Shown here in pieces: positions 1-64,000 of a stretch of 64,000 nt of DNA. A program made the translations under genes and the position numbers. The notes beneath the pieces are model-generated. The model searched no databases. It was not told the DNA's origin and saw only the letters and a list, made by a program, of their open reading frames with translations. Within the stretch, counting starts at the first letter, position 1; the number at the start of each line of letters is the position of its first letter. The stretch is from Lysobacter sp. MMG2. Its GTDB lineage: Bacteria; Pseudomonadota; Gammaproteobacteria; Xanthomonadales; Xanthomonadaceae. The DNA is taken from positions 186,001 to 250,000 of the forward strand of contig NZ_JAERQY020000004.1 of NCBI RefSeq assembly GCF_016735495.2, in the 5' to 3' direction.

Positions 1-114
1 GTCGCGCTGCCCGCGGCCTGGGTGATCCTGCCCGGCGTGCGCACGCTGCTGGCGCGCTTCACCCGCGCCTGCACCGAAGCCGCACCGAAACAACGCCTGG
101 GACGGATGGGATGA
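1..114 (+). CDS. C-terminal end of an unidentified protein (partial)
   Basis: An open frame enters the window at base 1 and ends at TGA 112-114, giving 37 residues. The first 20 residues are hydrophobic ([13 protein letters not shown]...), followed by a basic tail, as at the C-terminus of a membrane protein. The stop lies 65 bases before the start of the ABC ATPase gene, so the two may be co-transcribed. Too little is present to name the family. The frame is supported only by being open and by high-GC codon use. Confidence 0.4.
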
Positions 115-179
115 GCGGCGTGCAGGGCGTGCCGCTCCGGTACGATGCCGCCGATACATCGCAGGAAAAGGAACGCGGC

Positions 180-1141
<962 letters not shown>

Positions 1142-1145
<4 letters not shown>

Positions 1146-1903
1146 ACCTGCACGCGATCCGCGCCATCTATCGCTTCGAGATGGCCCGCACCTTCCGCAC
1201 GCTGATGGAGAGCATCGTCTCGCCGGTGCTGTCCACCTCGCTGTACTTCATCGTCTTCGGCGCGGCCATCGGCGGGCGCATGGGCGAGGTCGACGGCGTC
1301 AGCTACGGCGCCTTCATCATCCCGGGCCTGATCATGCTGTCGCTGCTGAGCGAGAGCATCTCCAACGCGTCCTTCGGCATCTACATGCCCAAGTGGGCCG
1401 GCACGATCTACGAACTGCTGTCGGCGCCGGTGTCGGCGATGGAGATCGTCATCGGCTACGTCGGCGCGGCGGCCACCAAGTCGCTGATGCTGGGCACGCT
1501 GATCCTGCTCACCGCGCGCTTCTTCGTGCCGTACGAGATCCAGCATCCGTTCTGGATGCTGTGCTTCCTCGTACTGACCGCGCTGACCTTCAGCCTGTTC
1601 GGCTTCATCATCGGCCTGTGGGCCGACAGCTTCCAGCGCCTGCAGTTGGTGCCGCTGATGATCATCACGCCGCTGACCTTCCTGGGCGGCGCGTTCTATT
1701 CGATCAGCATGCTGCCGCCGCTGTGGCAGAAGATCGCGCTGTTCAATCCGGTCGTGTATCTGATCAGCGGCTTCCGCTGGAGTTTCTTCGGCATCGCCGA
1801 CGTCAACGTTGCCGTCAGTGCGACGGCGATCGTCGGCTTCCTGCTGCTGTGCTTGGGCGTGGTGTGGTGGATCTTCCGCACCGGCTGGAAGCTCAAGCAG
1901 TAA
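1142..1903 (+). CDS. ABC-2 type transporter, permease subunit
   Basis: A 253-residue inner-membrane protein with about six hydrophobic segments and the ABC-2 permease arrangement. It has a cytoplasmic N-terminal helix (residues 1-20), a first membrane segment starting near residue 30, and a late motif resembling [17 protein letters not shown], typical of the conserved loop before the last helices. The ATG overlaps the ATPase stop by four bases, so the two subunits form one exporter. The export substrate is unknown; such pairs are used for drugs, lipids or glycans. The family call is firm. Confidence 0.93.
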
Positions 1904-1906
1904 CGC

Positions 1907-2467
1907 TCACGCGTCGGGCTTCGTCGCCGTGAGTTCGCGGCTGATCCAGCGGTCGATCAGCCGTTTCTCGAAGCGCAGCGGATCGCTGTTGAGCGAGGAG
2001 GAATCGCTCACCAGGAATCCCGAGTCGCTGAGCCGGCGCTCGCCCTGCGCGATCACGTTGCCGTCGGCATCGGTGAGGCGCACGTTGAGCGTCATGCGCG
2101 GCGGATAGATGTCGCGGATGATGCGCGTGTATTGCAGGTCCGGGCCGTGCCAGGGTTCGAAGGAGCCGGCGCGGCGGATGTCGAGGATGTCCACGTCCAG
2201 CCGCTGACCCGGCGGCAGTTGCCGCTGCGCGCGATCGCGCATGTATTCGGCCAGTTCCTGCACCCAGTTGCCGCGGGACGCTTCCCATCGGTTGGAGGTG
2301 TAGCGCAGCTCGGTGAACTTCGAGGGGTCTTCCCAGCGCACGTTGACCGGGCCGGCTTCGGGCAGGGCGCGGGGCGCGTTGGGGTCGGTGACGTTGCGCA
2401 CGGCGGCGGTGGCGCTCGAGGCGGCCAGTGCGAGCGCGAGGGCGAGAACGACGAGGCGCGGGTTCAT
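1907..2467 (-). CDS. DUF3016 domain protein, secreted
   Basis: A 186-residue protein with a clear N-terminal signal peptide (MNPRLVVLALALALAASSATA). The mature part contains the pattern of DUF3016 proteins: VNVRWEDPSKFTEL near the N-terminus, then WVQELAEYMRDRAQRQLPPGQ, LDVDILDIRRAG and a C-terminal FEKRLIDRWISRELT. The family is periplasmic and of unknown function. The start at 2467 fits the signal peptide; longer reading to 2620 adds low-complexity residues without homologous character. It is convergent with the ABC permease, with only 3 bases between the two stops. Confidence 0.85.
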   Translation of the reverse strand: MNPRLVVLALALALAASSATAAVRNVTDPNAPRALPEAGPVNVRWEDPSKFTELRYTSNRWEASRGNWVQELAEYMRDRAQRQLPPGQRLDVDILDIRRAGSFEPWHGPDLQYTRIIRDIYPPRMTLNVRLTDADGNVIAQGERRLSDSGFLVSDSSSLNSDPLRFEKRLIDRWISRELTATKPDA

Positions 2468-2799
2468 GGCGGCCTCCAGAGGGTGGGTGCCCCTGGATTC
2501 TCCCACCGCGACCCCGCCATGAGCGCTGCGCAACCGGGTGGCATACAGCCGCCGTTTGTCTGTTTTTGGCGAACCGGGGCTGAACCGCGCCCCGCCCTTC
2601 ACTGCGCCTGAACTGGGCACACAGCGGCTCTGCGACTTTTTCGGACTGTTCCCATATCGACGCTCCGGCCGCTCCGGAGAATCCGCCCCGCACCCCCCAG
2701 GTGCACCCCGCCGGCCTGCAGCATCGCGCCGGCATTCGCCCAGGAGTCCACCCTCGCGTCCCCCGCTGAAGGACGCACAGCCCCTAACGGAGCCGCCGC
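2468..2799. other. Intergenic region between divergent DUF3016 and M23 genes
   Basis: These 332 bases separate two divergently transcribed genes and should carry both promoters. No open frame here has credible protein character, and no terminator, repeat or RNA fold stands out. Confidence 0.4.
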
Positions 2800-3519
2800 A
2801 TGTCCCCCGTCGTTCGCAAGTCCAATGCCCCTTCCCGTCGGTGCGCCTGGCGCTCCAGCCTGCAGATCGTCTGCGTGGCCGTCCTCGTGGCCTCGACGGT
2901 GAGTGTCGGCTCCGCCTGGGCCCGCTCGCATGCCGAGATCGCCGGGCTGTTCGCGACGCAGGGGTTGGGCCAGGGCGGGCCTTACATCCCCGCCGACGCG
3001 CCGAAGGCCCCTTTCGAGGTAACGGCAGGCCTGTCGTCGATGGACGCGCTTCGTCCCGATCCGACCGACGCCCTGGACCTCTCGGCCGCGCTGTGGACCT
3101 CCCCCAAGGTCGCGCACGACGACACGCTGCCGCAGCTCCTGCCCGTGACGCCGCTGCGCATCACCTCGGGATTCGGCCGCCGCCATGACCCGCTCGGGCG
3201 CGGCGACGCCTTCCACAGCGGCATCGACTTTGCCGGTCGCGTGGGCACGCCCGTGCACGCCTCCGGCGATGGCGTGGTCGTGCAGGCGCGCTACAGCAAG
3301 GACTACGGCAACGTGGTGATGATCGACCACGGCCATGGCGTGGTGACGTTGTACGCGCACAACAGCAAGCTCGAAGTGCGCACCGGCGATGTGGTGCTGG
3401 CGGGGGAGGAGATCGCCAAGATGGGCTCGACCGGTCGTTCGACCGGCCCGCACCTGCATTTCGAAGTGCGCCAGTACGGCCAGCGCGTCGACCCGGGCCG
3501 TTATCTGGCCGGGCTTTAA
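2800..3519 (+). CDS. M23 family metallopeptidase (LytM-type), exported
   Basis: A 239-residue peptidoglycan peptidase-type protein. A hydrophobic segment at about residues 22-44 (LQIVCVAVLVASTVSVGSAWA) acts as signal peptide or anchor. The C-terminal half is the LytM domain: ITSGFGRRHDPLGRG, HSGIDFAG (first zinc ligands His and Asp), the core strand HGVVTLYAHNSK, and HLHFEVR with the remaining ligand and catalytic histidines. All family zinc ligands are visible, so it is predicted to be an active endopeptidase rather than a degenerate EnvC/NlpD-type activator. Substrate specificity cannot be told from sequence. Confidence 0.93.
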   Translation: MSPVVRKSNAPSRRCAWRSSLQIVCVAVLVASTVSVGSAWARSHAEIAGLFATQGLGQGGPYIPADAPKAPFEVTAGLSSMDALRPDPTDALDLSAALWTSPKVAHDDTLPQLLPVTPLRITSGFGRRHDPLGRGDAFHSGIDFAGRVGTPVHASGDGVVVQARYSKDYGNVVMIDHGHGVVTLYAHNSKLEVRTGDVVLAGEEIAKMGSTGRSTGPHLHFEVRQYGQRVDPGRYLAGL

Positions 3520-3550
3520 AGGAAGGGCCGCGGCGGCGCGGCCCGCGCCG

Positions 3551-3802
3551 TCACTCGGCGGCCGGCTCGTCGCGGTACCAGGCCTCGACCTTGCCCTTGG
3601 CCTTCATCGTCATCGGATTGCCACGGCGGTCCAGCGACTTGCCCACCGGCAGCCGGACCCAGCCCTCACTGATGCAGTACTCCTCGACGTTGGAACGCTC
3701 CACGCCGTTGAAGCGGATGCCGATGCCGCGCTCCAGCACCGTCTCGTCGTAGAACGGGCTGCGCGGGTCGTTGGAGAGGCGGTCGGGGGGCGTATCGGTC
3801 AT
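3551..3802 (-). CDS. DUF3297 family protein
   Basis: An 83-residue protein matching the DUF3297 pattern from end to end: MTDTPPDRLSNDPRSPFYDE at the N-terminus, then GIGIRFNGVERSNVEEYC and a GNPMTMKAKGKVEAWYRD end. The family is small, widespread in proteobacteria and uncharacterised; the protein is predicted cytosolic with no signal or membrane segment. It lies in the same direction as the DUF4031 gene, about 95 bases downstream, and could share its transcript. Confidence 0.88.
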   Translation of the reverse strand: MTDTPPDRLSNDPRSPFYDETVLERGIGIRFNGVERSNVEEYCISEGWVRLPVGKSLDRRGNPMTMKAKGKVEAWYRDEPAAE

Positions 3803-3898
3803 GGCGTGCGTCCTGGAGCGGGTCTCGCGTGGCGGTCGGTCCGACGGCAGGCGCCGGCGGGCCGCACAGGATACGTGCGCGGGCCCGGTCCCGCAGCC

Positions 3899-4183
3899 TC
3901 AGGGCGCCTCGCCGCGCCCCTGGGCCTTGGCCACCCGGATCACCGCCCGCACCTGTTCCCGGTCCCGATGCCGCGAAATGGCGACCGCTCCGAGCTCGAT
4001 TGCCCGCTCGCGCAGTTCCGAGGGGACGTCGTAATGGGCCCCGGAGGTCTTGTTCTGGAAGGCGCGACGGGGGATGTCCAGGCGCTCGGCCATGGCATGC
4101 AGCTCCGTCAGGGTGTCCGCCATCAGGTGGGCCCAGCGGCGGCCGCGCCAGAGGTGGACTGCGTCGTCTACATAGACCGTCAT
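3899..4183 (-). CDS. DUF4031 domain protein
   Basis: A 94-residue protein with the DUF4031 signature: MTVYVDDAVHLWRGRRWAHL at the N-terminus, MADTLTELHAMAERLDI, and AIELGAVAISRHRDREQVR near the C-terminus. Family members are small cytosolic proteins of unknown function. The start at 4183 is chosen because family members begin with MTVYVDD; the open frame extends 25 codons further upstream with proline- and valine-rich sequence unlike the family. Confidence 0.88.
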   Translation of the reverse strand: MTVYVDDAVHLWRGRRWAHLMADTLTELHAMAERLDIPRRAFQNKTSGAHYDVPSELRERAIELGAVAISRHRDREQVRAVIRVAKAQGRGEAP

Positions 4184-4302
4184 GACTGGCGCCAGGGGCG
4201 GGTGGGGAACCTGAACGGGGACTCTAACTGAATGCCCCGGGACGACCGGCATTTGCATTGCGGCTCAAACACGTCCAACATTCGCCGCGCTGCGTTAGTC
4301 AA

Positions 4303-4323
4303 GGGTCACCGTGACTGTGACCC
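4303..4323. promoter_or_regulatory. Inverted repeat upstream of cspA
   Basis: A 7-base inverted repeat (GGGTCAC and GTGACCC) with a 7-base spacer lies about 95 bases before the cspA start. It also contains the shorter palindrome GTCACCGTGAC. It could be an operator or part of the long 5' leader that cold-shock mRNAs often have. No regulator can be assigned. Confidence 0.35.
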
Positions 4324-4418
4324 GATGTTGATTCTGTTCGCATCGTTGCACCGTTTCTCCTTGCAACCAGCTCCATACCGCGAAAGCGGTCCATTACATC
4401 CGTTCAAGGAGAAAAAAC

Positions 4419-4628
4419 ATGTCGAACCGTGAATTCGGTACGGTCAAGTGGTTCAACGATGCCAAGGGCTTCGGCTTCATCAGCCGCGAGAACGGTGAGG
4501 ACGTGTTCGTCCACTTCCGTTCGATCCAGGGCACGGGCTTCAAGAGCCTGCAGGAAGGTCAGAAGGTGTCCTTCACCGTCGTCCAGGGCCAGAAGGGCCT
4601 GCAGGCCGACGCGGTGCAGGCAGCCTAA
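4419..4628 (+). CDS. cspA: Cold-shock protein, CspA family
   Basis: A 69-residue single cold-shock domain protein. RNP1 (KGFGFI) and RNP2 (VFVHF) are intact, with the usual opening [15 protein letters not shown]. Such proteins bind single-stranded RNA and DNA and melt RNA secondary structure. A good ribosome binding site (aaggagaaaaaa) precedes the ATG, and a strong intrinsic terminator follows 22 bases after the stop, so the gene is monocistronic. Several paralogues are usual per genome, so the symbol denotes family; cold induction is not established from sequence. Confidence 0.95.
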
Positions 4629-4649
4629 GGCTTCCGCTCCAGTCGTTGT

Positions 4650-4682
4650 GAAAAAGCCCGGCTTCGGCCGGGCTTTTTCTTT
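4650..4682 (+). terminator. Rho-independent terminator after cspA
   Basis: The hairpin arms AAAAAGCCCGGC and GCCGGGCTTTTT enclose a TTCG tetraloop, with a T-run at the 3' side. It ends cspA, and the A-run on the other strand means it may also work for the minus-strand direction. Confidence 0.92.
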
Positions 4683-4733
4683 TTGGCAGGCCCCATGGCC
4701 TGTCCATGGAGCCTTGGTGGAAGTTGCCGCGGA

Positions 4734-6402
4734 TCAACGCGTGCGGAACGCCACGAGCTTGCCGTCGCTCAGGGTGGTTCCGGTGGTGACGAAGAGCATG
4801 CGCTGACCGGAAATCGCCACCATGCCTGGGGTCGCGCTTTGCCAGACAGGTCTGTGCGTGGCCAGGTCGATCGCGTAAAGCGCACGGTCGGTACTGACAA
4901 ACAGCAGATTGTTGGTGACTACGATGTTGCGGTGAAATTTGGTGTCGGACGTTCCGGGCACCCACGACCACAGCACAACACCGGTTGCCTCGTCGATCGC
5001 GTCCAGCGACTTTGGATTGTCCGAAGCCGCGTACACCACGCCCTTGGCGATGGCCGGCTGGGTCTTGTACGACTTTATCGAGCTCCAGCGGGTCGTCTTC
5101 TGGCTAATCCCGTAGTCGACGAGCTGCCGGTTCGCGGAGGGTTCGGCGCTGGATGCCGCTCGACCGCTGAATGCCCCGCCCTTCCAAGCGATGACGCTGT
5201 CGGCCGACGCGATCATCGGCGCACCGTGGTAGTCGTACAAGCTGCTGCCGGTAGAAGCAAAGCCGATCCTCGCCACCGACTCGCCGCTCCCCGTGTCCAG
5301 CACAGCCAAGGCGTCGCCGTCGTGGATGTAGAGATATCTGTCGTCCACGGCAGGCGTGTTCATCCCGTAGGTGCCGCCGACTCCCTCCCACTGCTTGGTT
5401 CCGGAGGTGGCATCGAAGGCATACATGACTCCGCCGTAGGAGCCGGCGTTCACGTAGACACGCCCGTTCTTCACGGTGGGGGCAAGCAGGTTGGCCCACT
5501 GGGTGGAGAAGCTGCTCTGCGCGAGCGGTGTGCCGTCCTTCGCCTTGAAAGACCAGAGGAAGGTGCCGCCATGCCCGGTGGTCGTCACATAGACGTTGCC
5601 ATTGGACGTCGCCGGCGGGTTCAGCGCGGGTGACCAGTTGTTGGTGAACTGCTGCTTCCAGCGGATTTCCCCCGTCGCCGTGTCCAGTGCATACAGCGAT
5701 GGGCTGCCCGCGTACTCGTCCTCGGAAACGAAGACCAGCCCCTCCGAAGTGGCGACGGAGTTGATCCCGCCAATCACGCCGGGCGTGGGTCGCGTCCACT
5801 GCCATGCCTTCACGAACTTGCTCGGGTCCAGGGTGATCGGGACATAGCCGTCGTGCGCTGCATTGCCCTGCAGCGTTTCCCATTCCGGCGTCGGAATGAC
5901 GGTGATCGAATACTCCACCGACTTCGATGCGTTGGTATAAGGCGTCAAGCACTGTGCGTCAGCGCATGCGCGAACCGTCAGGATGCCGGTATGCGTACCG
6001 ACCGAGCGGCGGCCCGCGGCGGACTTGAGCGCAAAACTGTACGCGCCACCGGCTGGGGCCGGCTGCACGGCGGGCATGGCAAACATGCCGTGGTCGTCGG
6101 AGACCTGGAGGGTAAACCAGCCCGCTTCCGAGGTTGGTCGCCGACCATTGACCATCGAGAACAGCGTCCACATCGTCGCCAGACACCGCTTTCAGGCGGA
6201 TGGCAGGGGTCGTGAGAGTGAGTTGGACTTCCGCTGCGGGCGCTGGCTGAGGCGGCGTGGAGGGAGGTGTGGCTGGAGGCGTGGCTGGAGGTGTGGAGGG
6301 AGAAGTGGGTGAAGGCTGTGCCGCGCCTTTCTTTCCGCCGCCGCCGCAGGCAGTGACAGCCAGCGACACCAGGATCACTCCACAAAGTTGGGTCAAACGC
6401 AT
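4734..6402 (-). pseudogene. PQQ-like beta-propeller lipoprotein, frameshifted
   Basis: The N-terminus is a lipoprotein signal starting at 6402 (MRLTQLCGVILVSLAVTACG, lipobox Cys), followed by a Pro/Thr-rich linker and the start of a beta-sandwich domain. That frame runs to about 6110, where it changes to nonsense after ATNLGSGLVY. The remaining 460 residues continue in another frame from LQVSDDHG through PQQ-type repeats (GEIRWKQQ, GTKQWEGV, GVVLWSWV) to the stop. Removing one base from the GGG run near 6110-6112 (plus strand) joins them exactly. The intact product would be about 555 residues, anchored in the periplasm. This is either a recent pseudogene or a sequencing error; codon use downstream remains normal, so any decay is recent. 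Confidence 0.85.
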
Positions 6403-6539
6403 GATGGCTTCCTTGTTCTGATGGCCGATCCGTGAGCGCATGGGGCTGCGTCGGCGCTGTGCCGAACAAGGATCGTGGGGTACCCCGGCGTGCAAGGTAC
6501 TGGCGGGCAGGGAAGCTCTGCGCCGCGACAATTTCGCTA

Positions 6540-6950
6540 TCAGGCGCGCCGAACGCGCACCATCCGCTCCATCAGATGTTCCAGTGACACCCCCGGTTGC
6601 ATGCAACGTCCCAGGTGCACCGGCGAGGTCTGGATGATCGAGCTGCGCTTGGCCGTGAGCCAGTGGAAGCGCGCGCGCTGCGGGAGCAGGCCGATGGGGC
6701 CGCCGTCGGGGCCGCCGCGGCAGATCGCTTCCATCGCCGCGAGATGGCGGCGCACCGTGTCCAGGTCGATGTCGGGGTCGAGCGCGCGCAGTCGCGCTTC
6801 GTCGATCTCGATGCGCGCCTCCAGGAACTTCGTCGCCGGGCACGACAGCAGGATGCCGACGTTGACGAACTCCTCGCGCTCCACGCGCGGTACGACGCGG
6901 ATCACGGCGTAGTCGTAGGTGTCGCGGCGCGGCGACTCAGGCGCGTGCAT
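6540..6950 (-). CDS. DUF3037 domain protein, partner of HipA-like kinase
   Basis: A 136-residue protein with the DUF3037 opening DTYDYAVIRVVPRVEREEFVNVG (seen as YDYAVIRVVPRVEREEFVNV), then ILLSCP, RLRALDPDIDLDTVRRHL and a C-terminal SVSLEHLMERMV-like helix (GVSLEHLMERMVRVRR). It is cytosolic, with no membrane segment. The start at 6950 overlaps the end of the HipA-like kinase gene by 14 bases, implying translational coupling. DUF3037 genes are recurrently found beside such kinases (recalled, not searched). Molecular function is unknown; an adaptor or substrate of the kinase is an inference. Confidence 0.85.
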   Translation of the reverse strand: MHAPESPRRDTYDYAVIRVVPRVEREEFVNVGILLSCPATKFLEARIEIDEARLRALDPDIDLDTVRRHLAAMEAICRGGPDGGPIGLLPQRARFHWLTAKRSSIIQTSPVHLGRCMQPGVSLEHLMERMVRVRRA

Positions 6951-7710
6951 GGATCGCCTCCTCGACGAAGCGCGCGCGTTGCGCGAGCCGCTGCATGAAA
7001 TGTTCGACGTACGCAGCGCGGTGTTCGGCAGGATCCTGCGGCGTGTCGGTTCCGCTGAGCCACGCCTCGGGCACGAGGGCGAGGATGGCTTCGAAGTCTT
7101 GGCGCGCGAGCTTGCCCGCCAGTCGCGCGTCGGCACCGGCGATGTCGTCGGCCTGCGCCAGCAGCACGTGCTCGCGGATCATCGGAAACGCGCTGCCCGC
7201 ATGCGCCGGCGTGCCGTCCCAGCCGTGGTGGAAATACAGCGCGGCGCCGTGATCGATCAGCCACGGATTGCGGTGCCAGACCAGCAGGTTCGGATTGCGG
7301 AAGCTGCGGTCGACGTTGCTGACGAAGGCGTCGAACCAGACGATCTCCGAGGCGAGTGCGCCGGGTACGCGCTCGGCGACGGGATCGAAGTTGATCGCGC
7401 CGGGGAGGTAATCCAGTGCGAGGTTTAGGCCGTCGCTGGCGCGGATCAGCTCCTGGATCTCCGGATCGGGTTCGGTGCGCGCGAGTTCGGCGTCGAGCTC
7501 GACGAAGACCAGCTCCGGCATCGGCAGGCCGAGCGCGCGTGCGATCTCGCCCGCGACCAGCTCGGCGACCAGCGCCTTCGCGCCCTGGCCCGCGCCGCGG
7601 AACTTCAGGACATACAGGCCGTCGTCATCGCCCTCGATGACGGCGGGCAACGAGCCGCCTTCGCGCAGCGGCGTGACATAGCGGGCAGCGGTGATGGTGC
7701 GCAGGGGCAT
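6937..7710 (-). CDS. HipA-like kinase family protein
   Basis: A 257-residue protein with a HipA/PI3K-type kinase fold pattern. An N-terminal nucleotide-binding part contains LYVLKFRGAGQGAKALVAEL, where the Lys would contact ATP. A catalytic-loop-like segment FVSNVDRSFRNPNLL corresponds to the NxDxxxxN region, and the metal-binding segment LIDHGAALYF takes the DFG-like place. It lacks the N-terminal domain of classical HipA toxins, and no HipB-like antitoxin is adjacent; instead DUF3037 overlaps its 3' end. The start at 7710 (MPLRTI) is preferred over one four codons earlier. Whether it phosphorylates a protein is not known. Confidence 0.82.
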   Translation of the reverse strand: MPLRTITAARYVTPLREGGSLPAVIEGDDDGLYVLKFRGAGQGAKALVAELVAGEIARALGLPMPELVFVELDAELARTEPDPEIQELIRASDGLNLALDYLPGAINFDPVAERVPGALASEIVWFDAFVSNVDRSFRNPNLLVWHRNPWLIDHGAALYFHHGWDGTPAHAGSAFPMIREHVLLAQADDIAGADARLAGKLARQDFEAILALVPEAWLSGTDTPQDPAEHRAAYVEHFMQRLAQRARFVEEAIHARA

Positions 7711-7786
7711 GGATCGGGGCACGGGGAAAACCGCGACAGGTTAACCGCACGGGCCGTCCTGCGGCCGTTGCGTCGAAAAACGCCGC

Positions 7787-9061
7787 TTACCACGTGTCCT
7801 CGAGCATGCGCGGCTTGCTCGCCAGCCAGCCGCCGTAGAGCAGCGCCAGCAAGCACAGCGCCAGGAACGCGAACGGCCCGGCCCAGCCCCGCGTGCTTGC
7901 ATGCAGCCAGCCGAACAGCAGCGGACCCAGGCAGCTCAGGCTGTAGCCCACGCCCTGCACGAAGCCCGACAGCCGCGAGGAGCCGCCCGGCGTGCGCGTG
8001 CGCAGGTTGATCAGCGTGAGCGAGAGCGGGAAGGTGCTCGGCCCCAGGCCGAGCAGCGCCACCCATAGCAGCGGCGCCGCCATCGGCGCGAGCAGCAGGC
8101 CGGCGAACGCGGCCAGATAGCTCACGCCGCACGCCACCACGATCGGGAACGGATTGGCGATGCGCACCGCCAACGCCGGCAGGACCAGGGCGCTGAGCAG
8201 GCCCATCGTGGAGAACAGCGCGACCATCGTGCCGCCCAGCGCGGGACTGCCGCCGGCTTCCACCAACAGGCGCGGCAACCAGGTGAACATCGAATACGTC
8301 GTCAGCGAGGTCATGCCGAACATCAGCGTCAGACCCCAGGCCACGGGCGAACGCCAGACGCGGCCGTCGACCTGCTTTGCGCCGTCCAGTTCCGGTGCTT
8401 CGTCGCCGGGCGCCACCGCGCGGTAATGCGCATTGGCCAATACTTGTGCCTGGCGCGAATGGCCGTAACGCTCCATCCACAACACGCCGATCCAGGGCAA
8501 CGCGGCCGCCGCGGCGATAAGCGACCACGCGCCCAGCGAAACGCGCCAGCCCGCCGCCTGCGCGAGCGGCACGGCCAGCAGCGCCGGCAGGATCGTGCCC
8601 AGCTGCAGGACCGTGATGTAGAGCGTGCTGACGGTGCCGACGCGATCGGCGAAGTAGCGCTTCACCAACGGCGGCAGCACCACGTTGCCCATGCCCATGC
8701 CCGACAGTGCGAGCGCCGAGGTGACCAGCAGCATCGCGGTGTCGCCGACGAATGCACGCACGAACAGGCCGAGCGCCGCCAGCACCATCGACAGCAGCGC
8801 GGTGCGCTCCAGGCCGAGGCGGTGCGCGATCGCCGGCGTCACCACGCCGAACAGCGCGAACGCTGCGGTCGGCACCATGCCGAGTACGCCGGTCATCGTC
8901 GAACCGAAGCCGAAGTTCTCGCCCAACCGGTCGAGCAACGGCGTGAGCGAGGTCACCGCCGTGCGCAGGTTGAACGCCGACATCGCGATACCCGCCAGTA
9001 CCAGCGCACGGTCGCGCCACAGCGGGCGGGCGAGCGGGGCGGCGAGGGAGTCGGCATTCAT
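7787..9061 (-). CDS. CynX/NimT-family MFS transporter
   Basis: A 424-residue inner-membrane protein with about twelve hydrophobic segments. The segment FNLRTAVTSLTPLLDRLGE after helix 1 is the CynX/NimT hallmark, and GPSTFPLSLTLINLRTRTPG lies in the second half. Relatives export or take up small organic ions such as cyanate or 2-nitroimidazole; the substrate here cannot be inferred. The start at 9061 is chosen because the protein then opens with a short cytoplasmic tail. The gene appears monocistronic, divergent from the PepSY gene. Confidence 0.9.
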   Translation of the reverse strand: MNADSLAAPLARPLWRDRALVLAGIAMSAFNLRTAVTSLTPLLDRLGENFGFGSTMTGVLGMVPTAAFALFGVVTPAIAHRLGLERTALLSMVLAALGLFVRAFVGDTAMLLVTSALALSGMGMGNVVLPPLVKRYFADRVGTVSTLYITVLQLGTILPALLAVPLAQAAGWRVSLGAWSLIAAAAALPWIGVLWMERYGHSRQAQVLANAHYRAVAPGDEAPELDGAKQVDGRVWRSPVAWGLTLMFGMTSLTTYSMFTWLPRLLVEAGGSPALGGTMVALFSTMGLLSALVLPALAVRIANPFPIVVACGVSYLAAFAGLLLAPMAAPLLWVALLGLGPSTFPLSLTLINLRTRTPGGSSRLSGFVQGVGYSLSCLGPLLFGWLHASTRGWAGPFAFLALCLLALLYGGWLASKPRMLEDTW

Positions 9062-9371
9062 GCGGGAAATCCTGTGCGTCCCGCGGAAGCGGGGACGCGT
9101 TTGCGAGTGTGGCGCATCGCGCGCCGAAGGAGGCGAGGCTCGATTCGAGCGTCTTTGCATGCAGTTTGCGCGAGCAGGCGCGCGCGGGCCACCCGTCGCG
9201 GGGCAACACTGGGTTCCATCGCGTCGCACCTCGGCACGCCACGCCCCAGCGACGCACCTTCATCCCTTCGTCATTTTGCTGACGCCTGGCCCGCGCATGG
9301 CGCGCAGATTCACCAAAGGTTCGCGACGGCCGCACAAGACTCCATCCCCTGTCACGCAAGGAGGAAAACGG
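9062..9371. other. Intergenic region between divergent MFS and PepSY genes
   Basis: About 310 bases with no credible gene. It should hold promoters for both divergent genes. The last 15 bases contain a near-consensus ribosome binding site (aaggaggaaaa) for the PepSY gene. Confidence 0.4.
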
Positions 9372-9806
9372 ATGAAGAAGACCATCGTGCTGACCGCGCT
9401 GCTGTCGCTGGCCACGGGCGCGGCGTTCGCGCAGAGCGCCGCTCCGAAGGAACCGCTGACCGAACAGCAGGTGCGCGCACGCCTGACCGAGCAGGGCTAC
9501 ACGAAGATCAACGACGTGAAGTTCGAGGACGGCGTGTGGAAGGCCGACGCGCACAGCGCGCAAGGCGCAAGCGTGGATGTACGCCTGGATGCGAAGACCG
9601 GTCAGGTCTATCCGGACAAGCAGGTCGCCAATCTGAGCGAGGCCGATGTCCGCGCGCGTCTGTCGGCTGCCGGCTACACCAATGTGCACGACGTCGATTA
9701 CGACAACGGCATCTGGAACGCCGAAGCCGACGATCCCGCGGGCAAGGACGTCGAACTGAAGCTCGACCCGGCGACGGGCAAGGTCATCGGCAAGGAAAAG
9801 GACTGA
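9372..9806 (+). CDS. PepSY domain protein, periplasmic
   Basis: A 144-residue secreted protein with a clean signal peptide (MKKTIVLTALLSLATGAAFA). The mature part holds two PepSY-like repeats: LTEQQVRARLTEQGYTKIND...VWKADA and LSEADVRARLSAAGYTNVHD...IWNAEA, each followed by a DVxLDxxTGxV strand. The repeats are clearly duplicated from one ancestor. PepSY domains are small periplasmic modules of uncertain role, sometimes inhibitory to proteases; no partner is adjacent except an M28 peptidase 260 bases downstream, which may be coincidence. Confidence 0.9.
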   Translation: MKKTIVLTALLSLATGAAFAQSAAPKEPLTEQQVRARLTEQGYTKINDVKFEDGVWKADAHSAQGASVDVRLDAKTGQVYPDKQVANLSEADVRARLSAAGYTNVHDVDYDNGIWNAEADDPAGKDVELKLDPATGKVIGKEKD

Positions 9807-9829
9807 GGTTCGACTCCCGCTCGCAAGAG

Positions 9830-9919
9830 CTCCCTCCCCTGCTTGCAGGGAAGGGGTGACGCGTGCAGCGCGCAGGCTGCCCTCACCCCAACCCTCCCCC
9901 GCAGGCGGGAGAGGGGCTC
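9830..9919. repeat. Palindromic intergenic repeat (REP/BIME-like)
   Basis: The left half contains ctcccctgcttgcagggaag and the right half a complementary-type cccccgcaggcgggagaggg, so the unit is two palindromes in opposite orientation. Related units with nearly the same core lie at 16336 and 21512, and more distant relatives at 24601, 27090 and 42140. It resembles REP/BIME units mobilised by RAYT-type transposases in this family. Confidence 0.75.
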
Positions 9920-10069
9920 AAGGGAGAGGCTCTCCGGACAGGGGCCAGGCAAGCCGCGCGACGCACCCCGCGCACCGCCACATCCCGCACAGCCCCCCTG
10001 CCCAACGTTGGCTGGCAACCGCGCACCTTCGTCCTTACCATCGGCCGGCACTCCGACCAGGTCCCACCC

Positions 10070-11740
10070 ATGAAATTACCGGCCGTATCGCTGCTCGCGC
10101 TGTCCCTCGCCGTTGCCCTGAATCCCGCCGTCGCCGGTAAACCGGCCGGCCCGGAGATCGACCCCAACCGCCTCTCGCAGGACGTGAAGGTGCTGTCCTC
10201 CGACGAGTTCGAGGGCCGTGGCCCCGCCACCGCCGGCGAGACCAAGACCGCCGACTACGTCGTCGCACAGATGAAGGCCGCGGGCCTGCAGCCCGGCGGT
10301 GACCTCAAGGACGGCAAGCGCGAATGGACCCAGGCCGTGCCGCTGGCGCGCTCGGAGATCCAGGACACGCCGGCGTTGTCGATCAACGTGAAGGGCAAGT
10401 CGCAGGCGCTCACGCAGGGCGAGCAGATCGCCGTGCGCGCCGCGCAGGACGGCTCCAAGAAGGTCGACATCCGCAATGCACCGCTCGTCTTCGCCGGTTA
10501 CGGCGTGAACGCGCCGGAGCGCGGCTGGGACGACTTCAAGGGCGTGGACCTGAAGGGCAAGATCGCCGTCGTCCTGATCAACGATCCGGACTTCGACGGC
10601 GGCGAAGGCGATTTCGGCGGCAAGGCCATGACCTACTACGGCCGCTGGACCTACAAGTACGAAGAGGCCGCGCGCCAGGGCGCACTGGGCCTGCTGATCG
10701 TGCACGAGACCGACCCGGCCTCGTACGGTTGGGCCACGGTCAAGAACTCCAACACCAACACCATGTTCGACGTCGTGCGCGATCAGCCGGCGTCGGTGCA
10801 TCCGATGCTGGAAGGCTGGATCCAGCGCGATTTCGCCGCGGACCTGTTCAAGCAGGCGGGGCTGGACTTCGACGCGCTCAAGGCGAAGGCGAAGACCAAG
10901 GCGTTCAAGCCGGTGGAGCTCAAGGGCGCGACGCTGAGCGCGAAGTACGACGTGAACCGCGAGATCATCACCTCGCACAACATCGTCGGCCGCATCGAAG
11001 GCGCGAAGCGTCCGGATGAAACCGTCGTCTATTCCGCGCACTGGGACCACCTGGGCGTCGGCCAGCCCGATGCCACGGGCGACCGCATCTACAACGGCGC
11101 CGTCGACAACGCCACCGGCACGGCGGCGCTGATCGAGATCGGCCGTGCGTTCGCCAAGGGCCCCAAGCCCGACCGCTCCGTCGTCTTCCTCGCCGTGACG
11201 GCGGAAGAGAAGGGCCTGCTGGGCTCGGAGTACTACGCGTCCAAGCCGCTGTACCCGCTGGGCAAGACGGTGGCGGTGATCAACATGGATGCGCTGGACC
11301 CGCACGGCCCGGCACGCAACTTCACCACCTCCGGCAGCGCCAAGCAGGACCTGCTCAACGAGTTGGTCGACAAGGCCAAGAAGCTGGCGAACCTGGACTA
11401 CGTGACCGATCCGAAGCCGGAAGCCGGCCACTTCTTCCGCTCCGATCACTTCCCCTTCGCCAAGCGCGGCGTGCCGGCGATCTCGTTCGGCTCGGGTAAC
11501 GACCTGGTCGACGGCGGCCTGGAAGCGGGCAAGAAGATGGAAGACGCCTACGTCGCCGACCGTTACCACCAGCCCGCCGACCAATGGGAAGCCGACTGGA
11601 CCTTCCTCGGCATGGCGCGCGATCTGACGCTGCTTTACAGCCTGGGCCGCGACCTCGCCGATTCCGATCGCTGGCCCAACTGGGATGCCTCGTCGGAATT
11701 CCGCGCGGCGCGTGACAAGACGGCGGCGGATCGGAAGTAA
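10070..11740 (+). CDS. M28 family metallopeptidase
   Basis: A 556-residue secreted peptidase with a signal peptide (MKLPAVSLLALSLAVALNPAVAG). A PA-like insertion occupies roughly residues 140-240 (LVFAGYGVNAPERGWDDFKG). The M28 zinc site is complete: SAHWDHLG (His), NGAVDNATG (bridging Asp), TAEEKGLLGSE (catalytic and ligand Glu), INMDALDP (Asp) and FRSDHFPFAKRG (His). It is probably a periplasmic or extracellular aminopeptidase with two zinc ions. A terminator follows at 11771. Confidence 0.95.
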   Translation: MKLPAVSLLALSLAVALNPAVAGKPAGPEIDPNRLSQDVKVLSSDEFEGRGPATAGETKTADYVVAQMKAAGLQPGGDLKDGKREWTQAVPLARSEIQDTPALSINVKGKSQALTQGEQIAVRAAQDGSKKVDIRNAPLVFAGYGVNAPERGWDDFKGVDLKGKIAVVLINDPDFDGGEGDFGGKAMTYYGRWTYKYEEAARQGALGLLIVHETDPASYGWATVKNSNTNTMFDVVRDQPASVHPMLEGWIQRDFAADLFKQAGLDFDALKAKAKTKAFKPVELKGATLSAKYDVNREIITSHNIVGRIEGAKRPDETVVYSAHWDHLGVGQPDATGDRIYNGAVDNATGTAALIEIGRAFAKGPKPDRSVVFLAVTAEEKGLLGSEYYASKPLYPLGKTVAVINMDALDPHGPARNFTTSGSAKQDLLNELVDKAKKLANLDYVTDPKPEAGHFFRSDHFPFAKRGVPAISFGSGNDLVDGGLEAGKKMEDAYVADRYHQPADQWEADWTFLGMARDLTLLYSLGRDLADSDRWPNWDASSEFRAARDKTAADRK

Positions 11741-11770
11741 CGTTTTTTCGCGCCCAACTGCAGGAAATCA

Positions 11771-11806
11771 AGACGGGTGGAACGCAGGTTCCACCCGTTT
11801 TGTTTG
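11771..11806 (+). terminator. Rho-independent terminator after the M28 peptidase gene
   Basis: The arms ACGGGTGGAAC and GTTCCACCCGT enclose a 4-base loop, followed by TTTGTTT. It sits about 30 bases after the M28 stop codon. Confidence 0.9.
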
Positions 11807-11827
11807 GGCGATGCAGCCACCTTCACC

Positions 11828-11932
11828 GCTCGTCCTGAGCGTAGCGAAGCGAAGTCGAAGGGGGAGCGGGTCCGCACGCTTCCCGTCCATCCTTCGACTT
11901 CGGCGCTGTGCGCCTACGCTCAGGACGAACGG
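11828..11932. repeat. Inverted repeat element with 'cgtcctgagcgtagcg' ends
   Basis: The left end cgtcctgagcgtagcg...gaagtcgaagg is repeated inverted at the right end (ccttcgacttcgg...acgctcaggacg), around a 45-base non-palindromic centre. This widespread palindromic element would form a long hairpin in RNA. It lies between convergent genes, where it may also act as a transcription barrier. Confidence 0.75.
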
Positions 11933-11997
11933 TGGCAGGGGGGCGGCAGTCGGCTGCCTCCGACTGCCGAACTCGGACGACGCGTTCCCGCGCACGA

Positions 11998-12324
11998 TCA
12001 ACCCAGCTTGCGCGCCGCAGCGTAGGCCAGCAGGTTGCCCACGCCGGTCACGCCGAGCAGCACGGCGACCACGCCCGGCGTGATCTCGCGCCAGCCGAAG
12101 CTTTCGATCATGCCGAAGCCGATGCCCAGGCACAGCAGCAGGATGCCCCAGCGCAGCGAGGTGTGGCGGCGCTGCTGCGCTTCGGCCTGGACCATCGTGC
12201 GGATCAGTTCCTCCGAGCCGTTGCCTGCGATCAGCTTGGCGCGGGTGCGGGCATCGACCACCACCTTGATCGTGTAGGCGATGCAGATGAACAGGGTGAT
12301 CGGGATGAGGATTTCGAATTGCAT
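11998..12324 (-). CDS. Small inner-membrane protein, DUF6249-like
   Basis: A 108-residue membrane protein. One helix lies near the N-terminus (FEILIPITLFICIAYTIKVVV), followed by a cytoplasmic polar stretch with the pattern LIRTMVQAEAQQRRHTSLRWG and two C-terminal helices. This layout resembles the DUF6249-type proteins often encoded beside ECF sigma factor genes in xanthomonads. It is divergent from the sigma factor gene at 12477, so a shared regulatory region is possible. The family assignment is from memory and not certain. Confidence 0.72.
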   Translation of the reverse strand: MQFEILIPITLFICIAYTIKVVVDARTRAKLIAGNGSEELIRTMVQAEAQQRRHTSLRWGILLLCLGIGFGMIESFGWREITPGVVAVLLGVTGVGNLLAYAAARKLG

Positions 12325-12476
12325 GGCGGGATTCTCGGGCCGTTGCGGTGGGTTCGGGAAGGGAGATACGGCCGGGCCGCGATCGGTTGCAGGCCCCGGT
12401 CATCGGATTCGTGAAGGATCCGTTGCAACCATCCGGGCCCGGAACGTATCCACAAGGTCATGACCGGTGAGAACCC

Positions 12477-13049
12477 GTGACCGAGGACGACCGCAAGCTC
12501 GTCGATGCCGTGCTGGGCAATGTGCCCGGCGCGTTCGAACGCCTCGTGCGCGGCCACCAGGGCCTGTGCTGGCACATCATCCAGCGCATGGTCCGCCAGC
12601 CCGAGGACACCCGCGAGCTGTGCCAGGAGACCTTCCTGCGCGTGCACCAGTGCCTGCACCAGTACCGCGGCGAGAGCGCGCTGAAGTCGTGGATCGGACA
12701 GGTGGCGTATTCGGTGGCCAAGCGGCACCTGGAGAAACGCCGCATCGCCATCGCCGACCCCGTCGGGCCGGACGACGACGGCGTGTCGCTGCTGGACCAG
12801 ATCAGCGACGGCTTCGACCTGGAAACCGCCTGCGCCGACGCCGAGATCGCCGCCGGCCTGCACGAAGAGATCGAAGCGCTGCCCCCGCTGCAACGGACGC
12901 TGCTGACGCTGTATCACCTGGACGAAGTGCCCATCGTCGAGATCGCCCGCATCACCGGGCTCGCCGAGGGTACGATCAAGAGCCATCTGTTCCGGACCCG
13001 GGCGCGCTTACGCGAGCGCCTGCAAGCCCGAATCGGAGTGACCGCATGA
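12477..13049 (+). CDS. RNA polymerase sigma factor, ECF-type
   Basis: A 190-residue sigma-70 family protein with only regions 2 and 4. Region 2 covers about residues 20-85 (ELCQETFLRVHQCLHQYRGE, SALKSWIGQVAYSVAKRHLE). Region 4 ends the protein with the HTH VPIVEIARITGLAEGTIKSH followed by LFRTRARLRERL. It starts with GTG; no in-frame ATG lies near. Its stop overlaps the ATG of the next gene, a membrane protein expected to be its anti-sigma factor. The activating signal is unknown. Confidence 0.9.
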   Translation: MTEDDRKLVDAVLGNVPGAFERLVRGHQGLCWHIIQRMVRQPEDTRELCQETFLRVHQCLHQYRGESALKSWIGQVAYSVAKRHLEKRRIAIADPVGPDDDGVSLLDQISDGFDLETACADAEIAAGLHEEIEALPPLQRTLLTLYHLDEVPIVEIARITGLAEGTIKSHLFRTRARLRERLQARIGVTA

Positions 13050-13567
13050 ACACGCCTGACGACCGCAAACCCACCCCCGACGATCCGCCCGGCGAGCGCA
13101 GCGGATGGCGCAGCCTGGATGTGTTGCGCCTGGAGGCCGAATGGCAGGCGCAGGAGCGCGCATTGGAACAGGAGCGCCGTGGCGTGCCACTGGACCGGGC
13201 CGATTCGCGCCTGGCCGAATACCGCCTGATCGCACGCGCCCTGCGCGCGCCGGCGATGGAGCCAGTGCCCTACGACCTCACCGCGCAGATCGTCCGCCAT
13301 GTCGAAGGCACGCCGGCCGTGGGCGAGCTGCTGGAGCGCTGGCTGCTGCGCGCGCTTACCGCGGCCTTCGTGCTCGCGGCACTGAGCGCGATGGTGGCCT
13401 ATGGCGCGCAATGGACGCCGGCCTTCGCCGACCTGTGGCCGCAGCTGTCGCCCGCTTCGGCGGACTGGGCCGGGTTGTTGATCGGCTGCCTGGCGGTGTC
13501 GCTGGCGTGGCAGGGCGTGGTGCGGTTGATGCGCCAGGAATCGGGCGGGACGCTGGGGCTGGCCTGA
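13046..13567 (+). CDS. Probable anti-sigma factor, membrane protein
   Basis: A 173-residue protein overlapping the sigma factor stop by 4 bases. The N-terminal 95 residues are polar and charged (LRLEAEWQAQERALEQERRG, YRLIARALRAP), then two transmembrane helices follow (about residues 100-120 and 145-163). A cytosolic sigma-binding part tethered to the membrane is the usual anti-sigma layout. There is no zinc-binding HxxxCxxC motif, so it is not a ZAS-type anti-sigma. The role rests on gene order and topology, not on a recognised domain. Confidence 0.7.
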   Translation: MNTPDDRKPTPDDPPGERSGWRSLDVLRLEAEWQAQERALEQERRGVPLDRADSRLAEYRLIARALRAPAMEPVPYDLTAQIVRHVEGTPAVGELLERWLLRALTAAFVLAALSAMVAYGAQWTPAFADLWPQLSPASADWAGLLIGCLAVSLAWQGVVRLMRQESGGTLGLA

Positions 13568-13593
13568 GTCTTGGCGAGCGCCTGTTCGAAGGC

Positions 13594-13768
13594 GTCATTC
13601 CCGCGAAGGCGGGAATCCAACTCCCAGACGTTGCAAACTTTCCGAAGAGCGTGATGGCTCACAAGCCGTCATTCCCGCGAACGCGGGAATCCAATTCCCA
13701 GACGTTGCCAAGCCTTCCGAAGAGCGTGAAGGCGCTGGCAGTTGGATTCCCGCCTTCGCGGGGATGAC
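13594..13768. repeat. Tandem plus inverted copies of a 'gtcattcccgcg' repeat
   Basis: Two direct copies of a 74-base unit start at 13594 and 13668 with gtcattcccgcg(a)ag/acgcgggaatcca, each followed by the same cagacgttgc and ttccgaagagcgtga tracts. A third, inverted copy of the head (ttggattcccgccttcgcgg...gatgac) closes the array at 13741-13768. The head is itself a perfect palindrome. It fills the gap between the sigma/anti-sigma pair and rtcB. Confidence 0.85.
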
Positions 13769-13814
13769 GACTGAGCGGGTCATGACGGCCAAGCTGGAAT
13801 GTCGACCAACGGCG

Positions 13815-13848
13815 AACAAAAAAGGCGGGGGCCGAAGCCCCCGCCGTC
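13815..13848 (-). terminator. Rho-independent terminator of the rtcB transcript
   Basis: On the minus strand the arms GGCGGGGGC and GCCCCCGCC flank a TTCG loop and are followed by seven T residues. It starts immediately after the rtcB stop. Confidence 0.92.
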
Positions 13849-13849
13849 C

Positions 13850-15076
13850 TCATCCCTTGATACACACCACCTGCCGCAGCGTATGCACGATCTCCACCAG
13901 ATCGCGCTGCGCCGCCATCACTGCGTCGATGTCCTTGTACGCGGCCGGCGACTCGTCGATCACGCCCGCGTCCTTGCGGCACTCCACGTGTGCGGTGGCC
14001 TCGCGGTGCTGCTTCAGCGTGATCTGCGCGCGCGCGGCGGTGCGGCTCATCACGCGGCCGGCGCCGTGGCTGCAGCTGTGGAAGCTGTCCGCGTTGCCCT
14101 TGCCGCGCACGATGAAGCTGCGTGCGCCCATGCTGCCCGGAATGATCCCCAGCTCGCCCTCGCGCGCGCTCACCGCGCCCTTGCGCGTGACCAGCACCGA
14201 CTCGCCGAAGTGGTCCTCGCGCTGCACGTAGTTGTGGTGGCAGTTCACCGCGTGCCTGTCGGTCTGGAACTTCGGCAGGCGGTGGCGCATCTCGTGCAGC
14301 ACGCGGCCCATCATCGCCTCGCGGTTGGCGCGGGCGTAGTCCTGCGCCCACGACACCGCCTCCACGTAGTCGTCGAACAGCGCCTCGCCCTCCAGGAAGA
14401 ACGCGAGGTCGCGATCGGGCACGTGGAAGCCCAGCACGCGCTTCTCCAACTGGCGACGCGCCAGCTCGATGAAGTACGTGCCGATGAGGTTGCCCGTGCC
14501 GCGCGAGCCGGAGTGCAGCATCACCCACACCGCGTCGGCCTCGTCCAGGCAGATCTCGATGAAGTGGTTGCCGCCGCCGAGCGTGCCGATCTGCTTGTCG
14601 ACCTTGTCCGGGCGGATCTTCGGGTGCTTCTCGCGGATCTTCGCCAGTCGCGCCATCAGCTCCGACCGCACCAGCGCCGTCTCGACACTGTCGGGAATGC
14701 GACGGTGCTCGCCGCCCGGGCCGTTGCCCACCGGGATGCTGCGCTCGATGGAGTTGCGCAGCAGCGACAGGTCGTCCGGCAGATCGTTCGCGCGCAACGT
14801 CGTGCGCACGGCGGCCATGCCGCAGCCGATGTCGACGCCGACCGCCGCCGGAATGATCGCGCCCTTGGTCGGCACGACCGAACCCACCGTCGCGCCGATG
14901 CCCAGGTGCACGTCCGGCATCACCGCGACCCACGGCCCCACGAAGGGCAGGGCGGTGATGTTGCGCAGCTGCTGCCGCGCCTGGTCCTCCACCGGCACGC
15001 CGTGCACCCAGCCCTTGATCGGCGTGGCGGCGCCCTGCGCGTGGAGAAACTCGAATGAAGTGTGTTGCGTGTTCAT
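13850..15076 (-). CDS. rtcB: RNA-splicing ligase RtcB
   Basis: GTP- and Mn-dependent RNA ligase that joins 2',3'-cyclic phosphate (or 3'-phosphate) and 5'-OH RNA ends. At 408 residues it has the length of E. coli RtcB. Motifs visible in order: PDVHLGIGATVGSVVP, GVDIGCGM (metal Cys), GGGNHFIE, NCHHNYVQRE (metal His), SAREGELGIIPGSMG and SCSHGAGRVMSR, which carries the His that is guanylylated. The start at 15076 gives the usual N-terminus. It lies 54 bases downstream of a slipin gene in the same direction, and both are downstream of two tRNA-like sequences. No rtcA or rtcR gene is visible in this window. Confidence 0.96.
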   Translation of the reverse strand: MNTQHTSFEFLHAQGAATPIKGWVHGVPVEDQARQQLRNITALPFVGPWVAVMPDVHLGIGATVGSVVPTKGAIIPAAVGVDIGCGMAAVRTTLRANDLPDDLSLLRNSIERSIPVGNGPGGEHRRIPDSVETALVRSELMARLAKIREKHPKIRPDKVDKQIGTLGGGNHFIEICLDEADAVWVMLHSGSRGTGNLIGTYFIELARRQLEKRVLGFHVPDRDLAFFLEGEALFDDYVEAVSWAQDYARANREAMMGRVLHEMRHRLPKFQTDRHAVNCHHNYVQREDHFGESVLVTRKGAVSAREGELGIIPGSMGARSFIVRGKGNADSFHSCSHGAGRVMSRTAARAQITLKQHREATAHVECRKDAGVIDESPAAYKDIDAVMAAQRDLVEIVHTLRQVVCIKG

Positions 15077-15130
15077 GGTTCCTTTCCCTGTGAAATCCGC
15101 GCGACCGGTTCCTTCCGGTCGCACGGGAGC

Positions 15131-16258
15131 TTACTGCTTCAGGCTCACCAGCTGCTTCATGACGCCGTCCAGGCCGCCGAACACGGTGAGCTTGTCGATC
15201 TTCTCGGTGACCTTCTCCAGAGCTTCCAGCTCCTTCAGGCGCATGAGCACCGGGCTCTCCTCGATCAGCTTGGCGGTGTTGAGCAGCGAACGCGTGGCGT
15301 TGGCCTCCTCGCGACGGCGGATCACGTTGGCCTGGGCCGACTTCTCCGCCTGCACGACGCCGTTGAGGATTTCCTTCATCTCGCCCGGCAGGATCACGTC
15401 CTTGACGCCCACGCCGAGCACCTCGACACCCAGCTCGTCCACGCGGCCGCGCACGTAGCCGAAGATGTCGGCGTCGAGCGAAGCCTTGTCGCCGAGCAGC
15501 TCGTCCAGCGTCTTGGCGGAGACCGCCTTGCGCAGGCCGAACTGGAGCTCGCGGTACACGTAGTCGGCGTACTTGGCCACGCGCGTGATCGCGGCGACCG
15601 GATCGACGATGCGCACGCTCGCGGCCAGGTTCACGCGCAGGCTGACCTTGTCGCGCGTGAGCAGCTCCTGGCCCGAGACCTCGAGCGACTGCACGCGCAG
15701 GTCGACCGCCTGCACCACGACGTTCTTCCGGAAACTCCAGAAGGCGTACTGGCCCGCGCCAACGACGCGCACCAGCTTGCCGTCGACGAACACCAGGCCC
15801 GCGAACTCGGCCGGCACCGCCAGCACGACGGACACCTTCTCGAGCACGCCGAGCTGGCGCAGTCGCGAAGCGACGTCGGCCGGAACATCCGGCTCGGCCG
15901 CGAGTGCGAGCGTGCGCACCTCCACCGCGATCGGACCCTTCCAGTACAGGCGACGCGTACCCGGCGCGAGGATCTCCTCCAGGCGACCGTTCTTCATCAC
16001 CAGGCCGACCTCTTCCACGCCGATGTCGGCGAGCAGGAAGGTCTCGCCCAGGCGCGGGCCGAGCGCGTCGATCAGCGCGTTCTCGTCGTTGCCGAGGTAT
16101 TCGGCACGCAGCGCGATGTTGTGCGCCTTGACCTCGACGCGATCGAACGGGTCGAACCACTTGTACACGCCCGGCGCGATGACGCCTTCGAATTGACGGT
16201 TGCGATACACCAGGCCGCGCTCGCCGTCGCCGATCACGACCCTCTTGGTCCAGAACAT
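15131..16258 (-). CDS. Slipin family protein (SPFH/band 7)
   Basis: A 375-residue SPFH-domain protein. The N-terminus MFWTKRVVIGDGERGLVYRN is not a typical membrane anchor. The SPFH core spans about residues 170-310 (VDLRVQSLEVSGQELLTRDKVSLRVN, AKYADYVYRELQFGLRKAV, LDADIFGYVRGRVDELGVEV), followed by the conserved ILPGEMKEILN and an Ala/Glu-rich helix ending LKELEALEKV. Slipins scaffold membrane complexes and recur next to rtcB in bacterial RNA-repair loci (known from comparative studies). A good ribosome binding site (aaggaga) precedes the ATG. The pairing suggests a membrane-linked RNA repair unit. Confidence 0.93.
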   Translation of the reverse strand: MFWTKRVVIGDGERGLVYRNRQFEGVIAPGVYKWFDPFDRVEVKAHNIALRAEYLGNDENALIDALGPRLGETFLLADIGVEEVGLVMKNGRLEEILAPGTRRLYWKGPIAVEVRTLALAAEPDVPADVASRLRQLGVLEKVSVVLAVPAEFAGLVFVDGKLVRVVGAGQYAFWSFRKNVVVQAVDLRVQSLEVSGQELLTRDKVSLRVNLAASVRIVDPVAAITRVAKYADYVYRELQFGLRKAVSAKTLDELLGDKASLDADIFGYVRGRVDELGVEVLGVGVKDVILPGEMKEILNGVVQAEKSAQANVIRRREEANATRSLLNTAKLIEESPVLMRLKELEALEKVTEKIDKLTVFGGLDGVMKQLVSLKQ

Positions 16259-16335
16259 CGGAAGTTCTCCTTGGTTTGGCTCTGATGGTCCGATCCGCTT
16301 GGTGCGCGAGGGATCGGTCGTCGCGTTAATCAGAA

Positions 16336-16425
16336 CTCCCTCCCCTGCTTGCAGGGGAGGGTTGGGGAGGGGGAGTGAAGCCGCGTCGCGGCGAGCTCGG
16401 CGCTGATGCGCCTCGACCCCCTCCC
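16336..16425. repeat. Palindromic intergenic repeat (REP/BIME-like), copy 2
   Basis: It shares almost all of its 90 bases with the unit at 21512: the palindrome ctcccctgcttgcaggggag, then gttggggaggg, gaagccgc.tcgcggcgagc and a closing ccccctccc. It lies in the 5' leader of the slipin gene, so a transcript from the tRNA-like genes into slipin would contain this hairpin. Confidence 0.8.
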
Positions 16426-16702
16426 AAAGAAATAAAGTTGGAAACGCCCCCGACACCAGAACCGCGGAGCACATCGCGCTCGATGCACTGGCGACGAAGG
16501 CGACGTCCGTTCGCTGCGACGATGCAACCATCGCGGTGACGAAGCGCCGCCGACGCGCGCATGCCCGAGGGCGGCGGCCCGGCGATCCTGCCGCTGCGGT
16601 GTCCGCTGCGCGCCACGCACGAGGCGAAGCGCGAAGGAACACCGCAAGGGGCGTTTCCGTTGGAGGGACTTTCGTCCCGGTTTTCACGACGTGACAGGTC
16701 GT
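16426..16702. other. Leader region between the tRNA-like genes and slipin
   Basis: No credible ORF. On the minus strand, just after the tRNA-like genes, a GGGAC-GAAA-GTCCC hairpin with a GNRA tetraloop occupies 16664-16677. The rest is GC-rich and unassigned. No intrinsic terminator is seen here on the minus strand, so read-through into slipin-rtcB is possible. Confidence 0.4.
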
Positions 16703-16776
16703 TGTTTGGAGCGGGAATCGAACCCGCGACACTCAGGTTATTGGCCTGATGCTCTACCCGACTGAGCTATCCAGTG
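16703..16776 (-). tRNA. tRNA-like gene 1, degenerate acceptor, AAT at anticodon position
   Basis: On the minus strand a D arm (GCTC/GAGC), an anticodon arm with a 5-bp stem TCAGG/CCTGA and a 7-base loop, a 5-base variable loop and a T arm GCGGG-TTCGATT-CCCGC are all present in tRNA spacing. The loop reads CCAATAA, so position 33 is C instead of the near-universal U and the anticodon would be AAT. Only four acceptor pairs (TGGA/TCCA) form; the outer three positions mismatch. No CCA is encoded. It begins right at the CCA end of tRNA-like gene 2. It is unlikely to be a normal translation tRNA. Confidence 0.7.
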
Positions 16777-16846
16777 GTGGACGAGCCGGAATCGAACCGG
16801 CGACCAACGGCATGTGCCATTGCTCTTACCTCTGAGCTACCGTCCG
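16775..16846 (-). tRNA. tRNA-like gene 2, 4-nt anticodon loop, encoded CCA
   Basis: On the minus strand a 6-bp acceptor stem (GGACGG/TCGTCC with one G-T pair), A73 and an encoded CCA enclose a D arm (GCTC/GAGC), a T arm GCCGG-TTCGATT-CCGGC and a 5-base variable loop. The anticodon arm is abnormal: ATGGC and GCCGT pair around only four bases (ACAT), where seven are needed for decoding; the stem can extend to seven pairs. The RNA could fold as a tRNA and be seen by tRNA-processing enzymes but cannot read a codon in the usual way. It directly precedes tRNA-like gene 1 on the same strand, upstream of slipin-rtcB. Confidence 0.72.
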
Positions 16847-17177
16847 CTCACGACGCACTGCATCGCATCCCCGGCATGCGCCACGACAGAGCCGCGCGCA
16901 CCGGGCAGGCACGGCTTCCGCCGCGAACCTGCGCCGCTGTGGATGTGGTGCGTGATGCGCCGTGCATTGGCGTCGCGATCCGGCGCGAACGCCGGTCGTG
17001 ACGCCAATCCCTTGTGCGAATGCAGCGTGCCGCCGCCCGCGCCGAAGCATCCAGGCGCAGCGCTCGAAGCGCTCGGTGACGTTCCCTCCATCGGAACCAG
17101 CATTGCTCCGGATGCTTCGGGATTGCGCGATGCACTCGCGTTGTTCGTATGCGTTTCCTTTGCGAACGCCGGAAACA
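16847..17177. other. Region upstream of the tRNA-like genes, with a large hairpin
   Basis: No ORF here looks like a protein. The main feature is an imperfect long hairpin at 16966-17008: outer arms ATTGGCGTC/GACGCCAAT and inner arms CCGGCG/CGCCGG around TTCG. It might be part of a structured RNA, a promoter-proximal element or a repeat. The promoter for the tRNA-like genes should lie here, but no convincing -35/-10 pair was found. Confidence 0.4.
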
Positions 17178-17217
17178 AAACGCCCCCGGGTGGTGAACCC
17201 GAGGGCGTTCGCGTTGC
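17178..17217 (-). terminator. Rho-independent terminator after the 37-residue ORF
   Basis: On the minus strand the arms ACGCCCTCGGG and CCCGGGGGCGT flank a 7-base loop and are followed by TTTGTTT. It lies about 45 bases after the small ORF stop, supporting that ORF as a short separate transcript. Confidence 0.8.
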
Positions 17218-17257
17218 CTCGGGAAGTCGGGGTGACCGACCTCCCGCGTGCAGGAGG

Positions 17258-17371
17258 TCAGCCGATATCGATGGATTCGTCGCGCAGTCGCTTCGTCGGC
17301 GCGAACGCGCACAGCCCGCAGCTCGCTGGCTGCAGTGCGTGGTGCTTGGCGTTGTCGGCGATGAAGTTCAT
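17258..17371 (-). CDS. Small hypothetical protein, 37 residues
   Basis: A short ORF starting MNFIADNAKHHALQPASCGL and ending RLRDESIDIG. It has two cysteines spaced CGLC and a basic middle, with no signal peptide or membrane segment. It is bracketed by terminators on the same strand: one ends the esterase transcript upstream, and one follows its own stop. That bracketing is the main reason to believe it is expressed. The ribosome binding site is weak. I do not recognise the family; it could be a small regulatory protein or a fortuitous ORF within a noncoding RNA. Confidence 0.45.
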   Translation of the reverse strand: MNFIADNAKHHALQPASCGLCAFAPTKRLRDESIDIG

Positions 17372-17440
17372 GGGAAGGTGCGGACCGAATGAAGTTGTGT
17401 GGAACGAAGGGCGCGCACGTTACGCGCTGCAAAAAACGAA

Positions 17441-17476
17441 AGCAAGACCGTTCGTCGGGAAACGAACGGTCGTCGC
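17441..17476 (-). terminator. Rho-independent terminator of the esterase gene
   Basis: On the minus strand GACCGTTCGT and ACGAACGGTC pair around a 6-base loop, followed by a T-rich tail ending in six Ts. It starts about 12 bases after the esterase stop. Confidence 0.88.
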
Positions 17477-17487
17477 GCATCGCGATG

Positions 17488-18168
17488 TCATTGCAGCAGC
17501 GGTGCCAGTTGCGTCCACACGTGATCGCGCAACTTCGGTTGCGCGTTCGCGACCGGATGCAGGTTGTCGTCCTGGAACGCGTTGCGGTCCAGCGCGATGG
17601 GTTCCAGCAGGAACGGCACGAACGCGATGCCGTGCTGTTTCGCCAGCGCGGCGAAGTTGTCGCTGAAACCCTGCGTGTACTCGCGGCCCAGGTTGGGCGG
17701 CATGCGCATGCCGATCAACAGCACCTTCGCACCCGCCGCCTTCGATGCACGGATCATCCGGTCCAGGTTCGCGCGCGATTGCGCCAGCGGCAGTCCGCGC
17801 AGGCCGTCGTTCGCGCCCAGTTCGATCACCACCACCGCGGGCTTGTTGCGCTTGATCTCGCCGTCGATGCGCGATGCGCCACCGGCGGTGGTCTCGCCGC
17901 TGATGCTCGCGTTCACCACGCGCCAACCCGGCTTCGTCGTGGCGACGCGGTCGGCCGTGAGCGACACCCAACCCTGCGAGGCCGCAAGCCCGTAGCCGGC
18001 CGAGAGCGAATCGCCCATCACCAGCACGGTGCGCGCGGGCTTCGCCGCCGGGGCCGCCTTCGCGGCGGTCTGTGCGGCGGCCGGCAGCGCGAGCGCCAGC
18101 ATCAGCCACGCGGCCGCGACCCAGCCGATGGCACATTGCAGGGGGCCTCGCGCGGCCGCATAACCCAT
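17488..18168 (-). CDS. tesA: SGNH hydrolase, TesA-like arylesterase
   Basis: A 226-residue periplasmic lipolytic enzyme. A signal peptide (AIGWVAAAWLMLALALPAAAQ) precedes the SGNH blocks: GDSLSAGYG (nucleophile Ser), the SGETTAGG block, ELGANDGLRG (Asn block) and DDNLHPVANAQ (catalytic Asp/His). This matches TesA-type thioesterase I/arylesterases. The start at 18168 is chosen for signal-peptide length; the frame stays open to 18237, into the divergent promoter region. It is divergent from ybbA/ybbP homologues, the same arrangement as E. coli tesA-ybbA-ybbP. Confidence 0.92.
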   Translation of the reverse strand: MGYAAARGPLQCAIGWVAAAWLMLALALPAAAQTAAKAAPAAKPARTVLVMGDSLSAGYGLAASQGWVSLTADRVATTKPGWRVVNASISGETTAGGASRIDGEIKRNKPAVVVIELGANDGLRGLPLAQSRANLDRMIRASKAAGAKVLLIGMRMPPNLGREYTQGFSDNFAALAKQHGIAFVPFLLEPIALDRNAFQDDNLHPVANAQPKLRDHVWTQLAPLLQ

Positions 18169-18289
18169 GTAAGACGGGCGCGAGGCGCGAAGCGACGTGA
18201 AGGTCCGGCTTCCCCGGTACGGGTTCTTAAAGATCATTTAATCCTCGCTCCCGACTATGACGATGAACGACAAGAGCATAAGGACGAAC

Positions 18290-18991
18290 ATGGCCGATTC
18301 CATCGCCCCGCGCACGCAGGCCCAAGCCGCCCTTCAGGTGGCGGGCCTGGGCAAGCGCGTGATGCTGCCTTCGGGCGAGCTGACCATCCTCGATGGGGTG
18401 GGCTTCGACATCGCGCCCGGCGACACGGTGGCGATCGTGGGCGCGTCCGGTTCGGGCAAGAGCACGTTGCTGTCGCTGCTTGCCGGGCTCGATACGCCCA
18501 GCAGCGGGCGCGTCGTGCTGGACGGCGAAACCCTGTCCACGCTCGACGAGGACGGCCGTGCGCGCGTGCGCGGCGAGAAGGTCGGCTTCGTGTTCCAGAA
18601 CTTCCAGCTGCTGCCCTCGCTGACCGCACTGGAAAACGTGATGCTTCCGCTGGAACTGCGCGGCGATCGCGAGGTGGATGCGCCTGCGCGCGCGATCCTG
18701 GAACAGGTGGGCCTGCGCGAGCGCCTGGGCCATTACCCGCGCCAGCTGTCGGGCGGCGAGCAGCAGCGCGTCGCCCTTGCGCGCGCGTTCGTCACGCGTC
18801 CTTCGCTGTTGTTCGCCGATGAACCCACCGGCAACCTCGACACGCACACCGGTCAGGCGATCATCGAACTGCTGTTCGAACTGAACGCGCACGCCGGCAC
18901 CACGCTGGTGCTGGTCACGCACGACGAGCACCTGGCCTCGCGCTGCAGCCGCCTGCTGCGGCTGGACAGCGGCCACCTGGTGGCGTCATGA
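18290..18991 (+). CDS. ybbA: ABC transporter ATP-binding protein, YbbA-like
   Basis: A 233-residue LolD/MacB-type ATPase. Walker A is GASGSGKST, the signature is [14 protein letters not shown], Walker B is [12 protein letters not shown] and the H-loop VTHDEHLA. The Q-loop region reads [17 protein letters not shown]. The start at 18290 is chosen because aaggacg precedes it; an in-frame ATG at 18257 is possible. Its stop overlaps the start of the permease gene (ATGA). In E. coli the homologous pair works beside TesA; the transported substrate is unknown. Confidence 0.93.
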
Positions 18992-21495
18992 GGCGGCCGG
19001 GAACCGGCGCGTTCGCGCTCGCCTGGCGCCAGTTGCGCCGCGACCTGGCGGCCGGCGACGTACGCATCCTGATCGCGGCGCTGGTGCTGGCGGTGCTCGC
19101 GGTGACGGCCGTGGGCTTCGTCACCGATCGTGCCGAGCGCGCGCTGGCGATCGAGGCCAACCGTCTGCTCGGCGGCGATGCGGTGGTGCGTGGCGATTCG
19201 CCCATCACCGGCGCGGTGCTCGAAGCGGCGAGTGCGCAGGCGTTGCAGCGCACGCAGACCATCGAATTGCAGACGATGATCCGCGTCGGCGAGCGCCTGC
19301 AACTGGGCGATCTGCGCGCGCTCGGCGAGGGCTTCCCGTTGCGCGGCGCGTTCCGGATCTCCGGCCCCGACGGTGTGGAGCGCGATGCGCCCGGCGTGCC
19401 CGCGCGCGGCACGGTCTGGATGAGCCGCGCCGGCGCCGACACGCTCGGTGCGAAGCTCGGCGACGAGATCGCGCTGGGCGACGCGCGCCTGCGACTGGCC
19501 GCACTGGTGGTGCAGGAGCCCGATGCCGCGCTGGATTACTTCAACGTCGCGCCCAAGGTTTTCCTCAATCTCGCTGACGTGCCGTCCACCGGACTGGTGC
19601 AGGAAGGCAGCCGCATCCGCTATCGCCTCGTCGTCGCGGGCCCGGCGGCGGCGGTGGAGACGTTCGTGAATACCGCGCGGGCGGAACTCGCGCGCGGGCA
19701 GCGGCTGGAGACGATCTCCGACGCGCGCCCGGAAATCCGTTCCGCGCTCGATCGCGCCGGCCGTTTCCTCGGCCTGGCCGCGCTGGTGTCGGTGGTGCTG
19801 GCCGCGGTCGCCGTGGCGATGGCGGCGCGTCGCCACAGCGAACGGCACCTGTCCGGCACCGCAGTGATGCGCTGCCTGGGCGCCAGTCAGCGCACGCTGG
19901 TCGTGATCCAGGTGGGCGAGCTGCTGATGCTGGGCGTGATCGCCAGCACCGTCGGCGTGCTGTTTGCGTTCGCGCTGCAGTGGGCGATCGGCGGATGGCT
20001 GGCGCAGGCGCTGAAGCTGTCGATCCCGCCCGCGGGCTGGCTGCCGGCGTTGCAAGGCTACGGCGTCGGGCTGGTGGTGCTGATGGCCTTCGGTGCGCCG
20101 CCGGTGCTGGCGCTGCGGCGCGTGCCCGCGCTGCGCGTGCTGCGTCGCGACCTGGATCCCACCGAGCCGAGCGCATGGCTGGTGGCCGTCGCGGGCTTCG
20201 TCGGTCTGGCGGCGCTGCTGTGGTGGAAGGCCGGTTCGGCGGCGCTGGGCATTTCGATGCTGCTGGGCATCATCGCCACGCTGGCGGTGCTCGCGCTGCT
20301 GGCCTGGGGAATGATCGTGCTGGTGCGGCGCGTGCGCTCGCGCCTGCGCGGCAGCCTGCGTTACGGACTGGCGAACGTGAGCCGTCGCGCCGGCGCGAGC
20401 ATCGCGCAGGTGTCCGCGCTAGGACTGGGCTTGATGGCGTTGCTGCTGCTGACCTTCGTGCGCACCGATTTGCTGGACCGCTGGCAGCTCGCGCTGGCCG
20501 CGGACGCGCCCAACCGCTTCATCGTCAACGTGCAGGACGACCAGGTCGACGCGGTGCGTGCGTTCATCGCCGAACAGGGCGTGGCCGCGCCGACGCTGTA
20601 CCCGATGATCCGCGGACGGCTCGTCGAGCACGACGGCAAGCCCGTCACCGGCAAGGATTACGTCGAACAGGGCGAGCGCGCGCAACGCCTGGCCGAACGC
20701 GAGTTCAACCTCTCGGTGGCCGATCACCTGCGCGACGACAACCGCGTCACCGAAGGAACCTTCTGGACCGGCAAGCCCGCCAAGCCCGAGGCGTCGGTCG
20801 AGGAGGAATTCGCCAAGCGCCTGGGCTGGAAGATCGGCGACCGCATCGCCTTCGACATCGCCGGCCAGCGTTTCGAGGCCACCATCACCAGCCTGCGCAG
20901 CGTGGACTGGGAGAGCTTCCGTCCGAACTTCTTCGTGATCGCATCGCCCGGTTCGCTCGACGGTTTCCCGGCCAGCCACATCACGGCAGTGAGCGTGCCG
21001 CCGCAGCGCACGCGCTTCACCGCCGATCTGGTGGAGCGCTTCCCGAACCTGTCGGTGGTCGACATCGACGCGGTGCTCAAGCAGGTGCGCAGCACGGCGG
21101 ACCAGGTGTCGACGGTGGTCGAAGTGGTCTTCTACTTCTCGCTGGTCGCCGGCCTGCTGGTGCTGATGGCCGCGGTGAGCGCGAGCCAGGACGAGCGCCT
21201 GCTGGAAGGTGGCGTCATGCGCGCCATCGGCGGCAGCCGACGGCAGCTGCGACTGGCGCAGGCGTCGGAGTTCGCGGCCATTGGGCTGCTGGCGGGGCTG
21301 ACGGCGGCGATTGCGGCGTCGGTGCTCGCGGGCGTGGTCGCCACGCAGGTGTTCGACCTGCCGTGGGAAGCGGATTGGCGCATGGCCGCGGTCGGCGCGG
21401 CGCTGGGCGTGGTGGCGGCGTTGCTTGCAGGGTTGTTCGCGACGCGGCGCGTGCTGGATGCGCCGCCGTCGGTGACGCTGCGCGAGTTGCAGTGA
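18988..21495 (+). CDS. ybbP: FtsX-like ABC permease, YbbP family
   Basis: An 835-residue inner-membrane protein with two FtsX-like domains. One membrane helix lies near residue 20-45, then a large periplasmic domain (about 45-250), a block of FtsX helices (about 250-470), a second periplasmic domain (about 480-700) and a final helix block. This ten-helix layout is that of YbbP/type VII-like permeases that do mechanical work across the envelope rather than translocating a substrate. It overlaps ybbA by four bases. A repeat element follows 17 bases after the stop. Confidence 0.93.
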   Translation: MRRPGTGAFALAWRQLRRDLAAGDVRILIAALVLAVLAVTAVGFVTDRAERALAIEANRLLGGDAVVRGDSPITGAVLEAASAQALQRTQTIELQTMIRVGERLQLGDLRALGEGFPLRGAFRISGPDGVERDAPGVPARGTVWMSRAGADTLGAKLGDEIALGDARLRLAALVVQEPDAALDYFNVAPKVFLNLADVPSTGLVQEGSRIRYRLVVAGPAAAVETFVNTARAELARGQRLETISDARPEIRSALDRAGRFLGLAALVSVVLAAVAVAMAARRHSERHLSGTAVMRCLGASQRTLVVIQVGELLMLGVIASTVGVLFAFALQWAIGGWLAQALKLSIPPAGWLPALQGYGVGLVVLMAFGAPPVLALRRVPALRVLRRDLDPTEPSAWLVAVAGFVGLAALLWWKAGSAALGISMLLGIIATLAVLALLAWGMIVLVRRVRSRLRGSLRYGLANVSRRAGASIAQVSALGLGLMALLLLTFVRTDLLDRWQLALAADAPNRFIVNVQDDQVDAVRAFIAEQGVAAPTLYPMIRGRLVEHDGKPVTGKDYVEQGERAQRLAEREFNLSVADHLRDDNRVTEGTFWTGKPAKPEASVEEEFAKRLGWKIGDRIAFDIAGQRFEATITSLRSVDWESFRPNFFVIASPGSLDGFPASHITAVSVPPQRTRFTADLVERFPNLSVVDIDAVLKQVRSTADQVSTVVEVVFYFSLVAGLLVLMAAVSASQDERLLEGGVMRAIGGSRRQLRLAQASEFAAIGLLAGLTAAIAASVLAGVVATQVFDLPWEADWRMAAVGAALGVVAALLAGLFATRRVLDAPPSVTLRELQ

Positions 21496-21511
21496 TGAAG
21501 CGCACCGGATA

Positions 21512-21602
21512 CTCCCTCCCCTGCTTGCAGGGGAGGGTTGGGGAGGGGTAGCGAAGCCGCATCGCGGCGAGCTCGGCGCTGTCGCGCCTCACACCCCCTC
21601 TC
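21512..21602. repeat. Palindromic intergenic repeat (REP/BIME-like), copy 3
   Basis: It is nearly identical over its length to the unit at 16336, sharing ctcccctgcttgcaggggag, gttggggagg, cgcggcgagctcggcgctg and a cccctc end. It sits between the convergent ybbP and the small 85-residue gene. Confidence 0.82.
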
Positions 21603-21649
21603 CGTTCGCCCGGAGCCCTCCGAACCGCGCAGGAAGCCGCGCCGTGGCC

Positions 21650-21907
21650 TTACATCACCGCCTGCGGACGCGCGCTGAAACGCCTCGCGTAGTCGCGTTC
21701 GCCGATGACGCGATCGACTTCCTCGTTCGCCAGGTCGGGCGCGCCGTAGACGGCGTAGGCGATCTCGCCGTCGCGCATGCCGATCTGGTGCAGCCGGTAG
21801 CGCGGGCGTCCGCCGCCGGTGTTCTCGGGGTAGTGCAGGGGCGGCTCGGCGCCGTCCAGGTCGAGTTCGCTGTTGTCGACCGTACCGCCGACGAAGAGGG
21901 CGCGCAT
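21650..21907 (-). CDS. Conserved-looking hypothetical protein, 85 residues
   Basis: A small cytosolic protein opening MRALFVGGTVDNSELDLDG, with PLHYPENTGGGRPRYRLHQI in the middle and ANEEVDRVIGERDYARRF near the end. It has no signal peptide, membrane segment or recognisable catalytic motif. A good ribosome binding site (aaggaga) precedes the ATG. The segment after residue 30 reads like a phage-type or stress-type small protein, but I cannot assign a family. Confidence 0.72.
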   Translation of the reverse strand: MRALFVGGTVDNSELDLDGAEPPLHYPENTGGGRPRYRLHQIGMRDGEIAYAVYGAPDLANEEVDRVIGERDYARRFSARPQAVM

Positions 21908-22042
21908 CGCGATTCTCCTTCTGAGCTCAGCCGTGATCGTCGCCTGCAAGGCGTTGATTCGGCATGAAGTCGCGACGCAAAGCGCGCAGGCGCGGCATCC
22001 GGCAAAGGTAGAATTGACGCCGATCACACCGTGGACCTGCCC

Positions 22043-23149
22043 ATGCGCGCCGAAGACGACGCTGCACTGGAAACCCTGTTCCTGCCGTTCATCGACGGCC
22101 CGCTCGCGTGGCCGTCGCCCGAAACGCCCGGCGGCGCGCTGTTCCTGCGTGCGCGCGACGGCTGGCCGTTGCACCAGCGCGCCTGGCCCGGGCTGGTGTG
22201 CGAGCAGAGCTTCCGGCCCGAAGCGCAGGCGCTGGAACGCTCCGGCCTGTCCCTGGCGGATGAAGACGACGAACGGCGCCATGCGCTGGTGCTCGTGCTG
22301 CCGCCGCGCCAGCGCGACGAGGCGCGTGCGCTGTTCGCCCGCGCCGTCGCGCGTTGCGCGCCCGGCGGCCGCGTGGTGGCGTGCCTGCCCAACAACGAAG
22401 GCGCGAAGTCGGGCGAGGCCGACCTGGCGCGCATCGCCGGTTCGGTGTCGAGCCTGTCGAAGAACAAGTGCCGCGTGTTCTGGACGGCGCCGCTCGACGG
22501 ACCGGCGAACGAAGCGCTCGCCGTGCAGTGGGCGAAGGCCGACGCACCGCGACGCATCGAGCAGGGCCGCTTCGTCAGTCGTCCGGGCGTGTTCGCCTGG
22601 GACCGCATCGACGGCGCATCACGGCTGCTCGTGGAGCATCTGCCTGCCGACCTGTCCGGCCATGCGGCCGATTTCGGTGCCGGCTATGGCTACCTGTCGA
22701 CCGAGCTGCTGTCGCGTTGTCCCGGCATCGTGGCGCTGGATCTCTACGAAGCCGAGCGCCGCGCGCTGGACCTGGCGCGCGAGAACCTCGCGGCATTCGC
22801 CGATCGCGTCGCGCTGGGGTTCCACTGGCACGATGTGACGCGCGGCGTCGACGGACCGTTCGACGTGATCGTCTGCAATCCGCCGTTTCACGCGCAGGGT
22901 CGCGGTGACCGGCCCGATATCGGCCGACGTTTCATTGCCGTCGCCGCGCAGGCGCTCAAGCCCGGCGGTCGCCTGTGGCTGGTGGCGAACCGGCATCTGC
23001 CGTACGAGGCCGAACTCGACGCGCACTTCGGTGGCGTGCGCACGGTGGCGCAGGCGGGGGGATTCAAGATCGTTGAAGGCGAGAAGGCGCGGGTTGCGCA
23101 GACGCCTGCCCGGCGCACGCCCGAAACACCGCGCCGCGGACGGCAGTGA
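22043..23149 (+). CDS. RsmC/RlmG-like rRNA guanine-N2 methyltransferase
   Basis: A 368-residue class I SAM methyltransferase. The C-terminal half has motif I DFGAGYGYLS, the acidic loop VALDLYEAE, and the N6/N2-type catalytic motif IVCNPPFHAQG, the hallmark of RsmC/RlmG enzymes that methylate exocyclic N2 of guanine in rRNA. The N-terminal half resembles a catalytically dead copy, as in those families (CLPNNEGAKSGE, SKNKCRVFW). RsmC (16S G1207) is the more likely function, but RlmG cannot be excluded. An in-frame GTG at 22031 is an alternative start. It begins a unit with rsuA-like and HAD genes. Confidence 0.87.
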   Translation: MRAEDDAALETLFLPFIDGPLAWPSPETPGGALFLRARDGWPLHQRAWPGLVCEQSFRPEAQALERSGLSLADEDDERRHALVLVLPPRQRDEARALFARAVARCAPGGRVVACLPNNEGAKSGEADLARIAGSVSSLSKNKCRVFWTAPLDGPANEALAVQWAKADAPRRIEQGRFVSRPGVFAWDRIDGASRLLVEHLPADLSGHAADFGAGYGYLSTELLSRCPGIVALDLYEAERRALDLARENLAAFADRVALGFHWHDVTRGVDGPFDVIVCNPPFHAQGRGDRPDIGRRFIAVAAQALKPGGRLWLVANRHLPYEAELDAHFGGVRTVAQAGGFKIVEGEKARVAQTPARRTPETPRRGRQ

Positions 23150-23168
23150 CGAAGCAAGAGGACACGCA

Positions 23169-23876
23169 ATGAAGCTGGTCAAACTCATCGCCAATCTCGG
23201 CTACGGCAGCCGCAGGGACGTGACGGCGATGTTCCGCGAAGGGCGCATCACCGATCCGCAGGGCGAGGTGCTGTATGCCGACGACAAGGTGCCGCACGAG
23301 GCCATCCGCATCGACGGCGAGCCGCTGGACCCGCCGGCCGGCCTGACGCTGATGCTGCACAAGCCGGTCGGCTACACCTGCTCCACCAAGGACCCGGGCC
23401 GCATCATCTACGACCTGCTGCCGGCGCGCTTTCGCTTGCGCTCGCCGCTGCTGTCCAGCGTCGGCCGGCTCGATCGCGACACCAGCGGCCTGCTGTTGAT
23501 GACCGACGACGGCGCGCTGCTGCACCGCATCGTCTCGCCGAAGGCGAAGCTGGCGAAGGTGTACGAGGCCACGCTCGCGCAGGACCTGCGCGGCGATGAG
23601 GGCGCGGTGTTCGCCAGCGGCACGCTGCTGCTGGAGAACGAAACCACGCCGCTCGCGCCCGCCGCGCTGGAGGTTCGCGATCCGCGCCATGCCGCGCTCA
23701 CGCTCACCGAAGGCCGCTATCACCAGGTGCGGCGCATGTTCGCCGCGATGGGCAACCACGTCGATGCGCTGCATCGCAGCCGCATCGGCGGACTCGGGCT
23801 GGACGACCTGCCCGCCGGAAAGTGGCGGCTGCTCGACGCCGCCGACCTCGACACGCTGTTTGGAGGGGAGGCATGA
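23169..23876 (+). CDS. 16S rRNA pseudouridine synthase, RsuA-like
   Basis: A 235-residue RsuA/RluB/RluE/RluF-family enzyme. It opens with an S4-like domain (KLIANLGYGSRRDVTAMFREG), then MLHKPVGYTCSTKD, and the catalytic motif GRLDRDTSGLLLMTDDG carries the nucleophilic Asp. The C-terminal EGRYHQVRRMFAAMGN is the family's closing motif. RsuA modifies U516 of 16S rRNA; that target is inferred from family. The gene follows the RsmC-like methyltransferase by 19 bases and overlaps the HAD gene, so three genes form an rRNA-modification-linked operon. Confidence 0.92.
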   Translation: MKLVKLIANLGYGSRRDVTAMFREGRITDPQGEVLYADDKVPHEAIRIDGEPLDPPAGLTLMLHKPVGYTCSTKDPGRIIYDLLPARFRLRSPLLSSVGRLDRDTSGLLLMTDDGALLHRIVSPKAKLAKVYEATLAQDLRGDEGAVFASGTLLLENETTPLAPAALEVRDPRHAALTLTEGRYHQVRRMFAAMGNHVDALHRSRIGGLGLDDLPAGKWRLLDAADLDTLFGGEA

Positions 23877-24574
23877 GCCTGCTCGCGCCGGTGGACTTCA
23901 CGCCCGTCGCGGTCCTGTTCGACATGGACGGGCTGATGATCGAAAGCGAACGCGCGCTGCTGGAATGCTGGCGCGAGGCGGCGCTGGAACTGGAACTGGC
24001 GTTGGACGACGCGCTGTGGCTGTCGTTCGTCGGGCTGTCCGACCGCGCCTGCCACGATCTGCTGCGCCAGCGGCTGGGCGACGAGGACACGGTCCAGGCG
24101 CTGCTGCACGGCCTGCAGCGGCGCTACGACGCGCGCGTGGACGCGGGCTTGCCGCTGAAGACGGGCGTACTCGAACTGCTGGCGCTGCTGAAGGCGCGGG
24201 GCGTCCCGCGCGCGGTGGTCACGTCCACGCGCCGCCCGCGCGCGCTGCAGAAACTGGAATCGACCGGGCTGCTGCCGCATTTCGACGACGTCATCGCCGG
24301 CAACGAGGTCCAGCATTCCAAGCCCGCGCCGGACATCTACCTGTTGGCGGCGCAGCGTCTGGGCGTCGCGCCGTCGTATTGCATCGTGCTGGAGGATTCC
24401 GTGCCGGGCGTGCGCGCGGCGCTCGCGGCGGGGATGACGCCGATCCAGGTGCCGGACCTGGTGATCCCGGACGATGCGGTGCGCGCGCTGGGCCATCGCA
24501 TCGTCGATTCGCTGGTGCAGGCGCGGGCGTTGATCGAGCCGGCGCTGAAGGCCTCTCTCCCATCGGGAGCTTGA
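23873..24574 (+). CDS. HAD-superfamily phosphatase, beta-phosphoglucomutase-like
   Basis: A 233-residue HAD hydrolase. Motif I is LFDMDGLMIESE with both aspartates, a helical cap covers about residues 25-90, motif II is VVTSTRRP (Thr/Ser), motif III Lys lies in EVQHSKPAPDIY, and motif IV is VLEDSVPGVRAA. The DMDG-[LV]-x-[IV] form with cap type C1 places it with YcjU/HxpB/YniC-type sugar-phosphate or pseudouridine-phosphate phosphatases. Coupling to a pseudouridine synthase makes a nucleotide or pseudouridine-phosphate substrate conceivable but unproven. The ATG overlaps the rsuA-like stop. Confidence 0.9.
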   Translation: MSLLAPVDFTPVAVLFDMDGLMIESERALLECWREAALELELALDDALWLSFVGLSDRACHDLLRQRLGDEDTVQALLHGLQRRYDARVDAGLPLKTGVLELLALLKARGVPRAVVTSTRRPRALQKLESTGLLPHFDDVIAGNEVQHSKPAPDIYLLAAQRLGVAPSYCIVLEDSVPGVRAALAAGMTPIQVPDLVIPDDAVRALGHRIVDSLVQARALIEPALKASLPSGA

Positions 24575-24600
24575 GCGCCTCGCACAGCGGGAGGTTTGAA

Positions 24601-24756
24601 GCCCCTCTCCCGACGGGAGAGGGGTTGGGGTGAGGGGGGAACGAAGTCATTGCGTAGCACCCTTGAGTGCCTCACCGCATTGCGCGGCCATCGCGTGACA
24701 CTTCGTTTGCCCCTCATCCGCCCTTCGGGCACCTTCTCCCGGTGGGAGAAGGGAAG
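24601..24756. repeat. Composite palindromic repeat (BIME-like)
   Basis: The left unit has cccctctcccgacgggagag followed by gggttggggtgaggg; the right unit is its counterpart in inverse order (ccctcatccgcccttcgggc then ccttctcccggtgggagaag). A spacer of about 60 bases lies between. The same left/spacer/right structure recurs at 27090-27260, so this is a mobile composite element. Confidence 0.82.
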
Positions 24757-24788
24757 GGCAGGAAATCCTTGGCGCTTGAGGGGAATGC

Positions 24789-25325
24789 TCAGCGCATCAA
24801 CTCATCCCACCCCTCCGGCCCCAGCTTCTCCAGCGCCGCGATATTCCGCTCCACGATCACCTCCGGATCGGGAAACGCCGCCACCGCGCGATCGATGCTC
24901 GCCTCGCGCAGCAGATGCAGCGTGGGGAACGGCGCGCGGTTGGTGAAGTTGCCCATGTCGTCCGGCGCGGTGCCGGCGAACCGGTAATCCGGATGGAAGC
25001 TGGCGACCTGGAGTTCGCCCTCCAGGTCCAGCGCCGCCACCGCCGCATCGGCGCGGTCGAGGAAATCGTTGTAGTCGAGGAAGTCCGTCAGCACGCGCGG
25101 GTGGACCAGCAGCGTGGTGTCGGTGACCTCCGGGTCGGTCCGCGCCAGCAAGGCGAGCTCCGCCGTCAGTTCCTCCAGCAGCGCCTCGGGCGTCATCGCC
25201 TCGCTGAGCACGAAGCGCACCTGCTGCTTTACGTACACCGCTTTCGCGAACGGGCACAGGTTCAGCCCGATCACCGCGCGCTCCAGCCAGCGGCGGGTCG
25301 CGGCGATGGGGTCGTCGGCGGACAT
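24789..25325 (-). CDS. DUF1415 family protein
   Basis: A 178-residue cytosolic protein matching DUF1415 throughout: RWLERAVIGLNLCPFAKAV near the N-terminus with the conserved LCPFA, then LLVHPRVLTDFLDYNDFLD, QVASFHPDYRFAG and FTNRAPFPTLHLLREASIDR. The family is found in proteobacteria and its function is unknown. The conserved Cys and His motifs suggest an enzyme or metal protein. It lies 4 bases downstream of yajQ, in the same direction, so both are probably one transcript. Confidence 0.9.
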   Translation of the reverse strand: MSADDPIAATRRWLERAVIGLNLCPFAKAVYVKQQVRFVLSEAMTPEALLEELTAELALLARTDPEVTDTTLLVHPRVLTDFLDYNDFLDRADAAVAALDLEGELQVASFHPDYRFAGTAPDDMGNFTNRAPFPTLHLLREASIDRAVAAFPDPEVIVERNIAALEKLGPEGWDELMR

Positions 25326-25329
25326 CGGC

Positions 25330-25812
25330 TCAGTCGCGGAAGTTTTCGAACTGCAGCGGACGCTCGTACTCGGTGCCCTTGAGCAGCGCGATGGCGGTCT
25401 GCAGGTCGTCGCGCTTCTTGCCGGTCACGCGCAGCTTGTCGCCGTTGATCTGGCTTTCGACCTTGAGCTTGGCGTCCTTGATGGCGCCCTGGATCTTCTT
25501 CGCCAGTTCGCGCTCGATGCCCTGCTTCACGGTGATCTTCTGGCGCGCGCCGGCGAGGTTGGTCTCCACGTCGCCGAACTCCAGGCAGCGTGCGTCGATG
25601 CCGCGTGCGATGAGCCGTGCGCGCAGGATGTCGTTCATCTGCTTGAGCTGGAACTCGCTCGGCGCGGACTGGCTGATGGTCTGGTCTTCCAGCACGAACT
25701 TCGCATCCACGCCCTTGAAGTCGAAGCGGGTGCCGAGCTCGCGGTTGGCCTGGTCGACGGCGTTGGTCAGTTCGTGGCTGTCGACTTCGGAGACGATGTC
25801 GAAGGAGGGCAT
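25330..25812 (-). CDS. yajQ: YajQ family nucleotide-binding protein
   Basis: A 160-residue protein with the family's two-domain pattern, starting MPSFDIVSEVDSHELTNAVD and including GTRFDFKG, QLKQMNDILRARLIARG and the C-terminal GKKRDDLQTAIALLKG. In Xanthomonas a YajQ homologue binds cyclic di-GMP and, with a LysR-type regulator, controls virulence genes (established for that organism). Whether this copy does the same is inferred. The start at 25812 follows a purine-rich site (gaagg area upstream is modest). Confidence 0.93.
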   Translation of the reverse strand: MPSFDIVSEVDSHELTNAVDQANRELGTRFDFKGVDAKFVLEDQTISQSAPSEFQLKQMNDILRARLIARGIDARCLEFGDVETNLAGARQKITVKQGIERELAKKIQGAIKDAKLKVESQINGDKLRVTGKKRDDLQTAIALLKGTEYERPLQFENFRD

Positions 25813-25990
25813 GGCCGGCTCCGGAGGGCGGAATTGGGGGCGCAAAGCGTAGCGCAGCGGACGCGAACCTGCAGTAGCGCAGCGGGCGCGAAGCCGCAGC
25901 AGTGGAACGCGGTGTCGGCCACGCCTCGCACAGCGGGGACACGCGGGCGCGACTAGACTTGCCCGGGTTCGCATCCCCGAGACCACCGCC

Positions 25991-27064
25991 ATGCTCAAGA
26001 CGCCCGCCTACGCCGCACTCAACGCGACCACGCCGCTCGCGCCGTTCACCGTCGAACGCCGCGAGCCCGGTCCGCGCGAAGTGCTGATCGACATCCTCTA
26101 CTGCGGCGTGTGCCACTCCGACATCCACCAGGCGCGCGACGGCTGGGGCGGTTCGCTCTTCCCGATGGTGCCGGGGCACGAGATCGTCGGCCGCATTTCA
26201 CGCGTCGGTGGGCAGGTGGACACCTTCAAGGTCGGCGACGTGGTGGGCGTTGGGTGTTTCGTCGATTCCTGCCGCGAATGCCCGTCCTGCCGCGCCGGCG
26301 AGGAGCAGTACTGCGACTTCGGCATGAGCGGCACGTACAACAGCTACGAGCGCGATCCGCAGAGCCATCGCATCGACAAGAGCCGGCCGACCTACGGCGG
26401 CTATTCCACGCAGATCACGGTGGATGCGGACTACCTGCTGCGCATCCCCGAGTCGATTCCGCTCGACCGCGCAGCGCCCTTGCTGTGCGCGGGCATCACC
26501 ACGTACTCGCCGCTCAAGCACTTCGGCGTGAAGCCCGGCGACCGCGTCGCGGTGGTGGGCCTGGGCGGACTGGGCCACATGGGCGTCAAGCTGGCCGCGG
26601 CGATGGGCGCGCACGTCACCGTGCTGAGCACGTCCGAATCCAAGCGCGCCGACGCGCTCGCGCTGGGCGCGCAGGACTTCGCCGCCACGCGCGACGGCCA
26701 GGTGTTCAAGGCGAAGGCGGGCCAGTTCGACTTCATCCTCGACACCGTTTCGGCCGAGCACGACTACAACCTCTACCTCAACCTGCTCAAGCTCGACGGC
26801 ACGATGATCCTGCTCGGCATCCCGGAGGCGCCGGAGGCGGTGTCGGCCGGCGCGCTGATCCGCAAGCGCCGCCGCCTGGCGGGCTCGATGATCGGCGGCA
26901 TCCGCGAGACGCAGGAGATGCTCGACTTCTGCGCGCAGCACGGTGTCGCCTCCGACATCGAACTGATCCGCATGGACCAGATCAACGAAGCCTACGAGCG
27001 CATGTTGAAGTCGGACGTGCGCTATCGCTTCGTGATCGACATCGCGAGCCTGCGCGACGGCTGA
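25991..27064 (+). CDS. NAD(P)-dependent zinc alcohol dehydrogenase
   Basis: A 357-residue medium-chain dehydrogenase of the cinnamyl-alcohol/YahK group. Catalytic zinc ligands are in [13 protein letters not shown] and VPGHEIVG; the structural zinc cysteines are in [15 protein letters not shown]. The dinucleotide site is [13 protein letters not shown]. The segment following it ([19 protein letters not shown]) has Ser rather than Asp at the end of beta-2, which usually favours NADPH. The likely reaction is aldehyde reduction or alcohol oxidation. The gene is monocistronic. Confidence 0.93.
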
Positions 27065-27089
27065 GGCTGTGGCCTGACACAGACGAAAG

Positions 27090-27260
27090 CCCCTCTCCCA
27101 CCGGGAGAGGGGTTGGGGTGAGGGCCAACGGAGTGGTCGCATCGAAACGGCGGTGCCTCACTGCGCTGCGCGTGCGAGCCCAACGTTGCGTCCCCTCATC
27201 CGCCCCTGGATCAAGTCCAGGGCAGGCGCTTCGAGCACCTTCTCGCGGAGGGAGAAGGGG
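27090..27260. repeat. Composite palindromic repeat (BIME-like), copy 2
   Basis: It shares the left unit gcccctctccc.ccgggagag plus gggttggggtgaggg and the right unit ccccctcatccgcccc...ccttctcgcggaggg with the element at 24601. The right half carries a 30-base insertion relative to that copy. The next element starts directly at 27261. Confidence 0.8.
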
Positions 27261-27349
27261 CGTAGCCCGGGTAAGGCCGAAGGCCGCACCCGGGAGCTTG
27301 TGTGCACGTAACGCGCCTCCCGGGTGCGCTTCGCTTACCCGGGCTACGG
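27261..27349. repeat. Inverted repeat with 'cgtagcccgggtaag' ends
   Basis: The ends cgtagcccgggtaag and cttacccgggctacg are perfect inverted complements around about 59 bases, and internal gcacccggga/tcccgggtgc arms pair too. The whole 89 bases can form one long hairpin. It is a different family from its neighbour and is inserted immediately next to it, upstream of the EamA gene. Confidence 0.82.
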
Positions 27350-27405
27350 ACGAGCCCATTCCGCCCGCGCCGCTATAGTGCGAGCCCCCCACGCCGATTT
27401 CCGCC

Positions 27406-28293
27406 ATGTCCCCCTCGCACAACCCGCACCAGGCCCGCGCGATGCTGACCATGCTGGTCGCCGTGGCGATGTTCGCGATGATGGATGCGGCCCTGAAACA
27501 GCTGTCCACGCACTACCCGCCGTTCCAGGTGGCCTCGCTGCGTGGCGCCGCATCGCTGCCGCTGGTGCTGGTGTGGGCGCTGGCGACGGGCGGCGTGGCG
27601 ACGCTGTTCCGCGTGCGCTGGTCGCTGCACCTGCTGCGCGGCGTGCTGGGCGTGGCGATGATGGCGACCTTCATCTACGCCGTGTCGAAGCTGCCGCTGT
27701 CGACGACCTATTCGGTGTTCTTCGTCGCGCCGCTGCTGATCACCGCGCTCTCCGTGCCGGTGCTGGGCGAGAAGGTCGGGCCGCGGCGATGGACCGCCAT
27801 TGCCGTCGGCCTGATCGGCGTGCTGGTGCTGCTGCGTCCCACCGGCGAGGGCATGATCAGCCTGGCGGCGCTGGCCGTGCTGGTGGCGGCGGTGATGTAC
27901 GCGATCAGCGCGATCACCGTGCGCGTGCTCGCGCGCACCGACAGCACGCAGTCGATGATGGTGTGGCTGATGGTGATGATCGCCGTCGGCGCCGGCGTGC
28001 TGGCGTGGCCGGAGTGGGTGCCGATCCGTCGCGAGGACCTGTGGCTGATCGCCGGCATCGGCGTCGCCGGTGCGCTGGGGCAGTACGCGATCACCGAAGC
28101 ATTCCGCCTGGGCGAGGCCTCGGCCATCGCGCCGCTGGAATACACCGCGCTGGTGTGGGGCGTGCTGTTCGACCTGACCTTCTGGGGCGTGCTGCCCGAT
28201 GCGATCACCTGGATCGGCGCGGCCATCATCGTGGTCAGCGGCCTGTACCTGATCCGCCGCGAGCGCGTGCACGTGGAAGCCGAGCACCCCTGA
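27406..28293 (+). CDS. DMT-superfamily transporter, EamA domain
   Basis: A 295-residue inner-membrane protein with about ten hydrophobic helices in two EamA repeats. Repeat one spans roughly residues 8-145 (MLVAVAMFAMMDAALKQL, STTYSVFFVAPLLITALSV with VLGEKVGPRRW) and repeat two residues 155-290 (FRLGEASAIAPLEYTALVWG). These carriers usually export amino acids, nucleosides or other small metabolites; the substrate cannot be read. The gene's upstream side is filled by two repeat elements. Confidence 0.92.
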   Translation: MSPSHNPHQARAMLTMLVAVAMFAMMDAALKQLSTHYPPFQVASLRGAASLPLVLVWALATGGVATLFRVRWSLHLLRGVLGVAMMATFIYAVSKLPLSTTYSVFFVAPLLITALSVPVLGEKVGPRRWTAIAVGLIGVLVLLRPTGEGMISLAALAVLVAAVMYAISAITVRVLARTDSTQSMMVWLMVMIAVGAGVLAWPEWVPIRREDLWLIAGIGVAGALGQYAITEAFRLGEASAIAPLEYTALVWGVLFDLTFWGVLPDAITWIGAAIIVVSGLYLIRRERVHVEAEHP

Positions 28294-28382
28294 GGCGAGC
28301 AGCTCGCACGGGCGCAGCCCGGAAGCACGGCACGGTGAGGGCTCACCGTGCGTGCGCTGGCGCCCGGCGCAGGCCGGTGCGG

Positions 28383-28577
28383 TTATCGCTCGGTGCTGGC
28401 CGACAGTGCGGCGTTGAGCGCCGTGTTTCCGCTCACCAGGTCGGCCCAGCGCAGTTCCTGGCCGTTGCGGCGACCCTTCTCGACCAGCTTCAGGCCATCG
28501 GCGTCGATGGTGAGGGTGTAGGCGCGCTCTTCGATCTGGATCTCGCGACGCAGGGGCTTGTCGAGCTTCGTGGTCAT
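28383..28577 (-). CDS. Small hypothetical protein, 64 residues
   Basis: A small cytosolic protein: KLDKPLRREIQIEERAYTLT at the N-terminus and ELRWADLVSGNTALNAALSA near the end. It resembles short uncharacterised proteins common in xanthomonads, with a beta-rich core. A good ribosome binding site (aaggag) precedes the ATG. No function can be assigned. Confidence 0.7.
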   Translation of the reverse strand: MTTKLDKPLRREIQIEERAYTLTIDADGLKLVEKGRRNGQELRWADLVSGNTALNAALSASTER

Positions 28578-28710
28578 GCGGGAACTCCTTGCGGGTGGTC
28601 TGCCGGAATCACCGCGACCCTAACGGTCGGCGGTTATAGCCGCGTGAACGCGTCAAGGACGCGGTCGGGCCCGGCGTGATGGAAATGTGGTGATGCGTGA
28701 TGCCGAACGG

Positions 28711-28737
28711 GAAACGGGCCCGCGAGGGGCCCGTTTC
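28711..28737 (-). terminator. Rho-independent terminator after the outer-membrane barrel gene
   Basis: The arms AAACGGGCCC and GGGCCCGTTT enclose a 5-base loop about 24 bases after the stop of the minus-strand gene. The tail after the hairpin is only partly T-rich. Confidence 0.75.
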
Positions 28738-28760
28738 GCACGTCGATGGAACGATGGTGA

Positions 28761-29414
28761 TTAGAAGCGGGCGCCCAGGCCCACACCGACGCTCACCGGA
28801 TTCAGCTCGGCCTTGCCGACCTTCGCGCCGTCGACGGTGACGTCCGGCTGGCCGGTGGTGTCCTGCATGTAGCGCACGTCGGCGCGCGCGAACCAGGTCG
28901 GGGTGATGTTGACGTCCACGCCCGCGGTCGCCATCGCACCCTTCGCGGTGCCCACGCCGATGCGCTGGCCGGCGAGCGCGCCGCTCGGCTCGGCCTTCTC
29001 GCCGTCGGTATTGGCTTCGTAGTAACCCAGGCCCACGAACGGGCGCGCGATGCTCTGCGTGGTGCCGAAGTGGTACTGGCCGCTCAGCGCGTAAGGCTGC
29101 GTGTCGACGCTGGCGATCTTGCCGTTCGGCGTCCTGACGCGATTGCCGAACTTGTCGGCCGCGCCCCACGCCTCAACGGCGATGTTGTCGGTGATGTAGT
29201 AGTTGGCGCTCAGCGTGGCGGCGCCGGAGCCGTCGACGTTCGTGCGCGTGCCGTCGATGGACGGGTTCTTGGTCGGCTCGGAAAGTGCGTAGCCGCCGAC
29301 GACGGCGAAACGCTTGCCGCTGGTGTCCGGGCCGGTGATGTCCTGTGCGAACGCGGACGGGGCAATGGCCAGGGTGGCCACGATGGCCAGGGTCAACTGA
29401 CGGAAATGCTTCAT
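28761..29414 (-). CDS. Outer-membrane beta-barrel protein, OmpW-like
   Basis: A 217-residue protein with a signal peptide (MKHFRQLTLAIVATLAIAPSAFA) and alternating beta-strand pattern. Strands include LSANYYITDNIAVEAWGA, ALSGQYHFG, PFVGLGYYEAN, TPTWFARADVRYMQ and a terminal VSVGVGLGARF ending in Phe, the outer-membrane assembly signal. The pattern ITDNIAVE and TPTWFARADVRY is typical of OmpW-type eight-stranded barrels. Ligand and role are unknown. It has its own promoter region (29415-29727) and a terminator. Confidence 0.87.
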   Translation of the reverse strand: MKHFRQLTLAIVATLAIAPSAFAQDITGPDTSGKRFAVVGGYALSEPTKNPSIDGTRTNVDGSGAATLSANYYITDNIAVEAWGAADKFGNRVRTPNGKIASVDTQPYALSGQYHFGTTQSIARPFVGLGYYEANTDGEKAEPSGALAGQRIGVGTAKGAMATAGVDVNITPTWFARADVRYMQDTTGQPDVTVDGAKVGKAELNPVSVGVGLGARF

Positions 29415-29727
29415 GGAGAGAACTCCTCGTTATTGGATGCATGCCTTGGGGGAGGCTGCCTTTCGCAAGGCGGCGCCAACTTAGCGATCGACGCATGAAT
29501 CGTTCTTGCCCCGCGAACCCACGCTCACGGAACTTTCGCGATGCGAACGTGCTTCGCGGCGGTGCGCGCGTCTGCCACGCAGCAGCTGAATCGCCGTTGA
29601 GCCCGTGCGTTATACGTTCACGCCTGCTCCACGCACGCGCGGCTGAAAGAGCGTGCAGTGCCGGTGGAGGACATCGCCGCGCCCGCGAGGCAAGATAGGA
29701 AGGCCACGGACCGCGGGGGATCGCTCC
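29415..29727. other. Intergenic region between divergent genes
   Basis: About 313 bases between the outer-membrane barrel gene (minus) and the DUF2884 gene (plus). It should hold both promoters. No protein-like ORF, repeat or RNA fold was recognised. Confidence 0.35.
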
Positions 29728-30558
29728 ATGAATCGACTGTTAGCGTCGTGCCTGCTGCTCGCCGCCTGCGCGGCGCAGGGCGCATTCGCGGCGGAGGTCG
29801 ACCTCGACGCGTCGTGCAACATGGACAGTGACTACGACCTGACCATCGACGAGCGCAGCGTCATCCTCACGCGCGAATCCGGCGTGCCGAAAGCGATCGT
29901 GATGCGCCAGGGGCGGTTGTTCGTCGACGACCGCTGGGTGGAACTGGGCAAGGCCGACCGTCAGCGCATTGCCGACTTCGAAGCCGGCGCGCGCGCCGCG
30001 ATGCCCGAGGCGCAGGCCATCGGCCGCGACGCCGCCGACATCGCCTTCACCGTGCTGGGCGAGGTGGCGGCCGGCTTCAGCAACGACCCCAAGTCGGTGC
30101 AGCTCAAACTCGATCGCGCGCGCTCGCAGATCGACGCACGCCTGGCACGATCCGTGACGGCGACGCGCTTCAACTCGCGCGACCTGGGACAGGGCATCGG
30201 CGAGGCGGTATCGGAGGTGATCCCCAGCATGATAGGCGACATCGTGTCCGGCGCCATCGGCGCGGCTTTCAGCGGGGACACCAGCCGGCTCAAGCGGCTC
30301 GAACGCTTGGATGCCCAGATCGAAGCGAGGGTCCAGCCGCGCGCGCGTGCGCTGGAGCAGCGCGCCGACAGCCTGTGCCGACGGATGGTCGAGCTGGACC
30401 GGATCGACGATGCGCTGGAATTCCGCCTGCCCGGCGGCCAGGCATTGAACCTGCTGGAAGCCCGTCCTGCCGAGCCGACAACCCCGCCCGCGCACCCCGG
30501 ACCGGACCCCGCCGAAGAGGCCGCCCGGGCCACTGCCGGGCCCGAAACCACACATTGA
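29728..30558 (+). CDS. DUF2884 family protein (YggN-like), exported
   Basis: A 276-residue protein with a signal peptide (MNRLLASCLLLAACAAQGAFA). The mature part fits DUF2884: CNMDSDYDLTIDERSVILTR, IVMRQGRLFVDDRWVELG, then an amphipathic segment with EVIPSMIGDIVSGAIGAAFSG and a conserved LCRRMVELDRIDDALEFRLPGG near the end. Members are periplasmic and uncharacterised. The last 35 residues are Pro/Ala-rich. The segment LLLAACAAQ could be read as a lipobox, so lipidation is possible. Confidence 0.87.
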   Translation: MNRLLASCLLLAACAAQGAFAAEVDLDASCNMDSDYDLTIDERSVILTRESGVPKAIVMRQGRLFVDDRWVELGKADRQRIADFEAGARAAMPEAQAIGRDAADIAFTVLGEVAAGFSNDPKSVQLKLDRARSQIDARLARSVTATRFNSRDLGQGIGEAVSEVIPSMIGDIVSGAIGAAFSGDTSRLKRLERLDAQIEARVQPRARALEQRADSLCRRMVELDRIDDALEFRLPGGQALNLLEARPAEPTTPPAHPGPDPAEEAARATAGPETTH

Positions 30559-30649
30559 GTGTCGGATACCGTGACGTACGGCGGACGCGGTTGGCGCATG
30601 GGCCGTCAACCAGCACAATAGGGTTTTCGCGTCTGCGGGACCCCCCACA

Positions 30650-32095
30650 ATGGCTGAGCTCAAAGAAGCACGCGTTCCCGACATCGGGGACTATGAAGGC
30701 GTGCCGGTGATCGAATTGCTGGTCGCGGTAGGCGACACGGTCAAGCAGGACCAGGGCCTGGTCACGCTCGAATCCGACAAGGCGACGTTGGAAGTCCCGG
30801 CGCCGTTCGCCGGCGTCATCCGCGAAATCAAGGTCAAGATCGGCGACGAGCTGTCGGAAGGCAGCGTGGTCGCCATGATCGAGGCGACCGACGCCGCACC
30901 CGCGGCCGAAGCGCCCAAGCCCGCTGCCGCACCGGCCAAGGCCGCCGAGCCGCCGCGCGCCGAACCGGCCGCGCCCTCGCAGCAGGTCCGCGCCGCGGAG
31001 GCCGGCAGCAAGGTCGAACCGGTGGTCGTGCCGCAGCAGGCCGACCGCATCGCGCAGGCATCCATCGACGCCTCGCGTCCCGGCACCGATCCGGAGGCGA
31101 TGCCGCCGCGCACGCCGCCGGTGTCGTTCGATTCCTCCGAACTGATGCCCGACAAGGTGCCCTACGCCAGCCCGGCGGTGCGCCTGTTCGCGCGCGAGCT
31201 CGGCGTGGACCTGTCGCAGGTGACGGGCAGCGAGCGCGGTGGCCGTATCGCCAAGGAAGACGTGCAGAAGTTCGTCAAGTCGGTGATGGAAGGCGGCGTG
31301 GCCGCGCCCGCCGGCGCTGCACCGGTCGCCGGTGGCGGCGGTCTCAACCTGCTGCCGTGGCCGAAGGTGGACTTCGCCAAGTTCGGCGAGATCGAAACCA
31401 AGGCGCTGTCGCGCATCCAGAAGCTGTCGGGCGCCAACCTCGCGCGCAACTGGGCGATGATCCCGCACGTCACGCAGCACGACGATGCCGACATCACCGA
31501 CCTGGAAGAGCTGCGCGTCGCGCTCAACAAGGAAAACGAAGCGCGCTCTTCTGGAGCGGGCGGCGTGAAGCTCACGATGCTCGCCTTCCTGATGAAGGCC
31601 TCGGTCGCGGCGATGCAGAAGTTCCCGAACTTCAACGCCTCCCTCGACGCCACCGGCGAGAATCTGGTGCTGAAGAAGTACTTCCACATCGGCTTCGCCG
31701 CCGACACGCCCAACGGGCTGGTCGTGCCGGTCGTGCGCGATGTGGACAAGAAGGGCGTGATGCAGATCGCGCAGGAAACCTCGGAGTTGGCGAAGAAGGC
31801 GCGCGACGGCAAGCTCGGCCCGGCCGACATGACCGGCGGCTGCTTCTCGATCAGCTCGCTGGGCGGCATCGGCGGCACCAAGTTCACGCCGATCGTGAAT
31901 GCACCGGAAGTCGCGATCCTCGGCGTGTCCAAGTCGGCGATCCGCCCGGTGTGGGACGGCAAGCAGTTCGCGCCGCGCCTGATCCTGCCGCTGTCGCTGA
32001 GCTACGACCACCGCGTCATTGACGGCGCCGCGGCCGCGCGTTTCACCGCGCACCTGGCGCAGTTGCTGGCCGACATGCGGCGCGTGCTGCTGTGA
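30650..32095 (+). CDS. aceF: Pyruvate dehydrogenase E2, dihydrolipoyl acetyltransferase
   Basis: A 481-residue E2 core of the pyruvate dehydrogenase complex, transferring acetyl from lipoate to CoA. One lipoyl domain (about residues 4-78) has the lipoylated Lys in LESDKATLEVP. An Ala/Pro linker is followed by the peripheral-subunit-binding domain (SPAVRLFARELGVDLSQVTG) and the catalytic domain, ending with SLSYDHRVIDGAAAARF (His and Asp of the active site). Only one lipoyl domain is present, fewer than E. coli's three. aceE is not adjacent; upstream is DUF2884. The gene leads the aceF-hypothetical-lpd unit. Confidence 0.95.
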   Translation: MAELKEARVPDIGDYEGVPVIELLVAVGDTVKQDQGLVTLESDKATLEVPAPFAGVIREIKVKIGDELSEGSVVAMIEATDAAPAAEAPKPAAAPAKAAEPPRAEPAAPSQQVRAAEAGSKVEPVVVPQQADRIAQASIDASRPGTDPEAMPPRTPPVSFDSSELMPDKVPYASPAVRLFARELGVDLSQVTGSERGGRIAKEDVQKFVKSVMEGGVAAPAGAAPVAGGGGLNLLPWPKVDFAKFGEIETKALSRIQKLSGANLARNWAMIPHVTQHDDADITDLEELRVALNKENEARSSGAGGVKLTMLAFLMKASVAAMQKFPNFNASLDATGENLVLKKYFHIGFAADTPNGLVVPVVRDVDKKGVMQIAQETSELAKKARDGKLGPADMTGGCFSISSLGGIGGTKFTPIVNAPEVAILGVSKSAIRPVWDGKQFAPRLILPLSLSYDHRVIDGAAAARFTAHLAQLLADMRRVLL

Positions 32096-32760
32096 CGCGG
32101 CGCGCGCTGGGCCTGGCCGCGGCAGTGCTCGCGGCACAGCTGGTGGCCGCGCCTGTCGCGCGTGCCGACGATGCGTGCAAGGTCGACCTCGGCCGCGGCT
32201 GGCCGCCGGCGACGGAGAACTACGGCTCCGCCGTGGAGCAGTTGTTCTTCGCCGGCAACAAGCCCGTGCTCAGCCTGACGCGCCTGCCGGCGCGCAGCGT
32301 CGAGAGCGGCGTGCAGCTGTTCGCGGGCGAAGGCGAGGGCGATTGGCGCCTGCGTTTCACCGAAGCCGATGAACGCGTCGCCGTGTGGAGCGGCGGCAAG
32401 CGCGAACTGCGCGTGGGCCAGCAACCCGACGTGGTGGAAGTGCCGATGCCGGCCGCGCTCGCGCGTCGCGTGCTCGCCGATTGGCAGCGCGCACTGAACG
32501 CACAGGTTCCGGCCGATCGCAACGCCGACTTCCACGAAGGCGAAGTGCTGCTCTTCGTCGTGGACGACACCGCCGCGGGCCAACCGCTGCGCGTGAGCGG
32601 ATTGCAGCCCGGCTGCGGCCCGGTCGCGGAAATGATGGAGCAGGTCGGCCTCATGATCGAGGCGACCGATGCCAGCGACGAGAAGCGCTTCAAGCGTTGG
32701 CGCGAACTCGAAGAATCGCTGGACAAACTGGAACAGACGCTCGCCGGCGCCACCGGCTGA
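32092..32760 (+). CDS. Secreted hypothetical protein between aceF and lpd
   Basis: A 222-residue protein with an N-terminal signal peptide ([23 protein letters not shown]). It starts at GTG 32092 and overlaps the aceF stop, so it is translationally coupled to E2. The body has [33 protein letters not shown] and a C-terminal charged coiled-coil-like helix ([20 protein letters not shown]). I do not recognise a family. A secreted protein embedded in an operon for a cytosolic complex is odd; its position may be only co-expression. Confidence 0.8.
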
Positions 32761-32779
32761 GCTGCAGGAGAACCCCACA

Positions 32780-34591
32780 ATGGCGACCATTGAAGTCAAG
32801 GTGCCGGACATCGGCGACTACGACGGCGTACCGGTGATCGAATTGCTGGTCGCCGTCGGCGACACGGTGAAGAAGGACCAGGGCCTGGTCACGCTGGAAT
32901 CGGACAAGGCGACGATGGAAGTGCCTTCGTCGGCCGACGGCGTGGTGAAGGAAATCAAGGTGAAGATCGGCGACAAGGTGGCCGAAGGTGCGGTGATCGC
33001 GATCCTGGAAGGCGCCGGCGAAGCCGCCGCGCCCAAGGCGCAGCCGCCCGCGCCGGCCGCAGCGCCTGCGCCGGAAACGGCGAAGCCGCCGGTCGCGCCG
33101 TCGCCCGCCGCACCGGCCAGCGAAGCGCCCAAGCCTGCGCTCGGCACCGGTCGCAAGGCCGACGTGGAATGCCGCATCGTCGTGCTCGGTTCCGGCCCCG
33201 GTGGTTACACCGCCGCGTTCCGCGCGGCCGACCTCGGCCTCGACACGGTGCTCGTGGAGCGTTACGCCAGCCTCGGCGGCGTCTGCCTCAACGTGGGCTG
33301 CATTCCGTCCAAGGCGCTGCTGCACGCGGCGGCGCTGATCGAGGAAGCCGCGCATTCGTCCGACATCGGCATCAGCTTCGACAAGCCGAAGATCGACCTC
33401 GACAAGCTGCGCGACTTCAAACAGAACAAGGTCGTCAACCAGTTCACCAAGGGCCTGGCCGGCATGGCCAAGCAGCGCAAGGTGCGCACGGTGCAAGGCG
33501 TCGGGCGTTTCGTTTCGCCCAACGAGCTGGAGATCGCCGGCGACAATGGCAAGACGACGCTACTGCGCTTCGAGCAGTGCATCATCGCGGCCGGTTCGCA
33601 GGCGGTGAAGCTGCCGAACTTCCCGTGGGACGACCCGCGCGTGATGGATTCCACCGACGCGCTGGAACTGGCGGAGATTCCGAAGAAGCTCCTCGTCGTC
33701 GGCGGCGGCATCATCGGCCTGGAAATGGCGACGGTGTTCAAGGCGCTGGGCAGCGAAGTCACGGTCGTGGAGTTCATGGACCAGCTGATGCCGGGCGCCG
33801 ACAAGGACCTGGTGAAGCCGCTGGCCGATCGCCTGAAGAAGCAGGGCGTCGTGGTGCACCTGAAGACCAAGGCGGCGAAGGTCGAGGCGGCGAAGGACGG
33901 CATCCGCGTTGCGTTCGAGGCTGCCGAAGCCGGCGCCACGCCGGGCCTGGAGGCAGGCACGTGGGATCGCGTGCTGGTCGCCGTGGGTCGCGCGCCGAAC
34001 GGCAACAAGCTCGACGCCGACAAGGCCGGCGTGCAGGTGACCGAGCGCGGCTTCATTCCGGTCGATCGCCAGATGCGCACCAACGTCCCGCACATCTTCG
34101 CCATCGGCGACCTCGTCGGCCAGCCGATGCTGGCGCACAAGGCCACGCACGAAGGCAAGCTGGCGGCGGAAGTTGCGGCGGGCGAGAAGCGTGAGTGGGT
34201 TGCGCGCGTGGTGCCGTCGGTGGCCTACACCGATCCGGAAATCGCCTGGGTCGGCGTCACCGAAACCGAAGCCAAGGCCAAGGGCCTGCACGTGGGCGTG
34301 GGCAAGTTCCCGTGGGCGGCCTCCGCGCGTGCGGTCGGGATCGGCCGCGGCGAAGGCACCACCAAGCTCATCTTCGACGAGAAGACGCATCGCATCATCG
34401 GCGGCGGTATCGTCGGCGTGCACGCGGGCGACCTGATCAGCGAAGTGGCGCTGGCCATCGAGATGGGCGCCGAAGCGGGCGACATCGGCCACACGATCCA
34501 CCCGCACCCGACCCTCAGCGAGACCGTGGCAATGGCCGCCGAGGTGTACGAGGGCACGATCACGGACCTTTACATTCCGAAGAAGAAGTAA
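32780..34591 (+). CDS. lpdA: Dihydrolipoyl dehydrogenase (E3) with N-terminal lipoyl domain
   Basis: A 603-residue FAD flavoenzyme that reoxidises dihydrolipoamide for the pyruvate dehydrogenase complex. It carries its own lipoyl domain (about residues 3-77, [11 protein letters not shown]), then a 45-residue Ala/Pro linker, then the E3 core from about 130. FAD site: [13 protein letters not shown]; redox disulfide [19 protein letters not shown] site [13 protein letters not shown]-terminal His-Glu pair in HPHPTLSE. Fused lipoyl-E3 proteins are known in Xanthomonas and Neisseria. The start follows a gcaggaga site; it lies 19 bases after the hypothetical gene. Confidence 0.95.
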
Positions 34592-34618
34592 GTCGTCCGC
34601 TTCGCGTGGCACGAACGG

Positions 34619-34648
34619 AACAGGCGCGGATCCCCGCGCCTGTTTTCG
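34619..34648 (+). terminator. Rho-independent terminator after lpdA
   Basis: Arms AACAGGCGCGG and CCGCGCCTGTT enclose ATCC, followed by TTCGTTT. It ends the aceF-lpdA transcript 27 bases after the stop. Confidence 0.9.
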
Positions 34649-34710
34649 TTTGCGATGTCGTGAACTCGACTGCGCTGTGCGCGAGTGCGGTGCGTGCGAT
34701 CGGACCGAGC

Positions 34711-34744
34711 AAAAGGAGAAGCCCCGGCATGCGCCGGGGCTTCG
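34711..34744 (-). terminator. Rho-independent terminator of the DUF2061 gene
   Basis: On the minus strand GAAGCCCCGGC and GCCGGGGCTTC pair around GCAT, followed by TCCTTTT. It lies about 105 bases after the DUF2061 stop, the only minus-strand gene nearby. Confidence 0.75.
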
Positions 34745-34848
34745 GAGTGCCCAACACGACAACCGTTGACGAGGAGGTAAGCGTCGGTGGGCGATCGTGA
34801 GGTGGGACCGGCGGTTCGCCGAAAGGTTCCGTGCCTTCGCGGCGAAAA

Positions 34849-35061
34849 TCAGGCGGTGACCGTGTCCTGGCCCGGGAGCCCGCGCTGGCGCCGCGCCTCG
34901 ATGCGCTTCCACACCTTCTCGTGGAAATGGAACGCGACGGTGTTGCAGGCCGGTTCGACCAGGGCGAGGGCGCCGCCGACCCATACGCTGCCGGTCATCA
35001 GGTAGCCGATCGTGAAGGCGACGCTGAAATGGACGGCGGCGAAGCTGAAGGTCTTGGCCAT
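34849..35061 (-). CDS. DUF2061 domain membrane protein
   Basis: A 70-residue protein with two hydrophobic helices (SVAFTIGYLMTGSVWVGGALAL and the following stretch) and the DUF2061 pattern MAKTFSFAAVHFSVAFTIGY then ALVEPACNTVAFHFHEKVW with conserved His and Glu residues. Members are small inner-membrane proteins of unknown function. The start at 35061 lies 16 bases after a palindrome resembling a Fur box, so iron-dependent control is likely. The paired histidines might bind metal, which is an inference. Confidence 0.87.
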   Translation of the reverse strand: MAKTFSFAAVHFSVAFTIGYLMTGSVWVGGALALVEPACNTVAFHFHEKVWKRIEARRQRGLPGQDTVTA

Positions 35062-35076
35062 GGCGGAGTCCTCAAG

Positions 35077-35095
35077 TGAGAGTGGTTCTCATTAT
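35077..35095 (-). promoter_or_regulatory. Candidate Fur box upstream of the DUF2061 gene
   Basis: The minus strand reads ATAATGAGAACCACTCTCA. It has perfect TGAGA/TCTCA arms and matches most positions of the classic Fur core (AATGAGAATCATTCTCATT), with differences in the centre. It sits about 15 bases before the start codon, where bound repressor would block transcription or initiation. The orientation fits only this gene. Confidence 0.6.
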
Positions 35096-35229
35096 GGAGG
35101 CTCGACCTGGCGGGTCCAATCGAATGTTCCGGTTTGCTCGATAGCTTGCGTCTATCGTCAGAAACTTCTTTCCGGAAGCCTCCAAAACTGCGGGCATGCG
35201 CTGAATCGGCTAACCGTGACCCCTGCCGG

Positions 35230-35258
35230 TTGCCCGGACTTAAGGCTCCCTTTATACT
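35230..35258 (+). promoter_or_regulatory. Sigma-70-type promoter for the atp operon
   Basis: TTGCCC at 35230-35235 and TATACT at 35253-35258 are separated by exactly 17 bases. Transcription would start near 35265, about 45 bases before the GTG of atpI. No other promoter as good is seen within the operon. Confidence 0.65.
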
Positions 35259-35309
35259 TTTGCGGCTCTACCGGGCGCTTTGCGCCTGCCCCAGACCGAC
35301 GAGTCCCGC

Positions 35310-36519
<1,210 letters not shown>

Positions 36520-36576
36520 TTCCGCTTCACCTTCCGCTTCACCTTCCCGTTAGTCCAAACCAAAACGTTTCAGTAG

Positions 36577-36864
<288 letters not shown>

Positions 36865-36955
36865 TCAGGCTGCACGGTCTTGCTGAGCCGTCCGCCATGC
36901 GGACGGCTCTCCCGGGCGTAACCGCTCGACAGAAAAAAGTTCCATCGGAGCTGTC

Positions 36956-37426
36956 ATGAATCTCAACATGACCTTCTTCGGCCAGATGATCACGTTCATC
37001 GTGCTTATCTGGTTCACGATGAAGTTCATTTGGCCGCCGCTGAACAAGGCGATCGAAGAACGTCAACAAAAGATTGCCGAGGGTCTGGCCGCTGCCGAGC
37101 AGAGCCAGAAGAACCTCGCACAGGCCCAGCAGAGCGTCGATGCCGAGCTGCGTGCCGCGCGTACCAAGGCCAACGAGATCATCGAGCAGGCGCACCAGCG
37201 CGCCAATCAGATCATCGACCAGGCCAAGAACGATGCGGTCGGCGAAGCCAATCGCCAGAAGGCGGCGGCCGAAGCCGAGATCGCCGCGGCGTCCAACCGT
37301 GCCCGCGAGGAACTGCGCAAGCAGGTCTCCACGCTGGCCGTGACCGGCGCCGAGAAGCTGCTAAAGCGCGAAATCGATGCCAACGCCCACAAGGCGCTGC
37401 TCGATGAGCTGGCAGCCCAGCTTTGA
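36956..37426 (+). CDS. atpF: ATP synthase subunit b
   Basis: A 156-residue stator stalk protein. One N-terminal membrane helix ([19 protein letters not shown]) is followed by a long charged helix, rich in Ala, Gln and Glu ([20 protein letters not shown]...), which dimerises as a coiled coil and contacts delta and F1 at its C-terminus. Length equals the E. coli subunit. Confidence 0.95.
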
Positions 37427-37472
37427 TCTGTACGCGGCATCTACCAGGCTCGCTCGAGCGGAATGATCTGAA

Positions 37473-38000
37473 ATGACCCAGGCCTTGACCCTCGCCCGTC
37501 CGTACGCCCGTGCCGCCTTCGCGCTTTCGCGCGAGGGCGGTCGCACCGCTGCGTGGTCGCAGGCGCTCGCCTTCGCTTCGCGCGTGGCCGCCGATCCGCA
37601 GGCCCAGGCGCTGCTCGGACATCCGCTGCTGAACCCGGCCGACGCCGTTGGCCTGCTCGCGCCGGACGGTGCCGATGAAGCGTTCACGCGCTTCCTCGGC
37701 CTGCTGGCCGACAACCGCCGTCTGGCGCTGTTGCCGGAAATCACCGGCCTGTTCGAAGACCTGCGCGCCGAAGCCGAGCGCGTGGTCAAGGCGCGCGTCA
37801 CCGCCGCCAGCGAACTGCCCGGCGCCGAACTCGAGGCCATCAAGGCCGCGCTGAAGAAGCGCTTCGGCCGCGAGGTCGAGATCGAGACGGCGGTCGATGC
37901 CTCGCTGATCGGCGGCGCCGTGATCGACGCGGGCGACGTGGTCATCGATGGCTCGCTGAAGGGCAAGCTCGAACGCCTGCAGTCGACGCTCTCGCAATAA
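37473..38000 (+). CDS. atpH: ATP synthase subunit delta
   Basis: A 175-residue peripheral stalk protein linking subunit b to the top of F1. The N-terminal helical domain begins LTLARPYARAAFALSREGG and the C-terminal part contains the family signature VKARVTAASELPGAELEAIK and LIGGAVIDAGDVVIDGS. It lies 46 bases after atpF. Confidence 0.95.
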   Translation: MTQALTLARPYARAAFALSREGGRTAAWSQALAFASRVAADPQAQALLGHPLLNPADAVGLLAPDGADEAFTRFLGLLADNRRLALLPEITGLFEDLRAEAERVVKARVTAASELPGAELEAIKAALKKRFGREVEIETAVDASLIGGAVIDAGDVVIDGSLKGKLERLQSTLSQ

Positions 38001-38048
38001 CGAATTCATCTGCAAATTCCGGGTAATGCCGGATCAAGGGACTCACCC

Positions 38049-39599
38049 ATGGCAACCACCACGCTCAACCCGTCCGAAATCAGTGAACTGATCAAGACCC
38101 GCATCGAGAAGGTCAAGCTGACCGCCGAAGCGCGCAACGAAGGCACCGTGACGTCGGTGTCGGACGGCATCGTGCGCATCTACGGCCTGGCCGACGTGAT
38201 GCAGGGCGAAATGATCGAGCTGCCGAACAGCACCTACGCGCTCGCGCTGAACCTGGAGCGCGACTCGGTCGGCGCCGTGGTCCTGGGTGACTACGAGCAC
38301 CTGCGCGAAGGCGACGTCGCCAAGACCACCGGCCGCATCCTCGAAGTGCCGGTCGGCCGTGAGCTGCTCGGCCGCGTGGTGAACGCGCTGGGCGAGCCGA
38401 TCGACGGCAAGGGCCCGATCGCCGCCACGCAGACCGCTCCGGTGGAGCGCGTTGCCCCGGGCGTGATCTGGCGCAAGTCGGTCGACCAGCCGGTGCAGAC
38501 CGGTTACAAGACCGTCGACGCGATGATCCCGATCGGCCGCGGCCAGCGCGAGCTGGTCATCGGCGACCGCCAGACCGGCAAGACCGCCCTGGCCATCGAC
38601 GCGGTGATCAACCAGAAGGGCACGGGCATCAAGTGCGTGTACGTGGCGATCGGCCAGAAGGCCTCGACCGTCGCCAACATCGTGCGCAAGCTCGAAGAGA
38701 ACGGCGCCCTGGCGCACACGATCGTCGTGGCCGCCACGGCGTCCGAGTCGGCCGCGATGCAGTACATCAGCGCCTACTCCGGCTGCACGATGGGCGAGTT
38801 CTTCATGGACCGCGGCGAAGACGCGCTGATCGTGTACGACGATCTGTCCAAGCAGGCCGTCGCCTACCGCCAGATCTCGCTGCTGCTCAAGCGCCCGCCG
38901 GGTCGCGAAGCCTATCCGGGCGACGTGTTCTACCTGCACAGCCGCCTGCTCGAGCGCGCCGCGCGCGTGTCCGAGGAGTACGTCGAGAAGTTCACCAACG
39001 GTGAAGTGAAGGGCAAGACCGGTTCGCTGACCGCGCTGCCGATCATCGAAACGCAGGCCGGCGACGTGTCCGCGTTCGTGCCGACCAACGTGATCTCGAT
39101 CACCGACGGCCAGATCTTCCTGGAAACCGACCTGTTCAACGCCGGCATCCGCCCGGCCGTGAACGCCGGTATCTCGGTGTCGCGCGTCGGTGGTGCGGCC
39201 CAGACCAAGATCATCAAGAAGCTCTCGGGCGGCATCCGCATCTCGCTCGCCCAGTACCGTGAGCTGGCTGCGTTCGCGCAGTTCGCCTCCGACCTGGACG
39301 AAGCCACCCGCAAGCAGCTCGAGCGCGGCCAGCGCGTCACCGAGCTGATGAAGCAGAAGCAGTACGCGCCGATGCCGATCGCGCTGCAGGCCCTGTCGAT
39401 CTACGCCGTCAACGAGGGTTACCTCGACGACGTGCCGGTCAACAAGCTCCTGTCGTTCGAAGAAGGCCTGCACTCGCACTTCATCAACACCCAGGGCGAG
39501 CTGGTCAGCAAGATCAACGGCACCGGCAACTGGAACGACGAGATCGAGGCGACCTTCAAGCAGGGCATCGCCGAGTTCAAGCAGACCGGTACTTGGTGA
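38049..39599 (+). CDS. atpA: ATP synthase subunit alpha
   Basis: A 516-residue F1 subunit carrying non-catalytic nucleotide sites. Walker A is [11 protein letters not shown], the Walker B region [17 protein letters not shown], the arginine finger lies in the conserved [11 protein letters not shown] segment, and the N-terminal beta-barrel holds [16 protein letters not shown]. Length and motifs are normal. A palindromic repeat element separates it from atpG. Confidence 0.97.
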
Positions 39600-39602
39600 A
39601 GC

Positions 39603-39689
39603 CGGGAATCGAATAAGGAGAATCGGGAATCGTAGAAGCCAGAGCAACGTGCTCCTGACGATTCCCCATTCCCGATTCCCCATTCCCGA
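39603..39689. repeat. Palindromic repeat between atpA and atpG
   Basis: The left part repeats gggaatcg units and the right part their complement (gattccccattcccgattcc), around a centre agaagccagagcaacgtgct. It can fold into one long hairpin. A related element lies at 40581. It is inserted within the operon between stop and ribosome binding site of the next gene. Confidence 0.8.
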
Positions 39690-39710
39690 ACGAGCGAAGC
39701 GAGCGAAAAG

Positions 39711-40574
39711 ATGGCAGGCGGACGCGAAATCAAATCCAAGATCAAGAGCGTGCAGAACACCCGCAAGGTGACGCGCGCGCTCGAGATGGTCTCGGCTTCC
39801 AAGATCCGCAAGGCGCAGGAACGCATGAAGGTCTCGCGTCCGTATGCGCGCGTGATGAAGCAGGTCATCGGCCACCTGGCGCAGGCCAATTCCGACTACC
39901 AGCATCCGTACCTGGTCGAGCGCCAGGACGTGAAGCGCGTCGGCTACATCATCGTGTCGTCGGACCGCGGCCTGGCCGGCGGCCTGAACAACAACCTGTT
40001 CCGCAAACTGCTGGGCGAGTTCCGCAAGTGGCAGGAGCAGGGCGTCGAGATCGACGTGGTCACCATCGGCCAGAAGGCGTCGGTGTTCTTCCGTCGCATC
40101 AAGGTCAACATGGTCGGCTCGGTCACGCACCTGGGCGACCAGCCGAAGCTGGAACAGCTGGTCGGCGTCATCAAGGTGATGCTGGACGGCTACAGCGCCG
40201 GCAACCTGGACCGCGTCTTCATCTGCTACAACGACTTCGTCAACACGATGACGCAGCGCGCGGCGTTCGACCAGCTGCTGCCGTTGCCGCCGGCGGAGAC
40301 GCAGGTCGCCAAGCACGACTGGGACTACATCTACGAGCCCGACGCGGCGACCGTGCTGGAGCACGTGCTCAACCGTTACGTCGAGTCGCTGGTGTACCAG
40401 GCGGTGCTGGAGAACGTGGCCTCCGAGCATGCCGCGCGCATGGTCGCGATGAAGGCCGCCTCCGACAACGCCACCAAGCTGATCGGCACGCTGAACCTGG
40501 TCTACAACAAGGCCCGCCAGGCGGCGATCACCCAGGAAATCTCGGAAATCGTCGGCGGCGCCGCGGCGGTGTAA
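39711..40574 (+). CDS. atpG: ATP synthase subunit gamma
   Basis: The 287-residue central rotor shaft. The N-terminal helix is conserved ([21 protein letters not shown]) and the C-terminal helix ends the family way ([38 protein letters not shown]). The middle Rossmann-like domain has [17 protein letters not shown]. Its start is 21 bases after a repeat element; a gcgagcgaaaag tract serves as the only upstream purine-rich site. Confidence 0.96.
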
Positions 40575-42125
<1,551 letters not shown>

Positions 42126-42139
42126 TCCGTTGATCTTGT

Positions 42140-42235
42140 CCCCTCTCCCGCTTGCGGGAGAGGGTTAGGGTGAGGGCTCTGCCTTCACCCTCACCCCAGC
42201 CCTCTCCCGCAAACGGGAGAGGGGGACAAAGCAGA
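42140..42235. repeat. Palindromic repeat between atpD and atpC
   Basis: Left unit cccctctcccgcttgcggga with gagggttagggtgaggg, right unit its inverse (ccctcaccccagccctctcc, gcaaacgggagagggg). It belongs to the same family as the units at 9830, 24601 and 27090. It ends 14 bases before the atpC start, so it may affect translation of epsilon. Confidence 0.85.
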
Positions 42236-42249
42236 AAGGCACGTTCTCT

Positions 42250-42675
42250 ATGGCATCCACGATTCGTTGCGACATCGTCAGCGCCGAGCAGGAAATCTTC
42301 CACGGCGAGGCCGAGCTGGTCGTCGCCACCGGTGAGATCGGCGAGCTCGGCATCGCGCCGAAGCACGCGCCGCTGATCACGCGCCTCAAGCCGGGCAAGG
42401 TCGTCGTGACCCTGCCGGGCGGCGAGCAGTTGGACTTCGCGATCTCCGGCGGCATCCTTGAGGTGCAGCCCACCGTCGTCACCGTGCTGGCCGACACCGC
42501 CGTGCGCGCGCAGGACATCGACGAAGCCGCCGTCCGCGCCGCGAAGGAAGAGGCCGAGCGGATCCTGTCGAAGAAGGATCCGAAGATGAGCATGGAAGAG
42601 GCCCAGTCGCAGTTGGCGATGAGCATCGCCCAGCTCAGTGCGCTGGAGCGTCTGCGCAAGAACATGAAGCATTGA
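42250..42675 (+). CDS. atpC: ATP synthase subunit epsilon
   Basis: The 141-residue rotor subunit. The N-terminal beta-sandwich has [39 protein letters not shown] and [20 protein letters not shown]; the C-terminal part is two helices ([20 protein letters not shown] and [13 protein letters not shown]) able to inhibit ATP hydrolysis. It is the last gene of the operon, followed by a terminator. Confidence 0.95.
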
Positions 42676-42707
42676 GTCCCGCGCTGGCCGCACGGCCGGC
42701 TGCGGAC

Positions 42708-42742
42708 AAGAAAAACGCCGGCAATGCCGGCGTTTTTCTTTG
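42708..42742 (+). terminator. Rho-independent terminator of the atp operon
   Basis: Arms AAAAACGCCGGC and GCCGGCGTTTTT around AAT, ending in a T-run. The symmetry (A-run on the other strand) allows it to act on the convergent GtrA gene too. Confidence 0.92.
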
Positions 42743-42756
42743 GTGCCGAAGCTGCC

Positions 42757-43161
42757 TCAGCGCCGGTAGACCCAGTGCCGCGAGAGCACGAAGCCTACCG
42801 AGGCCAGGACGAGCTCAATGGCCGGTTTGGCGACCCAGGCCCACTGCAGACCCACCGTGTCGTCGACATGGCCCAGAGACCACGTGCTCACCACCGTCGT
42901 GGCGATCCACATCGTCAGGAAACGCGCGAACTGTCGCCGCCCCACCTTGGTGTCCTCTCCGGCGAAGGTGACGCGCCCGTTGAGCCAGAAGCCCAGCACG
43001 GCACCGCTCACCCGACCCAGGACGTTTGCCGGCTCCACGGCCAGGCCCATCGCGCTCAGCGACACGAACATCGCCCAGTCGACCAGCAACTGGAGCAGGC
43101 CTATCACGAGGTAGCTGCTGCCCTGGCGGACCAACGGGGAGCCGGAAAACCATCTGCGCAT
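42757..43161 (-). CDS. GtrA family membrane protein
   Basis: A 134-residue protein with four helices in the GtrA arrangement: QGSSYLVIGLLQLLVDWAMF, then GRVSGAVLGFWLNGRVTFAG with the conserved N-x-x-x-T-F, ARFLTMWIATTVVSTW and a final ELVLASVGFVLSRHWVYRR. GtrA-type proteins are proposed flippases for undecaprenyl-phosphate-glucose or other lipid-linked sugars. No glycosyltransferase is adjacent, so the partner is unknown. ATG 43161 is preferred over GTG 43167. Confidence 0.9.
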   Translation of the reverse strand: MRRWFSGSPLVRQGSSYLVIGLLQLLVDWAMFVSLSAMGLAVEPANVLGRVSGAVLGFWLNGRVTFAGEDTKVGRRQFARFLTMWIATTVVSTWSLGHVDDTVGLQWAWVAKPAIELVLASVGFVLSRHWVYRR

Positions 43162-43301
43162 GCGCACATTCTAGACAGGGCCGCGTCAGGCCGCCGGTGC
43201 GGAACCCTCCGGCCTTCAGGTAGTGTCGGGTCGATCCGGGCGGGCATCGCGATTGCTAAGATTCCGCCACATCTTAAGGTCGCACAGCACAGGATGGCCG
43301 C

Positions 43302-44672
43302 ATGAACCCGTTACACGTCGTGATCCTCGCAGCCGGCGAGGGCAAGCGGATGAAATCCTCCACGGCCAAGGTGCTGCAGAAGATTGCGGGCAAGCCGATG
43401 CTGGGCCATGTGATCGATACCGCGCGCCAGCTGGGAGCCACGGGGATTCACGTGGTCTACGGTCACGGCGGCGAGCAGGTACGCGCGGCCTTCGCCGACC
43501 AGACCGATCTGCACTGGACCGAACAGGAGCAGCGCCTGGGCACGGGCCACGCCGTGCAGCAGGCGATGCCGTCCATTCCAGTCGATGCGCGCGTGCTCAT
43601 TCTTTACGGCGACGTGCCGCTGATCACCACCGAGACCTTGCAGCGCCTGCTGGCCGCACCAGGCCGCATCGCCGTGCTGGTGGCGGACCTGCAGGACCCG
43701 ACCGGCTACGGCCGCATCGTGCGCGACACGCAGGGGCGTGTCGGCCGCATCGTCGAACACAAGGACGCAGACGACGAGCAGCGCGAGATCCGCACCGTCA
43801 ATACCGGCATCCTCGTGGCCGATGGCGAAGCACTGCGTCGCTGGCTTCAGCATCTGGGCAACGACAACGCGCAGGGCGAGTACTACCTCACCGACGTGTT
43901 CGCGTCGGCGGCCGCCGAATTCAACGCGGCGGAGATGGTGCATGTGCAGGACCCGCTCGAAGTCGAGGGCGCCAACGATGCATGGCAGCTTGCGCAGCTC
44001 GAACGCGCGTTCCAGCGTCGTGCAGCGCGCGCGCTGTGCATGCAGGGCGCCCGCCTCGCAGACCCCTCGCGTTATGACCAGCGAGGCGATGTCCGTGTCG
44101 GTCGTGATGTGGAGATCGACGTGGACGTCGTGCTGGAAGGCAACGTCGTGCTCGGCGACGGCGTGCGCATCGGCCCCTTCTGCCGGCTCAAGGACGTGAC
44201 GCTGGGCCCGGGCACGGAGGTGCGTGCGCACTGCGACATGGACGGCGTCATCGTCGAAGGGGCCGCGCAGATCGGTCCCTATTCGCGCCTGCGTCCGGGC
44301 ACCGTGCTGGCCGACGGCGTGCACGTGGGTAACTTCGTCGAGACCAAGAACACGCGCATCGGCGTGACCAGCAAGGCCAACCACCTCACTTACCTGGGCG
44401 ACACGGTGATCGGTGCGGGCGTCAACGTCGGCGCGGGTACCATCACCTGCAACTACGATGGCGTGAACAAGTCCAGGACCACCATCGAGGATGGCGCGTT
44501 CATCGGCTCCAACTCCTCGCTGGTGGCGCCGGTCACCATCGGCAAGGATGCCACCATCGCCGCGGGCTCCGTCGTCACGCGCGATGCGCCCGAAGGCAAG
44601 CTCACCGTCGCGCGTGCGCGGCAGGCGACCATCGAAGGGTGGCAACGGCCGAAGAAGAAGCCGAAGGTGTAG
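43302..44672 (+). CDS. glmU: Bifunctional GlmU (GlcNAc-1-P uridyltransferase/acetyltransferase)
   Basis: A 456-residue enzyme making UDP-GlcNAc for peptidoglycan and LPS. The N-terminal pyrophosphorylase domain opens [20 protein letters not shown] and contains [15 protein letters not shown]; the C-terminal left-handed beta-helix contains the hexapeptide repeats and [26 protein letters not shown] and [10 protein letters not shown]. Both active sites look complete. It faces glmS, the enzyme two steps upstream in the pathway, across 400 bases. Confidence 0.97.
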
Positions 44673-45075
44673 GCGGACGTCAGGATCTTCGCCGCAAGTA
44701 AGGGCGTTGCCGGTGACGAACAGTGGGAGGAAAGTGCCCGCCTTGCCTCGCAGCACAGGCAAGACGTCCGTGGAAAAAGGCCGCTGAAAAGCGTGTCGCT
44801 GCGCTGATCCTCGCATTGACGCCCCAACCGCCGAACTTCGCGACCAATGTGCGTGATCGCGACGGGCCGGTCGAAATTAACACCGGGCGCGGATGTGCAT
44901 TGCGAGACAGTTTCGCCGATCGATGCCGTACGACGCGAAGTCAGCCCGGGTGGCTGCGTGATCAGTGCGCGACTCGGTTCGCATCGAGTGCGCCGAAGAG
45001 AGTTCGCCAAGCTTCACGGCCGGCTGAGTGGCCCTGCCGTGAAGCTGACAAGAAAGTGCGAACGCCGTAGTCGGC
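44673..45075. other. Intergenic region between convergent glmU and glmS
   Basis: About 400 bases, unusually long for convergent genes. No ORF looks like a protein. A hairpin with 9-base arms (CTTCACGGC/GCCGTGAAG) around 17 bases lies at 45017-45042 and may terminate either gene, though no T-run follows. Base composition is lower in GC than the genes, so this may be a decayed segment. Confidence 0.4.
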
Positions 45076-46908
<1,833 letters not shown>

Positions 46909-47102
46909 GCAGCGCAACTCCAGAGCAGGAAGGCGACCAGTTTAGCGGGAGGTACGCGACGCCTGCTGTACAGCGGACAGCCGGGTGTCCGCGCGGACGC
47001 CCCGGACACGGTGCGTCCGACGCAAGTGGTTGAAATTTAAGACATGAGAAGTTGGCACGGTCCATGCTCGTAATGAGGGCATCCCGACTCGTCCCAGACC
47101 GC

Positions 47103-48392
47103 ATGATCCGCGACACCTCCGGCCAAGACCGCGTTATCGCCGCGCCTCCCGCCCATCCCCGCCGCAAGCAGCTGCTCATCGGCGGCGGCGTGGCGGCCGC
47201 ACTGCTGCTGGCCTTGAGCGTGCCCACGCTGGGCCGCTGGCTCGGCGCCGGGCAGTCCGTGAGTGGCGAGCGCCTGCGCACGGCCGAGGTCCATCGCGGC
47301 ACGCTGGTGCGGGACGTGGCGGTGCAGGGGCGCATGGTCGCCGCCGTCAGCCCGACCCTGTACGCGCCCGCCGCCGGCACCGTCACCCTGAAGGTCCGGG
47401 CCGGCGACACGATCAAGCAGGGCCAGACGTTGGCCTTGATCGACAGCCCGGAGCTGCGCAGCAAGCTCGTCCAGGAGCAATCCACCCTCGCCAGCCTGCA
47501 GGCCGAAGCCGGCCGCGCCGCGCTGGACGCGCAACTGGCGCGCTCCACCGCGCAGAAGGCGCTGGACCAGGCCGAGATCGACCGCACTGCCGCCCTGCGC
47601 GACCTGGAGCGCAGCCAGCGCGGCTTCGAGGGCGGCGCGGTGTCGAGCATCGAGGTCGCCCGCGCGCAGGACACGCTGAAGAAGGCCGACATCGGCCTGT
47701 CGCACGCACAGCGCGACTACGGCCTGCAGGATCGCGGCGCCGGTCTGGACACGCGCAACAAGCACCTGCTCGCGCAGCGCCAGCAGGCGCTCGTCGACGA
47801 ACTGCAACGCCAGGTGGACGAACTCAACATCCGCTCGCCCGTGGACGGCATGGTCGGCACGGTCAACATCACCGACCGCACCGTGGTGCCGCTGAACCAG
47901 CCGCTGCTGGTGGTCGTCGACCTGCGCGAGCTGGAAGTGGAACTGCCCGTGCCGGAAAGCTACGCCGACGACCTGCGCCTGGGCATGGGCGCGGAGATCA
48001 GCTACGGCGGGCAGAAGTACAACGGCACGCTGCGTTCGGTTTCGCCTGAAGTGGTGAACGGTCAGGTGATGGCGCGCGTGCGTTTCGCCGAACAGCAGCC
48101 CGACAACAAGCGCCCCACCGGCCTTCGCCAGAACCAGCGCGTCAGCACGCGCGTGATGATCGAAGAAAAGCCCAACGTGCTGATGGTCCAGCGTGGCCCG
48201 TTCCTCGACACCGGCGGCGGTCGCGTCGCCTACGTCATGGACGGCGACACCGCCGTCAAGACTTCCATCACCACCGGCGCCAGCAGTCTGTCCGACGTGG
48301 AAGTGCTGTCGGGCCTGAAGCCGGGCGACCGCATCGTCATCTCCGACACCACCGCATTCAACGGCGCCGACGAAGTCATGGTCAACGATTGA
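47103..48392 (+). CDS. Periplasmic adaptor (HlyD/MacA-type) of an ABC efflux system
   Basis: A 429-residue membrane-fusion protein from the MIRDTSGQD start (the start codon is uncertain; in-frame ATGs at 47064 and 47073 also exist). One N-terminal helix (QLLIGGGVAAALLLALSV) anchors it. Then come a half-lipoyl domain (LYAPAAGTVTLKVRAGDTIKQG), a coiled-coil hairpin (about residues 120-235), the second lipoyl half (IRSPVDGMVGTVNITD) and barrel domains. Adaptors of this kind work with MacB-type permeases. It heads a six-gene same-strand cluster ending in a two-component pair. Confidence 0.9.
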   Translation: MIRDTSGQDRVIAAPPAHPRRKQLLIGGGVAAALLLALSVPTLGRWLGAGQSVSGERLRTAEVHRGTLVRDVAVQGRMVAAVSPTLYAPAAGTVTLKVRAGDTIKQGQTLALIDSPELRSKLVQEQSTLASLQAEAGRAALDAQLARSTAQKALDQAEIDRTAALRDLERSQRGFEGGAVSSIEVARAQDTLKKADIGLSHAQRDYGLQDRGAGLDTRNKHLLAQRQQALVDELQRQVDELNIRSPVDGMVGTVNITDRTVVPLNQPLLVVVDLRELEVELPVPESYADDLRLGMGAEISYGGQKYNGTLRSVSPEVVNGQVMARVRFAEQQPDNKRPTGLRQNQRVSTRVMIEEKPNVLMVQRGPFLDTGGGRVAYVMDGDTAVKTSITTGASSLSDVEVLSGLKPGDRIVISDTTAFNGADEVMVND

Positions 48393-48454
48393 GCCGCGCG
48401 ACGCATCACACCCGCATCCACATCGACGAACACACGCACCACCAGGAGCCCGCC

Positions 48455-49186
48455 ATGCTGAAGATGACCCACCTGAGCAAGGTCTACCGCACCCACATGA
48501 TCGAGACGCATGCGTTGCGCGGCTTCGACATCCACGTGCGCGAAGGCGAGTTCGTCGCCGTCACCGGGCCGTCGGGCTCGGGCAAGACGACGTTCCTCAA
48601 CATCGCCGGATTGCTGGAGGATTTCAGCGATGGCGACTACCTGCTCGACGGCGTATCGGTGAAGGGCCTGGACGACAACGCACGTTCGCGGCTGCGCAAC
48701 GAGAAGATCGGCTTCATCTTCCAGGGCTTCAACCTGATCCCCGACCTCAACCTGTTCGACAACATCGACGTGCCCCTGCGCTACCGCCGCATGGGCGCGG
48801 CCGAGCGCAAGCAGCGCATCGAGCATGCGTTGGGCCGCGTGGGCCTGACCTCGCGCATGAAGCACTACCCGTCCGAACTCTCCGGCGGCCAGCAGCAGCG
48901 TGTCGCCATCGCACGTGCACTGGCCGGTTCGCCGCGCCTGCTGCTCGCCGACGAGCCCACCGGAAACCTCGATTCGCTGATGGCGCGCGGCGTGATGGAG
49001 CTGCTGGAGGAGATCCACGCGCAGGGCACGACCATCGTGATGGTCACGCACGATCCGGAGCTCGCCGCGCGCGCGCAGCGCAACGTGCACATCATCGACG
49101 GCCAGGTCACCGACCTCGACGATGCCCCGCGCCTGGGCGGCGAAGTGGCCGCCGCGACCGCCGCCGCCGCTGTGACGGCCGGCTGA
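48455..49186 (+). CDS. ABC transporter ATP-binding protein (MacB/LolD-type)
   Basis: A 243-residue ATPase. Walker A is GPSGSGKTTFLN, the signature LSGGQQQRVAIARAL, Walker [14 protein letters not shown] and H-loop VTHDPEL. The Q-loop region FIFQGFNLIPDLNLFDNI is typical of MacB/LolD-type (energy-coupled, mechanotransmission) ABC proteins. The start at 48455 follows an agga site; the frame extends 22 codons upstream with repetitive His-rich sequence. Its permeases are encoded next, as two separate proteins. Confidence 0.93.
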   Translation: MLKMTHLSKVYRTHMIETHALRGFDIHVREGEFVAVTGPSGSGKTTFLNIAGLLEDFSDGDYLLDGVSVKGLDDNARSRLRNEKIGFIFQGFNLIPDLNLFDNIDVPLRYRRMGAAERKQRIEHALGRVGLTSRMKHYPSELSGGQQQRVAIARALAGSPRLLLADEPTGNLDSLMARGVMELLEEIHAQGTTIVMVTHDPELAARAQRNVHIIDGQVTDLDDAPRLGGEVAAATAAAAVTAG

Positions 49187-49197
49187 GGAGGGCGCCC

Positions 49198-50517
49198 ATG
49201 TTCACCTACTACCTGCGCCTGGCGATGATCTCGCTCAAGCGCAACCGCATCCTCACCGCGTTGATGGTCACGGCGATCGCATTGGGCATCGGCATGTCGA
49301 TGACCTCGATGACGGTGCTGCACATGATGGCCAGCAACCCGATGTCCTACAAAGACGAACAGGTCCGCCGCGTGCAGCTGGACAACTGGGACGTCAACGA
49401 GCCGTGGGACGAGGACAACCCGACCGAGCCGCCGGACCTGATGACCTATCAGGACGCCAACAACCTCGTGCAGGCGCACAAGGCCGAGCACGAAGCGGCG
49501 TTCTTCCCCAACGTGCTTCCGCTGGAGCCGGACAAGCGCGAGATCAAGCCCTACATGGTCGAAGCGCTGTTCACCACCTCGGGTTTCTTCCCGATCTTCG
49601 AGCCGCCCTTCCGCTACGGCACCGGCTGGACGCCCGCCGAAGACCGCAACGCCGCGCGTGTGGCGGTGATCGACAGCGAGACCAACGACAAGATCTTCGG
49701 TGGCGAGAACAGCGTCGGCCGCAAGCTTCGCCTGGGTGGCGAGGACTTCACCGTCGTGGGCGTGCTGGAGAAGTGGAGGCCGACGCCGCGCGTCTACCAT
49801 GTCGCCAACGGCGCGTTCAACGATCCGCAGTCGGTGTTCGTGCCGTTCGCCTTCGGCATCGAGAAGCAGCTCAACAGCAACTCCAACAACAGCTGCTACA
49901 AGGATTCCGGGCCGGGCTATCAGGGACTGCTGACATCGGACTGCATCTGGATCGACATGTGGGTGCAGGTCAAGGACGAGGCCGACGCGCAACGCTACCT
50001 GAGCTTCCTCAACGACTACGTCGGCGAGCAGAAGAAGGCCGGCCGCTTCCCGCGCCCGGTGAACAACCGCGTGTACACCGTGTCGCAATTCCTCGAGGCG
50101 CAGCGTGTCGTCGGTCGTGACGTGCGCACGCAGGTGTGGCTGGCGTTTGCATTCTTCGCGGTGTGCCTGATCAACACCGTGGGTCTGCTGCTGGCCAAGT
50201 TCATGGGCAAGGCGCCGGAAATCGGCCTGCGTCGTGCGGTGGGCGCCAGCAAGCCGGCGGTCTTCGCGCAGTACCTCACCGAATCGGGGCTGGTCGGCGT
50301 CGCCGGCGGTTTGCTCGGGCTGGTGCTGACCGGGCTGGGCCTGCTTGCGCTGCGCAAGCTCTACGCGGGCACCTCGATCGAGAAGCTTGCGGAGCTGGAC
50401 TGGACCATGGTCGGCCTGTCGTTGCTGATCGCCCTGGTCGCCAGTCTGATCGCCGGCCTCTACCCGACGTGGCGCGCCTGCCAGGTGCAGCCGGCCACGC
50501 AGCTGAAGACGCAGTAA
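49198..50517 (+). CDS. ABC transporter permease, MacB/FtsX-type (1)
   Basis: A 439-residue protein with the MacB-type topology: helix 1 (about residues 20-42), a large periplasmic core (about 45-310, including GENSVGRKLRLGGEDFTVVGVLEKW), then three C-terminal helices with GLRRAVGASKPAVFAQYLTE, the FtsX signature. It overlaps no neighbour; 11 bases separate it from the ATPase gene and 16 from the next permease. With its sibling it probably forms a heterodimer. Confidence 0.92.
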   Translation: MFTYYLRLAMISLKRNRILTALMVTAIALGIGMSMTSMTVLHMMASNPMSYKDEQVRRVQLDNWDVNEPWDEDNPTEPPDLMTYQDANNLVQAHKAEHEAAFFPNVLPLEPDKREIKPYMVEALFTTSGFFPIFEPPFRYGTGWTPAEDRNAARVAVIDSETNDKIFGGENSVGRKLRLGGEDFTVVGVLEKWRPTPRVYHVANGAFNDPQSVFVPFAFGIEKQLNSNSNNSCYKDSGPGYQGLLTSDCIWIDMWVQVKDEADAQRYLSFLNDYVGEQKKAGRFPRPVNNRVYTVSQFLEAQRVVGRDVRTQVWLAFAFFAVCLINTVGLLLAKFMGKAPEIGLRRAVGASKPAVFAQYLTESGLVGVAGGLLGLVLTGLGLLALRKLYAGTSIEKLAELDWTMVGLSLLIALVASLIAGLYPTWRACQVQPATQLKTQ

Positions 50518-50533
50518 TCGCGAGGACATCACC

Positions 50534-51769
50534 ATGGAATTCCGCCCGATCCTCAACGCGCTCCTGCGCAACAAGACCGGCCTGCTGCTGATCGCGTTGC
50601 AGGTGGCGATCACACTGGCCATCGTGTGCAACAGCGTCTTCATCATCCTGCAGCGCATCGAGAAGGTGAACCGCCCCAGCGGCATGGACGAGCAGTCGCT
50701 GTTCACCATCACCAGCCTCGGCTTCGCGCCGGACTTCGACCTGCGCGGCAGTCTGCGCCAGGACCTGGAGGCGCTGCGCTCCATTCCGGGCGTGGTCGAC
50801 GCGACCACGATCAACTCCGTGCCGCTGTCCAACGGCGGCTGGAGCGAAGGCCTCGAAACGCAGCCCGACAGCGTCCCGCAGGAGCAGCGCAAGAACACGC
50901 CGACTGCGCTCTACATCGTGGACGAGCACGGCGTGAACACGCTCGGTGCGCATCTGGTGGCCGGACGCGACTTCACCGCCGACGACGTGAGCTATCGCAG
51001 CCGCGACGACAAGGGCACGCCGAACTCGGTCATCGTCACGCAGGCGCTGGCGGACCAGCTCTACCCCGACGGCAACGCGCTCGGAAAGCCCATCTACAGC
51101 GGCCTGGGCGGCAAGGGTTCGTCCAGCACCATCGTCGGCATCCTGGAGCGATTGCAGGCGCCGTGGGTGGGTTGGGACAAGGTCGAGCACGCGATGCTGG
51201 TGCCGCAGTACCAGGACGGCGAGTTCGACAGCTCCGCGCGCTATCTCATCCGCACCGAGCCCGGCCGACGCGACGAAGTGATGAAGCAGGCCGAGCGCAA
51301 GCTGGGCGAGGTCAACACGGGCCGCATCGTGCGCGGATTGCGCTCGATCGAGGAAGTGCGCGGCGAAAGCTACCGCCAGGACCGTGCCATGACCATCGTG
51401 CTGACCACGGTGATCTTCTCGCTGCTGGCCGTCACCGGCCTGGGCATCGTCGGCATGGTGAGCTTCTGGGTGACGCGACGCGTGAAGCAGATCGGAACGC
51501 GCCGCGCGCTGGGTGCGCGACGCTTCGACATCCGCCGCTACTTCATGGTGGAGAACGTGATCGTGGTCGGCATCGGCATCGCGCTTGGCCTGCTGATGAC
51601 CTACGGCTTCAACCTGTGGCTCATGAAGCACTACGAACTGCCGCGCCTGGCGTGGTACTACGCGCCGCTGGGCGCGCTGACCGTGCTGCTGCTGGGACAG
51701 CTGGCGGTGTTCGGCCCGGCCACGCGCGCCTCGCGCGTGTCGCCGGCGGTGGCGACGCGGACGGTATGA
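50534..51769 (+). CDS. ABC transporter permease, MacB/FtsX-type (2)
   Basis: A 411-residue sibling of the previous permease, with the same layout: helix near residues 16-38, periplasmic core (VTQALADQLYPDGNALGKPI), and C-terminal helices with the FtsX motif TRRVKQIGTRRALGARRFDI. The two permeases differ considerably, so they are ancient paralogues rather than a recent duplication. The system likely exports a peptide, lipid or antimicrobial compound, sensed by the two-component pair downstream. Confidence 0.92.
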   Translation: MEFRPILNALLRNKTGLLLIALQVAITLAIVCNSVFIILQRIEKVNRPSGMDEQSLFTITSLGFAPDFDLRGSLRQDLEALRSIPGVVDATTINSVPLSNGGWSEGLETQPDSVPQEQRKNTPTALYIVDEHGVNTLGAHLVAGRDFTADDVSYRSRDDKGTPNSVIVTQALADQLYPDGNALGKPIYSGLGGKGSSSTIVGILERLQAPWVGWDKVEHAMLVPQYQDGEFDSSARYLIRTEPGRRDEVMKQAERKLGEVNTGRIVRGLRSIEEVRGESYRQDRAMTIVLTTVIFSLLAVTGLGIVGMVSFWVTRRVKQIGTRRALGARRFDIRRYFMVENVIVVGIGIALGLLMTYGFNLWLMKHYELPRLAWYYAPLGALTVLLLGQLAVFGPATRASRVSPAVATRTV

Positions 51770-51798
51770 CGTAGCGTCGGCATCCACGCATTCCGGCC

Positions 51799-51890
51799 GT
51801 CATTCCCGCGGGGCGGGAATCCGGCTCCGGCGCCTTAACTCTCCGGAGGCGCCGGAGCCGCACGCCTCGTGCCCGCTTTCGCGGGGATGG
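51799..51890. repeat. Inverted repeat with 'gtcattcccgcg' ends
   Basis: The left end gtcattcccgcggggcggga and the right end ctttcgcggggatgg are inverted relatives, and the internal tract ggctccggcgcc/ggcgccggagcc forms a second stem. It shares its head with the array at 13594. It lies between the permease and the response regulator genes, and it may separate two transcripts. Confidence 0.8.
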
Positions 51891-51949
51891 CCGCCGGGGT
51901 TTTCACCGCGGCGCCGTTCGCCGCCTGCCCACTGCTACCCTAAGCCCCG

Positions 51950-53287
51950 ATGCGGACCATCCTCGTCATCGACGACAACCACGCCGTGCACGTCGCCCTC
52001 GACGTGCTGTTCTCGCTGGCCGACCTGCGCGTACTCAGCGCGGAATCGCCCGAGGAAGGCCTGCGGCTGCTGGAAGACGAGACGATCGACCTCGTCATCC
52101 AGGACATGAACTTCACCGCCGACACCACGTCCGGCGAAGAAGGCATCGCCCTGTTCCGCACCATCCGCGATCGCTTCCCCGACCTGCCGATCATCCTGCT
52201 CACCGCGTGGACGCGGCTGGAGTCGGCCGTGGCGCTGGTGAAGGCCGGCGCCGCCGATTACCTGGGCAAGCCGTGGGACGACCACAAGCTGATGACCACG
52301 GTGACCAACCTGCTGGAACTGGGCGAGGCCAACCGCGCGCTCGCGCAGCACCGCGACGGCGAGCGCCGCCGTCGCCAGGAACTGGAACGCCAGTACGACC
52401 TGCGCGGCGTGGTCTTCAACGATCCGGCCAGCGAGCGACTCATCAGCCTGGCCTGCCATGTCGCGCGCGCCGATGTGCCGGTGCTCATCAGCGGCCCCAA
52501 CGGTGCCGGCAAGGAGCGCATCGCCGAGATCATCCAGGCCAATTCCTCGGTGCGCGACGGCCCGTACGTGACGCTCAACTGCGGCGCGCTGCCGTCGGAG
52601 CTGATCGAAGCGGAGCTGTTCGGCGCGGATGCGGGCGCCTACACCGGCGCCAACCGCTCGCGCGACGGCAAGTTCGAGGCCGCCGATGGTGGCACGCTGC
52701 TGCTGGACGAGATCGGCAACCTGCCGCCCGCGGGCCAGATGAAGCTGCTGCGCGTGCTGGAAACCGGCCGCTTCCAGCGCCTGGGTTCCAACCGCGAGCG
52801 GCAGGTGAAAGTGCGCGTGATCGCGGCGACCAACGCCGACCTGCCGGCGATGATCCGCGCCGGCACGTTCCGCGAGGACCTCTACTACCGTCTCAACGTG
52901 ATCGAACTGCGCGTGCCGCCGCTGGCGGAACGTCGCGGCGACATCCTGCCGCTGGCCGAATCCTTCCTGGAAGGACGCCGCCGTCTCAGCGACGCGGCAC
53001 GCGGCGCGCTGCTGCGGCACGCGTGGCCGGGCAACGTGCGCGAGATGAAGAATGCGATCCAGCGGGCGCTGCTGCTCGGGCATGCCGACGTCGTGGAAGC
53101 CGAAGAACTCGGGCTTCCCGCAACGCCGTACTCGCCGCGAATGCAGGCCGACGGCGAGCTCGACCGCGAGACGATCGAAGCCGCGCTGCAACGCGCCGGC
53201 GGCGTGATGAGCCAGGCCGCGGCCGACCTCGGGCTGAGCCGCCAGGCGCTGTACCGCCGCCTGGACAAGCTCGGCATTGCGCGGTGA
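51950..53287 (+). CDS. Sigma-54-dependent response regulator (NtrC-type)
   Basis: A 445-residue activator. The receiver domain (residues 1-125) has the phosphoacceptor in DLVIQDMNF and the Lys of the switch in YLGKPW. The AAA+ domain has Walker A GPNGAGKERIAE in place of the usual GESGTGKE, Walker B GGTLLLDEIGNL, and GAYTGA in place of GAFTGA, the sigma-54 contact loop. A Fis-type HTH ends the protein (SQAAADLGLSRQALYRRL). The start codon has no clear ribosome binding site, so it may be leaderless. The neighbouring kinase is its likely partner. Confidence 0.93.
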   Translation: MRTILVIDDNHAVHVALDVLFSLADLRVLSAESPEEGLRLLEDETIDLVIQDMNFTADTTSGEEGIALFRTIRDRFPDLPIILLTAWTRLESAVALVKAGAADYLGKPWDDHKLMTTVTNLLELGEANRALAQHRDGERRRRQELERQYDLRGVVFNDPASERLISLACHVARADVPVLISGPNGAGKERIAEIIQANSSVRDGPYVTLNCGALPSELIEAELFGADAGAYTGANRSRDGKFEAADGGTLLLDEIGNLPPAGQMKLLRVLETGRFQRLGSNRERQVKVRVIAATNADLPAMIRAGTFREDLYYRLNVIELRVPPLAERRGDILPLAESFLEGRRRLSDAARGALLRHAWPGNVREMKNAIQRALLLGHADVVEAEELGLPATPYSPRMQADGELDRETIEAALQRAGGVMSQAAADLGLSRQALYRRLDKLGIAR

Positions 53288-53291
53288 TGCG

Positions 53292-54608
53292 ATGCAACCG
53301 CGTGCACGCCACTTCTCGATGGCCGGAAAGCTCGCGCTGCTGCTGTTCGCGGCAATGCTCGCGGCTGTCGCGCTGGGTGCGCTGCTGGTCGACTGGCTCG
53401 ACAACGCACTGCTCGGCGCCAGCCTGACGCTGCTGGTGTGCGCCATCGTCGCGCCGTGGATCGCGCAACGTTACCTGGCGCGCCAGTTGAGCCTGTTCCG
53501 CGCGCTGTCGGGATCGGTGGCGAGTTTCCGCGACGGCGACTTCAGCTTCAGCGTCACGCGCCCGTCCAATGACGAACTCGACGATCTCGTCGAAGCGCAC
53601 AACGAGCTCGGCCGCGTCCTGCGCGAGGAACGCCAGTCGCTGTTCCAGCGCGAACTGCTGCTGGACACCGTGGTGCAGAACACCCCGACCGCGCTGCTGC
53701 TGACCGAGAGCCGCGGCGCGATCGTCTACGGCAACCTCGCCGCGCGCCAGCTCTTCCACGACGGCCGCAAGATCGAAGGCCTGAAGTTCGCGCAGCTGAT
53801 GGAACGCACGCCGGCGCCGCTGCGCGAAGCGCTGGGCGAAGGGCGCGACCGACTTTTCAGCTTCGAGCACGCCGGCCAGGAAGAGACCTACCATCTCGCC
53901 CGCCGCGATTTCCACCTCAATGGACGCGTGCACACGCTCTACATGTTCAAGCGCCTGACCGCCGAGTTGAACCGTCAGGAAGTGGCGACGTGGAAGAAGG
54001 TGATCCGCGTGATCAGCCACGAGCTCAACAACTCGCTGGCGCCCATCACCTCGCTCGCGCACTCCGGCGCGGAGCTGCTGCGGCGCGAGGATTACGAAAA
54101 GCTCGGCCGCATCTTCGAGACCATCGAAGAACGTGCGCGCCACCTGCACGGCTTCCTGCGTGGCTATTCCAGCGTCGCCAAGTTGCCTGTGCCGGAGCCG
54201 GAGCGTGTGGAGTGGGTGCCGTTCCTGTCGCGGCTGCAGCAGCATTACGCATTCCAGCGCGGGCCGGTGCCGTCGGAGCCGGCGAACTTCGACCCCGCGC
54301 AGGTGGAGCAGGCGCTGATCAACGTGCTCAAGAACGCGCACGAGTCCGGTTCGTCCCAGGACGAGGTCACGCTGACCGTCCGCCAGATCGGCCGCATCGT
54401 GCGCGTGGAAGTCAGCGATCGCGGCCCCGGCATGTCCGATGCGGTGCTGGCGAATGCGCTCGTGCCGTTCTATTCGACCAAGCGCACCGGCAGCGGCCTG
54501 GGCCTGGCACTGGCGCGCGAGATCGCCGAGGCCCACGGCGGCCGCATCGCGCTGGCCAACCGCGAGGGCGGCGGCCTGACGGTGAGCCTCAGCCTGCCGG
54601 TGGAGTGA
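53292..54608 (+). CDS. Sensor histidine kinase, NtrY-like
   Basis: A 438-residue membrane kinase. Two helices near residues 14-33 (LALLLFAAMLAAVALGALLV) and 38-60 with almost no periplasmic loop between them suggest it senses the membrane itself or a membrane partner. HAMP-like and PAS-like segments follow (LLLTESRGAIVYGNLAARQL). The phosphorylated His is in VISHELNNSLAPITSL; ATP lid and binding boxes are SDRGPGMSDAV and GSGLGLALAREIAEAHGG. The ATG lies 5 bases after the regulator's stop. It probably reports envelope stress to the upstream ABC system. Confidence 0.92.
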   Translation: MQPRARHFSMAGKLALLLFAAMLAAVALGALLVDWLDNALLGASLTLLVCAIVAPWIAQRYLARQLSLFRALSGSVASFRDGDFSFSVTRPSNDELDDLVEAHNELGRVLREERQSLFQRELLLDTVVQNTPTALLLTESRGAIVYGNLAARQLFHDGRKIEGLKFAQLMERTPAPLREALGEGRDRLFSFEHAGQEETYHLARRDFHLNGRVHTLYMFKRLTAELNRQEVATWKKVIRVISHELNNSLAPITSLAHSGAELLRREDYEKLGRIFETIEERARHLHGFLRGYSSVAKLPVPEPERVEWVPFLSRLQQHYAFQRGPVPSEPANFDPAQVEQALINVLKNAHESGSSQDEVTLTVRQIGRIVRVEVSDRGPGMSDAVLANALVPFYSTKRTGSGLGLALAREIAEAHGGRIALANREGGGLTVSLSLPVE

Positions 54609-54679
54609 GGGGCTGTCGATCCACCACCCCAGCGTTCGTCGTACTCAGGAACCGATCGGGTTCCGACGCGGAGGACCGC

Positions 54680-55306
54680 ATGCGCAAGCTCATCGTTTCC
54701 GAGTTCATCAGCCTTGATGGTGTGATCCAGTCTCCCGGCGGCGCGGAGGAAGACACCAGCGGCGACTTCCGCCTGGGCGGATGGATCGTTCCCTATGCCG
54801 ACGAAGCCGGTGGCCGCGACCTGCACGAACTGCTTTCGCAGCCGTTCGACCTGCTGCTGGGGCGTCGCACCTATGACATCTTCGCCTCGTACTGGCCGCA
54901 GGTGCCGACGGATTCTGGCGCCCACGCCATCGCCGACCCGTTCAATCGCGCGACCAAGTACGTCGCCACGCACCGGGCCGACGACCTTGACTGGAAAGAC
55001 AGCCAGGCGCTGGAAGGCCACCTCTCCGACGCGGTGAGCGGCCTCAAACGTCAGGGCGGCAAGACCTTGTTGACCTTCGGCAGCGGCGAGATGGTTCGCC
55101 AACTGCTGGCCGCCGGACTCGTCGACGAGCTTCGGCTGCTGATCCACCCGTTGTTGCTCGGACGCGGAAAGCGCCTGTTCGGCGACGACGCATCGCCTTC
55201 CGCCTTCACCCTCGCGCATTCGATCACCACGCCCGGCGGCGTGCTGATCAACCGCTACGTGCGCGATGGCGAGGTGCGGACCGGGACGTTCGACCAAGGC
55301 GGCTAA
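54680..55306 (+). CDS. Dihydrofolate reductase family protein, RibD-C domain
   Basis: A 208-residue protein of the RibD C-terminal/YyaP group: RKLIVSEFISLDGVIQSPGG at the N-terminus, FDLLLGRRTYDIFASYWP, then TLLTFGSGEMVRQLLAAGLVDELRLLIHP and LGRGKRLFG. These bind NADPH; the substrate is usually unknown. The start at 54680 gives the family's opening. A terminal glycine-rich tail ends the protein. Confidence 0.9.
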   Translation: MRKLIVSEFISLDGVIQSPGGAEEDTSGDFRLGGWIVPYADEAGGRDLHELLSQPFDLLLGRRTYDIFASYWPQVPTDSGAHAIADPFNRATKYVATHRADDLDWKDSQALEGHLSDAVSGLKRQGGKTLLTFGSGEMVRQLLAAGLVDELRLLIHPLLLGRGKRLFGDDASPSAFTLAHSITTPGGVLINRYVRDGEVRTGTFDQGG

Positions 55307-55318
55307 GCGCCGCCGGCG

Positions 55319-56503
55319 TCATGCACGACGCAGCGCGATGGTCTCCCACGTGGCCACGATCATCAGGATCAGCGTCGTCGCCATGCCCAGCGCCAGCGGG
55401 GACAGCAGGTGCGCCAGCGCCGCCGGTGCCAGCGCGGCGAGCAGGACGATGCCCACGCAGTGCGACAGCGGCGGGCCGCGGCGGTCGTTGCAGACCCACT
55501 TGAACAGCGCCACGCCCAGCAGGTAGAGCATCGGCCCGCCGATCATCGCCGCGATCGCGGCGCGGCCGTCGCCTTCGAAATGGTCCGGGTGCGCCAGCGA
55601 CAGCTCGTCCGCCACGGCGCAGACGATGACGCCGGCGATGATCAGCAGATGCAGGTAGGTGTACGCCAGTCGCGCCTGGCGTCCGGGGTCGTCCGAGTGC
55701 GCGATGCGATGGCTGGCGCGCTCGGCGCCCGTGTCGAAGTAGATCCACCACATCGCCACGCTGCCGAGGAACGCCACGACGAACGCAGTAACGGTCGGCG
55801 TCGTCCACGCCTGCCCGGCGAACGTGGCGCCGGTCACCAGGACCGACTCGCCCAGCGCGATGATCACGAACAGCGCGCACCGTTCCGCCAGGTGGTGGCC
55901 GTCGACGTCCCAGTCGATGGTGTGCGAGCGTCCCATGCCCGGTACGTAGAAGTAGAGCGCGGGCGCGAGGTACTCGATGGCGACCGCCGCGACCCACAAG
56001 GCCGCGCGCGTCGGTCCCTCGGACAGCCCGCCCACCACCCAGAACGCGCCCGACACCATCAGCCACAGCGCGATGCGCACGAAGTTCTCGTGGAGCACGC
56101 GATGACGGCCGCGCATCGCCACGGCGACGAACAACGTTCGGCCCACCTGCATCGCCGCGAACACCGCGCCGAACACGAGTCCACGATCCGAAAACGCCTG
56201 CGGAATCGAGGACGACAACAGCAGCCCGCCGAGCATCAGCGCGAACAGCAGCATCCGCACCGGCGTGCGATCGGGATCCAGCCAGTTGGTCACCCACGAG
56301 GTGAAGATCCACAGCCACCACACCGCCAGGAACAGCAGCAGTGTCTGCAACGCGCCTTGCACGGTCAGGTGCTCCAGGAGCGTGTGCGAGAGCTGGGTCA
56401 CGGCGAACACGAACACCAGGTCGAAGAACAGTTCGACCATCGCGACGCGGTTGCTGTCGGCGGTGCCACGTTCACGCAGGAGGGGAGAGGAGGGCTTCGT
56501 CAT
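55319..56503 (-). CDS. Low temperature requirement protein A (LtrA) family
   Basis: A 394-residue inner-membrane protein with about ten to twelve hydrophobic helices. The family hallmark ELFFDLVFVFAVTQLSH is near the N-terminus, and IALGESVLVTGATFAGQ is in the middle, matching LtrA-type proteins first described in Listeria for growth at low temperature. The molecular activity is unknown. The start at 56503 is chosen because upstream codons are Pro-rich and unlike the family. It is convergent with the RibD-C gene. Confidence 0.9.
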   Translation of the reverse strand: MTKPSSPLLRERGTADSNRVAMVELFFDLVFVFAVTQLSHTLLEHLTVQGALQTLLLFLAVWWLWIFTSWVTNWLDPDRTPVRMLLFALMLGGLLLSSSIPQAFSDRGLVFGAVFAAMQVGRTLFVAVAMRGRHRVLHENFVRIALWLMVSGAFWVVGGLSEGPTRAALWVAAVAIEYLAPALYFYVPGMGRSHTIDWDVDGHHLAERCALFVIIALGESVLVTGATFAGQAWTTPTVTAFVVAFLGSVAMWWIYFDTGAERASHRIAHSDDPGRQARLAYTYLHLLIIAGVIVCAVADELSLAHPDHFEGDGRAAIAAMIGGPMLYLLGVALFKWVCNDRRGPPLSHCVGIVLLAALAPAALAHLLSPLALGMATTLILMIVATWETIALRRA

Positions 56504-56674
56504 GCGGGCTCGGGTGTGCGGGGGCGGCGGTCGGCGGAAGGCGCAGTGCCAAGGGTGGCACATGCGCCGGCCGGAGGCCTTCGCGCGGCGGATGGCGCGC
56601 GGGCGACCGCTCCCGGGCGACGGCAGGCGTTAGGCTGTCGCCTGCTTCCTGTCCACGCATGCAAGGAGTCGCCC

Positions 56675-57112
56675 GTGCCCCTGATGAGCCTGATGCTGGC
56701 CGCTGCATCGGTCGCGTCCAACGCACCGCCCGCCGCGATCGACGCGCCCACGCGCGCAGCGATCGAAGCCACCTGCTTCGACTATGTCGACGGCCAGCTG
56801 GAAGGCGATCCGGCGCGGGTCGCGCGCGCGCTTCACCCCGACCTCGCCAAGCGGCGCGTGCTGGGCGACACCCCGGACGAACGCCTCGGCCTGCGCCGCA
56901 TGAGCAAGGAGGAACTGGTCGAGCTCACGCGGCAAGGCGCGCTGAAGACGCCCAGGGAGGCGTGGGACCGCGCATGCACCGTGCTGGACGTGGCCGGCAA
57001 TGCCGCCGCGGTGCGGGCGGAAACGCCCTGGTTCGTCGACTATTTCCACATGGGGAAGTTCGGCGAGCGCTGGGTGATCGTCAACGCGCTGTGGTACTCC
57101 AAGCCGAAGTGA
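56675..57112 (+). CDS. NTF2-like / nuclear transport factor 2 family protein, exported
   Basis: A 145-residue protein starting at GTG 56675, with an aaggag site 7 bases upstream. The first 18 residues are hydrophobic (PLMSLMLAAASVAS), probably a signal peptide. The body matches the lumazine-binding-like NTF2 family: AIEATCFDYVDGQLEGDPAR, ARALHPDLAKRRVLG, AETPWFVDYFHMGKFGERWV and a closing NALWYSKPK. Members are secreted or cytosolic scaffolds of unknown function, sometimes dehydratase-like. Confidence 0.85.
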   Translation: MPLMSLMLAAASVASNAPPAAIDAPTRAAIEATCFDYVDGQLEGDPARVARALHPDLAKRRVLGDTPDERLGLRRMSKEELVELTRQGALKTPREAWDRACTVLDVAGNAAAVRAETPWFVDYFHMGKFGERWVIVNALWYSKPK

Positions 57113-57287
57113 AACGCCGGCCGCGCGCTTACGACGCCTGATCGTTTCGTCACGATCCAGTGGCGCTCGGGAATCGAGTGCCTATCCGCGAACGGTGCGG
57201 CGGGACTACTCTGGGTGCGTCCAGTCGGATCCCGTAGCGCAGGGCGCCTGGACGCACCGCCCCGCCCGTCGTTCCAGGAGAAGCCGG

Positions 57288-58874
57288 ATGTCCCGGTATG
57301 CCGCCTACTTCGCGAGCATCGTGCTCACGGTGCTGTTCGCCTTCGTCGCCTACCTCGACGCGGACTGGTGGTGGGTCGCGGTCGTGTTCGGCGTGTTGGC
57401 GCTGCTGGGCACCTGGGACGTGCTGCAGCGTCGAAGCACGCTGCGGCGCAACTATCCGATCCTGGCCTACTTCCGCTACGGCCTGGAATCGATCGGGCCG
57501 GAGATGCGGCAGTACTTCATCGAATCCGACACCGCCGAGGTGCCGTTCTCGCGCCAGCAGCGCGCACTGGTGTACCAGCGCTCCAAGGCCGTCAACGACA
57601 CGCGTCCCTTCGGCACGCAGCAGGACGTGTACGGCGTGGATTACGAATGGATCAACCATTCGATGGTGCCCGCCGACATCGCCTCGCACGACTTCCGCCT
57701 CACCGTCGGCAACCAGGCGAAGCAGCCGTACTTCGCCAGCGTGCTGAACATCTCGGCGATGAGCTTCGGTTCGCTTTCCGCCGCCGCGATCCATGCGCTC
57801 AACGAAGGCGCCCGGCGCGGGCACTTCTACCACGACACCGGCGAAGGCTCGATTTCGCCCTACCACCGCGGGCCGGGCGGTGACCTGGTGTGGGAAATCG
57901 GTTCGGGCTATTTCGGTTGTCGCAACGCCGAAGGTCGCTTCGATCCGTCGCGCTTCGCCGACAACGCGCAGCTTCCGCAGGTGAGGATGATCGAGATCAA
58001 GCTGTCGCAGGGCGCCAAGCCCGGGCACGGCGGCGTGCTTCCGGGCGCGAAGGTCAGCGCGGAAATCGCCGCCACGCGCGGCGTGCCCGAAGGCGTGGAC
58101 TGCGTGTCGCCGTCGCGCCACACGGAGTTCGCCACGCCCATCGAACTGCTGGAGTTCGTGGAACGGTTGCGTTCGATGTCGCACGGCAAGCCGGTGGGTT
58201 TCAAGCTGGCCATCGGCCACCCGTGGGAGTGGTTCGGCATCGCCAAGGCGATGCGCCAGACCGGTCTGCTGCCGGATTTCATCGTCGTGGACGGGGCCGA
58301 AGGCGGCACGGGCGCGGCTCCGGCGGAGTTCATGGACCACGTCGGCGTGCCGATGCACGAAGCGCTGATGCTGGTGCACAACACGCTCGTGGGCCTGAAC
58401 CTGCGCGGCAGCATCCGCATCGCCGCGGCCGGCAAGATCGTCAGCGCATTCGACATGGCCCGCACGATGGCGATGGGCGCGGACTGGTGCAACGCCGCGC
58501 GCGGTTTCATGTTCGCGCTGGGCTGCATCCAGTCGCAAAGCTGCCACACCGATCGCTGCCCGACCGGCATCGCCACGCAGGACCCGGCGCGCTGGCGTTC
58601 GCTCGACATCCCGGACAAGGCCACGCGCGTGTTCCAGTTCCACCAGAACACGCTGCGCGGCCTGCGCGACCTGCTCTGCGCGGCGGGTCTGGAGCATCCC
58701 GAACAGATCGGTCCCGAGCACGTCCTGCGCCGCGTGTCGCCGGTGGAGGTGCGCTCGCTCGGCGCGCTCTACCGTTTCCTCCAGCCGGGCGAACTGCTCA
58801 ACGGCATTCCCGACCACGCCGTGTTCAAGAACTTCTGGGATCGGGCGCGCAGCGATTCGTTCGGCCTGAAATGA
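57288..58874 (+). CDS. FMN-dependent glutamate-synthase-domain protein
   Basis: A 528-residue protein: two N-terminal helices (YAAYFASIVLTVLFAFVAYL and WWVAVVFGVLALLGTWD), then the FMN-binding TIM barrel of the glutamate synthase large subunit (LNISAMSFGSLSAAAIHALN, SQGAKPGHGGVLPGAKV, VVDGAEGGTGAAPAEFMDHV). A 3Fe-4S pattern C-x5-C-x4-C is present in GCIQSQSCHTDRCPTGIAT. The amidotransferase domain is absent, so it cannot make glutamate from glutamine alone; relatives (YerD-type) are of unknown substrate. The start follows a ccaggagaa site. Confidence 0.92.
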   Translation: MSRYAAYFASIVLTVLFAFVAYLDADWWWVAVVFGVLALLGTWDVLQRRSTLRRNYPILAYFRYGLESIGPEMRQYFIESDTAEVPFSRQQRALVYQRSKAVNDTRPFGTQQDVYGVDYEWINHSMVPADIASHDFRLTVGNQAKQPYFASVLNISAMSFGSLSAAAIHALNEGARRGHFYHDTGEGSISPYHRGPGGDLVWEIGSGYFGCRNAEGRFDPSRFADNAQLPQVRMIEIKLSQGAKPGHGGVLPGAKVSAEIAATRGVPEGVDCVSPSRHTEFATPIELLEFVERLRSMSHGKPVGFKLAIGHPWEWFGIAKAMRQTGLLPDFIVVDGAEGGTGAAPAEFMDHVGVPMHEALMLVHNTLVGLNLRGSIRIAAAGKIVSAFDMARTMAMGADWCNAARGFMFALGCIQSQSCHTDRCPTGIATQDPARWRSLDIPDKATRVFQFHQNTLRGLRDLLCAAGLEHPEQIGPEHVLRRVSPVEVRSLGALYRFLQPGELLNGIPDHAVFKNFWDRARSDSFGLK

Positions 58875-58910
58875 GCCAATGACGTCGTCGGTACGTTGAC
58901 CGCGCCTGGC

Positions 58911-59297
58911 TCACCCCGGCGCGTCCATCGGCACCAGCGCGTCGATCGGCGGCAGTTCCGACGGCACGGTGCGGCCGTCGAGCGACCACAAGTCCAGTCC
59001 GGCCAGCAGTCCGCCCTGTTCGAAGACGATCGCCACGCAGGAGTGGCCTTCGCGCGTGCACCACTGGAACTGCGCGAGCACGATCATGCGACCTTCCGGC
59101 GCGCGCCTGCCGTCGACGGCCACGTCGACGCTGGCGCAGCCGCAGCCGCAATGGCCGACGACGCGCGCCGCGTCCAGTTGCCGCAGGTACACCGCGTTGT
59201 CGCGCGTGCCATGCGTAAGCAGCCATCGCAGCACCGCGCGTTCTTCATCGACGAGCGGGCGGTCCGTGCCGACCGTGCGCGCCGACGCTGTGCTCAC
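58911..59297 (-). CDS. Hypothetical protein with a Cys-rich GCGCG-type motif
   Basis: A 128-residue cytosolic protein. The distinctive feature is the segment HCGCGCASVDVAVDG with three cysteines in five residues, which looks like a metal or Fe-S site. Elsewhere: ERAVLRWLLTHGTRDNA at the N-terminus and QFQWCTREGHSCVAIVFEQG with two more cysteines. Its ATG overlaps the stop of the upstream methyltransferase gene by 4 bases, so the two are translationally coupled. I recognise no family. Confidence 0.78.
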   Translation of the reverse strand: MSTASARTVGTDRPLVDEERAVLRWLLTHGTRDNAVYLRQLDAARVVGHCGCGCASVDVAVDGRRAPEGRMIVLAQFQWCTREGHSCVAIVFEQGGLLAGLDLWSLDGRTVPSELPPIDALVPMDAPG

Positions 59298-60058
59298 GGC
59301 TGCGCGATCCGGCCGGCCTCACCGGCACGTGCGCCACGCGGCACGCGCGGCACCAGCATCGGCACTTCGCGGCGGTAGGTCGCGTACTCGGGCAGCGCGT
59401 CGATCAGGTCGCGCTCTTCCAGGCGGATCGCCACGAGGATGTAGGCCGTCGTCATCAGCGCGAACACCAGGTGCGTGACGGTCATCGTCGGTGTCGCCCA
59501 GAACGCGAAGAACCAGCCCACGTACAGCGGATGGCGCACCAGCCGATACGGCCCCGGCGTCTTGAACGGCAGCGGCGTGTACGGGCGCCCGCGGAACTGC
59601 AGCCACACCTGGCGCAGGCCGAACAGATCGAAGTGGTTGATCAGGAACGTCGACACCAGCACCAGCATCCAGCCGAATGCGCACGCCGCCAGCAGCAGGG
59701 CGCGCCCGGCTTCGTTCTGCACGTCCCACACCACGCCGCCCAGCGGTCGCCATTGCCAGAACAGCACGATCAAGGCCAGGCTCGACAGCAACGTGTAGGT
59801 GCTTCGTTCGGCGGATTCGGGAATCACGCGCGTCCATGCGCGCTTGAACGCCGGACGCGCCATCACGCTGTGCTGCAGCGCGAACAGGGCGAGCAATCCC
59901 AGGTTGATCGTCAATGCGGCCGCCAGGCTCGTTTCACGCGGCGAGTCCATCGCCTTGGGCACCCACAGGTTGCCGACGAAGCCGATCGCGTAAAGGAACG
60001 TCGCGAAGAACACCGCGTAACAGAACACACCGTAGAGCAGGATCAGGGAACGCTTCAT
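59294..60058 (-). CDS. Methanethiol S-methyltransferase, MddA-like
   Basis: A 254-residue membrane protein with about six helices. The pattern FLINHFDLFGLRQVWLQFRG, RGRPYTPLPF, PYRLVRHPLYVGWFFAFWATP and LEERDLIDALPEYATYRREV is that of MddA enzymes, which methylate methanethiol to dimethylsulfide with SAM. The RHPLYVGW motif is shared with isoprenylcysteine methyltransferases, so the relation is one of superfamily. MddA is well known in Pseudomonas and other soil bacteria. The start at 60058 gives a hydrophobic first helix (LILLYGVFCYAVFFATFLYA). Confidence 0.85.
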   Translation of the reverse strand: MKRSLILLYGVFCYAVFFATFLYAIGFVGNLWVPKAMDSPRETSLAAALTINLGLLALFALQHSVMARPAFKRAWTRVIPESAERSTYTLLSSLALIVLFWQWRPLGGVVWDVQNEAGRALLLAACAFGWMLVLVSTFLINHFDLFGLRQVWLQFRGRPYTPLPFKTPGPYRLVRHPLYVGWFFAFWATPTMTVTHLVFALMTTAYILVAIRLEERDLIDALPEYATYRREVPMLVPRVPRGARAGEAGRIAQP

Positions 60059-60226
60059 GGCGGCCTCGATGCGCCCGGGAGGGCTTGGGGGAAGTGGCCG
60101 CAGCATCGTCCCGCGCACGGCGCGAGCACAGGGGAGGGACGTCCCGGCGCCCGCCCGAAGGCGCCGCTACCGGGGGAGGTTTGTCCCGACTAGACTGACG
60201 GCAGGTGCGCGCTGGGGCCTTCGGCC

Positions 60227-61276
60227 ATGAAGCAGTCGATCCGTTACCTGACCGCCGGCGATGGCACGCGCCTTGCGTGGTCGTCGATGGGAACGGGCAT
60301 GCCGCTGGTGAAGGCGGCCAACTGGCTGAGCCACCTGGAATACGACCTGGAAAGCCCGATCTGGCAGCACTGGATGCGCTTTCTGGGCGGCAATTTCCAT
60401 TTCATCCGCTACGACGAACGCGGCTGCGGCATGACCGGCGGCGATCCGCGCGGCCTGTCGCTGTCGAACTGGCTGTCCGACCTGGAGGCCGTCGTCGATG
60501 CGGCGCAGATCGACCGCCCGTTCGCATTGCTGGGCATCTCGCAAGGCGCGGCCGCGTGCCTGGCGTATGCGGTGAAGCATCCGCAGCGCGTCTCGCACCT
60601 GCTGTTGTATGGCGGCTACGCGCGCGGCGCATACGAACGCGGCAACGCCGAAGCCGCGCGCATGTACCACGCCATCGTCGACATCGCGCGCGGCGGCTGG
60701 GACGACCACAATCCGGTGTTTCGGCAATTGTTCACCGCGCGCTTCATCCCAGGTGCCACCGATGCGCAGGTGCAGTGGTTCAACGAACTCGCGCGCACGA
60801 CCACCACCGCCGAATCGGCCGGCGCATTGCTCGAAGCGCGCGCCCACGTCAACGTCACCGCACTGCTGCCGCAGGTCACCGTGCCCACGCTGGTGATGCA
60901 CGGGCGCGAGGACGGCGTGGTGCCGTTGGAAGAAGGCCGCCTGCTCGCCGCCGGCATCACCGGCGCACGTTTCGTCGAACTGGAATCGCGCAACCACGTG
61001 CTGCTGGACACCGAGCCGGCATGGCCCCGCTTCTGCGAGGAGATGCTGCAGTTCCTCGGCCGCGACGCCCCGGATGCCCTGTCGGGGCTGACCGGACGCG
61101 AACGCGAGATCGTCGAAGGCCTCGTCGCGGGCCGCACCAACGCGGAAATCGCCGCATCGCTGTTCATCAGCGACAAGACGGTGCGCAATGCGTTGACGCG
61201 CATCTTCGACAAGCTGGGCGTGCGCTCGCGCACGCAAGCGATGGCGTTGCTGCGCGGCGGTACGCAGCGCGGGTGA
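60227..61276 (+). CDS. Alpha/beta hydrolase fused to a LuxR-type HTH domain
   Basis: A 349-residue protein. Residues about 1-275 are an alpha/beta hydrolase: oxyanion region, the nucleophile elbow GISQGAA (Ser), PTLVMHGREDGVVPLEEGR (catalytic Asp) and LESRNHVLLDTEPAW (catalytic His). The last 65 residues are a LuxR-type HTH: LTGREREIVEGLVAGRTNAE, IAASLFISDKTVRNALTRIF. The combination occurs in bacteria as a putative signal-hydrolysing regulator; target and ligand are unknown. It is read as a hydrolase sensing or degrading a small molecule and binding DNA. Confidence 0.92.
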   Translation: MKQSIRYLTAGDGTRLAWSSMGTGMPLVKAANWLSHLEYDLESPIWQHWMRFLGGNFHFIRYDERGCGMTGGDPRGLSLSNWLSDLEAVVDAAQIDRPFALLGISQGAAACLAYAVKHPQRVSHLLLYGGYARGAYERGNAEAARMYHAIVDIARGGWDDHNPVFRQLFTARFIPGATDAQVQWFNELARTTTTAESAGALLEARAHVNVTALLPQVTVPTLVMHGREDGVVPLEEGRLLAAGITGARFVELESRNHVLLDTEPAWPRFCEEMLQFLGRDAPDALSGLTGREREIVEGLVAGRTNAEIAASLFISDKTVRNALTRIFDKLGVRSRTQAMALLRGGTQRG

Positions 61277-61528
61277 CGCGTGGGGTGGCTTGCCGGCCGC
61301 GAATGCTGAACGGGTCAGGCCATCTGCAATCCGTCTTGCGACGCAGAACGGGCCAAGGCCGCAATCGCGACGGTAGAATGCACGCCCTGCAAGGAGACCT
61401 CCCCGGACATGTGATAGCGGCAACTCTCTCGAACGCCTGACCGTGACCTGCCGCCGATGCGGCCATGGACCGGTTGGAACCGCCACGCGGCACAAGTCGG
61501 CCGGCGTGGCCTCGATGGAGGATGCCCC
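61277..61528. other. Leader region upstream of the ABC-F gene
   Basis: About 250 bases. A 20-codon ORF at 61378-61440 starts MHALQGDLPGHVIAATLSNA after a gcaaggag-like tract inside it, not before it; it could be a leader peptide of the kind that controls ABC-F genes, but a TAGAAT hexamer overlaps its start and confuses the picture. No terminator/antiterminator pair was established. Confidence 0.3.
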
Positions 61529-63151
61529 ATGTCCAACGCGCACATCCGCGCTTGCGATCTTGTTTTTTCATGGCCCGACGGCACGCGCGTGCTGGACGGT
61601 CATTCTTTCGTCATCGGCCCTTCGCGTACCGGCCTGGTGGCACCCAATGGTGCGGGCAAGAGCACCCTGCTGCGGCTGATGGCCGGTGAATTGAAACCCG
61701 CATCCGGCACGATCCAGGCGCGAGGCGCCGTCGCTTATCTGCCCCAGGGCGTGATGCTCGATGCGCAGGCCTCCGTGGCCGCTGTGCTGGGTGTCGAATC
61801 CCGCCTGGAGGCGCTGCACGTCATCGCCGAAGGACGCGGCGCGCCGGCCGATTTCGACCTGCTCGACGGCGAATGGGGCCTGCGCGAACGGATTGCCGCA
61901 ACGCTGGCGCAAGTTGGCCTGGTCGATGTCGCGTTGTCGCGTCGCCTGGCCAGCCTGAGCGGCGGCGAAGCCATGTCGCTTGCGCTGGCGGCGAAGCTGC
62001 TCCAGCGCCCGGACATCCTGTTACTGGACGAGCCGACCAATCACCTGGACAGAGCCCGGCGGCAGCGATTTCGCGAAGTCCTGGCGGACTGGCCCGGCTG
62101 TGTGGTGGTCGCAAGCCATGATCGCGAACTGCTCAACGACATGGATCAGATCGCCGAACTCCAGAGCACCGGCCTGCGCCTGCACGGCGGAGGTTTCGAT
62201 GCGTACCTGCGCGCCGCCGTGGTCGAACGCCAGGCGGCCGAGCAGCGCGTGCGCAACCTGCGTGGCGAAGTGGACCGCGAGAAGCGCGAGCGGCAACAGG
62301 CCCATGAGCGCGCGGAGCGTCGCATGGGCAATGCGGCGAAAAACCTCGCCAGCTCGGGCCTGCCCCGGATCGTGGCCGGCAATCGCGAACGCGCCGCACA
62401 GCAATCCGCAGGCAAGGCCAGGAACGTCCATGCCGCTCGCCTGGCGAGCGTGGGAGCGCAACTGCAGGACGCCACACGGACGTTGGTGGAAGTCGATCCG
62501 GTGGATTTCAGCCTGCCCGCCACGCGTGTAGCGTCCGACCGCTTGCTGTTCTGCGCCGATGGACTGCGCATCCGCCAGGGTGATCGCGTGCTGTTTGGCG
62601 AGCGAGGCCTGTCGTTGAGCGTCCGGGGTCCGGAACGGATCGCGCTGACCGGCGCCAACGGTGTCGGCAAGACCACGCTGTTGAAAGTCCTCGCGGGGAT
62701 GCTGGGCCCCGACGGAGGCACCATCAGGAGCGGCAGCGGACGCGTGGCCTATCTGTCGCAGCGCCTGGAGGGGCTGGACCCTTCGCGGTCGGTGCGCGAG
62801 AACCTGGACCGTGCCATCCCCGGCATGCCGGCCAATGAAAGAGCCCGCCTGCTGGCCAGGTTGCACTTCCGCGGCGAGCGCATGCACCTGCCCGTGGCTT
62901 CCTTGTCGGGTGGCGAGCGCGTGCGCGTGGTGCTCGCCTGCGTGCTGCATGCCATCCCGGCGCCGCATCTTCTGCTGCTCGACGAACCCACCAACCACCT
63001 CGATCTGGAGGCGGTGCGCCAGCTCGAACACGCGTTGAGTGCGTACGAGGGCGCGATGATCGTGGTCAGTCACGACGAGACGTTCCTCGCCTCGATTGCG
63101 CCCACGCGAAGATGGGAGCTGACCGCCGACGACCTCCGTGAGATCGGGTGA
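61529..63151 (+). CDS. ABC-F family ATPase (ribosome-associated)
   Basis: A 540-residue protein with two ABC domains and no membrane segments. Domain 1: Walker A APNGAGKST, signature LSGGEAMSLALAA, Walker B ILLLDEPTNHLD, H-loop ASHDRELL. A 70-residue charged linker (VDREKRERQQAHERAERRMG) follows, then domain 2: Walker A GANGVGKTT, signature LSGGERVRVVLAC, Walker B LLLLDEPTNHLD. ABC-F proteins act on the ribosome, some protecting it from antibiotics. The start at 61529 follows a ggagg site. A translation factor or resistance role cannot be told apart. Confidence 0.93.
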   Translation: MSNAHIRACDLVFSWPDGTRVLDGHSFVIGPSRTGLVAPNGAGKSTLLRLMAGELKPASGTIQARGAVAYLPQGVMLDAQASVAAVLGVESRLEALHVIAEGRGAPADFDLLDGEWGLRERIAATLAQVGLVDVALSRRLASLSGGEAMSLALAAKLLQRPDILLLDEPTNHLDRARRQRFREVLADWPGCVVVASHDRELLNDMDQIAELQSTGLRLHGGGFDAYLRAAVVERQAAEQRVRNLRGEVDREKRERQQAHERAERRMGNAAKNLASSGLPRIVAGNRERAAQQSAGKARNVHAARLASVGAQLQDATRTLVEVDPVDFSLPATRVASDRLLFCADGLRIRQGDRVLFGERGLSLSVRGPERIALTGANGVGKTTLLKVLAGMLGPDGGTIRSGSGRVAYLSQRLEGLDPSRSVRENLDRAIPGMPANERARLLARLHFRGERMHLPVASLSGGERVRVVLACVLHAIPAPHLLLLDEPTNHLDLEAVRQLEHALSAYEGAMIVVSHDETFLASIAPTRRWELTADDLREIG

Positions 63152-63240
63152 ACGATCCGGCTTCGATGGCCGTGCTTGCGCCACGCGCCGCAGCAAGGTG
63201 CACAATCGGGACCGCCACGGCCACGTTGTGAGGGATCGCC

Positions 63241-63744
63241 ATGAAGCGCTTGTATGGCCCGACACTTCGCCGAAGCGTCCTGCCTTCACTGCTGCTGGCC
63301 GGCGCGCTGGCGGCGTGCACGCACGGTCCGGCACTCAGCACGAACGAACGACTGGCGGTCTACCGCGAGCATGCCGGCGCAGCGGTCGGTTCGTTCCAGC
63401 TCGACCAGAGCGCCGGCAAGTTCGAGTGGACGCCGCTCGGGGATCAGGCCCTGGCGATCTGGCCGAGCGCGTTTGGCGGGTACCTGCTGGAATTCCGCAC
63501 GCGCTGCCCGGCCATCCTCACCGCGCCGCATGTCTGGATCACGCATGACGCCGGCCAGGTCGCCGCGCCGTTGGACAGCGTGATGATGCGCAGCGCCTCG
63601 GGAACGGTGACCAGCGCGTGCCGCATCGCCACGATCCGCCCCGTGGACGGCCGATCGTTGTACGAAGCCACGCGGGAGTGGCGCCAGGCCGATGTCATCG
63701 ACCGCAGCCAGCTGCCGCCCGAGCAGGCCACGCCGTTGCCCTGA
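63241..63744 (+). CDS. DUF6491 family lipoprotein
   Basis: A 167-residue protein with a lipoprotein signal (LPSLLLAGALAACTHG, lipobox Cys). The mature part follows the DUF6491 pattern: RLAVYREHAGAAVGSFQLDQ, WTPLGDQALAIWPSAFGGYL, EFRTRCPAI, PLDSVMMRSASGTVTSACRI and IRPVDGRSLYEATREW. The conserved Cys pair (RTRCP and TSACRI) may form a disulfide. Function is unknown. Confidence 0.87.
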   Translation: MKRLYGPTLRRSVLPSLLLAGALAACTHGPALSTNERLAVYREHAGAAVGSFQLDQSAGKFEWTPLGDQALAIWPSAFGGYLLEFRTRCPAILTAPHVWITHDAGQVAAPLDSVMMRSASGTVTSACRIATIRPVDGRSLYEATREWRQADVIDRSQLPPEQATPLP

Positions 63745-63930
63745 ATGTCAGCGAGGTGAGCTAATGTCCGCATTCGCCCGATAGCGAACGCGATCATCGG
63801 TGTTCGTCGCCGAGTTCGGCATGACGCCTGGCGCGTTCCGGCGACTCGCCCTGAGGGCAGGGCAGAGGTTTCGCGGGTACAAGATGGGCGAGCGCGCGGG
63901 CGATAGAATCGCTGAAACCGGGGGACTTCC

Positions 63931-64000
63931 ATGAAACGAGCGCTTCTTTGCCTTTGCCTCGCCACGGCCTCGTGCGCCGTGGCCGCTGCCGATCGAGAGC
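63931..64000 (+). CDS. Start of a secreted protein (truncated by window end)
   Basis: The ATG at 63931 opens MKRALLCLCLATASCAVAAA, a typical signal peptide, and the frame runs off the end of the window after 23 codons. A TAGAAT hexamer lies at 63903-63908 as a possible -10 element. The family cannot be named. Confidence 0.6.
   Translation, partial: MKRALLCLCLATASCAVAAADRE

What the first reader, a model, noticed from the sequence alone, without database searches (positions are those of the whole stretch)
16703..16846. Two abutting tRNA-like genes with defective anticodon loops directly upstream of slipin-rtcB
Seen: both RNAs keep D arm, T arm and variable loop in tRNA spacing, but one has a 4-nt anticodon loop (cannot decode) and the other has C33 and only four acceptor pairs. 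They touch end to end, lie on the same strand as slipin and rtcB, and no terminator separates them from slipin. Known: RtcB reseals RNAs with 2',3'-cyclic phosphate ends, including cleaved tRNAs, and other rtcB loci carry tRNA-mimic RNAs. Inference: these are decoys, sentinels or repair substrates used to sense anticodon nucleases, not translation tRNAs.
Basis: partly seen in the sequence, partly recalled or inferred. Interest (0 to 1): 0.9.

Follow-up and report, generated by a model that had tools for sequence, protein, structure and literature searches.

The report
Tandem tRNA-mimic leader RNA of slipin
Two strange side-by-side tRNA look-alikes sit in a large, conserved, structured RNA just ahead of a membrane-scaffold (slipin) gene, and their anticodons differ from species to species, so they look like working RNA parts of a stress or RNA-repair system rather than broken tRNA genes.

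Summary
On the minus strand two abutting tRNA-like elements (A 16846-16775, 4-nt anticodon loop; B 16774-16703, 4-bp acceptor, C33) score 45.2 and 50.3 bits as Rfam tRNA, the weakest of 49 tRNA hits in the genome. They are not decaying tRNA genes. In the family the pair was found in 44 of 48 genomes with this slipin and in none of 101 without it. Its helices covary strongly (157 double-change cells against 42.5 in shuffles). Such elements lie upstream of slipin, mostly 350-600 nt, across the gamma class and in seven of seven loci fetched from another class, often as tandem arrays. The pair belongs to a covarying leader, about 700 nt here, in which only tRNA reaches an Rfam cut-off. B's anticodon triplet is nearly free (27 triplets in 55 seven-nt loops), while loop frame and stem pairing persist. 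The constant partner is slipin; rtcB is directly downstream in 49 of 80 loci. Function is untested. I favour a slipin-bound tRNA mimic serving as bait or sensor for tRNA damage. SPFH-linked tRNA-like RNAs in RtcB systems are already in print (Burroughs and Aravind 2016, recalled), so this is a variant of a known kind.

The parts
16853..16960 (-). 5' structured domain: outer stems plus a conserved hairpin region (family consensus AGCGG...CCGGTGCGCGCGGC..TGCCGTGGCGTATGCC)
   Evidence: RNAalifold on 40 leaders; covarying helices, e.g. 51 double-change cells vs shuffle mean 12.9 and 90 vs 31.0; the inner hairpin is nearly invariant (1 double change), so its pairing is not tested by covariation; mapped; motif seen in some distant gamma loci
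16775..16846 (-). tRNA-like element A: 6-bp acceptor, D arm, anticodon stem with 4-nt loop, T arm, encoded ACCA end
   Evidence: RF00005 45.2 bits; all six acceptor pairs have changes on both sides across 40 sequences
16703..16774 (-). tRNA-like element B: 4-bp acceptor UGGA/UCCA, near-invariant D arm, anticodon stem with 7-nt loop CCAAUAA, T arm
   Evidence: RF00005 50.3 bits; anticodon stem 99% paired with changes on both sides at all five pairs
16686..16702 (-). short hairpin directly after B
   Evidence: 42 double-change cells vs shuffle mean 10.0
16664..16678 (-). tetraloop hairpin, predicted
   Evidence: predicted; covariation no better than shuffles, 2 vs 1.1
16440..16658 (-). 3' structured domain closed by the long-range helix GGAAACGCCCC / GGGGCGTTTCC
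   Evidence: closing helix 25 double-change cells vs 4.6, inner helix 140 vs 47.3; mapped
16338..16361 (-). dispersed inverted repeat (CCCTCCCCTGCAAGCAGGGGAGGG) lying inside the leader; the only terminator-like site found between the pair and slipin
16290..16317 (-). hairpin just before the slipin ribosome-binding site
   Evidence: 29 double-change cells vs shuffle mean 9.1
15131..16258 (-). slipin (SPFH/Band_7 protein, 375 aa), the constant neighbour of the tRNA-like elements
   Evidence: Pfam Band_7 E 3.5e-31; co-occurrence; Foldseek stomatin and major vault protein
13850..15076 (-). rtcB (RNA ligase, 408 aa), frequent but optional neighbour
   Evidence: Pfam RtcB E 5e-124; 49 of 80 loci directly downstream

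Best explanation
Shown by comparison: the two elements are conserved domains of a large structured leader (16960 to the slipin start, about 700 nt here, with a folded core 16960-16440) that is inherited together with one slipin subfamily. A is most often a tetraloop tRNA mimic; B is a tRNA mimic with a normal-sized anticodon loop whose triplet is almost free. Inferred: the RNA is made with the slipin transcript, folds into tRNA-shaped domains, and is bound by the slipin scaffold. The proposal is that B shows an expendable anticodon loop to tRNA-damaging ribonucleases (or to the repair machinery) in place of a real tRNA, while A, with its short loop, is not a usual target. Where RtcB is present it would reseal the cut loop. 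So it would work as a bait or sensor for anticodon damage held on a slipin assembly.
For: Co-inheritance with slipin: 44/48 vs 0/101. Covariation of the pair, 0 of 500 shuffles reach the observed value, and of most flanking helices. tRNA-like elements upstream of slipin in 75 of 77 named loci with 500 nt or more upstream, in 15 of 19 class loci and in 13 of 15 further loci, including 7 of 7 fetched from another class (an eighth was not fetched). The loop frame is kept while the triplet varies: leaving out six loci where the matched element is or looks like A, 55 of 66 arms have 7-nt loops, 54 of the 55 stems are fully paired, Y33 49/55, A37 46/55, 27 triplets. In 30 Stenotrophomonas genomes three of seven loop columns have diversity 0.48-0.56 beside an invariant stem. 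Neighbours in some loci are RtcB, RtcA or RlaP. Outside support: in Anabaena the repressor TrcR represses a cryptic tRNA operon and rtcB, and slipin alr0740 rises 42-fold in the trcR deletion (PMC10272220, passages). Hughes et al. 2020 propose that the tRNA-like YrlA RNA of the rtcBA operon may competitively inhibit an anticodon nuclease (PMC7790460, passages).
Against: No expression, cleavage or binding data. In Hughes et al. fragments of the tRNA-like YrlA RNA were not detected, so it was not a substrate. RtcB is missing near many loci. Arenimonas composti (L095) keeps the 5' motif and 3' helix by eye but has lost most of both tRNA-like elements (no RF00005 hit). On whole leaders RNAalifold pairs B's acceptor bases with a site near the slipin start instead of closing B (columns 203-206 with 639-642), and invariance there decides neither way. 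Loop diversity in Stenotrophomonas (0.23) is above fourfold slipin sites (0.095) but close to spacer parts of the same leader (0.14-0.21) and below B's D loop (0.30), so relaxed constraint is not excluded. Triplets match the host's own set only slightly more than position-shuffled ones (41 of 52 vs 37.5, p 0.04). Neither protein has a PADLOC match.
Confidence: 0.4

Rival explanations
1. Cis-acting sensor: the tRNA-like domains belong to the slipin mRNA leader, and their cleavage, modification, processing or repair changes slipin (and rtcB) expression. The RNA does not act away from its own message.
For: The elements found lie upstream on the same strand as slipin; helices continue to near the start codon, with a covarying hairpin just before the ribosome-binding site and near-invariant sequence there in Stenotrophomonas. 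RNAalifold even pairs B's acceptor bases with that site. No RtcR in this genome, so the usual regulator is absent.
Against: A multi-domain RNA with up to three tRNA mimics is more than a switch needs; a freely varying anticodon fits a ligand-specific switch poorly.
Confidence: 0.33
2. Processing marks: RNase P and 3'-end processing at the tRNA-like domains free the leader RNA or the mRNA 5' end; the anticodon arm has no role and drifts.
For: The letters CCA occur in the A-B junction columns in 35 of 40 sequences; D and T arms hold most invariant columns; loop diversity is near that of spacers.
Against: Drift alone should not keep a 7-nt loop, Y33, A37 and a fully paired, covarying stem.
Confidence: 0.17
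3. Decayed tRNA genes, or tRNA fragments left by an integrating element.
For: Low tRNA scores, short acceptor in B, 4-nt loop in A.
Against: Conserved together with slipin, strong covariation, same 'defects' in relatives.
Confidence: 0.02
4. Genuine translation tRNAs with unusual anticodons.
For: Many B loops in relatives look like normal anticodon loops and ARAGORN gives them amino acids.
Against: Full normal set of 47 tRNAs here; B acceptor has 4 pairs; identity changes between close species; A34 triplets and a stop anticodon occur.
Confidence: 0.03
5. A YrlA-type Y RNA.
For: YrlA model matches across A and B at 39 bits, E 3.6e-6.
Against: Far under the gathering score of 69; the match spans A's T arm and B's D arm and is explained by two tRNA-like units; the neighbour is SPFH.
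Confidence: 0.03

Closest known systems
SPFH/Band-7-associated tRNA-like ncRNA of RtcB repair systems (Burroughs and Aravind 2016, NAR 44:8525; abstract recalled, paper not held; described second-hand in passages of PMC13404743)
   Same: tRNA-like RNA next to an SPFH protein and RtcB
   Different: I could not read the paper, so I cannot say which of these it reports: tandem or triple arrays, larger folded leader, free anticodon triplet, weaker tie to rtcB
rsr-yrlBA-rtcBA operon with Y RNA YrlA (Salmonella; Hughes et al. 2020, PMC7790460, passages seen)
   Same: ncRNA with a tRNA-like domain in an RtcB locus
   Different: Ro60 instead of SPFH; RtcR-controlled; YrlA model below its cut-off here
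Anabaena TrcR targets: cryptic tRNA operon, rtcB and slipin alr0740 (PMC10272220, passages seen)
   Same: tRNA array, RtcB and slipin up together when the repressor is removed; tRNA operon activated by antibiotics that target translation
   Different: 26 tRNA genes on a megaplasmid, rtcB and slipin elsewhere; sequences not compared here
Eukaryotic vault: major vault protein and vault RNA
   Same: Slipin model matches major vault protein chains (best at rank 11, E 1.2e-11)
   Different: Stomatins match better; no cage or RNA binding shown; vault RNAs not compared
Pseudomonas aeruginosa rtc locus with SPFH protein PaFlo8 (PMC13086221, passages seen)
   Same: SPFH gene embedded in an rtc locus
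   Different: RtcR present; the word tRNA does not occur in the main text; sequences not compared here

Membership tests
Functional tRNA (RF00005) | Scores above the family cut-off | tested here: met
   50.3 and 45.2 bits, cut-off 29
Functional tRNA (RF00005) | 7-bp acceptor stem and 7-nt anticodon loop with U33 | tested here: not met
   A: 6 pairs, 4-nt loop; B: 4 pairs, 7-nt loop with C33
Functional tRNA (RF00005) | Aminoacylated and used in translation | not testable with these tools
   needs a charging assay
YrlA Y RNA (RF02553) | Reaches the gathering score of 69 bits | tested here: not met
   39 bits
YrlA Y RNA (RF02553) | Encoded beside a Ro60/TROVE gene | not tested
   TROVE was not searched; the two neighbours examined are SPFH and RtcB
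SPFH-associated tRNA-like ncRNA of RtcB systems | tRNA-like RNA next to an SPFH/Band-7 gene | tested here: met
SPFH-associated tRNA-like ncRNA of RtcB systems | RtcB in the same locus | tested here: met
   met in the window; across named loci 49 of 80 directly downstream
SPFH-associated tRNA-like ncRNA of RtcB systems | Same RNA sequence/structure as published | not testable with these tools
   paper not held
RtcR-regulated rtc operon | RtcR (PF06956) present | tested here: not met
   0 matches in own genome, E. coli control positive
Vault-like RNP | Major-vault-like fold of the protein | tested here: inconclusive
   matches behind stomatins, TM 0.39 by query length; model pLDDT 77, low at the C-terminus
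Vault-like RNP | Cage assembly containing the RNA | not testable with these tools
   needs purification and microscopy

The most novel reading that the evidence does not exclude
Many Pseudomonadota carry a large slipin-bound ncRNA that shows one to three tRNA-shaped domains with a switchable anticodon, an exchangeable set of baits kept diverse by selection against anticodon-cutting ribonucleases, inside a slipin (vault-like) assembly; RtcB or RlaP are optional repair add-ons.
Probability: 0.22. Interest if true: 0.92.

Novelty: new variant of a known kind. Interest (0 to 1): 0.72.

Why it matters
What bacterial RtcB and SPFH proteins act on is still poorly known. This RNA gives a concrete, conserved candidate partner with testable parts: a bait-like loop that differs between close relatives, a fixed scaffold, and a slipin with which it is co-inherited (the pair was found in none of 101 family genomes without slipin). 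If it is a bait, its anticodons would be a natural record of which tRNAs are attacked. It also warns that tRNA finders call many of these elements ordinary tRNAs.

Tried and rejected
Decayed-tRNA and chance readings: rejected by co-occurrence and covariation.

Genuine tRNA: rejected on the full host set and on shape.

Y RNA (YrlA): model below cut-off.

B as a copy of a host tRNA anticodon arm: the closest own arm (Met) differs at 4 of 17 positions.

Anticodons drawn from the natural set: only a slight excess, p 0.04, against this one genome's set.

Anticodon-loop hypervariability beyond neutral: not clean. The loop exceeds fourfold sites but is close to spacers, and the hypergeometric p of 0.004 treats linked columns as independent.

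Sigma-70 promoter: none found by a simple scan. Defence-system models: none. RtcR in own genome: none. The ORF between slipin and rtcB in some loci: no Pfam match in four tested.

Paper searches for prior reports. I saw no listed title or abstract start that reports this pair or anticodon variation; I read passages of eight papers and no paper in full. The library holds open papers only, and the key 2016 paper is not in it.

Full report
OBSERVATION. The window holds two abutting tRNA-like elements on the minus strand. Rfam tRNA matches are 16707-16773 (50.3 bits) and 16777-16846 (45.2 bits). ARAGORN sees only one, with a 2-base anticodon. They are the lowest of 49 tRNA matches in the genome. 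Element A (5') has six acceptor pairs, a 4-nt anticodon loop and an encoded ACCA end. Element B follows at once with four acceptor pairs, a 7-nt loop CCAAUAA and tRNA-like D and T arms. Slipin (Band_7, 375 aa) and rtcB (408 aa) follow on the same strand.

CONSERVATION. The 145-nt pair was searched by BLAST in 149 genomes of the family (at most five candidates scored per genome). I count 44 genomes as having it: 43 with E below 1e-7 and G138 with a 125-nt match at 2.8e-6. The other genomes' listed hits have E above 1e-6 and are at most about 70 nt, as expected of ordinary tRNAs. The slipin profile finds slipin in 48 of the same 149 genomes. All 44 pair-positive genomes have slipin and none of the 101 slipin-negative genomes has the pair (Fisher p 1.5e-33; genomes are related, so the p is only a guide). 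Of the four slipin genomes without a counted match, G115 has a tRNA-like element about 410 nt upstream, G119's slipin starts at base 190 of its contig, and G128 and G001 have none in the stretches fetched. In 43 fetched pair loci with slipin in reach, the motif search placed B in 42, its start 278-741 nt upstream of slipin, same strand (two of these placements, L043 and L044, were later moved to the T arm).

WIDER DISTRIBUTION. A scan of named genomes with the slipin alignment kept the best 80 of 259 relatives. Of 77 with 500 nt or more upstream, 72 match a pattern for a full tRNA-like element (ten needed 4-5 mismatches, all ten backed by ARAGORN or Rfam) and three more are found by ARAGORN or Rfam (L115, L117, L124). 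L095 and L107 fail both. In 369 class genomes 21 have this slipin at E 1e-60. Of the 19 then fetched, 15 have an Rfam tRNA match upstream on the same strand within the stretch; L161, L168, L170 and L173 do not, and L163 lies in an ordinary tRNA cluster. In 398 phylum genomes 23 have it. Of 15 more loci fetched, 13 have upstream matches (L184 and L187 do not; L183 only just, 29.9 bits), including seven of seven from another class (an eighth, G897, was not fetched because its contig starts there). Abutting or nearly abutting pairs or triples recur, for example L160, L162, L164, L171, L172, L179, L189, L191 and L195.

STRUCTURE. On 40 hand-picked aligned pairs, 95.1% of cells pair, 24 of 38 pairs change on both sides, and 157 cells carry double changes against 42.5 in shuffles, 0 of 500 reaching it; slid controls give 19-40. 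All six acceptor pairs of A and all five anticodon-stem pairs of B covary. B's acceptor and D arm hardly vary. RNAalifold on 40 leaders gives a fold from about 16960 to the slipin start, 702 nt here. Helices outside the tRNA-like elements also beat 200 shuffles: 51 vs 12.9, 90 vs 31.0 and 34 vs 6.5 in the 5' domain; 25 vs 4.6 and 140 vs 47.3 in the 3' domain; 29 vs 9.1 before the ribosome-binding site. The structure came from the same uncurated alignment, which favours it. Some predicted helices get no support (18-20/644-646, 300-304/309-313, 650-654/663-667), and others are too invariant to judge (76-86/90-101, 203-206/639-642). The last pairs B's acceptor bases with a site near the slipin start, an alternative to the closed B acceptor. 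The 5' hairpin motif is recognisable by eye in Competibacter and Thiodiazotropha. No Rfam family other than tRNA reaches its cut-off in 15000-20000.

ANTICODONS. One element per locus was parsed in 72 loci. Leaving out six where it is or looks like A, 55 of 66 arms have 7-nt loops; 54 of 55 stems are fully paired; position 33 is T 33, C 16, G 4, A 2; position 37 is A in 46; 27 triplets and 21 stem sequences occur. Own-genome tRNAs (47) all have U33, and A34 only once. Of 91 Stenotrophomonas-group genomes 33 matched the leader and 30 loci were compared. There the stem is invariant and the loop is TCCTGAT in 16, TCCGTAA in 10 and a near variant in 4; the two main forms differ at three positions. 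In 12 of 30 the nearest relative by the rest of the stretch carries a different loop. Loop diversity (0.23) is above fourfold slipin sites (0.095), near spacer stretches (0.14-0.21) and below B's D loop (0.30). So exchange of loop alleles is clear, selection for diversity is not proven.

NEIGHBOURS. rtcB starts directly after slipin in 49 of 80 named loci and 633-1033 nt after it in 9; it is elsewhere or partial in 4 and not found in 18, of which 13 have at least 2.4 kb downstream. The gap holds an ORF of 258-309 aa in five of six inspected, without a Pfam match in four tested. RlaP follows slipin in Hahella and RtcA follows rtcB in L172. This genome has no RtcR. The slipin model (pLDDT 77) matches stomatins best and major vault protein from rank 11.

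MECHANISM. Shown by comparison: a conserved, structured, slipin-linked RNA with tRNA-shaped domains and a free triplet. Inferred: it is transcribed with slipin, bound by it, and offers an expendable anticodon loop to tRNA-damaging or repair enzymes. Support from print: in Anabaena TrcR represses a tRNA operon and rtcB, and a slipin gene rises in the deletion (PMC10272220, passages); PMC9938897 reports the tRNA array, rtcB and the same slipin changing together, perhaps because of erythromycin (passage). Hughes et al. suggest that a tRNA-like RNA in the Salmonella rtc operon competes for an anticodon nuclease (PMC7790460, passages). Against: that RNA was not cut, and nothing has been measured here. 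A cis-acting sensor is nearly as likely.

NOVELTY. The link of SPFH proteins, RtcB and a tRNA-like RNA was made by Burroughs and Aravind 2016 (abstract recalled; paper not held; [quoted passage not shown] I did not come upon tandem arrays, the large covarying leader, the free anticodon or the weaker tie to rtcB in my searches, but these cover open papers only. Hence a new variant of a known kind.

Noticed in passing
window 9832-9855, 16338-16361, 21514-21537: A dispersed 24-bp inverted repeat (CCCTCCCCTGCAAGCAGGGGAGGG, one copy with a mismatch) occurs three times; one copy lies inside the slipin leader.
   Followed up: partly
L068:5225-6040, L057:5188-5964, L089:5282-6163, L092:5218-6147, L052:5126-5935: Several Lysobacterales have an ORF of 258-309 aa (MYKVIVERPR...) between slipin and rtcB; no Pfam match in the four tested.
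   Followed up: partly
L110, L111, L113, L114, L116, L118, L123, L124, L125, after the tRNA-like element: By eye, distant gamma loci carry a second reduced unit after the full one: a small hairpin followed by a lone T-arm-like hairpin.
   Followed up: no
L095 (Arenimonas composti), about 400 nt upstream of slipin: 5' motif and 3' helix are kept by eye but most of A and B is gone, a natural deletion.
   Followed up: no
L170, L173 (upstream looked at as L175, L176): Here rtcB lies upstream of slipin and no tRNA-like element was found in the stretches fetched.
   Followed up: partly
window 24379-24470: ARAGORN reports a tRNA-Ala (cgc) overlapping a long ORF; it is not among the 49 RF00005 matches of the genome and is likely a false call.
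   Followed up: no
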